Assembly (NCBI GenBank): GCA_002839805.1
Contig: PGYT01000002.1
Coordinates: 1 to 64,000 of the forward strand
DNA length: 64,000 nucleotides
Source of the DNA: Ignavibacteriae bacterium HGW-Ignavibacteriae-2
Lineage (GTDB): Bacteria; Bacteroidota; Ignavibacteria; Ignavibacteriales; Melioribacteraceae
Direction: 5' to 3'
Positions 1-64,000 of the stretch are shown here, one piece after another. How positions within the stretch are numbered: the first letter of the stretch is position 1; each line of letters begins with the position of its first letter. The notes beneath the pieces were generated by a model that was given only the letters and a program-made list of their open reading frames with translations, searched no databases and was not told the origin of the DNA. Both the position numbers and the translations under genes were made by a program.

Positions 1-19
1 GCAAAAATAGCTGATGTTG

Positions 20-3000
20 TTATTTTGTTTTTATTACCAATAAAGAAATATCATCTTCCTGAACGGCGTCGCCTTTCCATTCGTCAATTGTAAATAATAG
101 TTCATCCACAATTTCTTGCGGACTCATGTTTGCAATTTCACCGAACTTCTGAATAAAACGGGGGTAATCATACATCTCACCATTTTTATTCATTTGTTCG
201 GGCAGTCCGTCGGAAAATATCATTATCGTATCACCACTTTCCATTTGTTTTTCAATTTGATTAAAAAACATAATTTTAGACATAGCGCCCAATGGCATTC
301 CAGTTACCATAAGTTCTTCAACCTTTTTATTGCCACTATTGTAATAATATACCGGCGGCATACCCGCGCTCGAGAATAGGAGTTTTTTATTTTTAATTTT
401 CATCAGGATAAATGCCATCATGATCCGGCCGAGTTTAATTTCTTTAATTATTCGAGTACATCTTTCAAAGAATGATTTAATATCTAAGTTCGATTCGAAT
501 GAAGCAAAAAATCCTTTGAATAATGTAACCATTGTCCCGGCTTGCAGACCGTGCCCGGTAGCATCTCCGAAAGCGATACTTAGAGTACCATCTTCATCGT
601 GCTTAAAATCATAGTAGTCCCCTCCTACCTCTGTAGCGGTTCTCATAAAAACCGCGATTTCCAAATCCTCTGTTTGGGGAATTTCTTTAGGTAGCATCGA
701 AAGCTGCATATTTCTTGCGTCTTCAAGTTCTTGAGTTTTTCTTTCGTTTTCAGCTTTTAATGCTCTTTTTTCCGATTCGGCAGCGGTGATCAATAATTCT
801 CTTTCTCTCATTAAAGCTTTTTGTTCGCGTCTTTTAATCTCAATGCCTCTAATTCCGTATAATAGACTTAAAAATGCTATTACATAAAGGGCATAAGCTA
901 TTTTAGTTCGCCACCAAGGAGGTTTAACACTAATAATTAAAGATGAACCTTCATTATTCCAGAGTCCATTATTATTTGATCCTGATATTCTAAGAACATA
1001 TTCCCCAGGGGATAAATTTGTGAAAGTCACTGAATGATTGGATTCAAGTTGAATCCAGTTTTCGTTAAAACCTTCGAGTTTATATCTGTATTGGTTTTTA
1101 AAATTGTTTAAGTAGCTGAGTGCCGAAAATTCGAATGAAACGATATTATCTTCGTAAGTAAGAACAATTTCATTGCGGTACGCTATACCTTTTTCAATAA
1201 TCGCTTTGCCTTCCTGGTCGTCGGTATTATATTTTCGAAAATCTGTAAATACAACAGGCGGTATAAATAGATTGATCTTTATGCTGTCGGGATTAAATAC
1301 ATTCAACCCATTTGGACCACCGAATAATAGTCTTCCAATTTTAGAATCGTTCGCATAAGCATTCTGATTAAATTCATTTCCCTGCAAACCGTCTTGATAA
1401 TAATAATTGTTAAACTTATCAGAAGATGGATTAAATCGGGAAAGTCCATTATATGTGCTTAACCACAAATCATTATTTTCATCCTCAACAATTCCGAATA
1501 TAACATTATTGCTAAGTCCGTTTTTTTCCGTATATGATTTAAATGAGTCGGTTTTTGGATCGTATCTATTTAATCCGGACATTGTTCCAATCCAGATATT
1601 CCCTTTTGAATCTTCAAAAATTTTAATTACTCTGTCATCGTTTAAACCTTCTTTCCTATTATCTTTTTGTCTGTACTTTTTATTAAAAGATCCGGTTTTG
1701 GGATTAAAAAGATTTATACCTCCGCCGTATGTTCCAACCCAAAACAGCCCGTTTTTATCCTCAAGAATGGACCACACACCGTTATAACTTATTGACGTGG
1801 AATCGTTCTTATCATGTATATAATTAATAAACTTACCTGTAATTCTGTCAAACTTATTTAATCCTCCACCGTAAGTGCCAATCCACAAGACACCATGTTT
1901 GTCCTCATATATGGAATAAATTCTGTCGTCACTTAGAGAATTAGCATTGCCGGGCTCATTTTTGTACAGTTGAAAAGTTTCTTTATTCTTGTCGAATTTT
2001 AGAAGACCGCCGTTGAAAGTACCAAGCCATAATACTCCTGATTTGTCCTCATAAATTAATTGAATCGGGTTGTTTACAATGCTTTTAGGATTTTTAGGAT
2101 CGTGAGTATAATTTTTGAATCTATTATTTTCATAATCGAATTTCTCAAGACCAGCGCTTGTGCCTATCCAATAAATACCATCTCTGTCAACATATAAAGC
2201 TCTAACGTCGTTTGTACTAAGACCGTTCATCCTGCCGGGTAAATTTTTGTAATGTTCAAACGCTTGAGTTGATGGATGAAAATAGTTCACCCCACCTGTA
2301 TTTGTACCGACCCATATTACTCCGCCGCTGTCCTCATAAATCGAGAAAATAAAATTATCGGTGATACTTGTAGGATCAGTTGGTTCATTTTTATAATATG
2401 AAAATTTTTCAGTTTTGGGGTCAAACCTGTTTAATCCTCCGCTCACGGTACCAATCCATATTATTCCATTTGAATCTTCAAAAACAGGCCACACAAAATT
2501 ATCGCTTAAGCCTTGGGAAACATTAGGGTTACTTTTATAATGTGTAATTTTACCGGTAGATTCATCAAGTTTGTCGAGTCCCCCGGCAGTACCTATCCAA
2601 ATGTTATCTCTGCTGTCACGAGTTATAGAATAAACCCGATCGTTACTTATTGTATTGGTATTTCCAGGATTGTGATTGTAAATTTTTTCCGTTCCCTTTC
2701 TAATGTCAATACGTTTTAATCCGGTTCCTCTGCCTCCGCCTCCTTGCCACTCTATACCATATCTATCATAATAGAAAGATAAAACTGTATTGTACCGGGT
2801 TGAAAAGAAGTCTGTGCTATCCTCCTCAACAATGCTAAATGATTCTGACAATGGATTATAAGTATTTAGTTTTCCGGATATTGTTCTAAAAATCAGATTT
2901 TTATTCTTATCCTCATAAATTGTCGAAATAAAATTGTCGCTTAAACTGTTGGAATCGGAGGGATCATTTTTAAATATTTTGAAATTATATCCGTCGTATC

Positions 3001-3178
3001 TGTTAAGTCCGTCTTGTGTGCCGAACCACATAAAACCCTTGCTATCCTGCAGAATACAAGTTACGGCATTTTGAGATAGTCCTTCTTCAACCGTAAGATG
3101 ACCAAATCGGATACTTTGCGCCTGCAAGTACAAATTAATTACAAACGTCAAAACCAACAAATATATAAGTCTTGTCAA
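20..3178 (-). CDS. Two-component-regulator propeller protein with C-terminal SpoIIE-type phosphatase
   Basis: The protein has 1052 residues. An N-terminal signal peptide (residues 1 to about 21, ending LQAQ) is followed by many propeller repeats of the form ED..G..W.GT..GGL..FD up to about residue 640, then a Y_Y_Y-type domain. A membrane helix follows near residue 770 (after PPWWRTKIAYAL), then a short coiled coil and a PP2C/SpoIIE phosphatase domain with EVGGDYYDF and GDATGHG metal-binding motifs. Such propellers normally feed a histidine kinase; here the output is a Ser/Thr phosphatase, so it probably controls an anti-sigma-factor antagonist or similar switch (inference). The start is TTG, supported by AGGAG about 6 bases upstream. 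No partner-switch genes lie within the window. Confidence 0.88.
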   Translation of the reverse strand: MTRLIYLLVLTFVINLYLQAQSIRFGHLTVEEGLSQNAVTCILQDSKGFMWFGTQDGLNRYDGYNFKIFKNDPSDSNSLSDNFISTIYEDKNKNLIFRTISGKLNTYNPLSESFSIVEEDSTDFFSTRYNTVLSFYYDRYGIEWQGGGGRGTGLKRIDIRKGTEKIYNHNPGNTNTISNDRVYSITRDSRDNIWIGTAGGLDKLDESTGKITHYKSNPNVSQGLSDNFVWPVFEDSNGIIWIGTVSGGLNRFDPKTEKFSYYKNEPTDPTSITDNFIFSIYEDSGGVIWVGTNTGGVNYFHPSTQAFEHYKNLPGRMNGLSTNDVRALYVDRDGIYWIGTSAGLEKFDYENNRFKNYTHDPKNPKSIVNNPIQLIYEDKSGVLWLGTFNGGLLKFDKNKETFQLYKNEPGNANSLSDDRIYSIYEDKHGVLWIGTYGGGLNKFDRITGKFINYIHDKNDSTSISYNGVWSILEDKNGLFWVGTYGGGINLFNPKTGSFNKKYRQKDNRKEGLNDDRVIKIFEDSKGNIWIGTMSGLNRYDPKTDSFKSYTEKNGLSNNVIFGIVEDENNDLWLSTYNGLSRFNPSSDKFNNYYYQDGLQGNEFNQNAYANDSKIGRLLFGGPNGLNVFNPDSIKINLFIPPVVFTDFRKYNTDDQEGKAIIEKGIAYRNEIVLTYEDNIVSFEFSALSYLNNFKNQYRYKLEGFNENWIQLESNHSVTFTNLSPGEYVLRISGSNNNGLWNNEGSSLIISVKPPWWRTKIAYALYVIAFLSLLYGIRGIEIKRREQKALMRERELLITAAESEKRALKAENERKTQELEDARNMQLSMLPKEIPQTEDLEIAVFMRTATEVGGDYYDFKHDEDGTLSIAFGDATGHGLQAGTMVTLFKGFFASFESNLDIKSFFERCTRIIKEIKLGRIMMAFILMKIKNKKLLFSSAGMPPVYYYNSGNKKVEELMVTGMPLGAMSKIMFFNQIEKQMESGDTIMIFSDGLPEQMNKNGEMYDYPRFIQKFGEIANMSPQEIVDELLFTIDEWKGDAVQEDDISLLVIKTK

Positions 3179-3236
3179 TTGTACTCCTGTATTTCAAAAA
3201 AAATTAATTATTGAATAATTCGGATATAGAAATAAA

Positions 3237-3262
3237 TCCCCGGTCAAATTTAAGACCGGGGA
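3237..3262 (-). terminator. Rho-independent terminator of the 2297-residue protein gene
   Basis: A perfect 9-bp stem (TCCCCGGTC paired with GACCGGGGA) has an 8-base AT loop. On the minus strand it is followed by TTTATTTC. It lies just after the stop codon of the large secreted protein and before the next gene. Confidence 0.85.
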
Positions 3263-3269
3263 ATATATT

Positions 3270-6200
3270 TTATTTGAGCAGCATTAATTTTTTACTTGAT
3301 TTGAACTCACCAGCGGTTATTGTATAAATATAAATACCGCTTGATAGATTATGAGCATCCCAACTAATATTATGGTATCCTTCATTCACAATTCCGTTAA
3401 TTAGGGTCGCTATTTTATTTCCAATTATGTCAAAAATTTCCAGTCTAACATAGCCTTGTTTAGGCAGCTGAAATTGAATTCGAGTTGAAGGATTAAAGGG
3501 ATTGGGAAAATTCTGTTCAAGTGAATATTCAAGTGGTAATGTAACAATTTCACTCTCTTCAGCGATTATTTTACTCAATTTAACACCCATTGCTTTTTGA
3601 CCATTTTCCCATGCTTTTCCAAGGTATTTAATAGCATTACTGAAATCATTTTTCTCAAATTTAGCAAATGCTTTGCCCATATCTTTTATTGCATCCTCGA
3701 CATCATCTTCACATTTAGAGTCTTGACAGAAAGCAGTCGCTTCCTCAATTGAAATATTAGCAAAAACGAATGAAGCCGAATACATTTTTTCAATGGCATT
3801 AATAACAATGGAATATAAATCAGAGTCCTCTTTAATTTTCTCAAGATAGTTTGCAGATTTTTTTAGAGCTTTAAAGACTTCACTTCCATCTTTTGATAAA
3901 TGATTTCCGTCCTCCAGAATCCATATACTGTTTTTACCCCCTTTATTATCATCGTCTTCGTCATCGTCGTCCCCATTATCCTCGTCATCATCGTCATCAT
4001 CGTCATCATTGTCATCATCTTTATCCTTGTCTTTATCCTTATCTTTGTCTTTTTCATTGCCGGATAAAGAATTAGCAGCACCATTGCCCGCGGAATTCCC
4101 ATCTAGATTTTCGAAAATATCATTTATTGCTTCTAGTGCTTTATCAACATTCTTTAGATCTTTTTTATCTCCCGAATTTACACCAAGTAACAATTCACGA
4201 GCTTCATTTATTTTATCAAGACCGGTGAAACTTTCAAATATTTCATTTTCGGAAACAAAAACCGAATGTTCGCTCTGCATAAAGAACTCTGTATTTGGGA
4301 GACTAAGGTCTTGTTCATCACGCGCAAAAATCGTGAAATTATAAGATCCGGAAGTTAAGGATTGATTGAATCTATAAATATAAAGTCCGTCTCCTACATT
4401 ATCGAACAGAACAAGTAATGAATCGGAATTACCCGGTGTTGTAATAAAAGCAGTTACAACCGCATCCGAAATCCCGGATCCGCTTATAACATGAGTATCT
4501 GTTTGCGACTCACCGCCTTCGGATAACCTGGCTTGAATCACTATTTCTTCACCCACTGTATACTTTTCTTTTGCAGTGTTAACTTCGAGTGTTCTGTCTG
4601 TTTCAACCGCCATATAAACTCTAACAGGTTCGGGTATCTCAGGAACATCTATTCCAACTATATATCCGGTCCAATTGCCTAAAGGAGGATACTTGATCCT
4701 AAAAAATTCATAAGTAGCTCCTTCAACGTATTCAATGCCATACTGAGCTAAAGAAGGGCTTTGATAATTTGCCGGTGTAATCCAATTAGCCGGATCGTTC
4801 GGATCTGTTCCCGGTAATACGAGTATCAAATCAAAATCACTCCCCTGCCAGTACAGGCCTAACTCCAGTGTGCCGCCCTGCCAGTAAAGTCCGTTCTGCC
4901 AGTATAAACCGTTCTGCCAATAAAGTCCGTTTTGCCAGTAAAGACCATTTTGCCAGTAGAGCCCGTTTTGCCAATAAAGTCCGTTACCTGTAGATGTGGC
5001 TAATTTAATATCGTCACTGTTAAAAGGTTTACTTACAAATACAATTTGCTGACCCAATAGTCTGTACCAAATAGTATTTACAACGTCAACAATTTGTGTT
5101 GAGCCGGAAATTTTGAAGTAGTCGCCCTTTGTTCTATCGGCTAGAATACCCATCAATTCCTGCCCTTTACTACCTTCGAATCCCATGGTATTAATTTTAG
5201 TTTTTGTGTTTTCGAGCTGGGGTAATATCTGACTAATAGAAGGAGTAGTTATTTCTTCTCCAGCACTAAATAAAATAACTGACCACTTATTACTCGTTTT
5301 ACCGTTAGCAATCAATCCATTCTGAGCGGCTAAAACTCTTTCAGCTAAATTACCGTTACCTCCGGGAGCTAAATTGGTAATTATGTTTTGAACAGTTAGC
5401 CTCGATTGCTGATTCAATATGGTTGTCAATGAAAACACACCGTCTTTAGAATTAACAATCGCAATCCGATCATTAATTCTTAATTTATTTACCAATTCAA
5501 TTGCTGCATTTTTAGCCGGAGTAAAAGCGGAGTAAGTTTTTGAATAACTATTTGATCCGTCGAATACTAAAACCATATCTATCTGATTATCCTGAAGCCC
5601 TTCAAAAATCTTTTCAACTCCCGCGATATCACCTACACCCGGATTATTCTGATCAAAAAACAATGTCCTTTTGGAGATTTCATTCACATTAATTCTGCCA
5701 TACATTGTTTGTTCTTCGTTATTAATTCCCATGCCAGCAACGTATGGTTCGTCACCCGGATTATACAAATCCCCCAAACCAGTAAAATGTCCAATCTCAT
5801 GAGTGGCAACATTTTGAACGTCAAGCTTGCCGACTTCACCATTTGGTGAAACTGACCATTCAATTACACTATTAAGAGTAGTGGAGAAAGGAGCGGAATT
5901 AAAAGCAATATCGATATCTGTCATTTCTCCAGTTAACGTATTATACCTAACTCGTGTTACGGCCACAACATTAGCAGGCGCTTGTGTAATTGACCAGTCA
6001 TTAAGCCATACAACATTATTTTTACCGTCTGGATCGCCTCCCCATTTATCCGAAGAGTTTGAAATGTTGCTTTCAACATAATTCAGTTGTCCAATATTAC
6101 TCCATTCATTGAAAGCATTTCTTATGGGAGCAGAATATCCCTTGCTCATGATCGAAGGTGAAAACGTAAATTGAGCGTCACCGTTCTTCCAATGCAGAGG

Positions 6201-9200
6201 AATACCGGATTTGGTTTTGTTGACAACGTATTTATCACCGAAAATTTTTCCTGTTGCAGCATTGTTAGAAAATTCAGAAGTATTGCCATCCGGTCCTGTA
6301 GCGGTTGCGCAAACAAAATTATCGGTCGAAACCTGAAATCCTTCGATATTTGTTTTTAATTTAGCCAATCCGTTAGCATCCGTGGTTACATAATCTTCTC
6401 CAATAAATATTTCACCTTCACCGTAACCGGAATTATCAATACTGCTATTGGCAAAATATTGTATTCTGAAAGTTGTATTCGGAAGGCTGTTTAAGTCGCC
6501 GAATATAGTAGTATTGCCATTACCGGATGAAAAGGATTGAATTATTGGAAAATTCTGAAGATTGTTGCTTCCGCCGTCGAGATCCAAATTATCATTAGGG
6601 GTTACGCCTAAAAGCGGATCTCCCTGAAATGTGTAAGCAAATAACTCAATGCCAAGTTCACGATTGGCAAATATTGAATTTGATAAAATTGAACTATTTA
6701 TAGCGTTTACAATTATTACACCATTAGCGCCGTTATGCGCAATAGTATTGTAAAGTATCTGACTGTTGAAGCCAGATTCTAATCTTATTCCATCGGCAAT
6801 ATTATATAAAATTATGTTTCCGTCTTCCTGAGTTAAACCTCCAATAATATTTCCACCCAGGTCACAACAGCTTCGTATACCGGTTCCGTTTGGAAAAGCG
6901 GAATTTCCATCCGTGCCAATATAATTTCCACTGATTAAATTATCCACAGTTCCTGGATCACCCATTAAAACCCCGGCAAATCCAAAACCTGTAATATAAT
7001 TGCTGGTTCCATCGGAAATTTTTCCGCCAATCATGTTATTTTTAGAGCCTTGACCAATATATATACCTGTATGATCGGAATTAAATGCTGCGCTTCCATT
7101 AGCTTTTAATCCAATATAATTTCCTTTTACAATATTATTATTGGTTCCTTCATTAAATATTGCAATGCCAGTAACATTGTTTCCCGAAATAATGTTTCTT
7201 TCAGAAACGATATTTCCACCAATTATGTTATTGGAGGATCCGCCGAAAATTTCTATGCCATCACCTCCGTTACCTAATTTATTATTTCCCGTAATATCTG
7301 TTCCTATATAGTTGCCGGTAACTATGTTGTCATTTGAACCATTAATCCAAATACCGTGAAAACCCACACCCGGTGAATTATTGTTTAAGTCACCATTTGA
7401 TGAAATTAAATTTCTTTCAGCCGGAGTGTTCCCGCCAATTATATTGTTTGATGACCCATCCCCGACATATAAACCACCAGCGGCGTTTCCAGCTGGTGAT
7501 GTTCCTGTAATATCAGTTCCAATAAAATTTCCAGATACGAAATTTTCGCCATTTGAAAGCATAATAATGCCGTAACCTGTAAATCTATTTACAGCGAATC
7601 CTTTAATCGTACTTTCACCACCAGTAATTCTAAATCCGTCTGTTTCACCGGCGTTTGTTCCACTTACCTCAATCAACGGTAAACCCGTGTAACCAGGTTG
7701 CGTTGTGGCGTCAATAATTACTCTGTCCGTTATTTCGGGCAAAGGTGAATTCGGTTGAATAACATATGGAGCGGATCCGGGAATATTGAATATTATTGAA
7801 TCTCTTCCCGGCCACACATTCGATTCTTCAATTGCTGCCCGGAGAGTAGTATTGCCAAAAACGTCGCCGGCAATTCCGTCACCCAGATTGTTATCACTAC
7901 CGTCACCGGTTGAGTTTACAACAAAAACTTTTGATTGTAAGTCATCGTATTTTTGACGCAGGTTAGTAATACTATTTATATTATCTGAACCTTGTCCAAC
8001 TATAATAGCGGCAAGTATTTCTTTCGATTCACCCGGTGCTAAATTAAATGGTCCGAATGATAAAAGTGATCGCCTGTCGTATGGCGCCTGGTCGATCCAG
8101 CCTGTGTTATTTACAGGATCACCGGAAAGAGGAAAAATAGTAGACTGCAGAGTATTTGGATCTACAAAACTTGACCCGTCCGAACGTAGTCCTTTCATAA
8201 AATTATAAGCTTCACTACTATTTCTTGGATCAGACGAAGGATATACTGTTCCATTGGAATAATATGAAAACGCGGTGATTGGATTATCCGGATTCGCGGA
8301 TTCAATTATATTAAATCCCACTGCAGGCGGAATTGAGCCATAAACGGCATCGTTGGCCTGCCCATTGTAAGTGTAAGTCATATTGCGGGGAATGTCTATG
8401 CCCACCAAATCATCAAATGCGTCTCCGATATCACTATCATTCCAGAGTGAGAAATATGCGTTATTCCATGCATTTGTACTTTTATTTATAACTTTATAAT
8501 TCACATAAACCACATCGGCTTCTGCATTAGTTTTGTCGTATCCATAAATAGTCTGTTGAACTTCAGCACCTAAATGACTTGTACCGAATCTGTCAACCGT
8601 ATTTTGTCCAACGTCGTTGTATACCGCAAACAGGGTTTGATCTCCGAGTATTCCTGATGGGGCACCTAAATCAACGGGCCATTCATCGTAATCGGGATCT
8701 CCCTGTTGACTGTTTTTATCAATTTTATACATCCTATACTTTGAATCACCCGGATCTGCACCTGCTCCATTTATGATGGGACCCGGACTGAAATCATTAG
8801 CGTAACCATTGTATACATAAGAGTATTCTGAAACAGATGTTCTTATTTCAGAATTAACTTCGGCTGCCATCCAAAATCCCATCGCAAATACTGCGCTTTG
8901 TCCGCTTCCTTTCGGGTATTCAAAACCTGGCTGACTTTCTATTGAAGGCTGTCTTGCGGTCATACCATTTCTGAAAGCGATCATAGATATATTGTTTACA
9001 TCAAATCTCTTCAGTTCAAGCGAAGTAATTGTGAACGGAACATTAGGGAATGTGACGGCTCCTGAAAAAAATGAGAATTGCACATCTGAAATTAATTCAC
9101 CGGCAGTAAGAGTTCTTGAGAATAGATTTAATTCTGTGCTGCTTCCGCCTTCAACATAAAAACCCCCTTCAGTATATGTAAATGATGGAGAATTTATATA

Positions 9201-10163
9201 TGCAACGCCTTCCACAGGACCTGTATTAGAATTTGTAATTGAAACGGAAATTATTGCGTATTCGGTAAAATTTTCTACAACTCCGCTAACTGGTTCCGCG
9301 GTTATTGTAAGAAGTCCATCCGAAATTGTACCATTGTTAATATTATTTGCAGTGCCCGATTTATCCGAGTTTATTTCTTTTTTTTGTTTGTCCGAATATG
9401 GATTTCGCTCGTAAATCTTATAACCATCACCGGAAAGTAAAATATTATTATTATTTTTCGAATTATCGGCAACTAATTTTTTTTGACCGATATCATTAAA
9501 ATCCCAATAAGCCAACAAACTGGTTTGATTAGAATTAAACTTGTTTTTAATTTCAAGAGATGAACTGATTTGTTTTTCGGTTCTCGCACTTTCCCATATT
9601 TTTACATCATCAATAAAACCCATAAATGCATCAGTCTGAGAATGACCAATGAACAAATCCGTGCCTTCATCTTTTATTAGTAAAGAAACTTTTTTGCTAG
9701 CGGACTCTTTACCATTAATAAATATTTTCAAAGTTGAGCCATTATAACTTGCAGCTATGTGTGTCCAGGTTCTTGTCTCTATCTTAAATTCTGTTTCTAT
9801 TTTTACAATTGAATTTATTTCACTGTCATATAAACTGAAAGTCGGTATCCCATTATTAAGGTATAATCCGTAAATATCCGGCTTTTTATCCTTAAGTGTA
9901 CTTTGCGATCGTACAATAATGGGCATTAATTCTCTACTGTTATTTTTAAGAGGATTAATCCAGGCTTCCAATGTTAAAGTGTTGTTTTTAATTAGAATTG
10001 AATTAGGTTTTGTGTTTTGACCATCAACTAATTTTAGTTTGTAGCCGTTGTACTGTCCGTTAAAAAATAAGGACGAATTTTGCGCCCCCAGGAATGAAAA
10101 ACTAAATGTTAAGAATAGGATAAAAGATGTGTATAAAGTTTTATAAATATTAGTCATTTTCAT
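3270..10163 (-). CDS. Giant secreted LamG / beta-helix / metzincin / VWA protein with T9SS sorting domain
   Basis: The 2297-residue exported protein starts with a signal peptide (about 1-27). Next come a LamG-like lectin fold (about 40-200, with WTHIAASYNG), a long middle region, and parallel beta-helix repeats (about 830-1180, repeated NNIIGG and GNYIGTD). A matrixin-like zinc protease follows with HEIGHFTGLGD near residue 1453 and a Met-turn TMYG. A von Willebrand A domain (DGSNSYS MIDAS-like motif near 1570) leads to six tandem NGLYWQ hexapeptides, an Ig-like region and a Lys/Asp-rich tract of DK and DDD runs. A helical segment and a T9SS type A sorting domain (NFPNPFNPSTR; ends KLMLLK) finish it. 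It is probably a cell-surface or released protease/adhesin. The small exported protein upstream may be its partner. The substrate is unknown. Confidence 0.88.
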   Translation of the reverse strand: MKMTNIYKTLYTSFILFLTFSFSFLGAQNSSLFFNGQYNGYKLKLVDGQNTKPNSILIKNNTLTLEAWINPLKNNSRELMPIIVRSQSTLKDKKPDIYGLYLNNGIPTFSLYDSEINSIVKIETEFKIETRTWTHIAASYNGSTLKIFINGKESASKKVSLLIKDEGTDLFIGHSQTDAFMGFIDDVKIWESARTEKQISSSLEIKNKFNSNQTSLLAYWDFNDIGQKKLVADNSKNNNNILLSGDGYKIYERNPYSDKQKKEINSDKSGTANNINNGTISDGLLTITAEPVSGVVENFTEYAIISVSITNSNTGPVEGVAYINSPSFTYTEGGFYVEGGSSTELNLFSRTLTAGELISDVQFSFFSGAVTFPNVPFTITSLELKRFDVNNISMIAFRNGMTARQPSIESQPGFEYPKGSGQSAVFAMGFWMAAEVNSEIRTSVSEYSYVYNGYANDFSPGPIINGAGADPGDSKYRMYKIDKNSQQGDPDYDEWPVDLGAPSGILGDQTLFAVYNDVGQNTVDRFGTSHLGAEVQQTIYGYDKTNAEADVVYVNYKVINKSTNAWNNAYFSLWNDSDIGDAFDDLVGIDIPRNMTYTYNGQANDAVYGSIPPAVGFNIIESANPDNPITAFSYYSNGTVYPSSDPRNSSEAYNFMKGLRSDGSSFVDPNTLQSTIFPLSGDPVNNTGWIDQAPYDRRSLLSFGPFNLAPGESKEILAAIIVGQGSDNINSITNLRQKYDDLQSKVFVVNSTGDGSDNNLGDGIAGDVFGNTTLRAAIEESNVWPGRDSIIFNIPGSAPYVIQPNSPLPEITDRVIIDATTQPGYTGLPLIEVSGTNAGETDGFRITGGESTIKGFAVNRFTGYGIIMLSNGENFVSGNFIGTDITGTSPAGNAAGGLYVGDGSSNNIIGGNTPAERNLISSNGDLNNNSPGVGFHGIWINGSNDNIVTGNYIGTDITGNNKLGNGGDGIEIFGGSSNNIIGGNIVSERNIISGNNVTGIAIFNEGTNNNIVKGNYIGLKANGSAAFNSDHTGIYIGQGSKNNMIGGKISDGTSNYITGFGFAGVLMGDPGTVDNLISGNYIGTDGNSAFPNGTGIRSCCDLGGNIIGGLTQEDGNIILYNIADGIRLESGFNSQILYNTIAHNGANGVIIVNAINSSILSNSIFANRELGIELFAYTFQGDPLLGVTPNDNLDLDGGSNNLQNFPIIQSFSSGNGNTTIFGDLNSLPNTTFRIQYFANSSIDNSGYGEGEIFIGEDYVTTDANGLAKLKTNIEGFQVSTDNFVCATATGPDGNTSEFSNNAATGKIFGDKYVVNKTKSGIPLHWKNGDAQFTFSPSIMSKGYSAPIRNAFNEWSNIGQLNYVESNISNSSDKWGGDPDGKNNVVWLNDWSITQAPANVVAVTRVRYNTLTGEMTDIDIAFNSAPFSTTLNSVIEWSVSPNGEVGKLDVQNVATHEIGHFTGLGDLYNPGDEPYVAGMGINNEEQTMYGRINVNEISKRTLFFDQNNPGVGDIAGVEKIFEGLQDNQIDMVLVFDGSNSYSKTYSAFTPAKNAAIELVNKLRINDRIAIVNSKDGVFSLTTILNQQSRLTVQNIITNLAPGGNGNLAERVLAAQNGLIANGKTSNKWSVILFSAGEEITTPSISQILPQLENTKTKINTMGFEGSKGQELMGILADRTKGDYFKISGSTQIVDVVNTIWYRLLGQQIVFVSKPFNSDDIKLATSTGNGLYWQNGLYWQNGLYWQNGLYWQNGLYWQNGLYWQGGTLELGLYWQGSDFDLILVLPGTDPNDPANWITPANYQSPSLAQYGIEYVEGATYEFFRIKYPPLGNWTGYIVGIDVPEIPEPVRVYMAVETDRTLEVNTAKEKYTVGEEIVIQARLSEGGESQTDTHVISGSGISDAVVTAFITTPGNSDSLLVLFDNVGDGLYIYRFNQSLTSGSYNFTIFARDEQDLSLPNTEFFMQSEHSVFVSENEIFESFTGLDKINEARELLLGVNSGDKKDLKNVDKALEAINDIFENLDGNSAGNGAANSLSGNEKDKDKDKDKDKDDDNDDDDDDDDEDNGDDDDEDDDNKGGKNSIWILEDGNHLSKDGSEVFKALKKSANYLEKIKEDSDLYSIVINAIEKMYSASFVFANISIEEATAFCQDSKCEDDVEDAIKDMGKAFAKFEKNDFSNAIKYLGKAWENGQKAMGVKLSKIIAEESEIVTLPLEYSLEQNFPNPFNPSTRIQFQLPKQGYVRLEIFDIIGNKIATLINGIVNEGYHNISWDAHNLSSGIYIYTITAGEFKSSKKLMLLK
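3944..4062 (-). repeat. Asp/Lys-rich low-complexity coding repeat
   Basis: GAT/GAC/AAA triplet runs encode a DKDKDK block followed by long Asp stretches within the 2297-residue protein. Acidic tracts like this commonly bind calcium or act as spacers. The near-perfect trinucleotide pattern could change length by replication slippage. Open reading in other frames here is a by-product of the repeat. Confidence 0.8.
4878..4985 (-). repeat. Six tandem 18-bp units encoding NGLYWQ
   Basis: Six head-to-tail 18-bp units encode the hexapeptide NGLYWQ. A seventh degenerate copy (LGLYWQG) lies further downstream in the protein after a TLE linker. Synonymous differences (CAG/TTG, Phe-free third positions) exist between units, so the repeat is not brand-new, but the amino-acid pattern is perfectly kept. 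It sits between the VWA domain and the Ig-like region. Confidence 0.92.
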
Positions 10164-10253
10164 CAGCCCTCAATTTATTTATGATGTTGCATGTTTGTCC
10201 CCACAAACGAACTCCCTTTAGAATTCAGCTCATTATTTGCGAAAGAAATGATC

Positions 10254-10790
10254 TTAGTTATTATCGTTATTAATTAATGTTTCATTTTTTTCAGCGATAT
10301 AACTTTTAATTTGAGCTGTAACATTTGTAAGGCTAAGATTGGGACCGACAAGTTTTACTCCATCACCAGGGTTATTTTTAATAACTAATTTTCCCTCTTC
10401 GCCACCAAGCAAAAACATTTTATTCTCTGAATTAGATTCAATGAACAATAGAACTTCTTCATCTGAGTTAAAAACTGGCGTATGGGAGTATAATTCCCCA
10501 ACACCGTCAACTTCACCTCCGAGATGCGATACAACTATTGTTTTTTGACGATTACTCCCTTTTAAGTATTCATCAACAAAAACTGTAACATCTGTAACTA
10601 TTTGGGTTTTATCCTTATTCCACTCTGATTTTAGATCTACAACTTTCCCAATAATTATTGCTTCGGCCTCCGTGGACATTTGCTTAAGTTCGCTTCCTTT
10701 ATTTTGTGCATTTAATGAAATACTGATCATAAAAGAAAGGATTATGAAGAGATGATTATTATAGCATTTATCTATTGTATATAGCTTCAC
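10254..10790 (-). CDS. Small exported protein of the kind found beside matrixin-type proteases
   Basis: The protein has 178 residues. A hydrophobic signal segment ends at about residue 28 (SISLNAQ). The mature part carries a beta-rich pattern of the type EAEAIIIGKVVDLKSEW...VTVFVDEYLKG, followed by LGGEVDGVGE and VLLFIES. Similar small proteins are known to me next to matrixin-like metalloproteases in Bacteroidota, and here the gene lies 90 bases upstream of the large metzincin protein on the same strand. It could be an inhibitor, chaperone or accessory subunit; the sequence does not decide. The role is inferred from context only. Confidence 0.65.
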   Translation of the reverse strand: MKLYTIDKCYNNHLFIILSFMISISLNAQNKGSELKQMSTEAEAIIIGKVVDLKSEWNKDKTQIVTDVTVFVDEYLKGSNRQKTIVVSHLGGEVDGVGELYSHTPVFNSDEEVLLFIESNSENKMFLLGGEEGKLVIKNNPGDGVKLVGPNLSLTNVTAQIKSYIAEKNETLINNDNN

Positions 10791-11148
10791 GCAGTACCTC
10801 CTAATTAAATTCTAATAATTTTGTTCAATAGGGAGGTTTTATTGAAAACGGATAAATTAATCGATAAAAAGCGTTGTGTAATAGAAATTTATTAATGAAT
10901 GTTTTTAAGTTTTATTAATACTAGTCAATTTATCGAATGATTTGTATTACAGGAATTTAGGAATGATAAAATAAATTATTCCTTAAACCCTTAGCCCCTA
11001 CTATAAAGATGATAATACTCAAAATAAGACATTGTGTCAAGTTTTAATTTTTATAAATGAAGAATATTAAAAAGGGTATTAAAGGGAGTGAATAAAATTA
11101 AAGCAGATCGAATTGATCTGCTTTAATAATTAATAAAATAAAAATACA
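10791..11148. other. Gene-free stretch between the small exported protein and the subtilase
   Basis: This is about 360 bases of AT-rich DNA. The part next to 10790 should hold the minus-strand promoter of the exported-protein/giant-protease pair, and an AGGAGGTAC-type ribosome site precedes that start. Near 11100 it holds the subtilase terminator. No further coding sequence was recognised. Confidence 0.6.
11097..11127 (-). terminator. Terminator of the subtilase gene
   Basis: A 13-bp perfect inverted repeat (ATTAAAGCAGATC against GATCTGCTTTAAT) has a 5-base loop. It lies 22 bases after the subtilase stop codon and is followed on the minus strand by TTTTATTC. Confidence 0.85.
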
Positions 11149-12285
11149 CTATCTGTGAGCAATAGGATCAGGAGTTCCGTCGGGATCATTAACAGCAAAT
11201 CCGTCAGTGGAAACATTACCCAACAACAAAATTCCCGCAACATGTGGGGCTGCCATTGATGTTCCGTTAAAGGTAATAGTTCCTCCCCCTTTTTTAAGCG
11301 AGAGAACAGATACGCCCGGAGCGGCAAAATCTACAGGAGGATTATTATAATTACTGAATGAAGCAAATACATCCGAGGAGTTTATGGCGCTGATTGTGTA
11401 AATATTAGCTCCATTAGCTCTGGCAGGAGAGTGACTGTTTGCGTCATCACTTTCATTACCAGCGGCTAAAACAAATTTTACTCCAGTAGCGGCTGCAGCT
11501 TTTACAGCGTCATCAAGTGCCTGAGAAACAGGTCCGCCTAAACTCATATTGGCAACATCCCCGTTCGAGCCGTTTTGCGCAACATAATCGACACCGGCAA
11601 TAACTCCTGAATAACTACCTGAACCAGAATTATCTAAAACTCTTACAGCAACTACTGTAGCGCCTGCAGCTACTCCTACTACGTCCAAATTGTTGTCTAT
11701 AGCGGCGATTGTTCCTGCTACATGAGTACCATGACCATTGCCGTCATCAGGACTGTCTTTGCCGCGAGCAACGAAATTGGCACTTCTAGATAAATCAACA
11801 TTTAAATCCTGATTCGTAAGATCTACACCCGAATCAATAATCCATACGGTTTTGCCCACACCGTTGCCAGCGCCTCCGACTCTTGTTATACCCCAGGGAG
11901 TTGTCTGTGTAGTTGTCCCACCGCCGGGTTTGCCTTTATCCGCAGGCGGAGCAAGTGTAATAATTTTATCTTCTTCTATATATTTGACCCTAGGATCATT
12001 TTTCAGTTTTTGAATGGCATTTGATGACATTCTGGATGAAAATCCTTTTATACTGTTTTTGTATATAAATCCGATTTCTGCTGTATGTTGTTTTGCGACA
12101 TCCGACGCGACATCGGGAACTCTTTGAATATTATCATTGAGTACAATAATGTAATTCTTAACGACATCTTTATTAAGAAATGCATTATCGTTTTCGGGAG
12201 AGATTGGACTATCGGAAACGTTACAGGCATATACTAAAAACACCAGCATAACAGGAAAGATAAATCTGGAAATGTTTTTCTTCAA
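11149..12285 (-). CDS. Subtilisin-like serine protease lipoprotein (S8 family) with I9 prodomain
   Basis: The protein has 378 residues. A lipoprotein signal peptide (FLVYAC) is followed by an inhibitor-I9-type propeptide (about 40-105, with YIIVLND and VKYIEED). The S8 catalytic domain has Asp in WIIDSGVD, His in GHGTHVAGT and Ser in GTSMAAPHVAG. The tail (DGTPDPIAHR) is typical of Bacteroidota S8 proteases and there is no T9SS domain. It should be exported, self-processed and lipid-anchored. The start is TTG with GAGGAG 8 bases upstream. A perfect hairpin terminator follows, so it is probably monocistronic. Confidence 0.93.
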   Translation of the reverse strand: MKKNISRFIFPVMLVFLVYACNVSDSPISPENDNAFLNKDVVKNYIIVLNDNIQRVPDVASDVAKQHTAEIGFIYKNSIKGFSSRMSSNAIQKLKNDPRVKYIEEDKIITLAPPADKGKPGGGTTTQTTPWGITRVGGAGNGVGKTVWIIDSGVDLTNQDLNVDLSRSANFVARGKDSPDDGNGHGTHVAGTIAAIDNNLDVVGVAAGATVVAVRVLDNSGSGSYSGVIAGVDYVAQNGSNGDVANMSLGGPVSQALDDAVKAAAATGVKFVLAAGNESDDANSHSPARANGANIYTISAINSSDVFASFSNYNNPPVDFAAPGVSVLSLKKGGGTITFNGTSMAAPHVAGILLLGNVSTDGFAVNDPDGTPDPIAHR

Positions 12286-12742
12286 AATTAAATCTCCTCG
12301 ATGATGATTAAGATTACTTGAATATACGTCCTAAATTATAAAAAGACAAGCAGGCTTATTATTTAAGTAATCTAAAAAAATCAACACGAATAAATTAATT
12401 CTTTTTAACCGTTTGGGAATTGGACAATTATTCGCAAATAAATTCAAATGAAAACGGGGGATTTAACAGAACAATAAGTCATATTGAATTAAGAAGTGTT
12501 TTTGGCAGTTTTAAATAACCGTAAAGTTAAAGAATGAATACTGATTCTCTAGTCTTTTGATTTAATATTACAATAAATTTAAATATAACGACCGAGCAGT
12601 GAGGTACAGTTTCAGTTTACCGAATATTTCACAAAACATAAAAACCAAATAATCTATTTTAATTTTAGTATTCCAACAAAAAATCAAAACAAAAACTCAT
12701 TCCACTTTGTCCATTAAATTTTGTCCTCAGGCACGGTCATAT
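12286..12742. other. Gene-free stretch between subtilase and acetyltransferase
   Basis: This is about 460 bases, very AT-rich. It should contain the minus-strand promoter of the subtilase in its left part. I see no ORF with a ribosome site, no strong hairpin and no recognisable RNA. Confidence 0.5.
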
Positions 12743-13294
12743 TCATTTTACGTTTAAAAGTGTAAACACGACGGTATTTAAAATTTTTCCTTCTTCTGAT
12801 TTGTTATGTCCTAGATCAATAGTTTTAACAAAACCATTTTTTAGCATTAGCCTTATGGATTTAATATTTCGGGGATCAACTTCTCCATCTATTTTGTTGA
12901 GTCCCATGGTATTGAAACCGTATTCTAAAACCTCACTTAATGCTTCCTGCATTAAACCTTTTCCCTGATATTCAGGTAAAAGTTCAAAACCAATTTCGGC
13001 TTGGTTTTTGTTCTCCAATATTTTCCACAGACATATTGTCCCTATCAATTTGTTTTCATGTTTTGGTGCAAGAGCCCAATAAATCCATTCGTTATTTTTA
13101 ATACCTTTATTTATTTTTGTAATAAATTTGCCCGCTTCATCCAAAGTTTTAGCAAGCGGTCTGTCCAAAAATTCCGAAATTTCAGCATTGGAGCGAATCG
13201 AAAATATTTCGTTCAGGTCCGAAACTTTAAGTTGGCGCAGGATAAGCCGTTTTGATTCTAATTGCGGAAATGGCATAAAGTTTTTATTGATCAA
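12743..13294 (-). CDS. GNAT acetyltransferase of the RimJ/RimL type
   Basis: The protein has 183 residues. The N-terminus LESKRLILRQLKVSDLNEIF is the classic opening of the RimJ/RimL Gcn5-related family. The acetyl-CoA-binding region is visible as ELLPEYQGKGLMQEAL (Q/RxxGxG/A type), followed by EVDPRNIKSIRLMLKNGF. It probably acetylates a protein N-terminus or a small molecule; the substrate cannot be read. The start chosen is TTG with AGGGA upstream. An ATG six codons later (13276) also precedes the domain but has a poorer ribosome site. It follows the esterase gene on the same strand. Confidence 0.85.
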   Translation of the reverse strand: MINKNFMPFPQLESKRLILRQLKVSDLNEIFSIRSNAEISEFLDRPLAKTLDEAGKFITKINKGIKNNEWIYWALAPKHENKLIGTICLWKILENKNQAEIGFELLPEYQGKGLMQEALSEVLEYGFNTMGLNKIDGEVDPRNIKSIRLMLKNGFVKTIDLGHNKSEEGKILNTVVFTLLNVK

Positions 13295-13324
13295 TTAAAT
13301 ATTCCCTAAATACATGATAAAAAG

Positions 13325-13337
13325 TGTGCTAAGCACA
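13325..13337 (-). terminator. Small palindrome, possible weak terminator after the esterase
   Basis: TGTGCT-A-AGCACA is a 13-base palindrome just after the esterase stop. On the minus strand it is followed by CTTTTTATC. The stem is short, so it may be a weak terminator or an operator for the acetyltransferase gene. Confidence 0.35.
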
Positions 13338-13353
13338 ATTGATTTTCAGAATT

Positions 13354-14181
13354 CTATTTCGTCTTAATTTGTTCCGAAATTTTTTTCACGTGTTCTAACA
13401 ACAAAGGGAATGCGGGTTCTTTCATATCATGTCCGTAACCTTCTAATTCAAAAAGTTTTATGTTTTCATGTCCAGTGATTTTCATCATTCGCTGAAAGTA
13501 AACATTCTCTTCATATCTTCCGAGCAACTCTAATTCCCGATCACCTGTAATTAAAATTATAGGCGGCGCGTCAGCTCTAACATGATACAGCGGTGCGTAT
13601 TCGTCAATGACCGGTCTGGTGCCTGGAATTCCCCTTTCTTCCCTAATTGTAAAATGAGTAATTGTATGTCCGCTAAATGGAATTAAACCGGCAATTGAGT
13701 TCGCGTCAATATCAAAATTTGAAAGCCACTTTTTATCAAGACCAATCATGCTTGCTAAATATCCGCCGGCGGAATGTCCCGAAATAAATATTAGACTCGA
13801 ATCCCCGCCGTAGCTTTTAATGTTTTTGAAAACCCAAGCCACAGAAGCTGCTGCGTCTTGAATATATAAGGGACAATTTACTTTAGGATACAACCGATAA
13901 TTTACTCCCACTATGCATAGCCCCTTGTCTTTAAGTGCAGCCGGAATTTCTTTTTCTCCACTTGTTAAGCCCCCACCATGAAACCATACAATTGTAGAGA
14001 AGTTTTTAATATTTAACGGATAGTAGATATCGAGCAGACATCGTTCGTTGATATATAACTCAGATTTATTAGCTTCTGCATCGTAATAATGAATATTATA
14101 ATCGGTCTTATATTCGGATTGCTGAGCAGTAACGTTGCAATGAAATATTAATACAAAAAAATACAATATTGTTTTATTCAA
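13354..14181 (-). CDS. Exported alpha/beta-hydrolase (esterase/lipase family)
   Basis: The protein has 275 residues. It starts with a signal peptide (about 1-19, ending VTAQQ). The oxyanion-hole motif HGGG occurs in VWFHGGGLTSGEK and the nucleophile elbow GHSAGG in FISGHSAGGYLAS. The acid is likely in LITGDREL and the catalytic His in LEGYGHDM. This pattern matches the HGGG-type esterase group (BD-FAE/acetylxylan esterase-like). The exported location suggests deacetylation of polysaccharide or peptides, but the substrate is not identifiable. The start is TTG with only a weak ribosome site. Confidence 0.87.
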   Translation of the reverse strand: MNKTILYFFVLIFHCNVTAQQSEYKTDYNIHYYDAEANKSELYINERCLLDIYYPLNIKNFSTIVWFHGGGLTSGEKEIPAALKDKGLCIVGVNYRLYPKVNCPLYIQDAAASVAWVFKNIKSYGGDSSLIFISGHSAGGYLASMIGLDKKWLSNFDIDANSIAGLIPFSGHTITHFTIREERGIPGTRPVIDEYAPLYHVRADAPPIILITGDRELELLGRYEENVYFQRMMKITGHENIKLFELEGYGHDMKEPAFPLLLEHVKKISEQIKTK

Positions 14182-14624
14182 TTTGGGGTTTCCATTTTAT
14201 ACTGTTTTCTGAGGCAAAATTATGTGCAATTAACTTAGAAACAAAACTACAATTATTTATGAAAAACTCAATTTATTATTAATGTTTTACACAAATAAAG
14301 TGAGTCCGCAGATTTGTTTATTGCTTCAAAAAAATATTAAATAACGAATTATTAAATTGATTATGGAAATCAACTTATTCAAAAAACAAAATTGCGCATT
14401 TAATTACTATTATGTAGTTTTGGTGCGTGTGATTTGCGCGAAATATGCAATATTTCCCCGCGGTAAATTTCACATCAAGTGGAGAGTCATTTATTTCTCC
14501 ATAAAAGTCTTTCAAAAGACTTTTTATTAAGTAAAAATTGGCAGTTCATTTAAGAGTTTTGTTTTTGCAGTTTCTTTAAGGCTCTGCTCAATTGAAATCA
14601 TTATTTATTAGGAGTATCTGTATC
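14182..14624. other. Divergent promoter region and long leader of the first cold-shock gene
   Basis: This is about 440 bases between the esterase (minus) and the first csp gene (plus). Part must be the minus-strand promoter of the esterase; the rest may be a long 5' leader for csp, as is usual for cspA-type genes. A short hairpin-like segment, AAAAGTCTTTCAAAAGACTTTT, spans about 14504-14525. No coding sequence was seen. Confidence 0.5.
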
Positions 14625-14837
14625 ATGGCAGAACGCAGTCAAGGAACTGTAAAATGGTTTAACAGTTCAAAAGGTTTTGGATTCATTCAACAAGAAAATG
14701 GTGAAGATGTTTTTGTTCACTATCAATCAATTATTTCTGATGGATTCAAAAACCTGGAAGAAGGTCAAAAGGTTGAATTCACTGTTTCTCAAGGTCAAAA
14801 AGGACCTCAAGCCGGCGACGTAAAAGTAATAAAATAA
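14625..14837 (+). CDS. Cold-shock domain protein, copy 1
   Basis: The protein has 70 residues and is a single OB-fold cold-shock domain with RNP1 KGFGFIQQ and RNP2 DVFVHY. It binds single-stranded RNA/DNA and acts as an RNA chaperone. An in-frame upstream ATG at 14592 exists, but AGGAG at 14610-14614 sits just before the ATG at 14625, and the second copy starts at the equivalent codon, so 14625 is chosen. It is 65/70 identical to copy 2, which begins 280 bases downstream. Each copy has its own terminator. Confidence 0.95.
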
Positions 14838-14856
14838 AATTAGTTTTATTTTTGCA

Positions 14857-14880
14857 AAGCTCCCTTACGGGAGCTTGATT
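14857..14880 (+). terminator. Terminator after csp copy 1
   Basis: An 8-bp stem AAGCTCCC / GGGAGCTT has a TTAC loop, followed by GATTTATTTG. It begins 20 bases after the stop codon. Confidence 0.8.
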
Positions 14881-15115
14881 TATTTGTTAACAATATTAGA
14901 GTGCAATATTTTTCTATTTATAAAATCTTTTCCATTCTATTTCCATTCATTTGTCTTTATAAATTAACGGTCGACAAATTTTATCCTAAAATGGAAATTT
15001 TAAGGAAAAAATAAATATTTATAAATAACAGATATATACTTTAAATAATATTGTTTTTACACTATATTATTGTGTTGTATTTTTTAATTATTATTTTTTT
15101 AGGAGTACCAGTATT

Positions 15116-15328
15116 ATGGCAGAACGCAGTCAAGGAACTGTAAAATGGTTTAACAGTTCAAAAGGTTTTGGTTTCATTCAACAAGAAAATGGCGAAGACG
15201 TTTTTGTTCACTATCAATCAATTGTTTCTGATGGATTTAAAAATCTTGAAGAAGGTCAAAAAGTTGAGTTCACTATTACACAAGGTCAAAAAGGTCCACA
15301 GGCGAGTGAAGTTAAAGTAATTAAATAA
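15116..15328 (+). CDS. Cold-shock domain protein, copy 2
   Basis: This 70-residue cold-shock protein has the same RNP1 and RNP2 motifs as copy 1 and differs at only five positions (for example SIV for SII, TITQ for TVSQ). The first 56 coding bases and the ribosome site AGGAGTA are the same in both copies, so the pair is a recent tandem duplication or is kept alike by conversion. An AT-rich leader of about 235 bases separates it from the first terminator, so it probably has its own promoter. Confidence 0.95.
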
Positions 15329-15344
15329 GAATATAAATTTCTTA

Positions 15345-15377
15345 TTAAAAAAAAGCTCCTTTTACGGAGCTTTTTTT
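15345..15377. terminator. Bidirectional terminator between csp copy 2 and the aldo/keto reductase
   Basis: The AGCTCC / GGAGCT stem is extended by an A run on the left and a T run on the right, with loop TTTTAC. The symmetric A and T runs suit termination of csp from the plus strand and of the convergent reductase gene from the minus strand. Confidence 0.85.
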
Positions 15378-15446
15378 GTTTCTGCAGTATTTCTCTATTC
15401 AGTCAATAATCCAACCAATCTGTTTTTTTCTGATAATAGGTTTTAC

Positions 15447-16442
15447 TTATTCTCTGAAATCATTTTCCGGGATCGGTTTGTTGTCAAGCACTTCCTCAAT
15501 TTTCAACATTACATCATCGGTTAATTTTGAAACAACATTTATTGCCGACATATTTTGTTTCACCTGATTCGGATTTGACGCACCTGTAATAACACTGCTT
15601 ACATTAGTATTTTTTAAACACCAGGCCAAACCCATATCCGCCTGACTGATTCCTAATTCATCGGCAAGAGGTTTAAGTTTTTTTACTTTTTCAATTTTTT
15701 CTTTTCCGGCTTCACTTAGAACTATATTTTTAAGCCACTCATAGTTAGCAAGATTAATTCTGCTATTATCGGGAATACCATTGTTATATTTTCCCGTTAT
15801 CACTCCACTTGCCAATGGACTCCATATAGTTGTACCCAGACCAACCAAATCATATAATGGCAAATACTCTTTTTCAATTTTTTCTCTTTTAAACATATTG
15901 TATTCGGGCTGTTCCATTAATGGTGGTATAAGGTGTTCGTTTTTGGCGATATAATAAGCCTGTAATATTTGTTCAGCTCTCCACTCGCTTGTGCCCCAGT
16001 ATAACGCTTTACCCTGATTTATTAAACTGTTCATCGCCCACACTGTTTCTTCAATAGGCGTGTGAATATCGGGACGGTGACAATAAATTAAATCCACGTA
16101 ATCCATTTGCAGTCTTTTTAGAGCCGCGTTACATCCTTCAAAAATATGTTTGCGGGATAAACCTCTGTCATTAGGTCCTTTTCCTCCCCAAAATATTTTT
16201 GTGGAAATTATAAGGTCGCTTCTTTTCCATCCGGTTTTTTTTACAACTTCGCCCATAATTATTTCGGCATTTCCACCTGCGTAAGCTTCCGCATTATCGA
16301 AAAAATTTACTCCGGCGTCAAAAGCTTCTTTCATACATTGATAAGCTATGTTGGTGTCGAACTGTTCATGAAAAGTAACCCATGCGCCATAGGATAAAGC
16401 AGATATTTTAAGTCCCGATTTTCCTAAAAATCTATATTCCAT
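15447..16442 (-). CDS. Aldo/keto reductase (Kv-beta / YghZ-like subfamily)
   Basis: The protein has 331 residues. The TIM-barrel aldo/keto reductase signature is visible: FFDNAEAYAGG (catalytic Asp/Tyr region), LIISTKIFWGG (Lys), YVDLIYCHRPD (His) and a C-terminal NADPH-binding segment SSVITGASNPNQVKQNM. The start MEYRFLGKSGLKIS resembles Kv-channel beta-like reductases. It should reduce carbonyl compounds with NADPH; the substrate is unknown. ATG 16442 is preferred over an upstream TTG at 16457 because GAGAGGG lies 5 bases before it. It is convergent with the csp genes. Confidence 0.9.
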   Translation of the reverse strand: MEYRFLGKSGLKISALSYGAWVTFHEQFDTNIAYQCMKEAFDAGVNFFDNAEAYAGGNAEIIMGEVVKKTGWKRSDLIISTKIFWGGKGPNDRGLSRKHIFEGCNAALKRLQMDYVDLIYCHRPDIHTPIEETVWAMNSLINQGKALYWGTSEWRAEQILQAYYIAKNEHLIPPLMEQPEYNMFKREKIEKEYLPLYDLVGLGTTIWSPLASGVITGKYNNGIPDNSRINLANYEWLKNIVLSEAGKEKIEKVKKLKPLADELGISQADMGLAWCLKNTNVSSVITGASNPNQVKQNMSAINVVSKLTDDVMLKIEEVLDNKPIPENDFRE

Positions 16443-16518
16443 TTTTCCCTCTCGCAATTATTTAAATTATACGCAACATATTCAGACAAACTGATAATAT
16501 TCAATAATAATTATTGAT

Positions 16519-17214
16519 TTAGCTTAAATCCAAGATTTTCTTTACGTCTTTGTCCCTGCCCATCATAACGAGTTTGTCTGATTCTTCTATTACCGTTGTA
16601 GCTGTGGGGACACCATAAATTCTTTCCTTAACTATCTGTCCGCCTGTCTCTTCGTCGTCTATTTTATACTGTCTTTTTATGGTAATTAAGTTCACATTGA
16701 ATCTCAGTCTCAGATCAATTTCCTGAATCGATTTTCCAATAAAGTCTTTAGGTGTTTTAATCTGAACTATTGTATAATCGTCTCCAAGCTCTATATAATC
16801 GAGCACATCTTCATTTATTAAACTTGTGGATACCTTAGCGGCAATTTCCAGTTCAGGATTAATTATTTGGTGAATTCCAAGTTTCTGAAGAATAGTTTCC
16901 TGAATTTTTGATGAAGCGCGAGCTATAATTTTTTTAACACCCATTTTTAGCAACAACACAGATGTAAGTATTGTACTTTCAAAATTTGTTCCGATTGAAA
17001 CAATTACCGCGTCAACTTTATCCAGCCCCAATGATCTTAAAGCTTTCTCATCAGTAGAATCTAGACGCACAGCGTAAGTAACTTTGTCTTTAATCTCTTC
17101 AATTACATCCATATCCTGGTCAATGGCAACGACTTCGGCATTTCTTTCTGCCAAAGAAATAGCGACGCTCCAGCCGAAATCACCTAATCCAATAACTGCA
17201 AATTTTTTATTCAT
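16519..17214 (-). CDS. TrkA/KtrA-type potassium channel gating subunit
   Basis: The 231-residue cytoplasmic RCK protein has a Rossmann nucleotide-binding half with GLGDFG at residues 9-14 and VVAID at the end of the second strand, where the acidic residue binds NAD/ATP ribose. A TrkA_C ligand domain covers about residues 145-230. It gates the TrkH/KtrB-type pore encoded immediately upstream (12 bases apart). It is the last gene of an ion-homeostasis operon with antiporters and an MscS channel. TrkA_C domains of relatives bind c-di-AMP; whether this one does cannot be read. Confidence 0.92.
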   Translation of the reverse strand: MNKKFAVIGLGDFGWSVAISLAERNAEVVAIDQDMDVIEEIKDKVTYAVRLDSTDEKALRSLGLDKVDAVIVSIGTNFESTILTSVLLLKMGVKKIIARASSKIQETILQKLGIHQIINPELEIAAKVSTSLINEDVLDYIELGDDYTIVQIKTPKDFIGKSIQEIDLRLRFNVNLITIKRQYKIDDEETGGQIVKERIYGVPTATTVIEESDKLVMMGRDKDVKKILDLS

Positions 17215-17226
17215 AACTGAACTCCA

Positions 17227-18984
17227 TTACAAAATTGAAATATTTTCGCTCGGAAAATCATAATTCGGTTGTTCTTTGGGTTTCATAATACTGTAAATAA
17301 ATGCTAGCGGACCGACTCTTCCAATGAACATCAGAAAAGTTATAACAAGTTTTCCGCTATCTGTTAAAGATCCTGTAATACCACGAGACAATCCAACAGT
17401 TCCGAAAGCGCTGAATGACTCGAACATAATATCTATAAGGTTTTTATTTTCAGAAATTGTTAAAAACAATATTCCCGCCGAAATTATACCTATGCTGAAA
17501 AATGTTTTAATAAAAGCTTTTAAAATTATTTCACGCGGTATTGTGCGGTTTCCAATAGTTACATGCTTTTGATTTCGCAGAATTGACATTGTACCTAAAA
17601 TCATAATTGCGAATGTAGTAGTTTTAATACCGCCTCCGGTACCTCCCGGCGAAGCCCCTACAAACATAAGAAATAAAACAAACAGGGAAGTTGTTAATCC
17701 TGTTTTAGCAAAATCAATCGTATTAAAACCAGCCGTTCGAGATGTAACAGATTGGAAATACGAAGCGTGTATTTTTTGCGCTTCGTCTAGTCCGGACAAC
17801 GAATATCTCAATTCTAACAGATAAAAAACCACAGTGCCAGAAACTATTAGCGCCAGTGTTGTAATCACAATTATTCTTGTCTGAATAGAAAAACGTTTTT
17901 GAGAAGCAGGTAATTTTGTCCAGATTCGTTTTGACCACAAGCTCATTATCGTTGGGAATCCTATACCGCCCAAAATAATTAAAATGGAAATTGTGGTTGT
18001 AAATAGATAATTGGAAATAACGAGGTTATCCATTAGGTTCAAGGTAAAGAGCGAGAATCCCGCATTACAGAAAGCTGAAACGGAATGAAATATTGAAATA
18101 AAAATGGCCGCGCCAACATCGTCATAATTTTGATGAATGCTAAAAAACAAAATGGCCGCGCCTAAAAGTTCGATTACAAATGTAGTGACTGTTAAAAAAG
18201 ATATAACTTTCGTAATAGCGCCAATGTTTTCCTCATCGAGAAGATCATGCAGAATAATACTTTCTTTAATCCCCAATCCACCGGAAAGGAAAATCGCAAA
18301 GAAAGTTGTAAAAGTCATTAATCCTAATCCGCCGATCTGAAATAAAAGCAATATCACTATCTGTCCGAAAGAAGTGAAGTAAGTGGCGGTATCCTGCGTA
18401 ATTAATCCCGTTACACACACCGCACTTGTTGAGGTGAAAACAGCGTCCACTACACTAATGCCTCCGTTTACAGTAGCGGCAGGTAATAATAATAAAAGGG
18501 CACCGATTGTTATAGTCGCTAAAAAACTTAAAATAAATAACCGTGACGGATGAATTTTAGACTGCAGAATGTTTTTATTATAACGGAGACCCCCTAAAAT
18601 TAGTCCGATAATTATAATAATCTGGGCGAATAAAATATATAGATAGGCTATATCTTTAAAGTGAAGCACATTGCCAATCTTTTCAACAAAACTATAATCG
18701 AAGAATGAAAGAATCAGTTCGGCAAAAATAAAAGCTAAAATTATAAGTTCAATTTTATGTGATTTGATGTACTCCTTTTTGCTTTCTGATATAAAAAAAT
18801 GAAGAATCTGATAAAGAATAAATACTATAACAACACCCAGAGAAATATAGTGGAGAATTACAGCGTCTTCCCTGCTAAACTTAAATCCATATTCTATTAT
18901 TATTGCTCCTAAGCCGAGCGCACTGGTAATAAATATTAAAATACGCGAAAGTTTAACAATCCAGTTTATTTTTTCTTTTTTCAT
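17227..18984 (-). CDS. TrkH/KtrB-family potassium uptake membrane protein
   Basis: The 585-residue integral membrane protein has four M1-P-M2 repeats. The pore-loop glycines are seen in SAVCVTGLIT, SAFCNAGFSL, TSRTAGFNTI and FGTVGLSRG. An extra N-terminal stretch of about 130 residues holds four or five hydrophobic helices that are not part of the core family, making it longer than a usual KtrB (about 450). It should form the K+-translocating subunit with the TrkA-like protein encoded just downstream. It lies 16 bases from the MscS gene, so co-transcription is likely. Confidence 0.92.
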   Translation of the reverse strand: MKKEKINWIVKLSRILIFITSALGLGAIIIEYGFKFSREDAVILHYISLGVVIVFILYQILHFFISESKKEYIKSHKIELIILAFIFAELILSFFDYSFVEKIGNVLHFKDIAYLYILFAQIIIIIGLILGGLRYNKNILQSKIHPSRLFILSFLATITIGALLLLLPAATVNGGISVVDAVFTSTSAVCVTGLITQDTATYFTSFGQIVILLLFQIGGLGLMTFTTFFAIFLSGGLGIKESIILHDLLDEENIGAITKVISFLTVTTFVIELLGAAILFFSIHQNYDDVGAAIFISIFHSVSAFCNAGFSLFTLNLMDNLVISNYLFTTTISILIILGGIGFPTIMSLWSKRIWTKLPASQKRFSIQTRIIVITTLALIVSGTVVFYLLELRYSLSGLDEAQKIHASYFQSVTSRTAGFNTIDFAKTGLTTSLFVLFLMFVGASPGGTGGGIKTTTFAIMILGTMSILRNQKHVTIGNRTIPREIILKAFIKTFFSIGIISAGILFLTISENKNLIDIMFESFSAFGTVGLSRGITGSLTDSGKLVITFLMFIGRVGPLAFIYSIMKPKEQPNYDFPSENISIL

Positions 18985-19000
18985 TTGTATACGATAATTT

Positions 19001-20047
19001 TCAAGAGATTAGTGTTTTCACCGCTCTATCGATAATCAAATTGAGTGAATGTTTATGTTTATTAACGAACTTGGGATCGATAATATAAACTTGTAATTGA
19101 TAAACTCTCGTTTTTGAAACAAAATCATTTTTTACAAGATATACTTTTGGTTCAAGTTTTGAATATGTATATGGAGATGAAAGCGCAGCTTCATAAATAA
19201 TTTTAATCAATTGTTTCGCTTCATATTCAAATCCGAATTCATATTCAATTGATATGATTTGTTCTTTTTTCGCGATGTTTAATTTCACTACCGGTTCTGT
19301 AAGAAAAATACCATTTGGAATTGAAATAATATTTGCGTTTTCATTTGATATGGAAGTATATCGCAGAGTAATCCTTTGAACAATTCCCTGATGAGCGTTA
19401 ACCGATATATAATCTCCCCGCCGGAATGGAGTAGATATTGATATGTAGAAACCACCAATTATATTTTTTAGCAGGGGGATTAAAGAAATACTAAATAGTA
19501 TTAACACAATAAAAATTAAAAATACTATAAATTCTTCCGTATCCTTAATAACGGCTGATATCATTGAATATATTATTACAATCCATATAGAAACTTTAAG
19601 GGCAGTGATTAAAAATTTTATATAGAGGTATTTCTCCTGAAGATTTTTAACCCTGCTGAAAAAATCTATCGATTGTGTTATTAAAAATCCCAGGCCTAGA
19701 AGAATAATAATATGGATTAACGTATAAAACGAAATATCCTTATCAAGCGATAAATTCGGCACTTTAAATTTTGGCAACATTTTTTTTACGACAGAACTAC
19801 TTTTATCTTTTTGATTTGTATTATCGGTTGTAAAGTTATCTGTATTTACTTGAGTTGTAGTATCGGATTGTATTTTTTTTATATTGTCCAGCAGGCTCGA
19901 ATCAGATTCAGAATCAATGTTTTTATTGCCTAAGGAATCCAGCTGTAAAGAATCGGTTATAACAATAGAATCAATAATGGCGTTGTTGTTCTGCCCATAC
20001 ATTGAAACTTGAATTGCTATTAATATTATTATAATTATTTTTTTCAT
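19001..20047 (-). CDS. MscS-family mechanosensitive channel
   Basis: The protein has 348 residues. A signal peptide (MKKIIIIILIAIQVSMYGQ) is followed by about 85 polar residues, then three or four membrane helices (about 110-210). The MscS beta domain follows with PFRRGDYISVNAHQGIVQRITLR and ISIPNGIFL. The last 100 residues match the alpha/beta cytoplasmic cage. It should open on membrane tension and release ions. The gene ends 16 bases before trkH and begins 6 bases after the antiporter-ATPase gene, so it belongs to one turgor/ion operon. Confidence 0.88.
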   Translation of the reverse strand: MKKIIIIILIAIQVSMYGQNNNAIIDSIVITDSLQLDSLGNKNIDSESDSSLLDNIKKIQSDTTTQVNTDNFTTDNTNQKDKSSSVVKKMLPKFKVPNLSLDKDISFYTLIHIIILLGLGFLITQSIDFFSRVKNLQEKYLYIKFLITALKVSIWIVIIYSMISAVIKDTEEFIVFLIFIVLILFSISLIPLLKNIIGGFYISISTPFRRGDYISVNAHQGIVQRITLRYTSISNENANIISIPNGIFLTEPVVKLNIAKKEQIISIEYEFGFEYEAKQLIKIIYEAALSSPYTYSKLEPKVYLVKNDFVSKTRVYQLQVYIIDPKFVNKHKHSLNLIIDRAVKTLIS

Positions 20048-20053
20048 CGGCGA

Positions 20054-23000
20054 TTAGAACATGTTCCTTTTAAACAATTCATTTTCAATAAGCTTATAAA
20101 TAAATTTGTTAACAAAATATCTGTTCGATAAAAATTCTATTTGATCTACAAACACAATATTTAACGATGTAAGGTAAACGAGAATTTCCCTGCTTTCTTC
20201 AACTGATATATCGAACAACCGGGAATGTTCGGTGTCCGTTAAAGAATCATGAGTCAAAATTTCAGATAACGTAAGTAAATAAATATCGTCCAATCTGGAT
20301 AAAACTGAAAGCTGCACCTTTTTTAATGGACGAATCAAAAGTTTATTTTCATAAACCTCGTGAATCGATTGCAGCCAATAATACATTCCGGCAATAATAT
20401 TACCATCGCAGTATTCTTCCAATCTGTCAAAATATACTTTCGATAGATAGGCTTGCTCTTCTTCTTCAGTTTTGCCCTTAAATATTTTGTTTTTTAATTC
20501 TCTTAAATCGTCCGGTTGAAAATATAAATTATATCCCGTTGAATTATGTCTGTTAAGTATAATATTTCTAACATCGTTTCGATGAAGATCTGAAATAAAA
20601 ATTTTATTGAGAAATACTTTGTTGATTTCGAAACTGTTATTTATGAATGTCCATGGATGTTTACCTATAGTACAAAGCCAAAAAATGTTTTTTGAAGTAG
20701 CCGATACTATATAAGCGAATATTTTAATCGCCTCATAACCATTAATAGATTTGAAAAATAATTTCCCAATATTTTCGAGAACAATAATCTGTTTATTCGA
20801 TTTATCATTCAAGCTGAGTATAAGGTCCTCTAATTTAAGCTGTTGAGAGTAACCTAATAAACCAGAGAGAATTTTTAGCAGTTCTTCCTGATGTTTAATT
20901 GTAGTAGTAAAATTATGTGTTTTTATCTGACTGTTTTTTAAAAAATTATAAATTATCGAGTTGACAAGTGTGTTTTTTCCACTGCCGGGTTCACCAATTA
21001 ATAACGTTGCGGAATACTTTCCGGTTTTGTGATTTTCAAGGGCTTGTAAAATTTTTCTTTCCAATAAGTCATTCTTCACAAAAAAATCATCCGATTCAAT
21101 TGTAGTGCCGTCAAATAATTTTCTATAAAGGAAAGGGAGTTTTTTTAGCCTCTGTTCGTTTAAGAAAAAGTTCTCACTTATTAATTCTTTTTCATCAGGT
21201 TCGCTAATTATAATATGTGATATTAAACCATCTACAAAGTGTTTGAAGTGCTTATGGTAAAAGCGCTGCGCTAATATTCTATACTTACGTTCAACTTTCA
21301 GCACAATCGAGACTTTTTTCTCAATAAAATTAACTAATGTTTTTTTGTGAGAAATTCTGGAAACGAACATACTCGAGCGAAGAATTGAATTGTCAATAAT
21401 ATATTTATTCAGCGTTTTTATTGCATTGTCAACTTTTTCAAATATTTTGGAATTGATGTTGGATTCCAATCTGTCAATTTGTTGATTTAATTGCTGAATT
21501 CTATATTCAAGTTTATCCGCTAATGAATGAACCAACTCGACGGCTAAAGCAGAATTAAATTCCTGATTGCTTTTTATTTCATTCTCCGCTGTTTTTACAT
21601 GATATAGAACAATTGAATATAAATTTTTCAACTCGTTAATTGTGATATTAAGATGATTTATCAGGAGCTCGTTGATTTCCCCAATTTCACGCGGAAGTTT
21701 ATGTTCTAAGATTGATTTAGCGATTTTCCTCAGTTGAATCTTTTTTAACTCAGTAAAAACAGGCACCCGATTACTAAACTTAAAATCAGTTTCTTCAAGC
21801 AGTTCCACAGTCTCCGGTAAATTATTTGCCTCTTTCGTAAAACTTTTTATCAGATGTTCCAATAGATTATTTAAATTTTTACCCCTTTTTATTTCTTCGA
21901 GGTTTTCGGTGTAGTTTTGTATTGTAGCAATTAAATTTTCATTACGTGTGTTGTTAATTAACGATTTAAGAATGTCTTTTGGATCTGTATTTCCCAAATC
22001 TTTTTTAAAACTGCTAATTCTACTAAGAATCTCTGAACTTACAGTTCTAAGGTTATTATTTACTTCTTCCGAAATATTAATAAGTGTATCGTTTACTACT
22101 TTTGACAACTTCACTTTCAATAGGTTGGAATAAGCTTGTTTCTCAAATTGACCAATAAATCCGATATAAAAATTAACCCAATACCTTATTGCCTCCAGGG
22201 TTAGCTCTTTCTCAATACTGCTTTTGGCAAATATTTTCGAATATTTTAACGAAGTAGAATCGAACTTATAAGTGCCTGCAATTCTTAAGGTGTCAATCAA
22301 TTTATTAAAAGGATTCGAAAGCGCATAGGTTAAACGTGTACTGATTTCAATAGTGGTGTTGTTTATCTCTGTTCTGTAAACGTTTATTTCATTGCTAAAA
22401 GTTTCGTGCAGACTCTGAAGTTTGCCAAGAATAATATTTTTCAGATCAGGGTTATATTTTTCATTTTCAGAAATTATAATTAGTTCATCGAGATATTTTA
22501 GATAATCCTCAAAAAGCCTTTTAATCTTTCTCAAAGTTGTTAATCTTTCGCCACCCACAAGATTTACAGTTTCAAGAATTTCTTCGGCGGATTGACCTAC
22601 CAAAAAATACTTCGCTATATTTTTATAATCTATTTTTCTGGTTAACTTAAAATCCTTATTAAATAAACCTAACACAAAACGTTTTGATCTATAATACGTT
22701 TTATATAATTTATCCTTCTTTGAATCTTCTTCACCAAATTTTAGGAAATCTTCTTCTAAGTCTACTAAAAACTCTCTTTGCAGGCCGTCGGTTAAATCTA
22801 CCAAAGAAATGAAAAGATCATTTACAAGGGTTTCCAGTTTTAAAATATTTTTTTCTACATTTTTTCTCTCAGAACATAATTCCAAGTACCATTCAGACAA
22901 TTCTTTTTTAAGCTCTCGTAATCTTTCTTTTATTTTAATATTGGAAAACTCAGCGTCCTTTATCGAAGATCTTATAGCTATATAATCGTCGGTATATTTT

Positions 23001-24550
23001 TCACTGACACTTATTACTAACTCAAGTGACTCTTCAGATCGCTGATAAATAAATCGGCTATCAAAATTTTTAAGTATATCATTAAGTTTATAAACTATCT
23101 GATATAGTGATTTGTTCAGTTTTTCACTTGATAAATCCGGTTCTATAAATTTTTCTGAATAATCTTTTACAACTTTTATTACTTTGGATTGAATTATTTT
23201 TTTCACTTCTTTTGTTTTTGTTTCAGGTTCAGCAGTAACAGCCGCCGATGATTTACCCAGACCAATTTTAAGCAGTATAGGTCCCAGGAAAAGATTGAAG
23301 GCGACAAGCGAAGTTATAAGAACTTTTAATTCAGTACCAAATCCCGGCAATTTCTGTTCAATTAATATTGCCAATCCCAACATTAAACCACCGATTGACA
23401 TAAAACCCATCCATCCATATTCGGCAGTTGACTTAGCCTCTTTCGCGATTTTTGAGGCAAATTTAACAGAGAAATAAAGAACAGCCGCTCGCACGATAAA
23501 CAGAATGAGCCCAATGATAAAAGTCGCTTTGATAGAATTGATATCAATAGAGGCGCCTGCGACTGTAAAAAAAGTAATAAAAATAGGAAGCGCTAATTTT
23601 TGAAGGGGTTGGTGTAAAATTTCTGCAAAGTCCGAAAAGTTTTGAAGTACGAATCCGGCTGTAACAAATACAATAAGTGTTTCTAAATGCAGCAGCGCTG
23701 AAATTTCACTCGCGATCATCACGAAAGCAAAAATAAAAAGAAGCATTTCCTTACCGATAAATTTAATATAACCGATAAGCGATGCGCCGAATACAATACC
23801 TACAAGAACGGAAAACAGAAGTTCTAATCCTAAATCGGTAAAAATTTCGGGTTTAATCTCCGAAGCGGGATTAAGCAGCGCGGCCGATACGGTAAGACAT
23901 ACAGCCAGGAGCAAAATCACGAGTATATCTTTAACTATAGTTGTACTCAAAATTAAATCTATAAACCGCCCTTTCGCTTTTGCTTCATCGGCCACTACAA
24001 GGGTCAATTCAATTGAAGTCCCAAGAGCGATTACCGATAATAATAATCCAGCCGCAAGTTTCATACTCCAATTTGCTTCGTATAAAAAAGGAATATAAGG
24101 CGATAGCAAAAAGATGAGTCCGGGTATTATCAAAAAGATTAATACTGTTTTGAACAACAATATAAGCGATATAGATTTCAGCGAATTCTTAATTCCTGCA
24201 AGTTTTAATTCCATTCCGGCGGTTAGTGCTATAACACTTAACGTAACTGTGTTAATTAAATTCAAATCCTCCAGAATATCTTTTGAAAAAACAGTAAGTG
24301 AAGGAATAAATAAAATTTCGGCGGAATAGGGCCCGAATAAAATACCGATTATTAAGTAGCCTATTACTCGGGGTAATTTTATAAATGATAACAATTCCCC
24401 CAGCGTGAATGAAGCGAGAATTACAAAACCCAGCACAGCTAAAGTTTTAGGATTTACGGGTAAGAATATTTCTGTCTGAATAGATTGAATAAATAATATT
24501 ATACCAAAAAGTATGGCTATAATGGTCAGACGTCGGAGCAAAGCTATCAT
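20054..24550 (-). CDS. CPA2-type cation/proton antiporter fused to a coiled coil and P-loop ATPase
   Basis: The protein has 1498 residues. Residues 1 to about 430 are membrane helices of a CPA2/Kef-type exchanger (LGELLSFIKLPRVIGYLIIGILFGP at the usual N-terminal position; TTIVKDILVILLL at the ion-binding helix). Residues about 440-1130 are helical and charged and largely coiled coil; there is no RCK/TrkA_N domain as in KefB. Residues about 1140-1498 carry an AAA/STAND-like NTPase with Walker A GEPGSGKN at 1186-1193 and a Walker-B-like IIVLEN, then a helical, possibly winged-helix C-terminus. A transporter joined to an ATPase of this type is not an architecture I recognise. It overlaps the upstream gene by 4 bases (ATGA). 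Nucleotide-controlled gating is an inference. Confidence 0.85.
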   Translation of the reverse strand: MIALLRRLTIIAILFGIILFIQSIQTEIFLPVNPKTLAVLGFVILASFTLGELLSFIKLPRVIGYLIIGILFGPYSAEILFIPSLTVFSKDILEDLNLINTVTLSVIALTAGMELKLAGIKNSLKSISLILLFKTVLIFLIIPGLIFLLSPYIPFLYEANWSMKLAAGLLLSVIALGTSIELTLVVADEAKAKGRFIDLILSTTIVKDILVILLLAVCLTVSAALLNPASEIKPEIFTDLGLELLFSVLVGIVFGASLIGYIKFIGKEMLLFIFAFVMIASEISALLHLETLIVFVTAGFVLQNFSDFAEILHQPLQKLALPIFITFFTVAGASIDINSIKATFIIGLILFIVRAAVLYFSVKFASKIAKEAKSTAEYGWMGFMSIGGLMLGLAILIEQKLPGFGTELKVLITSLVAFNLFLGPILLKIGLGKSSAAVTAEPETKTKEVKKIIQSKVIKVVKDYSEKFIEPDLSSEKLNKSLYQIVYKLNDILKNFDSRFIYQRSEESLELVISVSEKYTDDYIAIRSSIKDAEFSNIKIKERLRELKKELSEWYLELCSERKNVEKNILKLETLVNDLFISLVDLTDGLQREFLVDLEEDFLKFGEEDSKKDKLYKTYYRSKRFVLGLFNKDFKLTRKIDYKNIAKYFLVGQSAEEILETVNLVGGERLTTLRKIKRLFEDYLKYLDELIIISENEKYNPDLKNIILGKLQSLHETFSNEINVYRTEINNTTIEISTRLTYALSNPFNKLIDTLRIAGTYKFDSTSLKYSKIFAKSSIEKELTLEAIRYWVNFYIGFIGQFEKQAYSNLLKVKLSKVVNDTLINISEEVNNNLRTVSSEILSRISSFKKDLGNTDPKDILKSLINNTRNENLIATIQNYTENLEEIKRGKNLNNLLEHLIKSFTKEANNLPETVELLEETDFKFSNRVPVFTELKKIQLRKIAKSILEHKLPREIGEINELLINHLNITINELKNLYSIVLYHVKTAENEIKSNQEFNSALAVELVHSLADKLEYRIQQLNQQIDRLESNINSKIFEKVDNAIKTLNKYIIDNSILRSSMFVSRISHKKTLVNFIEKKVSIVLKVERKYRILAQRFYHKHFKHFVDGLISHIIISEPDEKELISENFFLNEQRLKKLPFLYRKLFDGTTIESDDFFVKNDLLERKILQALENHKTGKYSATLLIGEPGSGKNTLVNSIIYNFLKNSQIKTHNFTTTIKHQEELLKILSGLLGYSQQLKLEDLILSLNDKSNKQIIVLENIGKLFFKSINGYEAIKIFAYIVSATSKNIFWLCTIGKHPWTFINNSFEINKVFLNKIFISDLHRNDVRNIILNRHNSTGYNLYFQPDDLRELKNKIFKGKTEEEEQAYLSKVYFDRLEEYCDGNIIAGMYYWLQSIHEVYENKLLIRPLKKVQLSVLSRLDDIYLLTLSEILTHDSLTDTEHSRLFDISVEESREILVYLTSLNIVFVDQIEFLSNRYFVNKFIYKLIENELFKRNMF

Positions 24551-25791
24551 AGTTTTTCCCCGGTAATTTCTCCGACATCAATTAGTAAATTCTTTGCAAA
24601 CGAAAAACCGAAAATATTAAATATAATTACTCCGCTAAGAATAGCGCTGACTACAATTGGCGTAAGTTCGTTTTTGTAAACATTCATATAGTCAACAACC
24701 ATGGCACAAGCGATTATATCCAAAGACATTAATCCATTTCCAATTTTAGCAGTAACTATTTCTTTGGAATAAGCTGAATGGAAAGATATATATCCGGCTA
24801 TATATTTGGATAAAAAACGCAATAAAATAAAAGCGGGCACAGCAATTAAAAAAGTGTGAAGATCAGCAGGCACCCACATAAAGCCGGCTATTACGACAAT
24901 TAAAATATTTAACGGATGGCTCAAACGTTTAAGCGATTTTTCTATATTCACAGTAACTTTTGATACATTTGTTAGCGTGGCGCCTAATATAAAATTCATG
25001 TATAAGGGTGAAAAATTTAAATAGTACGCTATACCGCTTGTAAAAAGTACAACACCAAGAACGGCTACAAACAATTTATTTTCATCTGTTTCTCTTCCGA
25101 TAAAAATGAAGAATAAAAACCCTATCAATATAGCGAGTAAAATACTTATCACAATCCATTCGATCGATGTGAAAAAAACATTTTTACTCGAACCAATATG
25201 AATTATTCCGAATAGAAGACCATAGATAAAAATATTAAGATTCGAATTTATAAGTGAGGAATTGTGCAAGGAATCTCCAACCACGCCTGTCGAATCGTTT
25301 TTTTCCCTTAAAGTACGGATAATAAAGTTTGAGGATAGCGCCCCAACAATACTTAAAGCATAAGCCGCTGCGATTAATTCATTTAGATTATTTCCGTTGT
25401 AGAAGAAATAATAAAAAGCGGAGAATGATGTTAGTCCTATTAATACCAAAGATGTTAAGATTTCCGAAAAAGCGATTCGCCAGTGTTCGGGCTCCGCTTT
25501 ACTAATTGCCGAGAATTTAAAATTTAATCCGTAAATAAAACCGAGAATCCCAATTGAAGCCGTAAGTCCGGGAGAAATTTGAGACAATAATTCCTGATTT
25601 ATAATTTGAAGGTAGTTTATCTTAAAGCTGCTGTTAATCCAATTAGAGAAATTCGGGCCTAAAATTATTCCTAAAAATACATATTCAACACCCGAGGGCA
25701 CATAATATTTTAGTTGTATTCTACTGAAAATAAAATGTGTGCTTATATAACCGATGATCAATACAACTAATAATAATACTATAGATTCCAT
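24547..25791 (-). CDS. CPA2-like antiporter membrane protein, first gene of the ion operon
   Basis: The 414-residue protein has about 12 hydrophobic helices. The N-terminal part (VEYVFLGIILGPNFSNW and ISPGLTASIGILGFIYGL) resembles the start of CPA2 cation/proton exchangers. There is no soluble domain. It overlaps the next gene by 4 bases, which suggests the two antiporter-like proteins are translated together and may pair in one complex. The family assignment is moderate because the catalytic acid pair is not obvious. The ion specificity is unknown. Confidence 0.75.
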   Translation of the reverse strand: MESIVLLLVVLIIGYISTHFIFSRIQLKYYVPSGVEYVFLGIILGPNFSNWINSSFKINYLQIINQELLSQISPGLTASIGILGFIYGLNFKFSAISKAEPEHWRIAFSEILTSLVLIGLTSFSAFYYFFYNGNNLNELIAAAYALSIVGALSSNFIIRTLREKNDSTGVVGDSLHNSSLINSNLNIFIYGLLFGIIHIGSSKNVFFTSIEWIVISILLAILIGFLFFIFIGRETDENKLFVAVLGVVLFTSGIAYYLNFSPLYMNFILGATLTNVSKVTVNIEKSLKRLSHPLNILIVVIAGFMWVPADLHTFLIAVPAFILLRFLSKYIAGYISFHSAYSKEIVTAKIGNGLMSLDIIACAMVVDYMNVYKNELTPIVVSAILSGVIIFNIFGFSFAKNLLIDVGEITGEKL

Positions 25792-26070
25792 TATGCTCTA
25801 TTAATTCCATTTAAAGGATATAACTACTCAATAATTTCATACATAAGCAAATATTTTCTAATAAATCATCAAACACTTTTACGAATACTAATTAATTTTA
25901 ATTGAAACATTTTGCAGTCGAGAGCTTCAACCATGGATATATTAATGATTTGCTCTCGTTTTACACCTAATTAGTTATTCATACACTTAAAAATAATGCG
26001 ATTTTTTGACATTTTGGCAAAAAAATAGAAAATGTTTCCAAATCATAAATATCAAAATAGGTGTTGGAAA

Positions 26071-26151
26071 ATGAAAAACATCAGCATTATAATAATTTTA
26101 AATTTGCTGATATTTTTGTCAATCAGCACTGTTTCACAAAAAGAACAATAG
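26071..26151 (+). CDS. 26-residue signal-peptide-like ORF (small protein or gene remnant)
   Basis: The peptide is MKNISIIIILNLLIFLSI followed by STVSQKEQ: a basic start, a hydrophobic core and a polar end. It looks like a complete secretion signal that stops right after the cleavage site. The start is preceded by TTGGAAA, a weak ribosome site. It may be a membrane micropeptide, a leader peptide, or the remains of an exported protein whose body has been lost. No homology is claimed. Confidence 0.35.
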   Translation: MKNISIIIILNLLIFLSISTVSQKEQ

Positions 26152-26234
26152 AATCTTTTTAACTTCTGAAACATCAAACAAATCCAAAGTTTAATATTTT
26201 TGTGTAGTTGTAAAATATTTCCAAAAAAATTAGA

Positions 26235-26263
26235 TTGACATGTTCCATTTTAGTTAATTAAAG
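26235..26263 (+). promoter_or_regulatory. Probable promoter of the molybdenum-cofactor operon
   Basis: TTGACA lies at 26235-26240, followed after 16-17 bases by an AT-rich -10 candidate (ATTAAA/TTAAAG at about 26257-26263). It is placed just upstream of the structured leader, which would then start near 26270. The -10 is poor, so this is a candidate only. Confidence 0.4.
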
Positions 26264-26440
26264 GAGCTTATTTTTTATTTGGCTCCGGTAAATGTGATTA
26301 AAAATAATATTCTCCGAGTTATCAGTCCTAAGTTTAACAATACGGCTGTATAACCGATAGGGGTTAATTAGAAATGATTTACCCTGCCACTTTGCAAAGG
26401 AGATTTCAAATTGAATATTTTGAAAATATATATTTTCCTG
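26263..26440 (+). ncRNA. Candidate molybdenum-cofactor (Moco) riboswitch aptamer
   Basis: This is a non-coding leader upstream of moaA/moaC/moeA/mobA. Visible helices are GGAGC (26263) with GCTCC (26282), and a hairpin from GGGGTTAATT to ATTTACCC whose top contains AGAAATGA. After it come CCTGCC and then CTTT-GCAA-AGG, a GNRA-type tetraloop hairpin. The AGAAATGA hairpin followed by a CC-rich strand and a GNRA-capped stem resembles the Moco RNA (moaA leader of enterobacteria) as I remember it. It ends directly before a transcription terminator, which fits expression-platform control. A covariance-model search would be decisive. Confidence 0.62.
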
Positions 26441-26470
26441 AACCCGTAAACGAACGGGTTTTTCATTTTT
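26441..26470 (+). terminator. Leader terminator (attenuator) before the molybdenum-cofactor operon
   Basis: A 7-bp stem AACCCGT / ACGGGTT with a six-base loop is followed by TTTCATTTTT. It lies between the structured leader and the first gene, whose ribosome site GGAGG lies at about 26474-26478. A terminator in this place makes sense only if it is conditional. Confidence 0.8.
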
Positions 26471-26483
26471 AAATGGAGGATAG

Positions 26484-26801
26484 ATGTCAATTCCAAAACG
26501 TTACACTAAATTCAAACACGATTATTCTGAAGTTGCAGCTGCTTACGAATCCATGAATGACTCTGTTCATGCCGCCGGCCCGCTCGATGAAAAAACAAGG
26601 GCTTTGATAAAATTAGCAATTTCAACCGGCGCACGATTCGAAGGATCGGTACATTCGCATACAAGAAAAGCATTAAAAGCTGGAGCCTCAGCAGAAGAAA
26701 TACGACATACCATAATGATGTCGCTTCCTACAATAGGACTGCCTTCCATGATGGCGGCATTATCATGGGCCGATGATATATTAGAGGATAAAAATGATTG
26801 A
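26484..26801 (+). CDS. Carboxymuconolactone-decarboxylase-family protein without redox cysteines, copy 1
   Basis: The protein has 105 residues. It has the CMD/AhpD-like helical fold pattern: LDEKTRALIKLAISTGARFEGSVHSH, then KALKAGASAEEIRHT and LPTIGLP. In AhpD relatives the core motif is CxxCxxxH; here both Cys positions are replaced, leaving EGSVHSH. It is therefore unlikely to be a peroxidase and may use the His residues for another reaction or bind metal. It is about 60% identical to the protein at 41655-41966. It overlaps the transporter gene by 8 bases and leads the Moco operon. Confidence 0.88.
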   Translation: MSIPKRYTKFKHDYSEVAAAYESMNDSVHAAGPLDEKTRALIKLAISTGARFEGSVHSHTRKALKAGASAEEIRHTIMMSLPTIGLPSMMAALSWADDILEDKND

Positions 26802-27315
26802 ACTGCTTGATTTATTTATATCGTTTGTTAAAGTGGGTTCTTTTTCTTTCGGGGGCGCATATTCTTTAATCCCATTAATCGAAAAAGAATGTGTACAAAA
26901 TAATCATTGGCTTACACACGACGAATTTTTAAAAGTCCTTGGTATGGTAGAAGTATTCCCCGGAGCAATTTCTATTAAATTCGCTACTTATACAGGCTTT
27001 AAAGTTGGCGGTGTATTGGGCGCAGTTGTGGCCAACTTAGGCAATCTTATTATGCCCGCAACAATTATTATGTTAGCGGCTTATTTTATGACCGCTTTTG
27101 AAAAGAATGATTATGTAATGAAGGCTTTTCGTGGAATTAAATATGCTGTTATAGGCATGATAGTAGCGTTAATTTATCAATATGCAGTTAGAAATTTTGA
27201 AGACTGGAAAGGAATAATTTTTATGCTTGTTGGATTCGGCTTGATTTTTGCGTTTAAACTTCATCCGGCTTACGTTGTAATTATTTCCGGTATTTTGGCG
27301 CTGGTACTTTTATGA
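26794..27315 (+). CDS. Short-chain CHR-family (chromate-transporter-like) membrane protein
   Basis: The 173-residue protein has five to six membrane helices. The CHR signature is FVKVGSFSFGGAYSLIPLIEKE near the N-terminus, then MVEVFPGAISIKFATYTGFKVGG. Short CHR proteins usually come as pairs of related halves, but only one is encoded here. Chromate is the tested substrate for some family members. Placed inside a molybdenum-cofactor operon behind a likely Moco riboswitch, a molybdate, tungstate or sulfate role is plausible (inference). It overlaps the genes on both sides (8 and 4 bases). Confidence 0.85.
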   Translation: MIELLDLFISFVKVGSFSFGGAYSLIPLIEKECVQNNHWLTHDEFLKVLGMVEVFPGAISIKFATYTGFKVGGVLGAVVANLGNLIMPATIIMLAAYFMTAFEKNDYVMKAFRGIKYAVIGMIVALIYQYAVRNFEDWKGIIFMLVGFGLIFAFKLHPAYVVIISGILALVLL

Positions 27316-28316
27316 AATCGGAACTCATCGATAAATTTGGACGTAAACATAATTATCTGCGAATATCACTTACAGACAAATGTAATTTTAATTGCACGTA
27401 TTGTAATCCTAATAACCATATGAGCTATAGCGTCAAAAAAAGTAATTTATTAACATATGAAGAAATACTTAGGATGATGCATTTGTTCGCGGATAATCAT
27501 GGATTCAATAAATTCCGATTTACCGGAGGGGAACCTTTTGCTCGCAAAGGCTTAATGGATTTTTTCAAAAATGTTAAATTTCTAAAAGACAAATTCGGAT
27601 TTAAGACCGGAATAACAACAAACGGTTCCCTTCTAAAAGGAAACTGTTCCGGGCTGTTTTCCGCAGGGATTGATAATCTGAATATCAGTCTTGACTCCTT
27701 AAATATGGAAAATTTTAATAAAATAACCGGGAAAAACTATTTTCAGTACGTTATTTCCGCAATTGACGAAGCAATTGAGGCGGGCTACACTAACATAAAA
27801 ATAAACTGTGTTGTTATTAAAAATTCAAATGACAACGAACTTGTTGACTTCGTAAATTTCGCGATTGCTAAGAATTTGAATGTCAGGTTTATTGAATATA
27901 TGCCCTTTGGAAACAACGATTGGCAAAACAACGGTTTTGTCAGTTATAACGAAATGTTCAATTTTATCAGTAATCATTTTAAATTGATTCCTGCAAAGAA
28001 CAACAATAATAATGTCGCGAAGGATTTCTTAATTGAAGGACATAATGGAGTAATCAGTTTTATAAGTTCAATATCTCAACATTTTTGCGGCTCGTGTAAC
28101 AGGTTAAGAGTTTCAAGCGACGGGAAAATAAGGGTATGTTTGTTTACCAATGGGAATAGTGAATTAAATATTAAAGAAATGTTCAGGGACGGATATTCGG
28201 ACAATGACATAAGTGATGAGTTAATAAAATTGCTTAACGAAAAATGGGAAAAACATCCGGGCGTAACGGAACTCAGGGCATTAAAAGAAAACAACATGTT
28301 TAAAATTGGTGGATAA
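27312..28316 (+). CDS. moaA: GTP 3',8-cyclase MoaA
   Basis: The 334-residue radical SAM enzyme makes the first molybdenum-cofactor intermediate. The N-terminal cluster CNFNCTYC has C24, C28 and C31 (CxxxCxxC). FTGGEPF is the SAM-binding strand. The C-terminal second cluster is CGSCNRLRVSSDGKIRVC and the protein ends in GG, which in MoaA is needed for activity. All key residues are present. It overlaps the CHR gene by 4 bases and the moaC start by 1 base, so they are translationally coupled. Confidence 0.97.
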   Translation: MKSELIDKFGRKHNYLRISLTDKCNFNCTYCNPNNHMSYSVKKSNLLTYEEILRMMHLFADNHGFNKFRFTGGEPFARKGLMDFFKNVKFLKDKFGFKTGITTNGSLLKGNCSGLFSAGIDNLNISLDSLNMENFNKITGKNYFQYVISAIDEAIEAGYTNIKINCVVIKNSNDNELVDFVNFAIAKNLNVRFIEYMPFGNNDWQNNGFVSYNEMFNFISNHFKLIPAKNNNNNVAKDFLIEGHNGVISFISSISQHFCGSCNRLRVSSDGKIRVCLFTNGNSELNIKEMFRDGYSDNDISDELIKLLNEKWEKHPGVTELRALKENNMFKIGG

Positions 28317-28789
28317 TGAAAAACTTTACTCATATTAATAAAAATGGTAAAGCTAAAATGGTTGACGTTAGCGAAAAAACAAAATCTAACAGAACTGCGG
28401 AAGCTTATGCAGAGGTTCATGTTTCTACTGAAGTGTTCAAAAAAATAAAGATGAACGAAGTTGTAAAAGGTGATGTACTTACTGTTGCGAAATTAGCTGG
28501 GATACAAGCAGCAAAAAAAACTTATGAACTGATTCCGCTTTGTCATAATATTTTTATAAGTACTATTGAAGTTGAATTCACATTATCTGAAGAGGACAAC
28601 TTAATTAAAGTTTTTTCTTTCGCTAAAACAAATTCAGTAACTGGCATTGAAATGGAAGCATTAACTGCAGCTAGTGTGGCTGCTCTTACAATTTACGATA
28701 TGTGTAAAGCAATAGACAAATCGATTGTGATTTCGAATATTAAACTATTATCCAAAACCGGTGGAAAATCGGGAGACTACAAAATTTAA
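28316..28789 (+). CDS. moaC: Cyclic pyranopterin monophosphate synthase MoaC
   Basis: The 157-residue protein has the MoaC motifs MVDVSEKTKSNRTAEA, LIPLCHNI, GIEMEALTAASVAALTIYDMCKA and LLSKTGGKSGDYK. It converts the MoaA product into cyclic pyranopterin monophosphate. Its length is normal for the family. The ATG overlaps the moaA stop by one base. No moaD or moaE is seen nearby, so the later sulfur-insertion step must be encoded elsewhere. Confidence 0.97.
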   Translation: MKNFTHINKNGKAKMVDVSEKTKSNRTAEAYAEVHVSTEVFKKIKMNEVVKGDVLTVAKLAGIQAAKKTYELIPLCHNIFISTIEVEFTLSEEDNLIKVFSFAKTNSVTGIEMEALTAASVAALTIYDMCKAIDKSIVISNIKLLSKTGGKSGDYKI

Positions 28790-28804
28790 TTAGAATGGAC
28801 TAAT

Positions 28805-29266
28805 ATGGTAAATGAAAATACATATAATAATTCGGGCAGAGTTCTCGCAATTTCCGTAAGCAAGAAAAAAGGGATTCCCAAAAGTAATATCGAAACAGCC
28901 AGTTTAATTGAGAATTATGGTATAGATGGAGACGCGCATGCGGGTAAATGGCACAGGCAGGTGAGCTTTTTAGCAGTTGAAAGTATTGAGAAAATGAGAA
29001 ATGCCGGTTTGCCTGATATTCGACCTGGAGCATTTGCCGAAAACATTACCACGGAATTTATAAATGTTCCGGAACTTAAAATCGGTACTCGAGTTCAAAT
29101 TGGCAGCGATGCGGAATTGGAAATTACACAGATTGGTAAAGAATGCCATTCACGTTGTGCAATATTTTATACAGTCGGCGATTGCGTTATGCCGCGAGAG
29201 GGTATATTCGCAAAGGTTATTAAATCAGGTGAAATTAAAATTAACGATTCCATTAATGTGATCTAA
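28805..29266 (+). CDS. MOSC-domain protein
   Basis: The 153-residue stand-alone MOSC protein has the fold landmarks GIDGDAHAGKWHRQVSFLA, RPGAFAENITTE, and the conserved Cys in IGKECHSRCAI that carries the sulfur or binds the cofactor. MOSC proteins handle molybdenum cofactor or sulfur transfer to it. Lying between moaC and moeA, it probably acts in cofactor maturation; stand-alone forms of this size are sometimes found where MoaB/MogA would be. The exact reaction is not established by sequence. Confidence 0.9.
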   Translation: MVNENTYNNSGRVLAISVSKKKGIPKSNIETASLIENYGIDGDAHAGKWHRQVSFLAVESIEKMRNAGLPDIRPGAFAENITTEFINVPELKIGTRVQIGSDAELEITQIGKECHSRCAIFYTVGDCVMPREGIFAKVIKSGEIKINDSINVI

Positions 29267-29329
29267 CTTATTTTGTTAACGCATCTATTTTAAACAAATA
29301 GCGCTAATTTCATTTTAAGGAAGCTGAAT

Positions 29330-30538
29330 GTGATAAGTTACAACGAAGCTGTAAAATCAATTGAAAAAGAATTCAATACCATAATAATTGATATAGAAGA
29401 AATTCCTTTGGAAATGGCCTCACAAAGAACATTGGCGGAAAACGTATACGCCGATGTAAATCTCCCTCCTTTTGATAATTCCGCAGTAGATGGAATAGCA
29501 ATTAAATTTAACAAAGATATTACTAAATGGAATATAATCGGCGAAATATCCGCGGGTAATTTTTCTGAATTTGATTTTAACGATAATTCTGCTGTATCAA
29601 TTATGACTGGAAGTAAGATACCTGAATTCTGTGATACAATAATTCCAGTTGAAGATATCATTCTGTATAAACAATCTGCTACAATAAAAGATCAAGTGAA
29701 AATTAAAACTGGAATGAATATTCGCGGAATGGGTAGCGATATTAAATCGGGAGAATTGGTACTGCCTGAGAATATTTTATTAAAATCGCGTCATTTAGCT
29801 GCGGCGGCTTCATGCGGTAAAAGTGTGCTCAAAGTATTAAGTCCGCTACAAATTGCCGTTTTAGCTACGGGTGATGAGTTGATAGATGTAAGCGAAAAAC
29901 CGGAAAATGATAAAATACGGGTTTCTAATACTTATGCATTGTGTTCTGGGATTAAGGAATTGAATCAAAGTCCGCTGAACCTTGGATTTATAAAGGATAA
30001 CAGAGAGCTAATAAAATTACGATTGAGAAAAGTACTAAGTTCAGATGTTAATATTCTTATAACTACAGGAGGAGTATCGGTTGGCAAGTTCGATTATGTA
30101 AAAGATTTATTCAAAGAACTTGGCGTTAAAGAAATATTTTGGCGTGCTAATATTAAACCGGGTAAACCAGCGTTTTTCGGAATTTTTGAGGTAAATAATA
30201 AAAAAAAATTGATATTCGGTTTACCAGGAAATCCTGTGTCAAGCCTTGTTAATTTCGAGATTTATATAAAACCATTTATATTGAAGATGTACGGCATGGG
30301 TAAAATTGAAAAAGTATCGGCTTTTCTTGAAAATGATTTGAATAAGAAAGACAATAAACGTCATTTTATGAAAGCTTATTTACAGGAGGATGGAGGCGGA
30401 AGGTATCACGTTACATCTCATATTTCTCAATCATCAGGCAACCTCGTGGAACTAAGCAAATCCAACTGCCTGATTGAAATTGATGAGAAAAAATTAAATC
30501 CGCGTAAAGGAGAAACAGTTACATGTATAAAGATATAA
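29330..30538 (+). CDS. moeA: Molybdopterin molybdenumtransferase MoeA
   Basis: The 402-residue protein inserts molybdate into adenylylated molybdopterin. Motifs are DNSAVDGIAIK, GSKIPEFCDTIIPVED, LATGDELI, TTGGVSVGKFDYV and FGLPGNPVSS, in the usual order for MoeA domains I to IV. The start is GTG (preceded by AAGGAAG); an ATG two bases earlier is out of frame. It overlaps mobA by 16 bases. Confidence 0.96.
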   Translation: MISYNEAVKSIEKEFNTIIIDIEEIPLEMASQRTLAENVYADVNLPPFDNSAVDGIAIKFNKDITKWNIIGEISAGNFSEFDFNDNSAVSIMTGSKIPEFCDTIIPVEDIILYKQSATIKDQVKIKTGMNIRGMGSDIKSGELVLPENILLKSRHLAAAASCGKSVLKVLSPLQIAVLATGDELIDVSEKPENDKIRVSNTYALCSGIKELNQSPLNLGFIKDNRELIKLRLRKVLSSDVNILITTGGVSVGKFDYVKDLFKELGVKEIFWRANIKPGKPAFFGIFEVNNKKKLIFGLPGNPVSSLVNFEIYIKPFILKMYGMGKIEKVSAFLENDLNKKDNKRHFMKAYLQEDGGGRYHVTSHISQSSGNLVELSKSNCLIEIDEKKLNPRKGETVTCIKI

Positions 30539-31149
30539 CGGGAATAATACTGGCTGGCGGTAAAAGTACACGTATGGGCGAAAACAAATCGTTTCTTAAA
30601 ATAAACGGTGAGTTTGTTATTGAACGTGTAGTTAAATTGATGAAAGGTATTTTCGAAAAAAACATAATTATTACTAACACACCACAAGAATATGAATTTT
30701 TAAAAACACCTGTCTTTAAGGACATATATACTTACAAAGGTCCTCTGGCGGGAATTCATTCCGGATTAAGACATAGCGAGACGGAACAGAATTTTATTAT
30801 CTCCTGCGATATTCCTTTAATGAGGGGTGAAATAATAGATTATATTATTAATTATAAAACAGAAAAACCTGTAACAGTTTGCCGTGCCGACGGTTTTATT
30901 CAACAGCTGGCCGGAAGATATTCGAAAAATGTTTTGCCATATACGGAAAAAGTATTAGAAGAAAATAATACTGAAGTTCGAGATCAACAGCAAAACCAAA
31001 GAAAATGCGCTGTGCTCTCTATGCTTGAAATTGTTGGCTCAGCAATTATTGAGGTTGAAAATCTGGATTTTTACGACGAGGCAATATTTTATAATATGAA
31101 CAGGCCTGAGGATTATAAATATATTCTTGATAAATTAAAAAATAAATGA
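30523..31149 (+). CDS. mobA: Molybdenum cofactor guanylyltransferase MobA
   Basis: The 208-residue nucleotidyltransferase has the signature ILAGGKSTRMGENKSFLKING (GTP-binding loop), YKGPLAGIHSGL and ISCDIPLM with the metal-binding Asp. MobA attaches GMP to build bis-MGD, the form of the cofactor used by DMSO-reductase-family enzymes, which fits the oxidoreductase encoded 3.8 kb downstream. It overlaps moeA and is followed after 4 bases by the Rieske gene, so the Moco operon may read into the respiratory genes. Confidence 0.95.
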   Translation: MYKDITGIILAGGKSTRMGENKSFLKINGEFVIERVVKLMKGIFEKNIIITNTPQEYEFLKTPVFKDIYTYKGPLAGIHSGLRHSETEQNFIISCDIPLMRGEIIDYIINYKTEKPVTVCRADGFIQQLAGRYSKNVLPYTEKVLEENNTEVRDQQQNQRKCAVLSMLEIVGSAIIEVENLDFYDEAIFYNMNRPEDYKYILDKLKNK

Positions 31150-31153
31150 TCTA

Positions 31154-31609
31154 TTGCGGTTTTTATTCATTAACTCTGACCGGAAATATTTATTGACTGC
31201 CGACAAACAAATAACACGCAAAAAATTCTTCAGATATTCATTTTATCTGCTCACTTTTCCTCTCATCTATTTATGGGCAAAACTGATTGAGGAAAGGGAA
31301 AGTTTAATCGATACTAAAAAGCTTATTAAAATTCCTTTGGATCTGCCGAACGGCGCCTCGGTTTACGATGATGTTTTAATTTATAAGCAATACGATTTGC
31401 TTAAAATATTTTCAGCCAGTTGCACTCATCTGGGCTGCAAAATTAATAAAATTGATTCAGGTAATTTTGTTTGTCCGTGTCATGGTTCAAAGTATTTATT
31501 CAATGGAGAGGTTTCCGAAGGCCCGGCCTACAAAAGCTTAAAACAATTGGACTATAAAATTGATCAAAAAGAAAAAGTAATACTGGTTGAAATAAATGGC
31601 AAGGTTTAA
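31154..31609 (+). CDS. Rieske [2Fe-2S] protein of a cytochrome bc-type complex
   Basis: The protein has 151 residues. The cluster motifs are CTHLGC and CPCHGS, with the C and H residues that bind the 2Fe-2S centre. The N-terminus has ITRKKFF, a Tat-like TRKKFF motif, before one membrane helix (YSFYLLTFPLIYLW), as expected for a Rieske subunit. The start at 31154 is TTG, 4 bases after mobA; a second TTG at 31193, with GGAAA upstream, would give a shorter protein with the same helix and cannot be excluded. It overlaps the cytochrome gene by 14 bases. It should move electrons from quinol at cytochrome b. Confidence 0.92.
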   Translation: MRFLFINSDRKYLLTADKQITRKKFFRYSFYLLTFPLIYLWAKLIEERESLIDTKKLIKIPLDLPNGASVYDDVLIYKQYDLLKIFSASCTHLGCKINKIDSGNFVCPCHGSKYLFNGEVSEGPAYKSLKQLDYKIDQKEKVILVEINGKV

Positions 31610-34346
31610 TAAATTTTTGCGAACAAAATTAGTCCCATTATTCTATTTCGATACTTTTGGCAATATCGCTATTGCATCGCTAATTATCTGTTCTGTTTCC
31701 GGAATATTTTTAGCTATCGTTTTCGATGTTAATTCTCCATACGACTCAATCGCAAAAATTTTGATGATCAGTTCCTCAGGCACATTTATTAGAAATTTGC
31801 ATTATTGGAGCGCGCAGATTTTTCTGATTTTTACCTTTCTGCATATCTGGGATCATTTTAACAAAAAAACTGAAGGGAAAGTTAAACCAGGTGTCTGGCT
31901 ACGACTGACAATTTCAATTTCTGTGGTTCTTTTTGTTATGTTGTCCGGATTTATACTTAAAGACGATGCCGACAGCCGACAGGCATTTTTAATTTTACAA
32001 AACCTTATCGAAAACATTCCTTTTGCCGGGAATATACTTTCCAGTACATTTTTGGGAAGCGGAGAAAATCTGCAAATTTTATATATTCATCACATTGTTA
32101 CGGCAACTATTTTCATAATTATTGTAACATACGAACACTCAAAAATAATTTGGACAAAACTTTCAACTTTTTTTTATACACTTATTTATTCCGTTCTATT
32201 AAGTTTATTTTTAACTCCCGAACTTCATGATTCTTTATCACCAGTAATTAAAGGTCCATGGTATTTTTTGGGACTCCAGGAACTACTGCACTGGACGAGC
32301 AACCCGATATATTCAATAATAGTTTTATTTCTCCTAACGCTTTTATTTTATTTTCTGCCTAAATTTTCTTTTGAAAGACGAGAATTTTTCAAAAAAGGAT
32401 TTATCTACCTAACTCTCATTTATTTTACTTTAACTTTGTTCGCTTATTTTTTCAGAGGCGAAAACTGGTTATTAACCTTTCCATGGAACAATCCTAAGTT
32501 AAATTATTTTGACACAGGATTAATAAATTTCGAAAACAAATTCCCTGCAGATACAATCAAACAATTCAGTTACGCGAATAACCGTCTAGAAGGTTGTTTA
32601 ACATGTCATTCAAATATTTCCGGTTTTACAGATTCGCACAATCCGCAGGCGATCGGATGTACTTCGTGCCATGCAGGAAATCCATTTACGTTCGATAAAG
32701 ATAAAGCTCACTATCAAATGATTTTGATTCCGGGCAACGAATCTAATTATAATCGTTCTTGCGGCACTATTAATTGCCATCCTGCAATTGTACAGCGTGT
32801 ACCCAATTCAATTATGTCTACATTATCGGGAATGATAAGTGTAAATAAATTTGTTTTTGAAGAGGACAATTCACCGGATAATCCATATCATGTAAAAAAC
32901 CTGGGAAACAGTGCGGCAGAAAGTCATCTGCGTAATTTATGTGTTTCCTGTCATATTGGAAACGAAAAAACTGAATTGGGTCCCATTACTCAGCTCTCCA
33001 GAGGAGGGGGCTGCAACGCCTGTCATCTAAATTATACCAATGAAGCAAAATCCCAGTTATCTCTATATACTAAAAATATATCGAAAGATACACTTCCTCT
33101 TCTGCACCCAAGCTTATCATTGAATATCACTAATGATCACTGTTTTGGCTGTCATAGTCGTTCGGGTAGAATATCAACAAATTACGAAGGCTGGCACGAG
33201 ACCAAACTAAGACCGGATAATGTTGAAGAATCGGACAGATATAGAATTCTTGAGGACGAAAGAGTATTTGAATTTGTGAAAGCCGATGTTCATCACGTAG
33301 CCGGTATGGATTGTATTGATTGTCATAATTCTTACGAAACAATGGGGGATGGAAATTTATACTCCCATAAAGAAGATCAGGTTAAAATAGAATGTATTGA
33401 TTGTCATTTAACATCAGCACCACAGACCGCGAATATAAATTCTTTCGATGCGGAATCTAATAAGATAATCAAACTGAGAAAAATAAATTTTACCGGCCAA
33501 AAATTTTTGATAGGGAAAAAATCCGGTTACCCGTTAATCAATACATTTGTGGATTCTTTAAACAATGCGAAGCTTGTAACCAAAAACAGAAAAAAAACGC
33601 TCTTGCTGAATCCTCCTGCTAATATCTGCACTGCTGGCAAAGCCCACAAAGATCTATCATGCAGCAGCTGTCACACATCATGGGTGCCTCAATGTATAGG
33701 ATGCCATACCGAATATAATCCTGCAAACAGAAGTTTTGATCTGCTAATAAATAAAGAAATCAAGGGTGAGTGGATTGAACATATAGGAGATTTTTTTGCA
33801 GAACTGCCCACTCTTGGCGTAAAAACAAAAAAAGAAGTTGATGGAAGAGAAACGCGTGTAATTGATACTTTTATGCCCGGAATGATTATGACGCTCGACA
33901 AAAAGAATTTTAAGAATAATAATTCTAATACTATTTTCAAAAGGTTATTTGCTCCAACATTTTCACACACTATTAATAGAGAAAGCAGAGATTGCAAATC
34001 GTGCCATAATAGTTCTTTAGCTTTAGGTTACGGCAGAGGTAAATTAAATTTTATAATTTCCGGAAAAACAGGGCGATGGCAATTTATTCCCAAATACGCC
34101 GCAATTAAATATGACGGATTGCCTGAAGACGGCTGGACTGGTTTTCTTAAAGAAAGGCGAGACCAATCTGCTACTCGTTCAAACTCCAGACCTTTTTTAA
34201 TAGAAGAGCAAAAAAAGATACTGACTGTGGGGAGTTGTTTAATTTGCCATAAACAAACCTCTTCTCTAATTATTAATTCCTTAACACATTTTGATTCACT
34301 CAAACAGAATTTATCCCCTAAATGTGTGCTTCCTGATTGGAATTAG
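31596..34346 (+). CDS. Cytochrome b fused to a 12-haem cytochrome c
   Basis: The protein has 916 residues. Residues 1 to about 300 are a full cytochrome b: four helices with paired His ligands (LHYWSAQ, HIWDH, HHIVTA), then a subunit-IV-like part with GPWYFLGLQELLHW in place of the PEWY motif. From about residue 330 a large extracytoplasmic domain has eleven CXXCH sites and one CX4CH site (CGTINCH), giving 12 possible c-type haems. The neighbouring Rieske protein completes a quinol-oxidising complex, with the multihaem domain replacing cytochrome c1. This is much larger than a classical cytochrome b. The electron acceptor is not known. Confidence 0.9.
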   Translation: MARFNKFLRTKLVPLFYFDTFGNIAIASLIICSVSGIFLAIVFDVNSPYDSIAKILMISSSGTFIRNLHYWSAQIFLIFTFLHIWDHFNKKTEGKVKPGVWLRLTISISVVLFVMLSGFILKDDADSRQAFLILQNLIENIPFAGNILSSTFLGSGENLQILYIHHIVTATIFIIIVTYEHSKIIWTKLSTFFYTLIYSVLLSLFLTPELHDSLSPVIKGPWYFLGLQELLHWTSNPIYSIIVLFLLTLLFYFLPKFSFERREFFKKGFIYLTLIYFTLTLFAYFFRGENWLLTFPWNNPKLNYFDTGLINFENKFPADTIKQFSYANNRLEGCLTCHSNISGFTDSHNPQAIGCTSCHAGNPFTFDKDKAHYQMILIPGNESNYNRSCGTINCHPAIVQRVPNSIMSTLSGMISVNKFVFEEDNSPDNPYHVKNLGNSAAESHLRNLCVSCHIGNEKTELGPITQLSRGGGCNACHLNYTNEAKSQLSLYTKNISKDTLPLLHPSLSLNITNDHCFGCHSRSGRISTNYEGWHETKLRPDNVEESDRYRILEDERVFEFVKADVHHVAGMDCIDCHNSYETMGDGNLYSHKEDQVKIECIDCHLTSAPQTANINSFDAESNKIIKLRKINFTGQKFLIGKKSGYPLINTFVDSLNNAKLVTKNRKKTLLLNPPANICTAGKAHKDLSCSSCHTSWVPQCIGCHTEYNPANRSFDLLINKEIKGEWIEHIGDFFAELPTLGVKTKKEVDGRETRVIDTFMPGMIMTLDKKNFKNNNSNTIFKRLFAPTFSHTINRESRDCKSCHNSSLALGYGRGKLNFIISGKTGRWQFIPKYAAIKYDGLPEDGWTGFLKERRDQSATRSNSRPFLIEEQKKILTVGSCLICHKQTSSLIINSLTHFDSLKQNLSPKCVLPDWN

Positions 34347-34543
34347 ATGTAGTTAAACTACTATTATTTTTAGATATCAAATCCGCTTAATCCCATTTTT
34401 TGGAAGAAGATATTATATCTTTTCTCAAGACTAGGAGGTCTTTTGAAATTAAATTTCGAAAACAGTTTATTTTCAAATATTTTGGAATGGCAAGAAAGTT
34501 GATATTTATAAATATCAACAATTTCCGAATTACGAGATTTTTA
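34347..34543 (+). promoter_or_regulatory. Promoter/operator region of the sulfur-redox operon
   Basis: This AT-rich gap of about 200 bases holds a perfect 22-bp palindrome at 34498-34519 with half-site GTTGATATTTA. The MerR-type regulator encoded right after it is the obvious candidate to bind there. Confidence 0.5.
34498..34519. promoter_or_regulatory. Perfect 22-bp palindrome, candidate operator
   Basis: The half-site GTTGATATTTA is followed directly by its exact inverse. It lies 24 bases upstream of the MerR start codon. MerR-family proteins bind long dyads between the -35 and -10 elements. The TTGAT/ATCAA ends also recall FNR-type sites, but the spacing (10 bases) is too long for FNR. 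Confidence 0.5.
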
Positions 34544-34987
34544 ATGAATATTGATTTCCCAAACTCCGAACCTGTTTTTCCAATCAGTACCGCAGCAAAA
34601 TTATTAAACATTTCTGTTCATACATTACGCATGTACGAAAAAGAAGGATTAATTATACCGAAAAAAACTGAAGGCAATCAAAGAGCTTATTCACAGAAAG
34701 ACTTGGAAAGAGTAGCCTGCATTCGTAAGGCGATAAATGAACATAAAATTAGCATAAACGGAATTAAAACGATTTATTCTTTGATTCCTTGCTGGAATAT
34801 AATAGGATGCTCATCAGAAGACAGAGTAAACTGCCAGGCATACATCGGTCACTCCCAACCATGTTGGTCATATAAACATCCAAATACAACCTGTGAGCAC
34901 AGGGATTGTAATCAATGTTCAGTATATAAAGAAACATTTAATTGCGGTCAGGTTAAAGATTTAATAAAAAACATAGCTAAGGATTAA
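34544..34987 (+). CDS. MerR-family regulator with C-terminal Cys-rich CW-type domain
   Basis: The protein has 147 residues. A MerR helix-turn-helix (FPISTAAKLLNISVHTLRMYEKEGLI) is followed by the dimer helix. The last 60 residues have nine cysteines in a pattern CWNIIGC, NCQAYIG, PCWSYK, CEHRDCNQC and CGQ. This resembles the two-CW domain found in proteins from anaerobes and may bind iron-sulfur or another metal. It probably senses redox state, metal or reactive sulfur and controls the operon starting two bases downstream. ATG 34544 is chosen because an upstream ORF extension (from 34400) lacks domain sequence and would cover the palindrome. Confidence 0.85.
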   Translation: MNIDFPNSEPVFPISTAAKLLNISVHTLRMYEKEGLIIPKKTEGNQRAYSQKDLERVACIRKAINEHKISINGIKTIYSLIPCWNIIGCSSEDRVNCQAYIGHSQPCWSYKHPNTTCEHRDCNQCSVYKETFNCGQVKDLIKNIAKD

Positions 34988-34989
34988 AT

Positions 34990-37200
34990 ATGGATTCACT
35001 ATCAAGAAGAAGGTTTTTAAAAATCACCGGCGCGTCAATTGCCGCTGCTACCGCAGTTACATCATTAAATTCGGTAGTAAAAGGGGCTAAAACAATTGAA
35101 GAAAAAAACGGTTCGGTTGTAAAAGGAATTCAAAAAATTCCTACTTATTGCGACCTCTGTTTTTGGAAGTGCGGCGCGATTGCTTATGTGGATAACGGAA
35201 AACTTTGGAAAATTGAAGGCAACCCTATAGATCCCTTAAGCAACGGTAGATTATGCCCTCGTGGTACAGGAGGTGTGGGCGCCTCTTTTGATAACGAAAG
35301 ATTAAAAACTCCTCTAATTAGAAAATCAGTTAGAGGCGAAGACCAATGGGTTAAAGCTACCTGGGATGAAGCGTTGGATTTGATAGCCAACAAAATGAAA
35401 AAGATAAAAACTAATTACGGTCCAGAATCACTGGCGTTTTTTAGTCACGGTATTGGCGGTAACTTTCTTAAACATACTTTTAAGGCATATGGAACCAACA
35501 ACATTACAGCACCATCGTTTGCCCAATGCCGCGGACCGAGGGAAATTGGTTTCGAGTTAACTTTTGGCGATGTTGTTGGCTCGCCCGAAAGAACTGATAT
35601 TAAGAACACTAAATGTTTAGTGCTGCTAGGATCTCACCTCGGTGAAAACATGCATAATACCCAAGTTCAAGAATTTGCTGATGCCGTTGGCGCTGGGGCA
35701 ACAGTTATTGTAGTTGATCCAAGATTCTCTGTAGCAGCTAGTAAAGCCAAACATTATTTGCCAATTAAACCAGGTACCGATATAGCTTTACTATTATCCT
35801 GGATGAATGTACTTGTTACCGAGGGACTTTATGATAAAGATTATGTTGAAAAATACGGATTCGGTTTCGAACAATTCGCTGCGGAAATTCAAGAATACAC
35901 ACCCGAATGGGCTTATACCAGAACCGGTATTGAACCTGCTGTTATAAGAGAAACCGCGCGCGAAATGGGAAAAAATAAACCTGCTACACTCGTACATCCC
36001 GGTAGACACGCAACCTGGTATGGTGATGACGCTCAAAGAGCCAGATCTGTTGCGCTGTTGAACGCTCTGTTGGGCAGTTGGGGAAGAAAAGGAGGATTTT
36101 ATACTCCATACAAATTTGGTTTGCCAGGTTATCCTTATCCAGAATATCCAAAACCAGAGAGAGAGCCGGCTGACAATCCTGGTAAAAAATATCCTTTTGC
36201 AGAGGGAGAGTTACTTTCAACAGGACTAAGAGAAGCAACAATTACAGGCAATCCCTATCCCATTAAAGGATGGTTTGTTTACGCAACTAATTTAATGCAG
36301 GCCTTGCCTAATCAACAGGAAACAATTAAAGCGATTCAGAATTTGGACTTGCTTGTAGTTGTTGATGTAGTACCAAGTGAAATAGCTGGTTGGGCTGATG
36401 TGATTTTACCGGAAGCTACTTATTTGGAAAGATACGACGATATAAGCGATTCGCCATTTAAAGAAGGATTTATAGCTTTACGACAACCCGCGATTGATCC
36501 TCCACACGATCAAAAACCAAATTGGTGGATCGCAAAAAAACTGGCTGATAAATTAGGACTTAGTAATTATTTCCCTTGGAAAAATGTTGAAGAATACTTG
36601 GATACAAGATTAAAATCAGCGGGATTAAGTTTGAATGAATTTAAGAAAACTGGCATAATTAAACGTCCTCCAAAACCCATCTATTTCGAGGATGGTGTTC
36701 AGCCATTTTTCTGGACTCAAAGCGGTAAAATAGAATTCTACTCGTTAAAATTAAAAGAACATGGATTCGATCCTGTTCCCAAATTTACTGCGCCCGAAGA
36801 ACCGCCAGCCGGATTTTTCAGATTGCTTTATGGCAGATCACCTGTGCATACATTCAGTAAAACACAAACTAATCCTATTCTTAACGATATGATGAGTGAG
36901 AACGAGGTTTGGGTGAACGCTGATATCGCCGGCCGATACGGAGTAAAAAACGGACAGTATATTAAACTCAAAAACAGTGATGGCGTTATTAGCAACAAAG
37001 TTAAAGTAAAAGTTACAGAACGAATCAGGACCGATTGTGTTTACATGGTTCATGGATTTGGTCAGACCTCCATTAGAAATCGTAAAACATATCTCAAAGG
37101 AGCAAGTGACGCTCAATTGGTAACAAAATATAAAATGGATCCTCTTATGGGCGGTACGGGAATGAACGTGAATTTTGTAACATTCGAGATGGAGGTGTAA
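34990..37200 (+). CDS. Tat-exported molybdopterin oxidoreductase, polysulfide/thiosulfate reductase type (catalytic subunit)
   Basis: The 736-residue enzyme of the DMSO-reductase family has a Tat signal (SRRRFLKITGA). An N-terminal [4Fe-4S] site is seen as YCDLCFWKCGA plus GRLCPRG. The likely molybdenum ligand Cys180 is in FAQCRGPRE. A C-terminal MGD-binding domain has LLYGRSPVHTFSKTQTNP. The length matches PsrA/PhsA (about 760). With the ferredoxin and NrfD genes it forms a three-part periplasmic enzyme linked to the quinone pool. The adjacent YeeE/YedE and rhodanese-like genes suggest a sulfur substrate (thiosulfate, polysulfide, tetrathionate or sulfite). Direction, reduction or oxidation, cannot be told. 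Confidence 0.92.
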   Translation: MDSLSRRRFLKITGASIAAATAVTSLNSVVKGAKTIEEKNGSVVKGIQKIPTYCDLCFWKCGAIAYVDNGKLWKIEGNPIDPLSNGRLCPRGTGGVGASFDNERLKTPLIRKSVRGEDQWVKATWDEALDLIANKMKKIKTNYGPESLAFFSHGIGGNFLKHTFKAYGTNNITAPSFAQCRGPREIGFELTFGDVVGSPERTDIKNTKCLVLLGSHLGENMHNTQVQEFADAVGAGATVIVVDPRFSVAASKAKHYLPIKPGTDIALLLSWMNVLVTEGLYDKDYVEKYGFGFEQFAAEIQEYTPEWAYTRTGIEPAVIRETAREMGKNKPATLVHPGRHATWYGDDAQRARSVALLNALLGSWGRKGGFYTPYKFGLPGYPYPEYPKPEREPADNPGKKYPFAEGELLSTGLREATITGNPYPIKGWFVYATNLMQALPNQQETIKAIQNLDLLVVVDVVPSEIAGWADVILPEATYLERYDDISDSPFKEGFIALRQPAIDPPHDQKPNWWIAKKLADKLGLSNYFPWKNVEEYLDTRLKSAGLSLNEFKKTGIIKRPPKPIYFEDGVQPFFWTQSGKIEFYSLKLKEHGFDPVPKFTAPEEPPAGFFRLLYGRSPVHTFSKTQTNPILNDMMSENEVWVNADIAGRYGVKNGQYIKLKNSDGVISNKVKVKVTERIRTDCVYMVHGFGQTSIRNRKTYLKGASDAQLVTKYKMDPLMGGTGMNVNFVTFEMEV

Positions 37201-37201
37201 T

Positions 37202-37741
37202 ATGTCAAGATTTGGAATGGCCATAGATACAGTAAGATGTGTTGGCTGCATGGATTGTGTTGTAGCCTGTAAAACCGAAAATAAAGTGCCCGAAGGATTT
37301 AACCGCGATTGGATAACTGAGGAAGCGTTCGGAAATTTTCCCAATATTCAGTTGGAAATAAGAACAGAGAGATGTAATCATTGTGAAGAAGCCCCATGTG
37401 TGGATTGTTGCCCAACAGGCGCGAGCCATTATCATGATACCGGCGGAGTTGTTTTAGTTAATCATAATGAATGTATTGGCTGCAAAGCATGCGTTGCTTC
37501 CTGTCCATACGACGCAAGGTTTATTCATCCCGATGGTTATGCAGATAAATGCACTTTCTGCATTCACAGAGTGGAAAAGGGGGAAGACCCCGCGTGTGTA
37601 TCTGTTTGCCCGACTCACTGTATGACATTCGGCGATTTGGATGATCCGAACAGTAAAATCAGCAAACTTGTTAAAAGTCGTAAATGGCACGTGCTTAAAC
37701 CGGAAGCCGGTACAAAACCACATATATATTATTTAACGTAG
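37202..37741 (+). CDS. Four-cluster ferredoxin subunit (PsrB/NrfC/DmsB type)
   Basis: The 179-residue protein carries four [4Fe-4S] motifs: CVGCMDCVVACK, CNHCEEAPCVDCCP, CIGCKACVASCPYDA and CTFCIHR...CVSVCPTHC. This is the standard electron-transfer subunit between the molybdenum subunit and the NrfD membrane anchor. There is no signal peptide, so it would travel with the Tat-exported catalytic subunit. It starts 2 bases after the catalytic gene and lies 9 bases before nrfD. Confidence 0.95.
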   Translation: MSRFGMAIDTVRCVGCMDCVVACKTENKVPEGFNRDWITEEAFGNFPNIQLEIRTERCNHCEEAPCVDCCPTGASHYHDTGGVVLVNHNECIGCKACVASCPYDARFIHPDGYADKCTFCIHRVEKGEDPACVSVCPTHCMTFGDLDDPNSKISKLVKSRKWHVLKPEAGTKPHIYYLT

Positions 37742-37749
37742 AGGAAATC

Positions 37750-38694
37750 ATGCACGAATTAACAACTACAAGACATAATCATTTGATTGATCCGGTGCTT
37801 CATGTTTGGGGATGGGAAATTCCTGTGTATCTATTTCTTGGCGGCATGGTCGCAGGAATGATGATAATTTCCGGTTACTTTTTATTTAAGGGAAAAACTA
37901 AAAATACAGACTGCTCATGCTTTCTTGCCCCTTTAATAAGCATTGTGCTTTTGAGTTTGGGTATGTTTGCTCTGTTTTTGGATTTAGAACATAAGTTATA
38001 TGTCTGGCGATTATATACTACTTTCGAAATCACTTCTCCGATGTCCTGGGGAGCATGGATACTTTTACTAGTATACCCTGCATTAATAGCTAATATAATT
38101 ATACGTTTCCCCGATAAACTTTCAGATAGATTTCCAAAACTGAAAGAACTTTCCAATAAATTCGCCGGAAAATATTTCCTTATTAAAAATATCGGAATCA
38201 TCAATATGATGCTTGGAGCAATGCTGGGTATGTATACCGGTGTTCTGCTAAGCACACTTGCGGCAAGACCACTTTGGAATACATCTATATTATGGCTTCT
38301 ATTTTTAACTTCAGGGCTTTCGGGAGCGGCTGCTTTTATTCATATGATTGCAAAGGATGTAGAAGAAAGAGAATTATTGGCGAAAGCTGACAACGGATTT
38401 TTAACTATCGAAATATTTGTAATTGCGCTTATGCTAATTGGATTGTTAACATCAACTGAAGTCCACAAAGACGCAGCCACTTTATTAATTAGCGGTTCAT
38501 TCGCACCCGTATTCTGGGTTTTTGTAGTAGGATTAGGAATTATTATACCATTGTTTATACAATTACTTGCTGTTAATCATAAAATTAAACATACCCCTCT
38601 GGCTCCTGTATTCGTGATATTAGGCGGTCTTATTTTAAGATTTGTAATTGTCCAGGCCGGACAGGTAAGCCATTATATAAACGCGCATTTTTAA
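37750..38694 (+). CDS. NrfD/PsrC-family quinone-reactive membrane subunit
   Basis: The 314-residue protein has eight hydrophobic helices. The typical opening WGWEIPVYLFLGGMVAGMMIISGY and FLDLEHKLYVWRLYTTFEITSPMSWGAWILL mark the NrfD fold. It exchanges electrons between the menaquinone pool and the ferredoxin subunit on the outer membrane face. It is the third gene of the oxidoreductase operon and should anchor the enzyme. Confidence 0.93.
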   Translation: MHELTTTRHNHLIDPVLHVWGWEIPVYLFLGGMVAGMMIISGYFLFKGKTKNTDCSCFLAPLISIVLLSLGMFALFLDLEHKLYVWRLYTTFEITSPMSWGAWILLLVYPALIANIIIRFPDKLSDRFPKLKELSNKFAGKYFLIKNIGIINMMLGAMLGMYTGVLLSTLAARPLWNTSILWLLFLTSGLSGAAAFIHMIAKDVEERELLAKADNGFLTIEIFVIALMLIGLLTSTEVHKDAATLLISGSFAPVFWVFVVGLGIIIPLFIQLLAVNHKIKHTPLAPVFVILGGLILRFVIVQAGQVSHYINAHF

Positions 38695-38724
38695 TTAAGA
38701 AATTGAATTTTTGTTGGAGAAAAA

Positions 38725-39300
38725 ATGACAATATTAACTGAAACATTAAAAAATGAGAAGACGGCGGAAAAAACGACACATATTGTTGTTGAAAAGCCCT
38801 ACTCCAATCCATATTACACGGGATTCGGATTAGGCTTAGTTCTGCTCGCAGCTTTTGTAATTATGGGCAGAGGCCTTGGCGCATCAGGTGCAATATCAAC
38901 TGTAACTGCGGTTACGGTTAATGCCGTGGCACCGGAACACGCGCAAAGCAACGAATTTTTTCGAGGCTATATTGGAGATGGAACTACTAATCCATTGAAG
39001 GACTGGTTAGTTTTTGAAATAATTGGGGTGTTGGTAGGCGGTTTTATTTCGGGCGCTTTGGCCGGAAGAAATAAAATCACCGTAGAAAAAGGTCCCCGCG
39101 TTTCAACAAGAACAAGATTTATATATGCGTTTGTCGGTGGATCTTTAATGGGTATTGGTGCTAAAATCGCAAGAGGCTGCACTAGCGGTCAAGCCTTAAC
39201 CGGAGGCGCTTTATTAAATGTTGGAAGCTGGGCATTTATGCTGGCTGTATTTGCAGGCGGTTACGCAGTTGCATATTTTGTAAGGAGACAATGGATATGA
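38725..39300 (+). CDS. YeeE/YedE-family transporter, half A
   Basis: The 191-residue protein has five or six helices. The family motif ARGCTSGQALTGGALLNVGSWAF is present, including the conserved Cys of YeeE/TsuA proteins, which carry thiosulfate through the membrane by a cysteine relay. About 25 residues of polar N-terminus precede the first helix. The second half is encoded separately and overlaps by 10 bases; together they match one full-length YeeE. The operon position supports uptake or export of a sulfur compound. Confidence 0.92.
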   Translation: MTILTETLKNEKTAEKTTHIVVEKPYSNPYYTGFGLGLVLLAAFVIMGRGLGASGAISTVTAVTVNAVAPEHAQSNEFFRGYIGDGTTNPLKDWLVFEIIGVLVGGFISGALAGRNKITVEKGPRVSTRTRFIYAFVGGSLMGIGAKIARGCTSGQALTGGALLNVGSWAFMLAVFAGGYAVAYFVRRQWI

Positions 39301-39896
39301 ACGCACCATTTTATAAATTTGGTTTATTCGGAATGGATATAAGCCTTGTAGTAGCTTTTATAATCGGCATTGGTTTTGGGTTCGCGCTTGAACGAGGCGG
39401 ATTCGGAAATGCAAGAATTCTTGCCGCTCAGTTTTATTTTACAAACATGCGTGTATTAAAAGTAATGTTTACAGCAATTGTTACCGCAATGCTTGGTGTT
39501 TTCTATTTATCTTTAATCGGATGGGTCGATTTGTCGCTTGTTTACGTAAGTGAAACATATTTAGTTCCGCAAATTGTTGGCGGATTAATTCTGGGCTTCG
39601 GTTTTATTATAGGTGGGTATTGTCCCGGAACTTCTTTTGTATCTTTTGCGACTGGAAGAAAAGATGGATTGGTTTTTATACTTGGAGTAGTTTTCGGAAC
39701 TTTCGTTATCGGAGAACTTTTTCCTTATATAACCGATTTTTATTACTCCTCTGCTATGGGAAAAATCACACTGCCGGACGTATTTGGAGTTTCTTACGGT
39801 ATGGTGGTATTCGCAGTAGTAGTTATGGCTTTGGGTGCTTTTGCGGCTGCCGAATGGGGTGAGAAAGTAATGGCTAAAAAAAATGCGGGAAAATAA
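39291..39896 (+). CDS. YeeE/YedE-family transporter, half B
   Basis: The 201-residue protein has six helices. It carries FALERGGFGNARILAAQFYFTNMRVLK and the second cysteine motif GGYCPGTSFVSFATGRKDG. It should pair with half A. AAGGAG lies 4 bases before the first ATG (39291); ATG 39297 is also possible. It is followed closely by the rhodanese-like gene. Confidence 0.92.
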   Translation: MDMNAPFYKFGLFGMDISLVVAFIIGIGFGFALERGGFGNARILAAQFYFTNMRVLKVMFTAIVTAMLGVFYLSLIGWVDLSLVYVSETYLVPQIVGGLILGFGFIIGGYCPGTSFVSFATGRKDGLVFILGVVFGTFVIGELFPYITDFYYSSAMGKITLPDVFGVSYGMVVFAVVVMALGAFAAAEWGEKVMAKKNAGK

Positions 39897-39897
39897 A

Positions 39898-40548
39898 ATG
39901 AAAGATAAAATTATGCAGTTAAGCGGACCTAAAAAACTTGCTGTTGTGGCCTTTGCCTTTGGCTTTATAGCCATGTTCGCCGGTAATCCTTATGATAATA
40001 CTTTCACAAATGTAAACACAAAAGAAATTGCTCTTTCTTCAATGAATGACGCGGATAAAATTTCAGTATCTGATTTAGCGGATTGGATAATAAAAGCTAA
40101 AGCTGATTACAAACTTGTGGATTTAAGAAGTCAGGAGAAATTTGAAGAATATTTTATTCCTTCAGCCTATAATGTTCTGCCAGTCGATTTGAGTACTTCC
40201 GGATTAATGAGAAATGAGAAAATATTATTGTATGGTGATGATAATGTGATTTCCGCTCAGGCGTGGTTTCTGCTAAAAAGTAGAGGTTATAAGGGAGTTT
40301 ATATTTTGGATGGAGGAATAAATGCTTGGAAGGATCAAATATTATTTCCTAAATTGATTGCAGATGCTACTCCTGAACAAACAATTGAATTTAATAAAAT
40401 GAAAGAGGTAAGTCTCTATTTTGGCGGTGCTCCTCAGGAAAACTCAGAACAAGTTAATAAAGCTGAAATAAAAATGCCTGAGTTAAAGGCTCCAGTTCAA
40501 ACAAACCTAACCACGGCACCAAAGAAAAAGAAACGTGAAGGCTGTTAA
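39898..40548 (+). CDS. Membrane-anchored rhodanese-like protein lacking the catalytic cysteine
   Basis: The protein has 216 residues. One N-terminal helix (LAVVAFAFGFIAMFAG) precedes a rhodanese fold: YKLVDLRSQEKFEEYFIPSAYNV, then KILLYGDDNVISAQAWFLLKSRGYKGVYILDGG. In active rhodaneses the loop after the fourth strand begins with Cys (YCRSG); here it reads YGDDN, so the sulfur-carrying Cys is missing. The extreme C-terminus is KKKKREGC, where the last residue is the only Cys. ATG 39898, just after the YeeE stop, is chosen over the in-frame ATG 39883. The role is probably binding or delivering sulfur via the tail, or scaffolding (inference). Confidence 0.88.
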   Translation: MKDKIMQLSGPKKLAVVAFAFGFIAMFAGNPYDNTFTNVNTKEIALSSMNDADKISVSDLADWIIKAKADYKLVDLRSQEKFEEYFIPSAYNVLPVDLSTSGLMRNEKILLYGDDNVISAQAWFLLKSRGYKGVYILDGGINAWKDQILFPKLIADATPEQTIEFNKMKEVSLYFGGAPQENSEQVNKAEIKMPELKAPVQTNLTTAPKKKKREGC

Positions 40549-40561
40549 ATCATATTTATTT

Positions 40562-40598
40562 ATCTTGCCTCGCGCTCACGCATGGGGCAAGATTTTTA
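40562..40598 (+). terminator. Terminator of the sulfur-redox operon
   Basis: The stem ATCTTGCCTC / GGGGCAAGAT (one G-T pair) has an internal GCG/CGC element and is followed by TTTTATC. It begins 14 bases after the rhodanese-like stop codon, and the convergent membrane-protein gene ends beside it. Confidence 0.88.
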
Positions 40599-41642
40599 TC
40601 AATTTTCAAAAAGAACATATAAAATTAAAACCGTTATAAAATACTTATAACGTTCTATACCAGTTTTAGAATCCGAAAACGCCCAACTAGCTTTTATTGC
40701 CGACCTGATAAGTGGAAACATTTTAATTGAATTTTCAATTTCCTCTGAATACCTCACTCTCTTCTTGAGAAGATATCTCTTGAATATTTTTAATATGTAC
40801 GGTGATAAAACATAATACCAAACGATAAGTATTATTACACTTCGTCCTAACATAAACATAATTTGATTCGCGAAAGAACTATCAATTTTTTCGTATCTAT
40901 AAGAAAGAATTATTAAAAATAGAGACACTAAAATTATTAACAAGCCTGACAATCGGCCCCACCATTTTTTATGTTTTCTTTTCCTGACAGGTATGTCAAA
41001 TTCCATGATAGAGTGGTTTAATTCTTTTAATTTATTTTTATCAAATTCTGTTATCCAGATGGGTAATTTCCCTCCCAAAATTCCAAACATTATCCCGCCC
41101 GCAGTATGTAACGATATATACATAATTATAAGCGACATACTCAGACTAAAATTTAATTCTGGATTCTCAACAAATTGTTTCAATACATAATCTGAAAATA
41201 CGTCTACTGATTCCCAAAGAGTATTGCCGTATACAATAGTTAAAATTATTACTTTTTGCACAGCCGATAACAAGGATGTTACAAGACCTAAAGTTACAGA
41301 AGCAATAATCGGCGGTTTTAGCAAACTGAAGAATATAAAACCCAGTAATCCTTGTATAAATACAGCCAAGTAAGCAGTGAGAGGTGTGTACGGGCTAATG
41401 ATAGCTTTGATTAAAATAACCACCAAAGTAGACCTGATTATAATATTTTTTTTATCAGAAAATGCGGACAAGAGAGAAATGAATATTACCGCGGCTCCCC
41501 CAATAAATAGGCCAGTAAATGGTATTTTAAACGCGTGTAAAATACCCCCTAACGCAGCTTCGCTGAATCCCCATAAAGCTGTAATACGAAGTATTACCGA
41601 ATTTGACTCTATTTTCCCGTAATTCGAATAATTAGTCAACAA
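40599..41642 (-). CDS. Polytopic membrane protein, ECF-transporter-like; function unknown
   Basis: The 347-residue protein has about eight to nine helices. The first half (ALWGFSEAALGGILHAFKIPFTGLFIGGAAVIF, then LGLVTSLLSAVQK) has the look of an energy-coupling-factor substrate-binding component. The second half, after a basic linker PVRKRKHKKWW, has a further membrane part with positively charged ends, somewhat like a T component. I cannot name its substrate. The start is TTG with no strong ribosome site; the gene lies 12 bases after the CMD copy 2 gene, so the two are co-transcribed. Confidence 0.6.
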   Translation of the reverse strand: MLTNYSNYGKIESNSVILRITALWGFSEAALGGILHAFKIPFTGLFIGGAAVIFISLLSAFSDKKNIIIRSTLVVILIKAIISPYTPLTAYLAVFIQGLLGFIFFSLLKPPIIASVTLGLVTSLLSAVQKVIILTIVYGNTLWESVDVFSDYVLKQFVENPELNFSLSMSLIIMYISLHTAGGIMFGILGGKLPIWITEFDKNKLKELNHSIMEFDIPVRKRKHKKWWGRLSGLLIILVSLFLIILSYRYEKIDSSFANQIMFMLGRSVIILIVWYYVLSPYILKIFKRYLLKKRVRYSEEIENSIKMFPLIRSAIKASWAFSDSKTGIERYKYFITVLILYVLFEN

Positions 41643-41654
41643 GAGTGCCCGAAT

Positions 41655-41966
41655 TTATTTTTCAACTAAATCATCAATCCAACTTAAAGCGGCCATGGAA
41701 GACGGCAACCCAATTGTGGGGATCGCTAAAATTGCAATTTCTTTTATTTCTTCTTTCGTTAAACCGGCATCGAGTGCTTTTCGTGTATGAGAATGTACGG
41801 CTCCTTCCAATTTTGCGCCTGTGGATATGGCCAGTTTTATTAAAGCTCTTGTTTTTTGATCGAATTTACTGTTCCCGTGTATAACATTCCCCAGTTCTTC
41901 GTATGCATTCGCAATTTCCGAATATTCGGTTTTAAATTTAAGAAAGTGTTTTGGAATTTCTGACAT
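41655..41966 (-). CDS. Carboxymuconolactone-decarboxylase-family protein without redox cysteines, copy 2
   Basis: The 103-residue protein shares the same plan as the protein at 26484-26801 (DQKTRALIKLAISTGAKLEGAVHSHTRKALDAG). Its core motif is EGAVHSH, again with no Cys. Both copies are followed by a membrane protein gene: here the ECF-like protein, at the other locus the CHR transporter. Upstream is GGAGGCGGAAATG, a strong ribosome site. The chemical role is unknown. Confidence 0.88.
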   Translation of the reverse strand: MSEIPKHFLKFKTEYSEIANAYEELGNVIHGNSKFDQKTRALIKLAISTGAKLEGAVHSHTRKALDAGLTKEEIKEIAILAIPTIGLPSSMAALSWIDDLVEK

Positions 41967-42100
41967 TTCCGCCTCCTATTATAATCCAAATAAAAAATAT
42001 TTGTTTTAAAACAGATAAATAACTAGTTCAATAATATATTGGATTTACTGATTAAATACAGCCGATATATTCTAATGATTAAAAATGTAAAAGAAAGTAT

Positions 42101-42114
42101 TGTCATAGTTGACA
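42101..42114. promoter_or_regulatory. Inverted repeat TGTCA-N4-TGACA, possible operator
   Basis: The short dyad lies about 50 bases upstream of the DUF362 gene, in the divergent region between the CMD copy 2 gene and DUF362. Its length and position suit a CRP/FNR-family-type or other dimer site. There is only a single copy, so this is weak evidence. Confidence 0.3.
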
Positions 42115-42164
42115 TTAGAGTCTTGTTATAGTAATTTATACTATCATTCTTTGGAATTCACCTT

Positions 42165-43085
42165 ATGAAAAGAAGAGAATTTATTATAAAAAGTGTTACC
42201 GCCGGCGCTACAGTGGGATTAACTACACTTCCACTTTTTAATATTATTGGAGCGTCAAAAAAATCTACGACTTCGGTAAAATATGATCTTGTAGCAATAC
42301 GAGGCGGCGAGCCGGATGTAATGTTCAACAGAGCAATACAATCTTTGGGAGGTTTATCAAACTTTGTTAAACCGAATCAGACGGTGGTAATTAAACCTAA
42401 TATTGGTTGGGATGTTGTTCCTGAGAGAGCTGCAAATACTAATCCCATTTTAATAAAAGAAATAGTTAAACAATGTTACGGCGCAGGCGCAAAGGAAGTT
42501 TTTGTTTTCGACCATACCTGTGACGAGTGGAGCAGATGTTATAGCAACAGCGGAATTAAAAGCGCGGCCGAAAGCGCGGGCGCCACTGTTGTACCGGGAA
42601 ACTATGAAAAGTATTATCAGAAGGTTGATATTCCCAAAGGAATAAATATGAAGGACGCCAAAGTGCACGAATTAATTCTAGATTCCGATGTATTTATTAA
42701 TGTGCCAATACTTAAACATCACGGCGGCGCTCAACTTTCGCTGGGAATGAAAAATTTAATGGGAGTTGTGTGGGACAGACAGTATTGGCACCGCAATAAT
42801 TTACATCAATGCATTGCTGATTTTGTTACCTGGCGCAAGCCTCATTTAACAGTTATTGATGGATATCTCTCGCTAAAAAGAAACGGACCTCGAGGGGTTT
42901 CTACTGATGATGTAATTACTATGAAAACACAAATTATTTCAGCCGATATTGTTGCCGCAGATGCCGCCGCTGCAAAATTTTTCGGCGAAGAACCGGAAAA
43001 AATAGGTCATATAAAAATAGCTGGCGCTATGAAATCCGGTGTAATTAATCTAGATAAGCTTTCTATCGATAGAATCAAATTGTAG
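42165..43085 (+). CDS. Tat-exported DUF362-domain protein
   Basis: The protein has 306 residues. A Tat signal (MKRREFIIKSVTAGATVGL) is followed by a DUF362 domain with VVIKPNIGWDVVPERAANTNP, HGGAQLSLGMKNLMG and DIVAADAAAAKFFG. DUF362 proteins often sit with iron-sulfur proteins but their reaction is unknown. The next gene encodes a polyferredoxin and begins within 3 bases, so the pair probably works together in periplasmic electron transfer. Confidence 0.88.
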   Translation: MKRREFIIKSVTAGATVGLTTLPLFNIIGASKKSTTSVKYDLVAIRGGEPDVMFNRAIQSLGGLSNFVKPNQTVVIKPNIGWDVVPERAANTNPILIKEIVKQCYGAGAKEVFVFDHTCDEWSRCYSNSGIKSAAESAGATVVPGNYEKYYQKVDIPKGINMKDAKVHELILDSDVFINVPILKHHGGAQLSLGMKNLMGVVWDRQYWHRNNLHQCIADFVTWRKPHLTVIDGYLSLKRNGPRGVSTDDVITMKTQIISADIVAADAAAAKFFGEEPEKIGHIKIAGAMKSGVINLDKLSIDRIKL

Positions 43086-43088
43086 TTG

Positions 43089-44672
43089 ATGAACTTAAAT
43101 AAACTCAGAACAGTAAGAATAATTATTTCAAATATAATTTTATTTCTTACTACACTCCTTTTTGTGGAATTATCAGGAAATTATACTGTTAGTTTTTCGG
43201 ACTACGTGTTATTTCCCCAGTTTATTCCATCACTGTTAAGTTTTCTTCATAATCCGGCATTTATTGCCTCAGGATTTATAATTATACTAGTTTTAACGGT
43301 TCTTTTCGGCAGGATTTATTGTTCATTTGTTTGCCCATTAGGAATTATGATGGATCTGATTTTATTTGTGAGGAAGAAATATTATAAATTCAGTACCCGC
43401 AAAAAATTCAGATTTACATTTATTAAATCTTACAACCTAATTCGTTATTCAATTCTTAGCGCAACTTTTCTATTATTATTTACAGGCGTATCAACTCTAA
43501 TTGTACTTTTGGATCCTTACAGTGTTTTTGGACGACTGATTACAAATTTTATTCGTCCTGTTTTTATAGGGATAAATAATTTGTTAGTCGCCTTTTTAGA
43601 AATGTTAGGCAGTTATTCTGTTTCTCCTCATATATTGTATCTACCCGATTTTTGGGTTCTTTCTATACCATTTGTTTTTCTTATAATAATATTATTTTTT
43701 ACTCTCAAAAACGGAAGATTATACTGCAATACAATTTGCCCTGTTGGTGCATTGTTGGGTTTAATTTCCAATTTTCAGATTTTTAAAATTTCTATAGACG
43801 ATATTAATTGTGCGGCTTGTGGAGTATGCGAAACTCAATGCAAAGCCGGATGTATAGATTCGGGTAATAAATCGATTGATCTTACAAGGTGTGTTGCTTG
43901 TTACGATTGTTTAGACAGCTGCCCAACTGAAGCGATTTCAATTAATACCAAGCAGCCCGTAAAAGTATTAAAGAGCAACTTAAAAACTAAAGTAAAAGGG
44001 AGAAGAAGTTTTTTGATAAGTGCGGGTTTACTTACAGGAACAGCAATCAAAACAATTTATGGGCAAGGGGATACAATAAAAGTATATAAAGACAGTACAA
44101 TTCCGGAAAAAAGAACTTCCCCGATTTCGCCACCCGGTTCAATTAGTATTGAGCATTTTATTTCGAATTGCACAGCATGCACATTATGCGTCAGCGTTTG
44201 TCCCACCGGCGTTCTGCAGCCTTCATTTATTGAATACGGTATTGAAGGTTTATTGATGCCCCACATGTCTAATAAAATAGGATTTTGTAATTTTGAATGT
44301 ACAATCTGCGGGGATGTTTGTCCAAATGATGCGATACTGCCTCTTAAAAATGAAAATAAAAAAATCACTCAGATCGGCAAAGTAAAATTCATTAAAGAAA
44401 ATTGTGTTGTTTACACTCAAAAAACCGATTGCGGTGCCTGCGCGGAACACTGTCCCACTAAAGCGGTTAAGATGGAACTTGATGCCGAATTAAATTTAAG
44501 GGTTCCTATTATCACCGAAGAACTATGCGTTGGATGCGGAGCCTGTGAGCATGCATGCCCCACTAAACCATTTAAATCAATATATGTTGATGGTAATCCG
44601 GTTCATCAAATCGCAGAAAAACCGAAGGATGAAAAGCTTGAAATTATAGAAGAAGAAGATTTTCCATTTTAA
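43089..44672 (+). CDS. NapH-NapG-like fused membrane polyferredoxin
   Basis: The protein has 527 residues. The N-terminal half has five or so helices with the NapH/NosR-type motifs GRIYCSFVCPLG and GRLYCNTICPVG, followed by two [4Fe-4S] clusters (CAACGVCETQC, CVACYDCLDSCP). Near residue 300 an internal GRRSFLISAGLLTG, a Tat-like twin-arginine helix, begins a second half that looks like NapG/MauM: SPPGS, CTACTLCVSVCP, CTICGDVCP, CGACAEHCP and CVGCGACEHACP. It is therefore a one-chain electron-transfer module. ATG 43089 is preferred over TTG 43086. Confidence 0.88.
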   Translation: MNLNKLRTVRIIISNIILFLTTLLFVELSGNYTVSFSDYVLFPQFIPSLLSFLHNPAFIASGFIIILVLTVLFGRIYCSFVCPLGIMMDLILFVRKKYYKFSTRKKFRFTFIKSYNLIRYSILSATFLLLFTGVSTLIVLLDPYSVFGRLITNFIRPVFIGINNLLVAFLEMLGSYSVSPHILYLPDFWVLSIPFVFLIIILFFTLKNGRLYCNTICPVGALLGLISNFQIFKISIDDINCAACGVCETQCKAGCIDSGNKSIDLTRCVACYDCLDSCPTEAISINTKQPVKVLKSNLKTKVKGRRSFLISAGLLTGTAIKTIYGQGDTIKVYKDSTIPEKRTSPISPPGSISIEHFISNCTACTLCVSVCPTGVLQPSFIEYGIEGLLMPHMSNKIGFCNFECTICGDVCPNDAILPLKNENKKITQIGKVKFIKENCVVYTQKTDCGACAEHCPTKAVKMELDAELNLRVPIITEELCVGCGACEHACPTKPFKSIYVDGNPVHQIAEKPKDEKLEIIEEEDFPF

Positions 44673-44722
44673 TCTTTTTTTAGATCTATTATTTAACTCC
44701 GTACATAAATTAATTATGCATT

Positions 44723-46180
44723 TTATTTTATGCCCAGCTCTTTGCACATTCTATAGAAATTGGATGGAGCCAAACCCAGTTTTTCAGCAGCACTGGAATC
44801 CGAGCTGGAGATACTGCGCACATATTTAAAATATTTTGTTCTGAATATTTTTTCTATATCCTTTAGCGGAAGCACCTGCCCGAAATTTATTTCTTCAAAA
44901 TTTGTTTCATCTTTCAGGATCATATGATTTTTTAGTATCATAGGATTGCTTATATCTTTGGCTGTAATAATGCCATTACAATTTAACACAAGTCTCTGTG
45001 CAACATTTCTTAACTCTCTAACATTTCCTGGCCATTTATAATTAAGCAGTATTTCGTTAGCTTCCTCAGATATTTCCGGAGTCTCAACACCAAGGTCCAT
45101 ACTGAAATACTGCATAAAATGATCGAACAGCTGTAGAATATCGTTTCCCCTCTGACGTAATGGAACTATATCAATTGGCACAACATTCAATCTGTAATAT
45201 AAGTCTTCTCTAAATCTGTTTGTATTTACTTCATGTGCCAGGTTTTTATTAGTTGCAGCAATAATCCGAACATTAACCGATATTTTTTGAGTCCTTCCTA
45301 TTTTTTCTATCTCACCTTCCTGAATTACTCTTAGCAGTTTTACCTGAGCGGAAAGAGGCAACTCTCCCACCTCATCCAAAAAAATAGTTCCATTATGGGC
45401 GATTTCAAATAAACCGGACTTACCGGAATTGGTTGCTCCAGTAAATGCTCCTTTTTCGTATCCGAATAACTCGCTTTCCAAAAGATCACCCGGTATACTG
45501 CCGCAATTAATTGGAATAAAATTTTCATATTTCCTGTTACTTTTTAGATGAAGATTCCAGGCGACAAGTTCTTTCCCCGTACCTGATGGTCCATTAATTA
45601 GAATACTAACGTCGCTCTTAGCGTATTTCTCAATATTTTCCTTTAATTGAATTATAGGTTTAGACTGTCCGATAATTTTTTTTGAATCCAAAAGACTTTC
45701 AATATTCTTTTTTAATCTGCTGTCAGATCTCAGTTTATGTTTTTCAAGTTTCTTTTTTTCGTAGGCGTTAAAAATACTAAGTATAAAATCGGTCGGCTGA
45801 TAGATATAGTCCTCTATATTGCCGGGATATTTGGTACAATACCAAAAAGCTCCTGATTTTATCAGGTTATTGGCAAATTCATAATCAGTAATATTAATCG
45901 TCATTTTCGTAATTATTATTATCTGAATAAACGGATCAACATCTTTAATTTTCCTAATAAGTTCTTCGCCCATCAGCCCGCCGGAAATCTGATAGTCTAG
46001 AATTACAACATCAAATTTATCGGGATATGTTTTTATAAGCTCAAGCGCAGCCCGACCGTTAGAAACAATTTCGGAAATTTGAATACGGGTGTGGTAATAA
46101 CTTATAGTATTTTTTACACGATTTACGTCAAAATCTTCATCTTCAATTAAAAGTATATTAATATGAGTTTGTTTACTCAT
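44723..46180 (-). CDS. Sigma-54-dependent response regulator (NtrC family)
   Basis: The protein has 485 residues. The receiver domain has acidic residues EDED near position 13 and the phosphoacceptor D62 in VVILDYQ. The central AAA+ domain carries GPSGTGKE (Walker A), the sigma-54-contact GAFTGA and FLDEVGELP (Walker B). A Fis-type helix-turn-helix ends the chain (AAEKLGLAPSNFYRM). ATG 46180 follows AAGGAG; an in-frame TTG lies two codons upstream. The cognate kinase gene is 10 bases upstream. No clear sigma-54 promoter was found in the window by eye. Confidence 0.94.
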   Translation of the reverse strand: MSKQTHINILLIEDEDFDVNRVKNTISYYHTRIQISEIVSNGRAALELIKTYPDKFDVVILDYQISGGLMGEELIRKIKDVDPFIQIIIITKMTINITDYEFANNLIKSGAFWYCTKYPGNIEDYIYQPTDFILSIFNAYEKKKLEKHKLRSDSRLKKNIESLLDSKKIIGQSKPIIQLKENIEKYAKSDVSILINGPSGTGKELVAWNLHLKSNRKYENFIPINCGSIPGDLLESELFGYEKGAFTGATNSGKSGLFEIAHNGTIFLDEVGELPLSAQVKLLRVIQEGEIEKIGRTQKISVNVRIIAATNKNLAHEVNTNRFREDLYYRLNVVPIDIVPLRQRGNDILQLFDHFMQYFSMDLGVETPEISEEANEILLNYKWPGNVRELRNVAQRLVLNCNGIITAKDISNPMILKNHMILKDETNFEEINFGQVLPLKDIEKIFRTKYFKYVRSISSSDSSAAEKLGLAPSNFYRMCKELGIK

Positions 46181-46190
46181 CAGCAACTCC

Positions 46191-47672
46191 TTAATTATAA
46201 ATTGTAATTATAAATCGACACCCTTGAACTTCGTTATTTTCAACATCCAAACCCCATCCGCAGCGGCCAACAGCCATCTGATAAGCAATATAACATCCGT
46301 AACCGGAGTTTGCGCCCTCAATTTTTTTTGTTGACTCGTTTTCGAGAAATATTTTTTTAATTCCTTTTTCACCGGTTTGTAATAGTTCTTTTGTAACCCC
46401 AACGCCGTTATCCGATATTATAATTTTAGAAACATTATTAACTATATCGTATTTAGTAATAAGAGAAATTTTTACGGATTTTTTTTTACCGTGGTCTATA
46501 CTGTTCTGAATAAGCGGCTCAAGAATTTCCCAAACTACAAATTCATTTATGGGAACCGCCGGCAGTTTTTGGTCAAGATCTAAATCAAATTCAAACATCT
46601 CATTCTTGCTTGATATTCTCAGGAACACGTATTTTAAAATAAACTGAATTACCTGATTAATATTTGTGCGAAACATCGGATTTACGATTGTATTGATAGG
46701 TTGATCGTACCACTTCATATCATAAATTATTCTCGATATAAAATTGGAGTAAGTTACGACACGTGTTTTTGTGTCTTCAATATTTTCGGTGTTTAATTGA
46801 CGAACATCCTCCTTAATAAATCCTATAATTTTTTCCGCTTTATGATGAGTGTGGTAAATTCGTTTGGTAAATAGGGCCTCTTTTTCGAGCCTTATTTGTT
46901 TCCTTAAATTTTCCTCGTGTTCAATAAAAAGATCCTGTTGAGCTTCGTTCCTTTCTTTTACCGCCTGCGAAGATACAAGATAAATAGCAATTAGGCCCAG
47001 AAGAATCAAAAAAGAATAGATAATTGCTACTTTGCCAAAATTGGCATTTACCTCGTCTGTTAAAAATGTAAAGTTGGGAGTAATTTTCATATACATAACA
47101 CCCAAATATTCGCCGTCCGGAACAAATGGAACCAGTATATTAAAAGTTCTCTGATCCTCAAGTGTGCTGAAAATAACTTCGGCTTCCCGCATGTTTTCTT
47201 TCAATTTCAAAAATAATTGCACACCCTCGGAATGCTGATCGTTTTCCCCGTTATAAGGCTCAAGCTCATTTGAGATGTAAGAATTAAGTTTATTTCCGCT
47301 ATCAATAATATATATCCGTTGGTTCTTCTTTAGAATAAGACAAATATCTTCCACATCTTTTTGGAGCAGTTGCTGTTTAAAAATAACATTAAAGGAGGCA
47401 ATCAATTTTCGTTTTTCATAATCAGTCACTGATTCAAACAAAAACAAATTTTCGAATAATAATTCCATGCTTGTAGAGGTAACAATAGCCAGCCTTTCCG
47501 CGGAGTATTTCTGATACCAGCCTTGCGTTTCATCCAAAAAATCTTTTAAAGATGATTTTTGGACAAAGGCTAATATTATCTGAAAGGATATAAATATCGC
47601 AAAAAAGATTGTTATGTGTCTAATTTCGAACCTGTACTGCGAAAACTTATTTCGAATTCTTTGTTTTATCAT
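46191..47672 (-). CDS. Membrane sensor histidine kinase
   Basis: The protein has 493 residues. One helix near the N-terminus (ITIFFAIFISFQIILAFVQ), a sensing region of about 180 residues outside, a second helix (VAIIYSFLILLGLIAIYLV) and a coiled linker precede the kinase core. The phosphoacceptor region reads IYHTHHKAEK with His 274, 276 and 277. The ATP-binding domain has N in EPLIQNSIDHG, SDNGVG and GANSGYG. It should phosphorylate the sigma-54 regulator encoded next. The sensing region resembles a Cache-type fold in pattern only. Confidence 0.9.
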   Translation of the reverse strand: MIKQRIRNKFSQYRFEIRHITIFFAIFISFQIILAFVQKSSLKDFLDETQGWYQKYSAERLAIVTSTSMELLFENLFLFESVTDYEKRKLIASFNVIFKQQLLQKDVEDICLILKKNQRIYIIDSGNKLNSYISNELEPYNGENDQHSEGVQLFLKLKENMREAEVIFSTLEDQRTFNILVPFVPDGEYLGVMYMKITPNFTFLTDEVNANFGKVAIIYSFLILLGLIAIYLVSSQAVKERNEAQQDLFIEHEENLRKQIRLEKEALFTKRIYHTHHKAEKIIGFIKEDVRQLNTENIEDTKTRVVTYSNFISRIIYDMKWYDQPINTIVNPMFRTNINQVIQFILKYVFLRISSKNEMFEFDLDLDQKLPAVPINEFVVWEILEPLIQNSIDHGKKKSVKISLITKYDIVNNVSKIIISDNGVGVTKELLQTGEKGIKKIFLENESTKKIEGANSGYGCYIAYQMAVGRCGWGLDVENNEVQGCRFIITIYN

Positions 47673-47686
47673 TATTGCCCGTAAAC

Positions 47687-48994
47687 TTAAAATTCTTTTG
47701 GAATAACTTTTTCGAACTGAATATTATTAGTGGTTTTTTCAAGTGATTCTTCAACTGAAATTTCTTTACGAATTGCCATTCCAAAAAAATGTGACATAAT
47801 TTCGGAATAACGAGTGTACTCTACATGACTCGGTCTATGAACACCGGTTTTTATTATATCTTTAGATTTATGAATTTCAGGAAATTTTTTAATATAAAAC
47901 TGATCGTCGTATATCTTGTTGATAACGGGATAAAATCCCGATTGTTCGTAAAATAATTCCTGAGAATCATTACTCAGTAAAAATTTTATAAAATGAACTA
48001 CTTCCTCTTTTTTATCAGAAAATTTTGATACCATCAAGTTCCAGCCTCCAAATACGGATGTAGGTTTGCCATCTTTAAAATGAGGGAGCGGCGCCTTACG
48101 AAGTTTTTTCTGTTTTTCCAGATCAAACGGGGATTCTTCAAAATCTTTATCGTAGCTCACCCATCCGTGTATAAAGAGAGCGTCATTTTTTATAAAATAT
48201 TCGTAGCTAGGTATTTCAGTAAACTCACTGGCGATTTTTGGAGTGGCTCCATATTTATTTATTAGATCCACTAAAAACTGCAGGGATTTTTTGGCTTCAT
48301 CGGTATTAAAATTAAAACCGTATTCAACAAAATAATCGGGCTTAATGCTTAAAATCATTTCCATAAAACTGCATATTAGTCCTTCGTATTCTGCGGCGGG
48401 AAAAATATAAAATGGATTTGCAGGGAGTTTATTTTTAAGTAATAAAAAATCTTCCCATGTAATATAATTTTGTAGCTGGTCAATAATTTCGTCACTATTC
48501 TCGGACTGCTTAATCAAGTCTTCTCTGTAATACATAATTCCCTGAACCAAATCCAGGGGCATGGCAACAAGTTCCCCATCGTAATAACATGACTCCAAAG
48601 CCGAGCTAAGTATTCGTGATCTTTCTTCGTCAGTAAAATATTTATCCAAAGGTTCGCACCATTTAGCAAATCTTTGCACCCAAACCAAATCCACAGCAAA
48701 AAGGTCAATACCGTCACCGCGTCCGCGTAAAGACCTTGCCAGCAACTCTTTTCTTTCGTTTGTAGAAAAATCAAAATTAGGAAAATCTATTGGAATAACT
48801 CTAACTTTGCCGGCCATTTTTAAATTATATCGGTCAATCAAAATTTTATGAGCTTTAGTTATCCTATCTGCAAAATATATTTCAGTTACTTTATCTGAGG
48901 ATGAATAAATTTCGATAAAATGAATTAAGACGTAAACGAGTGAGACTACTAAAAGAAAAATTAGTCCCCATTTCTGTTTTATCTTTAAAGTCAT
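47687..48994 (-). CDS. Extracellular solute-binding protein (family 1), probable signal receptor
   Basis: The protein has 435 residues. An uncleaved-looking N-terminal helix (GLIFLLVVSLVYVLIHFIEIY) precedes a sugar-binding-protein fold: KAHKILIDRYN, DLFAVDLVWVQRF, MPLDLVQGIMYYREDL and an FGGWNLMVSKFSDKKEEVVHFIKFLLS segment. Such proteins usually feed ABC importers, but no permease or ATPase is nearby. The gene lies 15 bases before a kinase gene and so likely supplies the ligand-binding part of a three-part sensing system (inference). A sugar ligand is plausible because a mannanase gene lies upstream. Confidence 0.88.
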   Translation of the reverse strand: MTLKIKQKWGLIFLLVVSLVYVLIHFIEIYSSSDKVTEIYFADRITKAHKILIDRYNLKMAGKVRVIPIDFPNFDFSTNERKELLARSLRGRGDGIDLFAVDLVWVQRFAKWCEPLDKYFTDEERSRILSSALESCYYDGELVAMPLDLVQGIMYYREDLIKQSENSDEIIDQLQNYITWEDFLLLKNKLPANPFYIFPAAEYEGLICSFMEMILSIKPDYFVEYGFNFNTDEAKKSLQFLVDLINKYGATPKIASEFTEIPSYEYFIKNDALFIHGWVSYDKDFEESPFDLEKQKKLRKAPLPHFKDGKPTSVFGGWNLMVSKFSDKKEEVVHFIKFLLSNDSQELFYEQSGFYPVINKIYDDQFYIKKFPEIHKSKDIIKTGVHRPSHVEYTRYSEIMSHFFGMAIRKEISVEESLEKTTNNIQFEKVIPKEF

Positions 48995-49396
48995 TTATTT
49001 TTTACCAAATTCTTTTTAATTAAATAGTGGAACAAGCATTATGCCAATAATTGAAAGTGAATTAAAACCCTTCAAATCGAGCATATTTTATAATTGACTG
49101 GCGTAAACTTACTATTATATTAACATATTTTTATTAAAATGATAAAATTAAATTCGTTATACTTTTTGGAAAACAATTCAATTAACAAACTATAAGCGAG
49201 CTATTTTTCTTTATAATACTTGTTCTCGGCGGGAAAACTAAATTTGTTATCGCTTTCAAATTCTTTCGGATCAACTTCGGATTAATTTAAAATATTTTTT
49301 TCTGATCGAATTTAGAATTAAAATCTTTCTCCTAAAATGAATCAGTCTATTAGATAAGTAAAATTAAATATTTTATTCATTTTAACTTTTCTGCAA
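48995..49396. other. Gene-free stretch between mannanase and solute-binding protein
   Basis: This is about 400 bases. The left part should contain the promoter of the sensor operon. A long-loop inverted repeat (TAAAATGAAT at 49333 with ATTCATTTTA at 49375) could be a weak terminator for the mannanase gene. No coding or RNA element was recognised. Confidence 0.45.
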
Positions 49397-52285
49397 TTAT
49401 TTCAAAAGAATCATTTTCTCCGCTTTTTTATAATTGTCCGCGCTTAATCTTAATGTATAGACTCCGCTGGCAAGATTTTTCCCGTCAAAAATAATTTCGT
49501 ATCTGCCTGCATTTTTAAATTCATCCACTAAAGTAAATACCTTTCTTCCGAGAATATCGAACACATCTAGTGTTACATCAGTTCCACGCGCAATTTCATA
49601 ACGTATTCGGGTTGAAGGATTAAATGGATTAGGATAATTTTGATAAAGTACATGATTGACAGGAATATTAGGATCGTTAAATGTTATTCCCACAATATCG
49701 CCCAGAGTAACATTCGCAGGTCTATTTCCCTCATCGTAATAGGACCATTGCGAGCCAAGGTCAGCTATAATTCCCTTAGCGTTAAAAACACGCCCGTCGA
49801 AACTTCCGACATAAGACCCCGCCGGTGCGTGAACCTCGACGGCAAATGTGTTTTTACCCACCTCAAAATAAGACAATTCAGTAGCGTCGAAAGTTATAAT
49901 TTTATTTACCGAAGCCGAACTTGTTGCTTTTGTGCTATAACTTAAAATAGAATCCGCTGGAAGGTTTATTCTTTCAATTTCTTTTCCATTCAAATAAATC
50001 GCAGCCCCACCCTGACATTTGATCAAAAAAGCCATAGTAGCTGGTAATTCGGCAAAATCAAATTCTTTACGCACATATAAAGTTTTTACTTCTGCGGATA
50101 TTGTTTTAACTCCGCTGTTACTGCCTATTGGAGCAGCGCCAACACTCCATGCCGATGAAGGATATCGATTTTCGTTCCAAGCAATTGGAACTCTTAGAGT
50201 ATCCACCATAAAAGTTATTGCAAGTGCATTGGAAGTCGTATTCCCTAAAACATCCCTCGCCTGAACATAAATTGTTTTAGTTTCACCCTGCTTTCCGGTT
50301 ATTGTTGTGGAATGAGTATATTTACCTTCACCATGAGAAAAAGAGAAAGGCATTAAATCGAATGACTGATATGTATAGCCGAACTTTAAAAAAGCCCGCT
50401 CGTCGGTTTTAACCTCAATAAGTACATCTTCAGAAATAGAAATTAGAATCGTATCGTGAGCCGATGTAAAAAATGGAGGTGAGATATCTTCTTTAGGAAT
50501 ACTGTACATATCAGGTAAACTGCTTTCGAAAAGAACATAAGGATCGTTGTAAAATCTAATAAAATCTGGAACACTTGAATGACCGGGAAACGGAGCGAAA
50601 TGATGCGAAGTACTGGCGTTACGCCAAACCGCCGCGTAAGAAATATTTCTTGCCAACTCATCATTTTTAATCGGTTCCAGCAATATATCTGTAAACCAAT
50701 TATTTATAACCAGCAGTTCATTTCCAACTTCGGTTAATGCCGCTAATTTATCTCTTTGTTTGGCGTGCTGCACAATCGTTTTCATTCCATTTAGGAATTC
50801 ATCTTTTTCAGAAAGCGGAACAGGGTTTCTGCTGAAGTATTTATCCGTGCCGAAAATATCCACGTAATTATCACCGGGGTAGGTTGCCAAATATTGATTA
50901 CCGCTGTATACATGTTCGAGCGAAGGCGACAACGCGTACAACAAATTATGAACATTAAGTTCATCCCTCAGATATTCAACAGTAAATTGCCAGATTGCGT
51001 TATATTCTTCGGTTGTCCTATGCCCGGCGCCCCACCAAAACCAGCCGCCTGTGTGCTCGTGATATGGACGAAAAATAACGGGGATAGATTCGCCATTAGC
51101 GCCTCGTAATGATTTGAAAAAACCGGCTATTTTCCGCAGCAATGTTTTATATTGTTCATGACGAGATCCGCCCGGTAAAATAGTAGCTACAATTCTTTCG
51201 TTATTTACGTCCTCCTTATAAAATCCGCGCCCGTCCGGATCATACTGATGCCAGCACATTGTAATAATTCCGCCACCGTTATAAGCGGAACTCAAACGAT
51301 ATTTAACACCTTCTATATCCCTATTATTCTGGATCTGATTAATGTCTTCACTAAAAATTGCCGGGTAATCACCCACTATATCAAATATATCGCTTCTGTC
51401 GTTATCCCCACTCCAGCCTACTCCATAGCCTGTAGCGTCGTGCATACCGAACATCAAGGAACTTTCGGCAATCGTTTCCATATTCAGAAACAGGTATCTT
51501 GTTTGCTTGGTCGATTTTTTGTCGACCAAATTTAAGTCCACCGAATGTACACTTGTTTCATAATTCACACATGCGTCATACAGATTCCATATCGCGGTTT
51601 CAAGCTCAACGGGATCTTCACTATGAGCATTAATGAATTCTTTAGCGATGTTTATCTTTGATTGCAATATTAATTTTGAACCGGTAAAATAATCTCCTTC
51701 ATCATTTCCTTCCACGGTATTAGCAATTAGTTTTTGAGCTGAATTAATAGCGAATTCTAATTCGTCGTAATTTAGGGCAAACTTAGCACTGTCACCAAAA
51801 GATATATCATCGAGGAATATTTCACCGTTTTTGTTTAGACTTGTACCGCCATCAAAATATAAATACATCTTTGTAATAATTTTACTGTTAGTATTATTTA
51901 CTTCGAATGTCATTTTACGCCAGGCACCGTCACCGATAATATTCTGAGTAATTAAAGGTACCTCCTGACCATTTGTAGGTTTAATTGAAAAAACAGTATT
52001 CACATTCGATTTAATGCTGAAAGTAATAATGGGTTTAGAATTAATATTAATTGTAGATGGAGGTGTAAAGTTAAAATTATCCCATAGTCCGCTGGAAGAT
52101 GTTCTTGTATATTTTATTTTTAATGCGTTATCGCTGTGACTAAGTTGAAATGTGGCGGAATGATCGGATACCCAGCCATTGATATTTCCGTCGTTAAAAT
52201 CATCTACAAACCCGGTTACCTGGGCGGATAAGTCGATTGAAAATCCTAGAAATAAGATTCCGGCTAATATGATTTTATTTAACAT
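49397..52285 (-). CDS. Secreted GH26 beta-mannanase with T9SS sorting domain
   Basis: The protein has 962 residues. The order is: signal peptide (1-21); carbohydrate-binding beta-sandwich (about 25-165, ending EIFLDDISFGD); a helical spacer (about 170-240); a GH26 catalytic barrel (about 255-600); Ig-like and beta-rich domains; and a T9SS sorting domain (NYPNPFNPSTR, ends MILLK). Catalytic acid/base Glu410 is in FRPYHEHTGGWFWWG and nucleophile Glu519 is in ALTEVGNE. GH26 enzymes cut beta-1,4-mannan or related glucans. The gene follows the parvulin gene by 26 bases. It is a likely surface or released enzyme for plant mannan. Confidence 0.94.
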   Translation of the reverse strand: MLNKIILAGILFLGFSIDLSAQVTGFVDDFNDGNINGWVSDHSATFQLSHSDNALKIKYTRTSSSGLWDNFNFTPPSTININSKPIITFSIKSNVNTVFSIKPTNGQEVPLITQNIIGDGAWRKMTFEVNNTNSKIITKMYLYFDGGTSLNKNGEIFLDDISFGDSAKFALNYDELEFAINSAQKLIANTVEGNDEGDYFTGSKLILQSKINIAKEFINAHSEDPVELETAIWNLYDACVNYETSVHSVDLNLVDKKSTKQTRYLFLNMETIAESSLMFGMHDATGYGVGWSGDNDRSDIFDIVGDYPAIFSEDINQIQNNRDIEGVKYRLSSAYNGGGIITMCWHQYDPDGRGFYKEDVNNERIVATILPGGSRHEQYKTLLRKIAGFFKSLRGANGESIPVIFRPYHEHTGGWFWWGAGHRTTEEYNAIWQFTVEYLRDELNVHNLLYALSPSLEHVYSGNQYLATYPGDNYVDIFGTDKYFSRNPVPLSEKDEFLNGMKTIVQHAKQRDKLAALTEVGNELLVINNWFTDILLEPIKNDELARNISYAAVWRNASTSHHFAPFPGHSSVPDFIRFYNDPYVLFESSLPDMYSIPKEDISPPFFTSAHDTILISISEDVLIEVKTDERAFLKFGYTYQSFDLMPFSFSHGEGKYTHSTTITGKQGETKTIYVQARDVLGNTTSNALAITFMVDTLRVPIAWNENRYPSSAWSVGAAPIGSNSGVKTISAEVKTLYVRKEFDFAELPATMAFLIKCQGGAAIYLNGKEIERINLPADSILSYSTKATSSASVNKIITFDATELSYFEVGKNTFAVEVHAPAGSYVGSFDGRVFNAKGIIADLGSQWSYYDEGNRPANVTLGDIVGITFNDPNIPVNHVLYQNYPNPFNPSTRIRYEIARGTDVTLDVFDILGRKVFTLVDEFKNAGRYEIIFDGKNLASGVYTLRLSADNYKKAEKMILLK

Positions 52286-52311
52286 TACAAGTCCTCTTTT
52301 GTTAAATAGAA

Positions 52312-53742
52312 TTATGCACCACCCTTTAACTGAGCATTATAATATTCATGTATTACTTCAGGATACTTTTTGATATTTTTATTTCTCGCAAGTGATTTAG
52401 TAAATTCCGGTATAACTGAACGTTTCTTTTCACCGGTCAATATTTTTTTAATAACAGGATAAACATCCTCATATTTTGCCAGTTTGAATCGTGCTTTATT
52501 CAAATTGTAATACTTTTCAATATCACCATCCGAAACTTTAATATTCCTAACCAACTGTCTGCGCAAATCCAACTGCAAAAAGTATTCTTCAAACAATTTC
52601 ACTTTTCTTCTAACTTCGGGATTATTATCCAATCCCATTTTTTTCGCTTCTTCGGTAAGAATAAAATCTCTTATTACTACATCAAGAGAATTTTTAAAAT
52701 TGGAATGTAATATTTCGTAAGGCACATAATTTAATGAGCCCAACACCTGACCAATTGTTAAAGTTTTACCGTCAATTGTTGCTATCACCTGATTACGTTC
52801 GTCCCAAAGAGAAGTTTCCATAGAATGAACTTCGTCTTCTTTCAATTGTAAATCGTACATTTGATCGAACTGCGTCGGTCGGCGTTTAAATTTATCCGCG
52901 AGTTTATCATTCATAAACCAGAAAACTTCACTGTCAATTTTAACGTCAGAATTTTTTGCTGCGGCACGGATATGTTCCAAAGCCAGTTTATCACCAATTT
53001 TATATTCGAGCATATACTTTGCTTTTTTTCTATGCTGCTCGTATTCCTGACGTGTAATAAGAGGTTTCCGTTTAAAATCCGTAACTTTTATTATATGGTA
53101 ACCGAAGGATGATTTAATTGGAGCTGAAATACTATCAACCGCTTGTCTAAAAGCTGCCTGCGCCATATCGTAATCCATTTGGTCCCAATTTACCCAGCCC
53201 AAATCACCGCCTGATTTTTTCATCTTTTCGTCAGTATAAATTTGTGCAGCCACATCGTTAAATTTTGTCCCCTGCTTCAGAAGGGTATAAACGCTATCGG
53301 CTTCTCTTTTTGTTTTAAAGAAAAGATTACTAACCCTGCGTTCTTCCTGACTAAAGAGATAAGTTTCTTCTACATCAAGTTCAGTAACAGATATTTGTGG
53401 TTTTATAATTGCGTTATAGTGCTGTTCTCTGAGCATTTTATCATGATAGGCGTTTACTTTATATTCAATCCTTTCGTTGGTATCAAGCTTCATCCTGTAA
53501 GCTTCCTGAGCAATTAATCTGTTCCTTATAAACTCGTCAAGGAATTGTTCACGCAAAGATTCGCTGTCGAAAACATCAGGTTTTTTAATTACGTTCAGAT
53601 ATCCAATTTTAAATTCTTCCAGAGTTATAGGTTCATCGTCTATTTCGGCAACAATCGGTTCTTTTTTTGAACAGCCAGATAAAACCAGCATCACTAAAAG
53701 GCAAATAATCGGTTTGGAGAAATAATAGGTTTTAGTTTTCAT
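52312..53742 (-). CDS. Lipoprotein parvulin-type peptidyl-prolyl isomerase
   Basis: The 476-residue protein has a lipoprotein signal with VLSGCSKKEP. A SurA-like N-terminal helical region (about 40-130) is followed by a parvulin (PpiC) domain with SNLFFKTKREADSV, SGGDLGWVNWD and SSFGYHIIKVTDF, and a second helical part. It should assist folding of exported proteins in the periplasm or at the inner face of the outer membrane. Located between two T9SS cargo genes, it probably serves their export. Confidence 0.9.
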   Translation of the reverse strand: MKTKTYYFSKPIICLLVMLVLSGCSKKEPIVAEIDDEPITLEEFKIGYLNVIKKPDVFDSESLREQFLDEFIRNRLIAQEAYRMKLDTNERIEYKVNAYHDKMLREQHYNAIIKPQISVTELDVEETYLFSQEERRVSNLFFKTKREADSVYTLLKQGTKFNDVAAQIYTDEKMKKSGGDLGWVNWDQMDYDMAQAAFRQAVDSISAPIKSSFGYHIIKVTDFKRKPLITRQEYEQHRKKAKYMLEYKIGDKLALEHIRAAAKNSDVKIDSEVFWFMNDKLADKFKRRPTQFDQMYDLQLKEDEVHSMETSLWDERNQVIATIDGKTLTIGQVLGSLNYVPYEILHSNFKNSLDVVIRDFILTEEAKKMGLDNNPEVRRKVKLFEEYFLQLDLRRQLVRNIKVSDGDIEKYYNLNKARFKLAKYEDVYPVIKKILTGEKKRSVIPEFTKSLARNKNIKKYPEVIHEYYNAQLKGGA

Positions 53743-53769
53743 TTGTCACATTGATTGTATAAAAATAAA

Positions 53770-53804
53770 GGGATCATACAAAAAATATTTAATAGTATGA
53801 TCCC
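53770..53804 (-). terminator. Terminator of the TonB-PorV-cargo operon
   Basis: A 10-bp perfect stem GGGATCATAC / GTATGATCCC with a 15-base AT loop is followed on the minus strand by TTTATTTTTA. It lies 41 bases after the cargo stop codon. Confidence 0.88.
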
Positions 53805-53844
53805 AGTTAATATTGTTTTTTATAATATAAAAATCATAAAAAAT

Positions 53845-56800
53845 TTACTTTATAATAAGCATTCTGCCAACATGTTCTCCTATTCCAGGGGCATCTATAT
53901 GATAGATATAAACACCGTAAGCCACATCCATGTTATCCATAGTCATCATATCCCATGATTCGGATCCGTCTCGCATGGCGGAGTCATGTTCAAGTTTTTG
54001 CACCAATGTTCCATCTACTGCGAAAATACGTATTGTGCAACGCTGAGGTAAATGGATAAATTGCATAAGTCGGGGGCCTCTTCCAGTGGTATAAGGATTG
54101 TGCGGCTCCCACAATGCGGTAACTACGTAAGGATTAGGAACAACTTTAATATTTTTAAGGCTTTCTTTAGCGTCTTTTGTATCAATGCTTTGCCCTTTAA
54201 TAGCGAACTCGTACTTAATACTATTGTTAAAAGGTATCTCCGGATAAAACCTTAATGTATCTCCAGCTCCCAGCATTCTTCCGTATTTATTAAAAAATGT
54301 GGTATCCTCAATAGCATTGTTTAATATATCATACGTGATAAGTACTTTACCGTCTTTTAATCTTTCAAATAGAATAATTCTATCCTTTGCTGAAAAAAAT
54401 CCGGGTTTGGTAATAGTTTTATTAACTGTTGCGTCAACGGGCAATGCGAAAGGTAATTCCTGCCCAGTTAATTTATCGAATACCTTAAAGTTTACCGGAT
54501 AAGCTTTAAGAGGATATACATTGCCGTTCTTAAAAGGCAGGCCAATCGCCTCAGAAGTATCCACTATTTCATCGTAAAATACAACCTCGTATTGACGGGG
54601 ATAAGGCGTTCCTTCAACAAATGCGGCTCCGTTAGTAAATTTGCTGAATTTAATATTATACGTATTATTAATATCTATGCTGCCTCCCCATTGCACACCA
54701 TTAAATATTTTTAACTGGGAATTATTTATCATTCCGAAATCCGGATTGTAAACGAACAATTCCATTCCATTAATAATATGTGAAAAAGTTCGGGGATCGC
54801 CATCACGGTCTGCGTATAAATCTCTAATTAAAATTGATGTGTCTCCGTTTTCTCTGTACTCCTTCAACCATACAGTATCATAAGTTTCGGATTTAGTGAT
54901 ATTCTTTAAGAAAAATCCGGTTGTAACAGTCGGCAAAAATTCATCGGGATCATTGAGGTCAATTAGCCCGTCGAAATCATTATCCCGTTTATCCATAGAC
55001 TGATCGATAAAATGGATTTCAAATTTTTCATTGCTGATTTTATCAGGATCAATAATATTAACACCCACAACCCCGCTGGTTATACCTTTACCCATAAGTC
55101 TGGGAGAGATATCGAACTCGGCATCTTTATAACCTGATGAAGGAGCCTGAGGAGTAACCGCAACAACATTATCACTTAACTGAATGTTGCCGGCCTGATC
55201 TACATTCAAGAATATTGTAGTTTCTGAAGGACCAATGTTTTTTTCAATGTTTCCTCTGTCATAAGCCGTTACAGCGTAATAATAACGAACACCATTTGTT
55301 ACATCGTTATCAACATAACTGTGCACCAATCCGGTTTCGTTACCCAAATTAAACAACACGCCGGTTCCAAAATCTTTTGGGAAGAATCCGAATATGTTAT
55401 CAACTTTATCATAAATTGCTATAGGTTTCTTGAATCTTTCGTACCCTAATCCATCTGTAATACTGCCTGCGTCTCCAAAGGTATAATGCGTGGATTTATA
55501 AATTTTGTATCCTTCAAAGTCGTATTCTTTTAGGAATCGGTCGAAACTGGCTTCAGAACCTTCATCCCAATAAAGAGTAATCTGCCCGTCACCAGCTACA
55601 GCTGTAAGTTTCGGTTTAATAGGAGCGATGGCGAAATTATAGTTAGAATTATAAATTTTCTGAACGATATCTTTATTTCGTAAAATATCAGTTTCATCCC
55701 AGCCATAAATCATTGCGATAGAGAAAAACTCTTTCTGATCGGGTCTTAAAGGAAAATATCCCGAGGTAAATACATAATCGTAATCAGCAATATCTGTTGT
55801 TGTATTATCAAAATATCCCGGTCTCGAAAATTCCCACATCTGTTGATCGTTGCTGTAGGTTAACGTGCTATACTGATAAAATTTAAAACTTGTTAAACCT
55901 ATTTGATCGGATTCATCTACATCTACCTGATCTATATTTGGTTCCCCCGGCAAATCGCCGTTACCTGGAGTTGGCACTCCATCACCTTCGCCTTGATCCT
56001 GCGTACCGGGCTTTCCGTCAATTCCAACATCGTCAAATTCAGAGTCCCAGTCAGCGTCATTATCAATTAAATCGTCTCTTCTTTCGTCAATAAGAAGATT
56101 ATCCAGCCCTTCGTTCGTAAAATAGTTTTTAGCCAGATAATCTCTGTCATTGGATTCTGACCGTAGATAAAGGAAAAACTCCACGGAATCCTGAGTAAAA
56201 GCTCCGTCGCTTTCATCGATTAATCCATTTAAGTTATCATCGAAGCCATTGCGTGGAATTTCTTCCAATGGGGCGTTAGGTGCTCTTACAATTTTGACTC
56301 CGTTATGAACAAATTTTAAACCGCCGGCAGGCATTTTAGCTATTGTTCTTTCAAAATTATCACTATCGTAATTAATTAGAACAACGTCGTCCCCGACAGC
56401 ATAAAATTTATAAAAATCTTCAATTTCATTTATAATTTTGCCTGTACCGCCTCCGGGTTTTTCGAAGTTGTTGCCGTCGCCGTCATTATCAATTCCGTCG
56501 TATGGATTACCGGGGCTTTCAAGAAACGCAAAACCAACCCATGGAACTGGTGTATATCCGCCGGTACCAAGATTATCCTGATCAAAATTAACGGCCAGAC
56601 TCTTTTCCCTATAGAATTTTGCTCCGTCATCCTGATAGTCGGTATTCTCCGTAATTCGAGCGCCGCTTGATGCCCCAACGTTCAAACCGAATAATGTATG
56701 ATCCAAAAACAGTTCGCCAAAATTCCGTATTTCGTATAACCAGAACAGACAATCTTCGGCATCAGGATTAGACCATTGAAGTCCTCTTACAGCCAAACGT

Positions 56801-57480
56801 AATCCCAAACCATTTCTTGTAGGCTCGGAATCAGGGAGTGGTTTTGGTAATTTTAATCCCGATATTCTTTTATTGTATTGATAATCATCCATTACAAAAT
56901 AACTTTCTTCGTCGGCATTTTTTTGATCTTTACCAAAATAACCGTTCCAGCTTCCGCTCCAGCCGGGATCAATGGCATCAGTCATTTTATCGGGCCAGTA
57001 AGCCGGCCAGGTATATGCCTGGTGACTCATGGCTACTGCTGCGCTCGGATCTTTTTCTTTTTGAGTAAGATTCAGATATCCTGGCAGAGGCTCAAAACCC
57101 TGAAACCTGCCGAGTGAATCATTAGAAAAAATGTTCGGATCCCATCCTTCACAAAAAATTGCTGGCGTAACATATTCGTAAAGTGAATCGCCCGTAACAG
57201 GATCAACGCCGGCAAATAATCTTAGTTCAGACATCACATAAGCCGACGTATTCCCCATTTGCACCATTCCTGTGCCGATAGGCCATTCACCCGAATATGT
57301 AACGCTCTGGTCGCCTTTAACACCGCCGAGTCTTCCGTTATTATGAAATGTAACACGAATAAGATTACCTGCATGAACGTTCTTAGCACGATAAATCACA
57401 TCACCATGTGTGTTCGATTGTGCCTGAAGTCCTGCATTCCCAATAAATAATAAAGTTACCAGCAGGTATCGAAATTTCAT
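53845..57480 (-). CDS. Large secreted T9SS cargo protein with Ca-binding-like Asp motifs
   Basis: The protein has 1211 residues. A signal peptide ends at LQAQS. The body contains several D-rich loops like DGIDNDGDGN, DDNLNGLIDESDG and DNDFDGLIDLNDPD, resembling type-3 thrombospondin or dockerin calcium loops. A fibronectin-III-like module starts near residue 645 (PKLTAVAGDGQITLYWD). The C-terminal 90 residues are a sorting-domain type (VYGVYIYHIDAPG, ends MLIIK). No catalytic motif was recognised. It is encoded 25 bases downstream of the PorV-like gene. AAGGAG precedes the start. It is perhaps a surface polymer-binding partner of the TonB receptor. Confidence 0.8.
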   Translation of the reverse strand: MKFRYLLVTLLFIGNAGLQAQSNTHGDVIYRAKNVHAGNLIRVTFHNNGRLGGVKGDQSVTYSGEWPIGTGMVQMGNTSAYVMSELRLFAGVDPVTGDSLYEYVTPAIFCEGWDPNIFSNDSLGRFQGFEPLPGYLNLTQKEKDPSAAVAMSHQAYTWPAYWPDKMTDAIDPGWSGSWNGYFGKDQKNADEESYFVMDDYQYNKRISGLKLPKPLPDSEPTRNGLGLRLAVRGLQWSNPDAEDCLFWLYEIRNFGELFLDHTLFGLNVGASSGARITENTDYQDDGAKFYREKSLAVNFDQDNLGTGGYTPVPWVGFAFLESPGNPYDGIDNDGDGNNFEKPGGGTGKIINEIEDFYKFYAVGDDVVLINYDSDNFERTIAKMPAGGLKFVHNGVKIVRAPNAPLEEIPRNGFDDNLNGLIDESDGAFTQDSVEFFLYLRSESNDRDYLAKNYFTNEGLDNLLIDERRDDLIDNDADWDSEFDDVGIDGKPGTQDQGEGDGVPTPGNGDLPGEPNIDQVDVDESDQIGLTSFKFYQYSTLTYSNDQQMWEFSRPGYFDNTTTDIADYDYVFTSGYFPLRPDQKEFFSIAMIYGWDETDILRNKDIVQKIYNSNYNFAIAPIKPKLTAVAGDGQITLYWDEGSEASFDRFLKEYDFEGYKIYKSTHYTFGDAGSITDGLGYERFKKPIAIYDKVDNIFGFFPKDFGTGVLFNLGNETGLVHSYVDNDVTNGVRYYYAVTAYDRGNIEKNIGPSETTIFLNVDQAGNIQLSDNVVAVTPQAPSSGYKDAEFDISPRLMGKGITSGVVGVNIIDPDKISNEKFEIHFIDQSMDKRDNDFDGLIDLNDPDEFLPTVTTGFFLKNITKSETYDTVWLKEYRENGDTSILIRDLYADRDGDPRTFSHIINGMELFVYNPDFGMINNSQLKIFNGVQWGGSIDINNTYNIKFSKFTNGAAFVEGTPYPRQYEVVFYDEIVDTSEAIGLPFKNGNVYPLKAYPVNFKVFDKLTGQELPFALPVDATVNKTITKPGFFSAKDRIILFERLKDGKVLITYDILNNAIEDTTFFNKYGRMLGAGDTLRFYPEIPFNNSIKYEFAIKGQSIDTKDAKESLKNIKVVPNPYVVTALWEPHNPYTTGRGPRLMQFIHLPQRCTIRIFAVDGTLVQKLEHDSAMRDGSESWDMMTMDNMDVAYGVYIYHIDAPGIGEHVGRMLIIK

Positions 57481-57505
57481 TTATGATACTCCTTCAAAAT
57501 CTTTC

Positions 57506-58576
57506 TTAAAATGATAGGATCAGTGAAAATTTATTTTGATGATCCAGTCTGCCAAAATCAACATTTGCGTAATCCAGGTTAAGTAAAGTATTCATAACCT
57601 CGAATTTTAATCCAACTCCAAAAGTTAAACCGCCTTCTGTACCATCCAATAATAATTGTCTGTAACCCGCTCTTAAAGCAATCATGTCGTATAAAGTCAG
57701 CTCCGATCCGGCATTAATATATTCCTTGTTATCATTGGGGTGAATTGCATCAACAGCCACTATTAAATCGTAGTCTTTCAATTCGAAAAAATCCTCAAGA
57801 ATATTGGCGGAAACTCCAACTCTAAATAATATTGGTAGAGGATATTGTTCAGTTTCCAGATAAGCATTTATATTTTCGTTATTACCGGCAAATTGTTGAT
57901 TTATGTCATGTTGAACCAATGCATCCCGGCCTTCCATCTGCATTTGAGATCCGAAATTACTAATTGACATTCCGAGTCGAATATTTTTAAAGAATGTTCT
58001 GTAAAGAACACCCACGTCGAAAGCATACGCACTCGCGCTAGAATGCCAAATGTTTTCACGAATATATTTAACATTACCACCTATCGAAAATCTATCGGTA
58101 AGAGCTCTAGAATAACTGAATCCAACAACGAAAGAACTCGCAGAAACCTTCTCTCCATTACCGTCAGGGAATTGAATGGTGGTTCTTTCTATGTCCGGCA
58201 TTCCAAGATAACCTATAAAAACGCCGAATGTACCGAGTTCCTGAATCGGCAGAGAAAACGCGCCGTAATCATAAGTAAGATCGGCTATATAATCGTAGTG
58301 ATTAAACAACACCTGCATATTATTCATCGCAGATATACCCGCAGGATTCCAAAAAACCCCCGTAATATCTTCCGAAAGCGTCGAATAAGCTTCACCCATT
58401 GCCAGCGCGCGCGCGCCTACCGGTATTTTAAGGAAAGGTGCTGCTGTTGTACCTACCCTGCCGATAGTTTGAGCGTTCATTTCAAATGATATCAAAAGAA
58501 TTGATATAAGTGTAATTATTGATTTCATAAAATTTTTCGTTAAAATTTTCTTATAGAATTTATAATCATTTCTCAT
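57506..58576 (-). CDS. PorV/PorQ-family outer membrane protein
   Basis: The protein has 356 residues and an outer-membrane beta barrel. The conserved opening FLKIPVGARALAMGEAYSTLSEDITGVFWNPAG is typical of the PorV/PorQ family linked to type IX secretion, and the chain ends with an aromatic residue (SLILSF). The ORF starts at 58576 with GAGG upstream, but a signal peptide begins at Met17 (MKSIITLISILLIS, 58528), so the shorter start is also likely. It is encoded between a TonB receptor and a T9SS cargo, so it may shuttle that cargo. Confidence 0.9.
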   Translation of the reverse strand: MRNDYKFYKKILTKNFMKSIITLISILLISFEMNAQTIGRVGTTAAPFLKIPVGARALAMGEAYSTLSEDITGVFWNPAGISAMNNMQVLFNHYDYIADLTYDYGAFSLPIQELGTFGVFIGYLGMPDIERTTIQFPDGNGEKVSASSFVVGFSYSRALTDRFSIGGNVKYIRENIWHSSASAYAFDVGVLYRTFFKNIRLGMSISNFGSQMQMEGRDALVQHDINQQFAGNNENINAYLETEQYPLPILFRVGVSANILEDFFELKDYDLIVAVDAIHPNDNKEYINAGSELTLYDMIALRAGYRQLLLDGTEGGLTFGVGLKFEVMNTLLNLDYANVDFGRLDHQNKFSLILSF

Positions 58577-58594
58577 AAAATTGCCTCAGGAATT

Positions 58595-61552
58595 CTAATT
58601 ATAGCTAATTCGCAATCCAAACTGAATGGATCGCGGCGCTGTGTACATACCAGGATTTGTAAAATACTCCGTTGAACTGGAGATCTCGGTAATTCTTTGA
58701 AAAGACTGATAATCCTGAAGTGTAAAATCCGGCATTCCGGTATCCGCATAAACAGAATTTGCGTTTCTAGTATCAAGAAGATTTGTAATATCCAGCAACG
58801 CCTGCAAATTAAATGCGCCCAACTCAAAAGTTTTCGATAACCGGAGATCAAAATTAATTGTAGTTGGTCTTCTTTCGCTGTTTTCTCTTAGCCCTGTTGA
58901 AGCACCACTTCCTGTAGATTCGGTTCTAACAAATTGTGGAGTGTAAGGAAATCCTGAGTTTACGGCTCCTATTAAAGTTCCAGCCCAACCGTCATTCGAA
59001 TAACTAATTATCATATTAACCGAGTGAGGTTGATCCCAGTTAAGGTCAACCAATTGAACTCGTGGAGCTTGCCCGGAACTAAGACTGTTGTAAGCGTCTC
59101 TAGGATTTGACGAAGTTCCTTTCGCATTCATATAAGTATAATCGAAATTCATAGAAAGTCGGCCTATATTATAACCGGCTGATAAAGTAACGCCTTTTGC
59201 AACTGCGTGATCTCTATTTATATAGCTGTAATAAGTTAGTCCTCTGTAAGTGTCAACAGGAAATCCCGTACTGATCCAATCTCGTATATCTCTGTAAAAT
59301 CCTGTTACATGCAGGTATAAATTATTGAATAGCTGCTGCTGCAGACCTAATTCATACATAACAGTCCTTTCCGCATCCAGGTCGGTGTTTCCAACTAAAT
59401 TCTCAGATCCCGCCCCTGCAATCCAATAATTTGGATTTGTGTATAAAAATTGGAATTCTGGATTCTGAAAAAAGTGTCCATATGAAAAATGAATTACACC
59501 TTCGGCTGTAATAGGAAATGAGATTCCGAAACGCGGGCTAATCTGATATTTAGCTTTAGTATCCTTATACCAAAATTTTTCTCTTTCGGCGACTGTATAT
59601 TCAACCAATTGTTCAACAGGTGTATTTTCGTTATAATTTTTATAAATATGATCTATTTTAAACGGCGCATAAATTTGCGGATCCGCCGGATCGGCTAATT
59701 GTCTTCCATCCGAATCGAAATAGTCGAACCTTACGCCTAGATTAATTATCAATTCTTCGAATTCAAGTTTATCCTGTATGTAAGCCGCAAATTCCTTCGG
59801 TTTAGCGGAGTAGAAAGTATGGTATGCTGATGAAGGTTTTGGGACTACCGGTCTGTAGGTTACCTGCGAAAACTGCAATTGATAATAATCGTTATCCAAA
59901 TCATGCACTCTGCCAGATACACCCATCTTAATTAAATTGGACTTGTCAATCTGACTCGTTAAGTCGACGTTAAAAGAATAATACTTCGCGTTGCTTTTAC
60001 TGCGACCAACATCGTTACCCCAGTAATTAAAATCGCTATTATTATTCCGTACGGAGATATTATCTTCACGTGTAGGTCTAAACATCCACTGTTGAAAATC
60101 ACCGGCGTTCGTAGGAACGTATCTATAATCATATGGATCTTCGTAAAGATAACTTTTATGTTTATTGGAGTAGAGACTGCCTTTAAAGTCGAGAAAAGTA
60201 CTGTTGGATATTACATAAGTTGCTGAAAATATTTGAGTTAATCTGTCCGTGTAATAATGTCTTCCTCCGTCGGGCAGATATTTTTGTCCACCGCCGTAAC
60301 TGTGATCATTGTTATAATATAATCCGTAACTAAGACTAAAATTTTTAAAATTTAGGAATAATTTAGACTGTGTGGATTTTCCTATATACCAGCTAAGAGG
60401 AACTATTTCCTGATCGGGCATTTTAAAACTATTTTCAGTATCGGAAATCGGCTGCCAAATTCCCCAAGGCATATAATATCTTATACCCTGTTGATATCCC
60501 GGGCTATCCTGATACCTGCCGGCAATAAAATACGAAAGAATATTGTTTGTACCGGGTACCGGTCCTGATAAATTAACCTGAAAATCTGTTCGATATATCG
60601 GATTATAGGAATTAAGATAAGATTCTTTAGTTAACCAGGGTTTTTTGCCCGAACTAATTGCATTCTGAAGTTCCGAGAAAGTATTAATTCCGTTTTGTGA
60701 AAAATCGTAGTTAAATATGCTGCCCTGATTAGTTAGCGCATTTGCGGCCGCGGTTGCCCATTCTTTATTATCCATCAGATAATATACATTATCATCGGTG
60801 CTGAAATAATCGCCGAAATATGCTGTGGCGCTCGCACTGAACTTATCATTTCCTTTTTTGGTAACGATGTTAACTACACCAGACAATGCCTGTCCATATT
60901 CAGCATTAAAAGTACCGGTTATAGCTTTTAATTCTTCAATTGACTGATCATCAATGCTAATACCGGCGCTTCTATTCAAAGGATTCATTACCTGAACACC
61001 ATCAACCATGTAACTGATTTCCGATGTTCTGCCGCCACGAATATGGATGTTTCCGTCGGAGTCTTTTGTAACTCCAGCCTGTAAACTTAAGAGACTCTGC
61101 AAATCTCTGACGGGAAGTTCATCTATCTGATCGGATTGAAAAGATCTTTCGGAAGAAGTAAGGTCTTTTTGTATAACTTTATTAGCGACAACCATCACTT
61201 CCTGGTTAAGAGAGATAGATGAAGGAGACAATGAAATATTCATTCGGGTTGTAAGATCAGTTTGTATTCTTACTCCCTCCATCCTCTGTGTTGTATAACC
61301 GATATAACTTATTTTAATTGTATATAATCCCGGTGGTACATTAATTATGAAATACTCTCCTTCAAAATCCGTTGCAGCTCCATAAGTAGTACCTTCAATT
61401 ATAATATTCACACCATATAATGCCTCGCCGGTCTGGCTATCAACTACTTTACCGGATAACTTTCCGGTAATACCGGCCATTAAGTTGGAAGACAATATTA
61501 AAAGCATGAAAAGTATTACTTTCGCAATTCTCAATTTATTATTCCTTCTCAT
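58595..61552 (-). CDS. TonB-dependent receptor with carboxypeptidase-regulatory-like N-domain
   Basis: The protein has 985 residues. A signal peptide is followed by a CarboxypepD_reg-like domain (about 30-110: GKLSGKVVDSQTGEALYGVNI). The plug domain has LPVRDLQSLLSLQAGVTKDSDGNIHIRGGR and YMVDGVQVMNP, then a 22-strand-type barrel ending IQFGLRISYN. It resembles SusC-like receptors of Bacteroidota, but no SusD gene is adjacent; PorV-like and T9SS cargo genes follow instead. It probably imports an oligosaccharide or other large nutrient with TonB energy. Confidence 0.93.
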   Translation of the reverse strand: MRRNNKLRIAKVILFMLLILSSNLMAGITGKLSGKVVDSQTGEALYGVNIIIEGTTYGAATDFEGEYFIINVPPGLYTIKISYIGYTTQRMEGVRIQTDLTTRMNISLSPSSISLNQEVMVVANKVIQKDLTSSERSFQSDQIDELPVRDLQSLLSLQAGVTKDSDGNIHIRGGRTSEISYMVDGVQVMNPLNRSAGISIDDQSIEELKAITGTFNAEYGQALSGVVNIVTKKGNDKFSASATAYFGDYFSTDDNVYYLMDNKEWATAAANALTNQGSIFNYDFSQNGINTFSELQNAISSGKKPWLTKESYLNSYNPIYRTDFQVNLSGPVPGTNNILSYFIAGRYQDSPGYQQGIRYYMPWGIWQPISDTENSFKMPDQEIVPLSWYIGKSTQSKLFLNFKNFSLSYGLYYNNDHSYGGGQKYLPDGGRHYYTDRLTQIFSATYVISNSTFLDFKGSLYSNKHKSYLYEDPYDYRYVPTNAGDFQQWMFRPTREDNISVRNNNSDFNYWGNDVGRSKSNAKYYSFNVDLTSQIDKSNLIKMGVSGRVHDLDNDYYQLQFSQVTYRPVVPKPSSAYHTFYSAKPKEFAAYIQDKLEFEELIINLGVRFDYFDSDGRQLADPADPQIYAPFKIDHIYKNYNENTPVEQLVEYTVAEREKFWYKDTKAKYQISPRFGISFPITAEGVIHFSYGHFFQNPEFQFLYTNPNYWIAGAGSENLVGNTDLDAERTVMYELGLQQQLFNNLYLHVTGFYRDIRDWISTGFPVDTYRGLTYYSYINRDHAVAKGVTLSAGYNIGRLSMNFDYTYMNAKGTSSNPRDAYNSLSSGQAPRVQLVDLNWDQPHSVNMIISYSNDGWAGTLIGAVNSGFPYTPQFVRTESTGSGASTGLRENSERRPTTINFDLRLSKTFELGAFNLQALLDITNLLDTRNANSVYADTGMPDFTLQDYQSFQRITEISSSTEYFTNPGMYTAPRSIQFGLRISYN

Positions 61553-61728
61553 AGCTGTATAAATATAATATTTGTTTTGTAACTGAATCTATATAACTCA
61601 AGCTGGATAAGCATTTATTGCACGAATTATTTATATCACCACAAAAACAAGAAAAAACCTTAAAATAACAAAATGTTGTAACTTAAAAATACCGTCGAAT
61701 CTTTATAAGCAGGTAATCATCTAAAATT

Positions 61729-61763
61729 AAAAAGCGGCGGACTAATATTGTCCGCCGCTTTTT
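61729..61763 (-). terminator. Terminator of the right-edge carbohydrate-binding protein gene
   Basis: A perfect 14-bp stem AAAAAGCGGCGGAC / GTCCGCCGCTTTTT has a 7-base AT loop. It begins 12 bases after the stop codon of the gene to its right and is followed on the minus strand by AATTTTAGA. Confidence 0.92.
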
Positions 61764-61774
61764 AAGGTATGAAA

Positions 61775-64000
61775 TTATTTCAGCAATAACATTTTCTTTG
61801 AATATGACTGTTTGTCAGTTGTTATCCTATATACGTAGGTACCACTGGCAAGTCGGCTAGCGTCGAAAGTTACCTGATGATAACCTGCATTTTTTACACC
61901 GTTAATAAGAGTAGCAACTTCTCTTCCGAGAATATCATAAACTTTCAAACTTACATGAGAGTTTTCAGGTATATCATATTTGATAGTTGTAGTGGGATTA
62001 AACGGATTAGGATAATTGTTGTGCAATTGAAATGTTACAGGCATAGCGGCAACATCTTCAACTGCTGTTGGACCGTCAACTACTTCTAAAAAGCCCCAGG
62101 CGTGAGGACGTAACCAATCTTCATTCATATCAATTCCTTCTGGAGCAGCTACGCCGCCTACTTGAAGAATCAATGATCTTGACTCATCTCCTGCTGTCGG
62201 ATCAAAGTCATTGTTATCAATTCTTAAAGGCAATTTCATTCCGTTATAGACGACAAAGTCTGAACCGTCTGCCACCAATGAATCGAGATTTAAACGAGCT
62301 TCAATAATATACCCGTCGCCTGTAAATTTCTGGAATACGGTTGCTTCAACACCCGGAATTGCATCAACGCTGCCCGAACCTCCGGAGAGCGCAACTTCGC
62401 CTCTGGAGGTAAAACCAATTCTCCAGTCGCCATTAGCATTATTGTAATTTTTAGCATGCCAGGAGCTTAGTTTTTCTGCATCGTAGAATCCCATGTAAAA
62501 TTCGAGTGCATCGCCTTCCCAGGCTTGCATAGCTTCGTCTGTCCTTAGATCGTCATCTGTTACATCAGCGGAGATATACAAGTAATTATCATCAACAATC
62601 ATTGTCGTTTTGAAATAGAGATCAGTTGATTCTTTTGTCCAACTCGCAGCCTGGGCACCACCCGCAGTTTCGGGTTCAATTTGATAGGCTACAAAAGGCT
62701 CAAATTCGTCGGCTAACCCGTCCAATTGGAAAGTATCCCCAAAATTTGCAACATATTTTGCTTTCATTGTTACTGAAGATTGAATGCTTATAGGTCCTAC
62801 TTTAGAATCATTTGTAAGTTCTGTTTCAACTCCGGCATCATTAGATGTGATTGCATAATAATAATCGTATACGCCGCCATCATTTGTCCAAGGTCTGTGC
62901 GCGTATTTCTGCAAACCATGAGGAATGCCCATATATATTTTTGTTACCCCTGGAGCCTTAAGATCTGTAATGGGGCTTTTACTCATATAAATACTATAAG
63001 TTTCGGTACCTAGAGTATTATCAACCCAATCGAACCGAACTGTATTTACAACGTTTCCATTTTCAACTGTTGTAGATGCCGCTGAAGCGGTTAATTTTGG
63101 AGCAACAAGTTTTCCGGCAGGAGCTGGAATTCCTTCAAGAGTTAAATTGTCAAAATAAATTGATCCTTTAAATGTTGCTTCATTAGCAATATATAATTGC
63201 ATTCCAAGAGTTGCGGTTTTTGTCGGATCAATTTTTCCTGCAGTGGCTTCAGCAGCTATATCGAGCACCATCGAGTTCCACTGTCCGGCTTTCATACCTG
63301 CTGTAGAATCATTCGCTAGGAAGTAAGTGTATTCGAGCCATCCCGAACCTGAGATATCTGCCCCGCCTCCAATAACAAGACCGAATTGAGCGTTTTGTGG
63401 GAATCCTTCTGGTAACCAAACATCCAAAGATAATTTAGTGGCAGTTTTTCCGGTAGCTTGACTTAACATATTTATACCGTCACGGCTCATATAAGATTTG
63501 GGAGAAGCGATTGCCGCAGTTGTAGTGAAATCCATAGATAGTTCAAGAACACCCTGTGATCTGCCTGTTGGATCAGCGGCCCATACTAATGATTTTGTCG
63601 CAGGAGCCCAGGAAGCGAATTTAAAATCATTGGTTCCTGATGCTGCCGATTCAAAATTAATCATTACCCATTTTATTGCAGTATCTGTGCTTAATCCCAA
63701 AACATTATCTATGTAAATGTCACCTGACCAAGTTTTACTTTCTGTGGCAGCACCTTGTAAATTAAATTCAATACCGCATTTTTTTAGCTTAGTATAATCG
63801 GCACCGTTCGCGCCCCAAAATTCTAAATCAAGATATACTTTTACCCATTGTTCTTTAGGAAGATTTGCGCCCAAAAATCCTGTGTCTTTCCAATCCCAAT
63901 TATCAGTAGTTTGTGAAAATACTTTTAATAACAAATCATTAGGAGTATTTGCGGGAAGCCAAACATTATAAGCCAATACCTTACCTTCTAAACTTCCAAT
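61775..64000 (-). CDS. Secreted carbohydrate-binding T9SS protein (N-terminus beyond the window)
   Basis: At least 742 residues are encoded; the reading frame stays open to the window edge, so the true start and signal peptide lie outside. Repeated beta-sandwich units have SGDIYIDNVLGL and KGSIYFDNLTLEG endings typical of carbohydrate-binding modules, then an FN3-like part. A CBM9/DOMON-like domain follows (DGLADEFEPF, then DDNYLYISADVTDDDL and WEGDALEFYMGF). It ends in a T9SS sorting domain (NNYPNPFNPTTT, ends KMLLLK). It likely binds plant polysaccharide and may have a catalytic domain upstream. Confidence 0.85.
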   Translation of the reverse strand: MGSLEGKVLAYNVWLPANTPNDLLLKVFSQTTDNWDWKDTGFLGANLPKEQWVKVYLDLEFWGANGADYTKLKKCGIEFNLQGAATESKTWSGDIYIDNVLGLSTDTAIKWVMINFESAASGTNDFKFASWAPATKSLVWAADPTGRSQGVLELSMDFTTTAAIASPKSYMSRDGINMLSQATGKTATKLSLDVWLPEGFPQNAQFGLVIGGGADISGSGWLEYTYFLANDSTAGMKAGQWNSMVLDIAAEATAGKIDPTKTATLGMQLYIANEATFKGSIYFDNLTLEGIPAPAGKLVAPKLTASAASTTVENGNVVNTVRFDWVDNTLGTETYSIYMSKSPITDLKAPGVTKIYMGIPHGLQKYAHRPWTNDGGVYDYYYAITSNDAGVETELTNDSKVGPISIQSSVTMKAKYVANFGDTFQLDGLADEFEPFVAYQIEPETAGGAQAASWTKESTDLYFKTTMIVDDNYLYISADVTDDDLRTDEAMQAWEGDALEFYMGFYDAEKLSSWHAKNYNNANGDWRIGFTSRGEVALSGGSGSVDAIPGVEATVFQKFTGDGYIIEARLNLDSLVADGSDFVVYNGMKLPLRIDNNDFDPTAGDESRSLILQVGGVAAPEGIDMNEDWLRPHAWGFLEVVDGPTAVEDVAAMPVTFQLHNNYPNPFNPTTTIKYDIPENSHVSLKVYDILGREVATLINGVKNAGYHQVTFDASRLASGTYVYRITTDKQSYSKKMLLLK

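Follow-up and report, generated by a model that had tools for sequence, protein, structure and literature searches.

The window (the whole stretch of DNA analysed, 64,000 nucleotides) carries on its minus strand an operon in which one gene encodes a membrane exchanger joined to a long helical region, an AAA+ domain and a winged helix. This gene, P0001, is a single open frame of 1498 codons with an ATG start and no internal stops. The original prediction had placed an exchanger and a P-loop NTPase in one chain at 20054–24550, with GEPGSGKN at residues 1186–1193. The coordinates and the position of the motif are correct, and the single chain is borne out by the open frame, the PF00999 match and the AAA+ fold found by Foldseek; the strand, which had not been given, is the minus strand. 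The features of the locus are these.

16519–17214, minus strand: TrkA (RCK) regulator (PF02254 and PF02080)
17227–18984, minus strand: TrkH potassium uptake protein (PF02386, E = 2.1e-55)
19001–20047, minus strand: MscS-type channel with a signal-like N-terminus, 6 bases after the fusion stop (PF00924, E = 8.6e-15)
20054–24550, minus strand: P0001, the 1498 aa fusion of exchanger, helical region, AAA+ and winged helix (single ORF, Pfam, AlphaFold model of residues 441–1498, orthologues)
20057–20308, minus strand: winged-helix-like C-terminus, residues about 1415–1498 (AlphaFold secondary structure; winged-helix regulators among the profile matches, at E = 1.6e-4 at best)
20312–21154, minus strand: AAA+ domain of ORC/Cdc6/Apaf-1 type, residues about 1133–1413 (Foldseek; VIA structural alignment)
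20972–20995, minus strand: Walker A GEPGSGKN, residues 1186–1193 (sequence; homologue alignment)
21212–22258, minus strand: helical unit 2 and connecting helix, residues about 765–1113 (AlphaFold; hhalign of the two halves)
22280–23143, minus strand: helical unit 1, residues about 470–757 (AlphaFold secondary structure; resembles unit 2)
23270–24415, minus strand: CPA-type exchanger domain, residues 46–427 (PF00999, Na_H_Exchanger, E = 1.1e-18)
23489–23491, minus strand: conserved arginine at position 8 of the CPA motif (R in 34 of 34 homologues; motif defined in PMC6181914)
23927–23932, minus strand: K207-D208, the TM5 ion-site pair (homologue alignment; QD, ND or DD in known CPAs)
24547–25791, minus strand: P0002, a 414 aa pseudo-exchanger subunit of NapA/NhaA fold that has lost the ion-site Asp (AlphaFold, VIA, alignment)

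P0002 lies upstream of the fusion and overlaps its start by 4 bases (ATGA). No significant Pfam match was found for it, and its fold is assigned from the AlphaFold model (pLDDT 82), which aligns with NapA (5bz2) in VIA with Z = 31.0 over 372 aligned residues (rmsd 4.5); SLC9C1 entries are also among the top fold matches (Z = 25–29). The MscS neighbour scores 55 bits with PF00924 (MscS beta domain; cut-off 20.2), and the TrkH gene is the single TrkH match in this genome. The order of P0002-like companion, fusion and MscS (followed here by TrkH and TrkA) is conserved, and the pseudo-exchanger adjoins the fusion in nearly every locus that has upstream sequence. These flanking genes, the pseudo-exchanger upstream and MscS downstream, are the most informative parts of the locus, and had been missed by the original prediction. 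The aldo/keto reductase at 15447–16457 was considered as a member of the operon and rejected, as it resembles no conserved operon member in relatives. Rfam revealed no potassium- or c-di-AMP-responsive riboswitch upstream of the operon; the sole nearby match is a molybdenum riboswitch on the opposite strand, belonging to a divergent operon.

Full-length orthologues of P0001 are found in Ignavibacteria, Acidobacteriota and Myxococcota. Those with 60, 49, 47, 45, 43 and 32% identity come from other genera and another family, and have the same gene order; an Acidobacteriota chromosome encodes one with 27% identity. When the PDB was searched by sequence with only P0001 as query, no match was significant.

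The exchanger and its ion site

The exchanger domain scores 67.8 bits against the Pfam cut-off of 26.2 for PF00999, placing it among the NhaA-fold exchangers. The CPA2 subfamily model TIGR00932 gives 33.7 bits, below its cut-off of 238.3, and Pfam finds no match in P0001 to TrkA_N, the C-terminal RCK domain of Kef-type exchangers. In CPA2 proteins position 6 of the motif is D, N or Q (PMC6181914). Here the D/N/Q-D pair of TM5 (positions 6 and 7) is replaced by K-D in 30 of 33 aligned homologues, position 7 being Asp or Glu in 32 of the 33, while the Lys or Arg required at position 8 is Arg throughout. The Kef-like homologue in the same genome (L001) has the canonical QD pair. Its sequence, with a non-canonical K-D...R site, makes the exchanger a relative of the CPA proteins but not a typical CPA2 member; of the 'CPA2-type exchanger' of about 430 residues originally described, the CPA fold stands and the typical CPA2 character does not. 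Positions 1–4 of the motif read G-T-S-I/P, for which the alignment to the L-S-S-T of Kef is ambiguous, and for this reason we make no claim of K+ or Na+ selectivity.

The site is not invariant. In L130, one of the fusions, the ion-site Asp is gone (K-S), and another fusion, L159, has an N-terminal part with no exchanger match; the function that is conserved may therefore be something other than exchange. A lysine next to the ion-binding Asp, together with an Asp-less partner subunit, would be an active-site variant with which current models of antiporter stoichiometry could be tested.

The helical and AAA+ module

The helical region spans approximately residues 470–1113 in the AlphaFold model (mean pLDDT 82), and comprises helices of roughly 50–85 residues with short conserved strands. 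Its two units match each other with an hhalign probability of 90% (E = 1.6e-6, a single pairwise comparison), and the region is apparently two copies of one unit. It had been described as some 700 residues of charged helix or coiled coil; it is indeed long and helical, yet rather than a plain coiled coil it is a helical domain that is conserved and was probably duplicated. Stand-alone members of the family have no predicted TM segments in this region. The list of structural matches to the model was filled by those to the AAA+ domain.

For that domain the best Foldseek match is Cdc6 in ORC (E = 2.4e-7), with Apaf-1 at E = 1.7e-5, and VIA aligns 243 residues with 7jgr_G (Z = 13.9, the highest obtained; rmsd 4.0). 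This is an AAA+ fold followed by a winged helix, of the ORC/Cdc6/Apaf-1 (STAND-like) type, in agreement with the AAA/STAND-like NTPase first proposed. No Pfam AAA or STAND model exceeds its cut-off, the best being AAA_16 for the whole protein (residues 1165–1229, 19.7 bits against 32.6) and nSTAND3 for the domain (23.1 against 27.2 bits). The nucleotide-binding motifs are eroded. In P0001 the Ser/Thr of Walker A is Asn (GKN) and the DE of Walker B is EN (LEN); the GKS/T and DE motifs, absent here, are wholly or partly preserved in other clades, and several stand-alone members lack the Walker A Lys (GEKGSGTS). The term ATPase used in the original prediction is therefore doubtful for P0001. Since the Walker motifs and hydrolysis residues are degraded, P0001 is probably a nucleotide-binding switch and not a motor, and since several stand-alone members have no Walker A Lys, nucleotide may be unimportant in some clades.

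How widespread is the module? The helical region and AAA+ domain together define a family without a name, present in 73 of the 395 genomes sampled across the phylum, at about one copy each. There are three architectures, which follow clades: fusion to the exchanger, fusion to an SLC12/NKCC-like cotransporter (7 members) and stand-alone (50 members). Mapped onto the AAA+ tree they require 3 changes, compared with a mean of 29.2 when shuffled. The cotransporter fusions (L039 and its relatives) have 1.7 thousand residues, with AA_permease and SLC12 Pfam matches. Three Aminicenantes matches (L108, L110 and L112) were rejected as members, being exchanger pairs lacking the AAA+ module.

The loci were collected using the AAA+ or exchanger sequence only, and clustering at 70% identity left 72 that are non-redundant. 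MscS is directly adjacent in 70 of these (58 downstream and 12 upstream), in all three architectures, and one of the two exceptions is cut by a contig end. With 8 MscS genes among an estimated 3,700 or so in this genome, adjacency by chance would be about 0.4%. The link survives both the absence of the exchanger and its replacement by SLC12, which makes MscS, rather than the exchanger, the partner of the module that stays constant. Adjacency of genes does not prove physical contact between module and channel.

A possible role in turgor control

A role in ion homeostasis fits the operon, with its MscS, TrkA and the only TrkH of the genome. Of the ATP-gated exchanger altering cell potassium or pH that was first suggested, this much is retained, with the ATPase part in doubt. 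We give an even chance to a nucleotide-gated complex for ion and turgor homeostasis that couples a swappable transporter to MscS. In such a complex the AAA+ domain would bind ATP or ADP, perhaps reading ionic strength, crowding or energy state, with P0001 acting as a switch; the helical region might be the lever that carries a nucleotide- or load-dependent change, and the same module could contact both exchanger and channel. Ion loading (by the exchanger, TrkHA, SLC12 or CorA) and release through MscS would be set in opposite directions, and the active exchanger and its Asp-less paralogue might form a heterodimer. Taken further, this would be a new class of bacterial volume or turgor regulator, in which an ORC/Apaf-1-like nucleotide-binding module physically couples MscS to a swappable ion loader (the exchanger pair with TrkHA, SLC12, or CorA) and one protein reciprocally switches filling and venting; that we put forward only tentatively. 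Seven subunits make up an MscS channel, and Apaf-1-like rings can also have seven; it is conceivable, as speculation, that the rings of channel and module match.

Three other readings deserve attention. The AAA+ domain could regulate only its own exchanger in cis, as the RCK domain does in Kef, with MscS a co-expressed osmotic stress gene. The covalent fusion, the existence of other exchangers that carry a cytosolic ligand-binding domain (the RCK of Kef, the CNBD of SLC9C1) and the plausibility of TrkH/TrkA, CorA and MscS as members of one osmotic regulon are all consistent with this, but the MscS link persists among the stand-alone and SLC12-fused members, and we think it rather unlikely. Less probable still is that the exchanger folds are no longer H+ antiporters and serve as a membrane sensor controlling MscS and TrkH through the module. 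The lysine at position 6 and the loss of Asp in P0002 and L130, with L159 lacking a recognizable exchanger, point that way, whereas the conservation of positions 7 and 8 is the pattern expected of a working site. A STAND-type signalling or anti-phage protein with ion leakage as its effector, the defence role raised in the original prediction, is very improbable: the AAA+ domain is of ORC/Apaf-1 type, yet among known defence families PADLOC finds nothing strong and just one weak match (mad8, E = 2.6e-5, 21.9 bits) to the generic P-loop, while the operon holds the sole TrkH, the genes around it encode ion channels and transporters, with no defence genes alongside in the loci read, and the family is mostly single-copy with vertical-looking clades. 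Joining of two genes by an assembly or sequencing error, the refuting test set beforehand, is rejected as practically negligible because of the full-length orthologues with the same gene order, the joined frame recurring in many genomes that include a 3.3 Mb genome assembled as one contig (G010) and the Acidobacteriota chromosome record (L083).

Comparison with known systems

No description of an exchanger, helical region and AAA+ domain in this order was found in the literature searched, which covered few subscription journals, in keeping with the novelty first claimed. Kef-type K+/H+ exchangers (CPA2 with a C-terminal RCK/KTN domain) share the NhaA-fold exchanger, a C-terminal cytosolic ligand-binding domain and the context of K+ homeostasis; here the RCK is replaced by the helical region, AAA+ and winged helix, the site is K-D...R in place of Q-D...K, and there are a second, Asp-less subunit and an MscS partner. 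The sperm Na+/H+ exchanger SLC9C1 is likewise fused to a nucleotide-responsive regulatory region, but that comprises a voltage sensor and cyclic-nucleotide domain with no AAA+ domain. ORC/Cdc6 and Apaf-1 share the AAA+ core followed by a winged helix and are the best Foldseek matches, at about 12% identity; in contrast to these, the present module has no DNA or death-domain context, has eroded Walker motifs and is attached to transporters or MscS.

In the textbook view, MscS-type channels act as osmotic safety valves whose gating is attributed to membrane tension. A PF00924 channel is present in every complete operon but one, and for the MscS channels described in the literature searched a dedicated AAA+ partner gene is not reported. 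If such a partner is widespread, some MscS channels would also be under nucleotide or protein control. SLC12 is the family used by animal cells for volume control. The fusions of L039 and its relatives resemble SLC12 and the prokaryotic CCC proteins in their Pfam matches, and differ in bearing the helical and AAA+ module at the C-terminus and an MscS gene downstream. That the same module is fused to a K+/Na+ exchanger or to SLC12 suggests a shared logic in how bacteria control their volume.

The fusion gene and its surroundings

20054-24550, minus: P0001, a single uninterrupted frame of 1498 codons

That an exchanger, a charged helical region and a P-loop follow one another in a single chain, as the original prediction held, is borne out by this frame, by the Pfam assignment of the exchanger domain to residues 46-427 and by the Walker A motif GEPGSGKN at residues 1186-1193. 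Pfam also gave a weak AAA match near residues 1165-1229; none of its AAA or STAND models exceeded its own cut-off against P0001 or its AAA+ part. The start of P0001 overlaps by four bases (ATGA) the stop of P0002, its upstream companion, and a gene of the MscS type begins six bases past the P0001 stop, followed at short spacing by TrkH (the only one in the genome) and TrkA. An aldo/keto reductase with the fold of the eukaryotic Kv-beta subunits adjoins TrkA (15447-16457, minus), a position not kept in relatives.

Seven further full-length copies of the fusion, with 32-60% identity and the same neighbours, were found in 58 related genomes. A scan of named genomes added fusions in Ignavibacteria, one Acidobacteriota chromosome record and several Myxococcota/Polyangia contigs. 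These full-length copies with conserved neighbours rule out an assembly join of two genes, in which the NTPase would be a separate gene attached by error.

The window also contains:
26300-26418, plus: molybdenum/tungsten cofactor riboswitch (RF01055, 74.3 bits)
26794-27312, plus: half-size chromate transporter (PF02417, E 8.2e-45)
31596-34343, plus: 916-aa fusion of a cytochrome b domain and a multihaem cytochrome c

The riboswitch precedes a divergent operon of MoaA-like and other molybdopterin-synthesis-like genes, and downstream of it the chromate transporter sits between these and a carboxymuconolactone-decarboxylase-like gene. The 916-aa protein is encoded after a Rieske-like gene, and together they represent an unusual cytochrome b complex.

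A module with exchangeable transporters and an MscS partner

The structure of residues 441-1498 was predicted from 33 sequences with a mean pLDDT of 82 and a pTM of 0.52, so that how the domains are arranged with respect to one another is uncertain. Between about residues 470 and 1113 the model has short strands and helices some 50-85 residues long. One half of this region aligns with the other at an hhalign probability of 90% (E 1.6e-6), in a lone pairwise comparison whose significance the helical composition may exaggerate. An AAA+ core and winged helix span residues 1133-1498. Foldseek ranks ORC/Cdc6 (E 2.4e-7) and Apaf-1 (E 1.7e-5) highest for the AAA+ part, and VIA gives a Z of up to 13.9, over 243 residues.

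Within the class, by our count at E below 1e-30, the AAA+ profile has strong matches in 32 of 391 genomes, the remaining matches there resembling unrelated P-loops; across the phylum it matches 73 of 395 genomes at E below 1e-15, mostly in one copy. The module occurs in three architectures: fused to the exchanger, fused to an SLC12-like cotransporter (AA_permease E 5e-48 and SLC12 E 7e-7 in L039), or as free proteins of about 1000 aa, in which no transmembrane segments are predicted in the helical region. These track the AAA+ tree, changing 3 times on it where shuffling gives 29.2 changes on average; the root of the tree and several of its deep forks are unresolved. Two loci, L132 (truncated) and L159 (exchanger part unrecognised by the profile), were labelled by hand as exchanger type from operon context. 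The cotransporter proteins (L039, L040, L136-L139 and L162) are NKCC-like, of about 1700 aa, each followed by MscS. In one Balneolaceae genus (L177, L178) the AAA+ lies in a short frame of about 300-413 aa lacking the long helical part, and is a split or shortened gene.

In a six-frame profile scan, 82 of 84 loci had an MscS-type gene directly adjoining that for the AAA+ protein; clustering at 70% identity left 72 loci, of which 70 had the pair, and each of the three architectures was represented. The loci were collected by AAA+ or exchanger sequence, never by MscS, and with eight MscS genes among an estimated 3,700 or so in this genome chance adjacency would be close to 0.4%. The exceptions are L140, cut by a contig end, and L163, a divergent member whose neighbour is only weakly MscS-like. 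The channel gene is 3′ of the AAA+ gene in most loci and precedes it in one clade (L160, L161, L164-L173). CorA is an additional neighbour of several free members.

The exchanger and its companion subunit

CPA2 proteins have D, N or Q at the TM5 position before the essential D (PMC6181914), and the Kef-like homologue in this genome carries the usual QD. Among exchanger homologues of P0001 this position (6) is K in 30 of 33, position 7 is D or E in 32 of 33 and position 8, in TM10, is R in all 34. Since position 6 is not acidic, the published model would predict electroneutral exchange, if P0001 exchanges at all, Lys itself lying outside the model's coverage.

P0002 has no significant Pfam match and is weakly matched by the exchanger profile, yet its model (pLDDT 82) superimposes on NapA with a Z of 31.0 over 372 residues. 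The TM5 ion-site Asp is absent from it and from all its aligned orthologues, and P0002 is an exchanger-fold subunit devoid of the ion-binding residue. A counterpart adjoins the fusion in nearly every locus with enough sequence on that side. In L083 and L090 some 2.9 kb separate it from the fusion downstream, with TrkA/TrkH-like genes in the interval, and no counterpart was seen in L093 and some truncated contigs. In three Aminicenantes loci (L108, L110, L112) a comparable pair of exchanger genes stands in tandem and no AAA+ module accompanies it, the K-D...R subunit being preceded by a second exchanger-like gene; this is perhaps a pre-fusion state.

A proposed nucleotide switch between transporter and channel

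In P0001 and its nearest relatives N, R, K or Q replaces the Walker A Ser/Thr, and the last residues of Walker B are EN, not DE. Some free members have GEKGSGTS, lacking the Walker A Lys, and Balneolaceae members retain GEKGSGKS. The P-loop AAA+ of the predicted ATPase is present, but with such eroded motifs hydrolysis is unlikely in P0001, and we infer that nucleotide binding acts as a switch in this protein.

We suggest that the module contacts MscS physically, placing ion loading and release under reciprocal control, with the exchanger acting as a heterodimer and a nucleotide or crowding as the input signal. The strongest argument for this is that the MscS partner is kept even by members that lack the exchanger or have another transporter in its place. 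A role in defence is unlikely, given only a weak generic PADLOC match, neighbours that serve ion homeostasis and a family that mostly has a single copy in each genome.

Searches of open-access papers yielded no account of the P0001 architecture or of MscS-AAA+ pairing, weak evidence in keeping with the initial view that no system of this order is described. Exchangers with cytosolic regulatory domains are already known; like P0001, Kef and SLC9C1 have one, an RCK domain in Kef and a cyclic-nucleotide domain in SLC9C1. A swappable transporter coupled to MscS by a single AAA+ module would, if shown, constitute a new class.
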